A stretch of 5,177 bases of DNA, taken from Candidatus Rokuibacteriota bacterium (lineage in GTDB: Bacteria > Methylomirabilota > Methylomirabilia > Rokubacteriales > JACPHL01). Positions 1 through 5,177 of the stretch are shown in pieces. Position numbers and translations under genes: made by a program. The stretch spans positions 5,560 through 10,736 of the forward strand of contig JACPHL010000154.1 in assembly GCA_016188625.1 (NCBI GenBank). Direction: 5' to 3'. The notes beneath the pieces are model-generated. The model searched no databases. It was given only the letters and a program-made list of their open reading frames with translations, and was not told the DNA's origin. Position 1 is the first letter of the stretch. Each line of letters begins with the position of its first letter.

Positions 1-719
1 CCGAGGTCCAGGCGCTCCAGATGCCGATGATGCTGGCCTCCAACGAGGAGCTGGACTACGTGAGGGATCGCGTGGCGCCGCGGCTCGAGGCCCGCATCGA
101 GGCCCAGGGGTTCAAGGTGCTCGCCTGGGGGGATGCCGGCTGGGTCCACTTCTTCGCGCAGCGGCCGGTGGTGCGCCCCCAGGACCTGCGGCCCCTCCGG
201 CTCTTCGTCTGGTCGGGCGACAGCGCGTACGTCGAGGCGTGGAAGGCGGCCGGGTATCGCCCCGTGGCCCTGCCGGCCACGGAGATCCACACCGGCCTCC
301 AGTCCGGTCTCATCCACGCCGTCCCCACGACCCCCCTCGCGGCCCTGGCGTTCCAGTGGTTCGGCCTGGCGCCCCACATGACCGCCCTCAGGTGGGCGCC
401 GCTCGTGGGCGCAGTGGTGATCACGGCCGACGCCTGGGGGCGGGTCCCGGACGACCTGAAGCCGCTCCTGCTCCGGTCCGCCCGGGAGGCCGGAGCGCGC
501 CTCAGGAGGGAATCCCGCCAGCTCGGCGACGACGCCGTGGAGGTGATGAAGCGGCACGGGCTGGTGGTCCACCCCGTCCCGCCGGAGGCGCGCGTCGAGT
601 GGGAAGAGAGCGCCCGCGCCGGCTACGCCAGGATCGTCGGGGGGGTGGTCCCCGCCGAGATCGTCGCAGAGGTGGAGCGGTTGAGGGATGAATACCGTGA
701 CTCGGCGCGCCGGAAGTAG
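1..719 (+). CDS. dctP: TRAP transporter substrate-binding protein, DctP family (5'-partial)
   Basis: This is the extracytoplasmic solute receptor of a TRAP transporter: it captures a solute in the periplasm and delivers it to the QM permease encoded next. The reading frame is open from base 3, upstream of the first visible ATG at 21, so the true start and signal peptide lie before the window; roughly a third of a typical ~330-residue receptor is missing. Family hallmarks (numbered from Met at 21) are the WGDAGWVHFF strand (36-45), a PxDLRxLRL segment (53-61), VEAWKAAGYRPVALPATEIHTGLQSGLI (71-98, the usual 'MPxxEVYTALQTGxVDG' region) and a helical C-terminus. Where classical receptors carry the carboxylate-binding Arg ('KIRVP'), this one reads RLFVW with Phe62, so the ligand may not be a simple carboxylate bound in the usual way. 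It overlaps the permease gene by 32 bases, implying translational coupling. The family is confident; the substrate is unknown. Confidence 0.9.
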   Translation, partial: EVQALQMPMMLASNEELDYVRDRVAPRLEARIEAQGFKVLAWGDAGWVHFFAQRPVVRPQDLRPLRLFVWSGDSAYVEAWKAAGYRPVALPATEIHTGLQSGLIHAVPTTPLAALAFQWFGLAPHMTALRWAPLVGAVVITADAWGRVPDDLKPLLLRSAREAGARLRRESRQLGDDAVEVMKRHGLVVHPVPPEARVEWEESARAGYARIVGGVVPAEIVAEVERLRDEYRDSARRK

Positions 720-2526
720 CCTCGTCGCGCGCTGGCTCGGCCGGGCGGCGACCCTGGGATGCTCGGTCGAGCACGGCCTGGCCGTGACCGCCCTGCTCGC
801 CCTGGGCGTCCTCCCCGTTCTGGAGCTGCTCCTCCGGGCCGTCCTCGGGACGGGGATCCCGGGCTCCGCCGGGTACCTCCAGCACCTCCCCCTGTGGGTG
901 GCCTTCCTCGGGGCGAGCGTCGCCTCGCGGGACCGCCGTCACCTCGCCCTGGCCACGGGAGAGATCCTCCCCGCGCGCCTCCAGGGGATCGCCCGCCCCC
1001 TCGCGGCCACCGTCTCCACCACCGTGGCGGCCGGGCTCGCCTGGGCCTCCCTCCAGTTCGTTCGGGCCGAGATGGCCTCCCCGGCGCGCCTGGCGGGGTG
1101 GGCGCCGATCTGGATCGTGGAGGCGATCCTCCCGGTGACCTTCGCGGTCATCGCCCTCAGGTTCGTGATCCAGGCGGGGGGGTGGAGGGCGCGGGCGCTG
1201 GCGGCCCTCGGCATTCCCGCGGCCGCCGGGATCGGCTTCGGCCTTCAGTCGCTGGCCTCCCCGCTCCTGCTGCCCGGCCTCGTGGGGCTCGCGGTCGCGG
1301 CGGGCCTCGGCGCCCCCCTCTTCGTCGTCCTGGGCGGGAGCGCGCTGCTCCTCTTCTTCGCCGGGGGGGTCCCGGTCGCCGCGATCCCGGTCGAGGCCGT
1401 ACGGATCGTCGTCTCCCCCGCGGTCCCCCTCATCCCCCTCTTCACGCTGACGGGGCTCATCCTCGCCGAGGGCGGGGCCGGGGCCCGCCTGGTCCGGCTC
1501 TTCGGCGCGCTCTTCGGCTGGATGCCGGGGGGGCCGGCGATCGTGACGGCCCTGGTCTCGGCCGTCTTCACCGCCCTCACGGGGGCCTCCGGGGTGACGA
1601 TCCTGGCGCTCGGCGGCCTGCTTCTGCCGGTGCTCCTCGCGAGCGGCTACCGGGAGCGGTTCTCGGTGGGGCTCCTCACCACCACCGGGTCCCTCGGCCT
1701 CCTCTTCCCGCCGAGCCTCCCCCTGATCCTCTACGGGGTGGTGGCGCAGGTCCCCATCCCGGACCTCTTCAAGGCGGGGATCGTGCCGGGCCTGCTCATG
1801 GTCGCCGCCGTCTGCCTCTTCGGGGTCCGGGAGGGGCTGCGGGCCACGACGCGCCGGCCCGGCTTCGATCGGCGCGAGGCGGCCGCGGCCCTCTGGGCGG
1901 CGAAGTGGGACCTCCTCCTCCCGGTCGTGGCCCTGGGCGGGATCTTCGGGGGGTGGTGCACGCTCACCGAGGCCGCGGCGCTCACCGCCGTCAGCGCCCT
2001 GCTCGTCGAGGCGGTGATCCATCGCAACCTGCGGCTCCCGGGCGACCTCTCCCGGGTCCTCGGCAAGTGCGCGGGCCTCCTCGGCGGCGTCTTCATCATC
2101 CTCGCCGTCGCCATGGGGCTCACGAACTACCTGGTGGACGCCGAGGTCCCGCTGCGGGCGGCGGCGTGGGTGAACGCGCACCTCGAATCGAGGGTGCTGT
2201 TCCTCCTCTTCCTGAACCTCTTCCTCCTGGGCGTCGGTTGCCTCATGGACATCTTCTCGGCGACCGTGGTGGTCGTCCCGCTGCTCCTGCCGATCAGCCG
2301 GGCCTTCGGCATCCACCCGCTGCACCTGGGGATGATCTTCCTGGCCAACCTCGAGCTCGGCTACCTGACCCCCCCGGTCGGCATGAACCTCTTCCTCGCC
2401 TCCTACCGCTTCGAGCTCCCGCTCCTCCAGGTCTGCCGCCACGCGCTGCCGTTCCTCCTGGCGCTCCTGCTCGTCGTCCTCCTGATCACCTACCTCCCCT
2501 CCCTGACGCTCTGGGTCCAGGGCTAG
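688..2526 (+). CDS. dctM: TRAP transporter fused permease DctQ-DctM
   Basis: This 612-residue inner-membrane protein carries both permease parts of a TRAP transporter in one chain and would import the solute delivered by the upstream receptor, driven by an ion gradient (usually sodium). Residues ~25-165 form a DctQ-like four-helix unit (hydrophobic stretches near 29-50, 64-79, 103-124 and 141-161). A linker helix at ~168-187 leads into the DctM part from ~190. DctM signatures are TALTGASGVTILALGG (295-310), a SLGLLFPPSLPLILYG stretch (335-350), GGWCTLTEAAALTA (421-434) and NLELGYLTPPVGMNLFLAS (554-572). The usual 'TPTEAA' loop reads TLTEAA here. The length suits a QM fusion; stand-alone DctM is ~430 residues. 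The start at 688 has GGTGGAG ten bases upstream. GTG at 697, with GAGGG nine bases upstream, is an in-frame alternative. The start lies inside the receptor gene. The substrate cannot be told from sequence. Confidence 0.93.
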   Translation: MNTVTRRAGSSLVARWLGRAATLGCSVEHGLAVTALLALGVLPVLELLLRAVLGTGIPGSAGYLQHLPLWVAFLGASVASRDRRHLALATGEILPARLQGIARPLAATVSTTVAAGLAWASLQFVRAEMASPARLAGWAPIWIVEAILPVTFAVIALRFVIQAGGWRARALAALGIPAAAGIGFGLQSLASPLLLPGLVGLAVAAGLGAPLFVVLGGSALLLFFAGGVPVAAIPVEAVRIVVSPAVPLIPLFTLTGLILAEGGAGARLVRLFGALFGWMPGGPAIVTALVSAVFTALTGASGVTILALGGLLLPVLLASGYRERFSVGLLTTTGSLGLLFPPSLPLILYGVVAQVPIPDLFKAGIVPGLLMVAAVCLFGVREGLRATTRRPGFDRREAAAALWAAKWDLLLPVVALGGIFGGWCTLTEAAALTAVSALLVEAVIHRNLRLPGDLSRVLGKCAGLLGGVFIILAVAMGLTNYLVDAEVPLRAAAWVNAHLESRVLFLLFLNLFLLGVGCLMDIFSATVVVVPLLLPISRAFGIHPLHLGMIFLANLELGYLTPPVGMNLFLASYRFELPLLQVCRHALPFLLALLLVVLLITYLPSLTLWVQG

Positions 2527-2533
2527 CCGACCT

Positions 2534-2551
2534 CCGGCCGGCCGGGGCCGG
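2534..2551 (+). terminator. Possible weak hairpin terminator after the TRAP genes
   Basis: CCGGCC at 2534-2539 can pair with GGCCGG at 2546-2551, giving a six-base-pair GC stem eight bases after the permease stop codon. The loop itself is palindromic, so alternative registers exist. No T-run follows directly; the first run of five T's is at 2579-2583. It therefore does not look like a standard intrinsic terminator, and read-through into the next genes is plausible. Confidence 0.25.
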
Positions 2552-2586
2552 GTTCGGGCGCTCAATCTCCTGCTCAAGTTTTTACC

Positions 2587-2612
2587 AGTTCACCTGACTT
2601 GTCAACGTAACT
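2587..2612. promoter_or_regulatory. Dyad-symmetric candidate operator
   Basis: TGACTTGTCA at 2595-2604 is a perfect 4+2+4 palindrome. Centred on the same axis are outer arms AGTT (2587-2590) and AACT (2609-2612). The centre lies about 64 bases upstream of the predicted sigma-54 start point, where a bacterial enhancer-binding protein or another dimeric regulator could sit. This is closer than most enhancer sites (commonly 80-150 bases). No regulator gene is in the window, so the assignment rests on symmetry alone. Confidence 0.3.
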
Positions 2613-2636
2613 ATTTGTTTTTTAGAAACTTTATCA

Positions 2637-2652
2637 TGGCATCTGGCTTGCG
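2637..2652 (+). promoter_or_regulatory. Sigma-54 (RpoN) -24/-12 promoter
   Basis: TGGCATCTGGCTTGC at 2637-2651 matches the sigma-54 consensus TGGCAYR-N4-TTGC with exact spacing. The invariant GG (-24) and GC (-12) dinucleotides are 10 bases apart, and the only mismatch in the -24 block is C for the purine. The base after TTGC is G rather than the favoured A/T. Transcription should start near 2663, giving a leader of about 39 bases before the lipoprotein start codon at 2702. It lies in the only intergenic gap, in the right orientation. Sigma-54 promoters need an ATP-dependent enhancer-binding activator, so the downstream genes would be conditionally expressed. Confidence 0.65.
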
Positions 2653-2689
2653 TTAATCAAACGGCGTCGGGGTCAAAAACTCAGAGCTC

Positions 2690-2697
2690 AGGAGGTG
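2690..2697 (+). promoter_or_regulatory. Strong Shine-Dalgarno site for the lipoprotein gene
   Basis: AGGAGGTG is a near-complete anti-16S match whose AGGAGG core ends six bases before ATG 2702, which fixes that start over the in-frame ATGs at 2714 and 2732. It overlaps the right arm of the inverted repeat, so it could be masked in transcripts that also carry the left arm. Confidence 0.85.
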
Positions 2698-2701
2698 GAC
2701 C

Positions 2702-3520
2702 ATGGGACGGACGATGAGGCGATGGGTCGGCATGGTGATGATGGCGGGCGTGCTCCTGGCCGGGTGCGCCACCCCCGAGGGGCGGCTGGCCGGGGAGACA
2801 CTGAGGCTGGGGCTGTTCAACCTCGTGCTCTCGCCGTTCATGATCGTCGCGGGGCTCGCCCAGGGGCTGGCCTTCCTCCCGTACACGGTCGGGACGGAGC
2901 TGGTGGAGCTGAACAAGGGCCTGATCCAGGCCCAGGCGGTCACGCTGGACGACTCCTACCGGGCGACCTTCGGGGTCTCGATCCACGACCCGCGCGTCCA
3001 CCCCCGGACCGGCGAGGTCTCGGGCGAGACGCGCCGGTTCGCCAACATGCTGGAGGCCACCCAGGCCTTCCAGCGGCTGCTGGTCTCGCAGGGGATGCCG
3101 GAGGAGGTCGCCCGCCGGCACGTCCTCGCCTCCATCGACACCCACACGAGGAGCCGCGGCCACATCCTGCTCACGGTGGTCTACCGGCACCGGGGGATGC
3201 AGCCGTTCACGGCGGTCTCCAAGCACACGGGGATCGTGACGACCTTCCGGCCGGAGCACTCGGGGTGGCGGGAGCCGTACGAGCGGGACGCCCGCGGCGA
3301 GCTGATCGACGAGGTGGTGGACTGGGCGGGGCTGGAGTTCGACCTCCTCAAGCAGGACAAGGTGGTCGGGATGCTGATGGTGCTGGCGGCCGAGGCCGTG
3401 AAGACCGGCAAACGGTCGCCGGAGTACTGGCAGGTGGAGCGGCGCTGGATGGCCGGGGAGACCACCGAGATCATCCGCGAGTCCCTGGCCAAGGTGAAGC
3501 TCGATGGGCCGCGCGGCTGA
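2702..3520 (+). CDS. Lipoprotein of unrecognised family
   Basis: This 272-residue protein has a classical lipoprotein signal: basic start (MGRTMRRW), hydrophobic core 9-20, and lipobox LAGC with the lipidated Cys at 22. Residues +2/+3 after the Cys are Ala and Thr, not Asp, which in proteobacteria-like systems favours sorting to the outer membrane. After a short linker comes a second apolar stretch (about 36-65, LGLFNLVLSPFMIVAGLAQG onward) that may embed in or lie along a membrane. The remainder is a charged, soluble domain with IHDPRVHPRTGEV (94-106), a helical segment ending near GMPEEVARRHVL, a strand ILLTVVYRHRGM, and an Arg/Glu-rich helical end. I do not recognise the family. The start is fixed by a strong Shine-Dalgarno site. 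It is the first gene after the proposed sigma-54 promoter and its end overlaps the next gene by 17 bases, so it is probably cotranscribed with the START-like and acyltransferase genes. Confidence 0.9.
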   Translation: MGRTMRRWVGMVMMAGVLLAGCATPEGRLAGETLRLGLFNLVLSPFMIVAGLAQGLAFLPYTVGTELVELNKGLIQAQAVTLDDSYRATFGVSIHDPRVHPRTGEVSGETRRFANMLEATQAFQRLLVSQGMPEEVARRHVLASIDTHTRSRGHILLTVVYRHRGMQPFTAVSKHTGIVTTFRPEHSGWREPYERDARGELIDEVVDWAGLEFDLLKQDKVVGMLMVLAAEAVKTGKRSPEYWQVERRWMAGETTEIIRESLAKVKLDGPRG

Positions 3521-4175
3521 GCGCCCTTCCATGACCCGCATCGTGATCGCCCTCGCGCTGCTCGGTATCCTCGTGGGCCCGGCCGAAGCCCCGGCGGAGA
3601 CGCCGGGGCTCTCCCCGGGCGACCTCAGCCGGCTCAGCCGGGGCGAGATCCTCTTCCGGAACCAGCTTCCCTCGGCCGAGGACGCCCCGGCCGGGAACGG
3701 CGGGACCGCCCTCGTCGTGCTGGAGGCGGACCCGCAGGAGGTCTGGCGGATCCTGACGGACTTCGACCACTACGCGGGCCTCTTCCCCCGCCTCAAGGAG
3801 TCCGAGGTGGTGGACCGGAACGGGGCGCGGGCCCTGGTCCGCTTCCACGTGGCCGTGGGGTGGTTCAACTTTCGCTTCTTCGTGGCGCACGTGGTCTCCC
3901 AGGAAGGGCGGGAGCTCCGCTGGCGCCTCGACCGGAGCCGGGAGAACGACCTCTTCCGCGACACCTGGGGGTACTGGCGGCTCGACCCCCTCCCCGGCGG
4001 CCAGCTCCTGGTGACCTACGCCATGGGCTCGCAGACGGTCCTGCCGGCGTTCCTCACCCGGGGCTCGGAGCAGGAGTCGGTCGTCAAGACGCTGGCGGCG
4101 TTGAAGGCCCGCGTGGAGAGGAGCCGGGGGGTGAGGCACGCAGAGGGCCGACCGGGGCTGCCCGGGGAGGTGTAA
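3504..4175 (+). CDS. Secreted START/SRPBCC-domain (polyketide cyclase-like) protein
   Basis: This 223-residue protein begins with a signal peptide (apolar core 13-25, likely cleavage after Ala31 in AEAPA). An SRPBCC-fold domain occupies about 66-205. SRPBCC/START domains form a helix-grip cavity for lipids or other apolar ligands; here it would act in the periplasm. Typical features are LSRLSRGEILF (41-51), the opening strand GGTALVVLEA (66-75), DPQEVWRILTDFDHYAGLFPRL (76-97, the family's 'VWxxLTDYxxxPxFxP' motif), an Arg-rich central sheet, a GYWRLDPLPGG strand turn and a long C-terminal helix. ATG 3504 has AAGGTG seven bases upstream but lies inside the lipoprotein gene. ATG 3531 gives a more standard signal peptide (MTRIVIALALL) but lacks a ribosome site. 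The tight overlap points to coupled translation with the lipoprotein. Fold confidence is good; ligand or enzymatic activity is unknown. Confidence 0.87.
   Translation: MGRAAERPSMTRIVIALALLGILVGPAEAPAETPGLSPGDLSRLSRGEILFRNQLPSAEDAPAGNGGTALVVLEADPQEVWRILTDFDHYAGLFPRLKESEVVDRNGARALVRFHVAVGWFNFRFFVAHVVSQEGRELRWRLDRSRENDLFRDTWGYWRLDPLPGGQLLVTYAMGSQTVLPAFLTRGSEQESVVKTLAALKARVERSRGVRHAEGRPGLPGEV
4164..4172 (+). promoter_or_regulatory. Shine-Dalgarno site that could use a TTG start
   Basis: GGGGAGGTG sits across the end of the START-like gene, just before its TAA. It is five bases before TTG 4178, which is in frame with the acyltransferase, and 20 bases before ATG 4193. It is the strongest ribosome-binding sequence near this junction and makes the TTG a real competitor for the start. 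Confidence 0.45.
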
Positions 4176-4192
4176 GCTTGGCGAGGGCAGCC

Positions 4193-5177
4193 ATGGGGCA
4201 GGAAGCCGTGAGGGAGCGAACCGCCATGGGCTACCGGCTGGTCCTCGGCTTCGCCCGGCTGCTCCCCGGGCTCTTCTACCGCCGCGTCGCGGTGGTGGGG
4301 GTCGAGCACATTCCGCCCTCGGGCCCCGTGATCCTGGCGGCCAACCACCACAACTCCCTGGTGGACCCGATGCTCCTCCTGGCGACGATCCCCCGCCGGC
4401 TCACCCCGGTCGCCAAGGCACCCCTCTTTCGCCACCCGCTGATCGCCCCCTTCCTCCGCCTGGCCGGGGCCATCCCGGTCCATCGGCGCCAGGATCCGGG
4501 AAGCGATGCGGCCGGGAACGTCGAGATGTTCCGGCGGGCCGCCGCCACTCTCGGCGAAGGCGGGGCCGTCCTCATCTTTCCCGAGGGGCTGAGCCAGCCC
4601 GAGCCGGTCCTGATGCCTCTCCGCACGGGCGCCGCGCGGATGCTGCTCGGGGCCGAGGACGCCGCCGGGGGGCCGCTCGGGGTCACGCTCCTCCCGGTCG
4701 GGCTTGTCTTCCACGAGCCCGGCGCCTTCCGGACGGGGTGGGCGCTCGTCCTGGTCGGCGAGCCCGTTCTCACCGACGACTGCCTCGCGCTCTACCGGAC
4801 CGCCCCGGAGGCGGCGGTCCGTCAGCTCACCGACCGCCTGGCGGAGGCCCTGCGCCGGCAGATCGTGGAGGTGGAGGATCGCGAGACTTTCCGGCTGCTC
4901 GGGGCCGTGGAGGCGATCTGGCGCGAGGAGGCGCCGGATGCGGCGGCGGATCCGGCGGCGCGGGCGGCGAGGATGCAGCGGGTTCTGCGGGCCTACCGGC
5001 ATCTGGCGAGCGAGGAGCCCGCCCGGGTGGCGGGGTTCCGGCGAGGGGTGGAGCGCTACTTGAGGGATCTCGACCTGGCCGGTCTCACGGGACGGCAGCT
5101 CGCCCAGACCTACCCTCCGGGCGTCGTCGGCCGCTACGCCCTGCGGGAGGGGCTCTCCCTCCTCGCGGGCCTGCCGC
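4193..5177 (+). CDS. PlsC-family glycerolipid acyltransferase (3'-partial)
   Basis: This protein likely transfers an acyl chain to glycerol-3-phosphate or lysophosphatidate at the inner membrane; 328 residues are visible and the frame is open at the window end. All four acyltransferase blocks are present (numbered from ATG 4193). Block I is ANHHNSLVDP (50-59) with the catalytic His/Asp pair H52 or H53 and D58. Block II is AKAPLFRHPL to GAIPVHRRQD (74-101). Block III is FPEGLSQPEPVLMPLRTGAAR (129-149). Block IV is LLPVGLVFHEPGAFR followed by VGEPV. The HxNxxVDP form of block I and the PLRTGAAR extension resemble the Gpt2/Sct1-type glycerol-3-phosphate acyltransferase branch, which has a long C-terminal part, as seen here. 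ATG 4193 has GAGGG five bases upstream. TTG 4178 and ATG 4226 (AGGGAG nine bases upstream) are in-frame alternatives. It follows the START-like gene by 2-17 bases, so it is probably in the same operon. Confidence 0.9.
   Translation, partial: MGQEAVRERTAMGYRLVLGFARLLPGLFYRRVAVVGVEHIPPSGPVILAANHHNSLVDPMLLLATIPRRLTPVAKAPLFRHPLIAPFLRLAGAIPVHRRQDPGSDAAGNVEMFRRAAATLGEGGAVLIFPEGLSQPEPVLMPLRTGAARMLLGAEDAAGGPLGVTLLPVGLVFHEPGAFRTGWALVLVGEPVLTDDCLALYRTAPEAAVRQLTDRLAEALRRQIVEVEDRETFRLLGAVEAIWREEAPDAAADPAARAARMQRVLRAYRHLASEEPARVAGFRRGVERYLRDLDLAGLTGRQLAQTYPPGVVGRYALREGLSLLAGLP

Follow-up and report, generated by a model that had tools for sequence, protein, structure and literature searches.

A predicted sigma-54 promoter before a conserved lipoprotein gene in Candidatus Rokubacteria and its probable linked activator

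Candidatus Rokubacteria are bacteria of soil and groundwater, and belong to a phylum in which little or no experimental work on gene regulation has been done; a literature search found no paper combining sigma-54 with Rokubacteria. The stretch of DNA analysed here, hereafter the window, is 5,177 nucleotides long and corresponds to C279:5560-10736 in a 2.6-Mb genome of 344 contigs that is 84% complete. It raises the question of whether a -24/-12-like sequence in front of a lipoprotein gene is a genuine sigma-54 promoter, and, if so, which protein would activate it and which genes it would serve.

TGGCATCTGGCTTGC occupies 2637-2651 of the + strand, and a G at 2652 completes TGGCATCTGGCTTGCG (2637-2652). 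The distance from GG (2638-2639) to GC (2650-2651) is exactly 10 bp, and the whole is close to the sigma-54 consensus TGGCAY-N5-TTGC; the exact spacing given in a preliminary description of the locus is thus confirmed, and a ribosome-binding site precedes the start codon. The element is located in a gap of 175 bp between the end of dctQM (2526) and the ATG of the lipoprotein gene (2702). A search of 2400-2800 gave no sigma-70-type promoter, no terminator was found in the gap, and a search for plasmid copies of the promoter region returned none. The features of the window are as follows.

1-719, + strand: DctP solute-binding subunit of a TatT-associated TRAP transporter (PF03480), part of the sister sigma-54 operon
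688-2526, + strand: DctQM fused membrane subunit of the same TRAP transporter (PF06808 and PF04290)
2570-2588, + strand: candidate enhancer (UAS) dyad CTGCTCAAGTTTTTACCAG, 19 bp, for the linked enhancer-binding protein (symmetry, composite conservation)
2589-2636, no strand assigned: AT-rich spacer with T-tract TTTGTTTTTT, the tract about 15-25 bp upstream of -24
2637-2652, + strand: predicted sigma-54 -24/-12 promoter TGGCATCTGGCTTGCG (motif, orthologue conservation), predicted transcript start near 2663
2690-2695, + strand: ribosome-binding site AGGAGG before ATG 2702 (sequence)
2702-3520, + strand: uncharacterised lipoprotein of 272 aa, lipobox LLAGC, the conserved target gene (orthologues)
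3531-4175, + strand: START/polyketide-cyclase-like protein with a signal-peptide-like N-terminus, likely second gene of the operon (PF03364, 5e-14)
4178-5177, + strand: PlsC-type acyltransferase running off the window, likely third gene of the operon (PF01553, 2.6e-20)

The motif by itself was rejected as proof of a promoter. The pattern TGGC-N7-TTGC has 64 matches in the 2.6-Mb genome versus 51 for the reversed control, a count near chance, and since it is so common genome-wide, its mere presence proves nothing. It is because of its position and its conservation upstream of orthologues that TGGCATCTGGCTTGCG becomes significant. Nine of 59 genomes of the order, that of the window among them, carry an orthologue of the lipoprotein gene (56-69% identity in the relatives), as do some Proteobacteria. 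The strict motif occurs within 250 bp upstream of 8 of the 10 Rokubacterial copies, while dinucleotide shuffles give a chance expectation of 0.001-0.007 (about 0.004) per locus. At these strict loci it stands 53-84 bp from the start codon, except at L048, where it is at -236 and a small ORF intervenes, and a ninth Rokubacterial copy (L049) carries TGGCAGGCCCTCTGCT, one change away from the strict form. The genes upstream of the lipoprotein gene vary between Rokubacterial genera and the motif recurs nonetheless, the promoter block being the best-conserved part of the upstream alignment. A paralogue (L053/L065) has neither the motif nor a linked fused activator; the same is true of all five proteobacterial orthologues (52-61% identity; strict motif in 0/5), and one Rokubacterial genome, G001, has the promoter and no linked activator. 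Conservation upstream of orthologues and the presence of RpoN were two of the three checks that the preliminary description had named; the former is borne out by the counts above, and for the latter the host genome encodes one copy of rpoN (PF04552, 7e-62, 208 bits), along with 18 matches to the sigma-54 activator domain PF00158. Taken together, these comparisons give good support to TGGCATCTGGCTTGCG as a predicted sigma-54 promoter of the conserved lipoprotein gene.

At three proteobacterial loci the lipoprotein orthologue follows a gene for a MalT/BTAD-like STAND regulator of about 1075-1112 aa, which stands in place of the sigma-54 activator (L074:650-3871, L076:4499-7732 and L079:4428-7763; identified by eye). 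This arrangement suggests an exchange of regulators that have a similar ATPase/TPR part.

The lipoprotein itself has no match in Pfam or NCBIfam and no credible match in the PDB, either by sequence or by Foldseek; its AF2 model is of fair quality (pLDDT 80.5), and the best VIA-align score (Z 2.3 over 98 residues) is uninformative. Its stop codon is followed after 10 bp by the START gene, whose stop codon is in turn followed after 2 bp by the acyltransferase gene. In no other genome examined are these two genes neighbours of the lipoprotein gene, and the START orthologues in other genomes are located away from it, so that the argument for a three-gene operon, as first described, is one of spacing. 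The part of that description which assigned the promoter to the lipoprotein gene stands, and the two downstream genes are probably co-transcribed with it.

Upstream, an enhancer-binding-protein gene of about 1343 aa (C279:106-4140, minus strand) lies about 4 kb from the lipoprotein promoter. It is divergent from an operon that holds a TatT gene (PF16811) just 5' of DctP, and thus the set TatT, DctP and DctQM, and the sigma-54 site TGGCACCCGAGTTGC, the predicted promoter of this sister operon, is located between the two outside the window (C279:4256-4270). Just before the window start, the TatT-DctP stretch (L044:4287-6275) contains a frame change and an assembly gap of 5 unknown residues. The encoded protein begins directly with a sigma-54 AAA+ domain (PF00158, 1.7e-58; Walker A and B motifs GETGTGKG and TLFLDEVG), no N-terminal sensor domain preceding it, and continues with the lid, a DNA-binding Fis HTH (HTH_8, 1.7e-10, residues 282-315), a degenerate cyclase-like region with a guanylate-cyclase match below threshold, AAA_16 and TPRs. 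Residues 328-975 give a kinase/cyclase-fusion-like NCBIfam match under its curated cut-off, and the domain scan found no PRD or EIIA domains. The loop that contacts sigma-54 reads GAFTDA instead of GAFTGA, as it does in the family members with a readable loop.

Linkage between the fused activator and the lipoprotein gene holds at 7 of the 10 Rokubacterial loci, all seven with the strict motif, and the linked activators are 50-62% identical where the full length is available. At E <= 1e-250, members of the activator family are present in 37 of 95 genomes sampled from the phylum, nearly all of them in this order plus two in another, and of 20 members examined, about 12 have a strict sigma-54 site opposite them, the two of the other order included. 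In the latter genomes (G088 and G087; L137 and L138) the relatives are 64-68% identical and their strict sigma-54 sites share the T-tract but are preceded by another upstream element; a search of both genomes gave no lipoprotein orthologue.

A further element would tie the activator to the promoter. The 19-bp sequence CTGCTCAAGTTTTTACCAG is a partial palindrome of the form CTG.T.AA...TT.A.CAG, with two-fold symmetry at 12 of 19 positions, and is located 48 bp upstream of the -24 element, its centre being ~59 bp from the -24 GG. With at most one mismatch, the dyad core has only two sites in the 2.6-Mb genome, both on C279; the second (C279:4176-4191) is 64 bp from TGGCACCCGAGTTGC. A composite, defined as the dyad core followed after 35-65 bp by TGGC-N7-TTGC, occurs 7 times in 4 genomes among 60 genomes of the order and 0 times in the control, and all seven precede either the lipoprotein gene or the operon facing the activator gene. 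Measured from centre to centre, the dyad and the promoter are 65 bp apart in the window and 76-80 bp apart at the other sites. As far as the sequences tell, the dyad thus accompanies the promoter only at the presumed targets of the activator, in two genera (g1 and g15), to which it is confined. It was not found at the orthologues of g2, g9 and g13, although the promoter and the activator are kept there; enhancer sequences must therefore differ in these genera, or the dyad is clade-specific. The T-tract of the spacer recurs at a similar distance in the sister promoters and in the two genomes of another order. The spacer also has an IHF-like match, weak (12/13) and confined to the window; being single and not conserved, it was rejected as an IHF site.

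The preliminary description had ascribed the promoter to an unknown activator. Given the linkage and the composite sites, that adjective probably no longer fits, for the ~1340-aa protein encoded 4 kb upstream is a strong candidate and probably the activator of the lipoprotein promoter. It is conceivable that the sigma-54 promoter is real and that another enhancer-binding protein, for example an NtrC-type response regulator, activates it, the dyad being bound by something else; the 18 PF00158 matches of the genome offer such proteins, and three genera keep the promoter without the dyad. This is quite unlikely, however, as in the 60 genomes dyad and promoter were found together only before the lipoprotein gene and before the operon opposite the linked activator, and the linkage itself holds at 7 of 10 loci.

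The same evidence bears on two further readings. That the -24/-12 match arose by chance, the gene being read from a sigma-70-type or a read-through promoter, would agree with a genome-wide count that barely exceeds the control and with the AT-rich gap, but is hardly credible given a motif that recurs at eight of ten orthologues in non-homologous contexts, a gap region with no sigma-70 match, and a dyad conserved at a similar distance from the promoter. The promoter might, on the other hand, serve the lipoprotein gene only, with the START and acyltransferase genes regulated on their own, as the dispersed arrangement of these genes in other genomes would allow; we regard this as unlikely, because in the window the three genes share a strand and are only 10 and 2 bp apart, too close for promoters of their own to fit between the coding sequences. 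We therefore consider it highly probable that the locus has a genuine sigma-54 promoter, on which the linked activator acts via the dyad, and that the sister operon is driven together with it.

What the genes under such control would have in common is indicated by their neighbours in related genomes. TatT-type TRAP (TPAT) transporters, to which the sister operon would belong, have been proposed to take up lipids (PMC5812351). In G037 and G033, the operon located between the activator and the lipoprotein gene has genes for an alpha/beta hydrolase-methyltransferase and a PAP2/dual-specificity phosphatase, together with a PlsC-type acyltransferase and a CdsA-type cytidylyltransferase; these assignments come from family scans in G037, and the genes of G033 are 83-91% identical. 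In G001 the lipoprotein gene is preceded by a desaturase gene and a CdsA-type gene, by a homologue of the PlsC type and by a weak match to CDP-alcohol-transferase. The linked genes thus appear to converge on lipid and envelope functions, which would fit a role of sigma-54 in governing the bacterial exterior, as has been proposed (PMC3162934), and the membrane remodelling envisaged in the preliminary description finds an echo in this recurring lipid theme. Some further neighbours were noted by eye: fused activators in G011:C16 and G001:C2 (L124, L125) adjoin a gene resembling a fatty-acid hydroxylase, with the motif HHTLYPDSRHT; downstream of the G030 lipoprotein gene there is a radical-SAM-like gene (L066:2072-3403); and in G038:C9 (L121) a radical-SAM-like gene faces a family activator and is followed by an acyl-carrier-protein-like and a ketosynthase-like gene.

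The promoter, the dyad, their joint conservation, the gene linkage, the protein domains and rpoN are read from the sequence, and on this basis the following circuit may be proposed. RNA polymerase carrying RpoN would settle on TGGCATCTGGCTTGC as a waiting closed complex; the activator (C279:106-4140) would bind the dyad at 2570-2588 and loop over the AT-rich spacer, and its AAA+ domain would open the promoter. Through the second dyad and promoter (C279:4176-4270), this activator would also drive the TatT-DctP-DctQM operon. Since the activator has no N-terminal sensor, gating is presumably exerted by its C-terminal cyclase-like/AAA_16/TPR part, and the probable outcome would be a coordinated, conditional expression of lipid uptake and of lipid and envelope functions. 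Binding, looping, the extent of the operon, the lipid function and the signal are in this scheme what we infer. More broadly, and tentatively, it is possible that a large family of giant sigma-54 activators is centred on Rokubacteria, its members having a GAFTDA loop that is 'unlocked' by nature and a sensing module moved to the C-terminus (cyclase-like, AAA_16 and TPR). In such a family the signal would be read by the STAND-like C-terminus and not by an N-terminal sensor, and the genes controlled would be sets for lipid uptake and membrane lipids. A single motif is in this way turned into a testable circuit of promoter, enhancer, activator and two target operons, and the view of sigma-54 as governing the exterior would be extended to Rokubacteria.

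In comparison with known systems, the promoter adds a member to a class already described, and the circuit, through its fused GAFTDA activator, is a variation on known arrangements. Like other sigma-54 promoters with enhancers, it has TGGC and TTGC with GG-N10-GC, an upstream dyad, a divergent activator gene and a genomic rpoN, but its dyad is centred only ~59 bp from the -24 GG and its target is an uncharacterised lipoprotein family. Enhancer-binding proteins of the PspF type have no N-terminal regulatory domain, and those of the LevR/DagR type are regulated through a large C-terminal part. The linked activator resembles these types in having the AAA+ domain at or near the N-terminus, a DNA-binding HTH and a large C-terminal part, and differs from them in its order of AAA+, Fis HTH, cyclase-like region, AAA_16 and TPR, its size and its GAFTDA loop. 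The sister operon has the same TatT, DctP and DctQM set as the TPAT of Treponema pallidum (PMC5812351), but here it stands behind a predicted sigma-54 promoter. The GAFTDA loop is also that of NorR G266D, which is fully constitutive, being active without sensor control, and still activates sigma-54 transcription (PMC2941729); what is a laboratory mutant in NorR is, however, the natural state of the whole family here. GAFTDA has been listed as a tolerated natural variant, and DVU2106 of Desulfovibrio vulgaris, a single-component regulator with assigned targets, carries it naturally (PMC4641369); it is likened to the present activator on the basis of the loop, and its targets, unlike those proposed here, are cell-division operons. 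As the architecture is widespread and its loop matches a known constitutive mutant, how such activators are kept off becomes directly testable.
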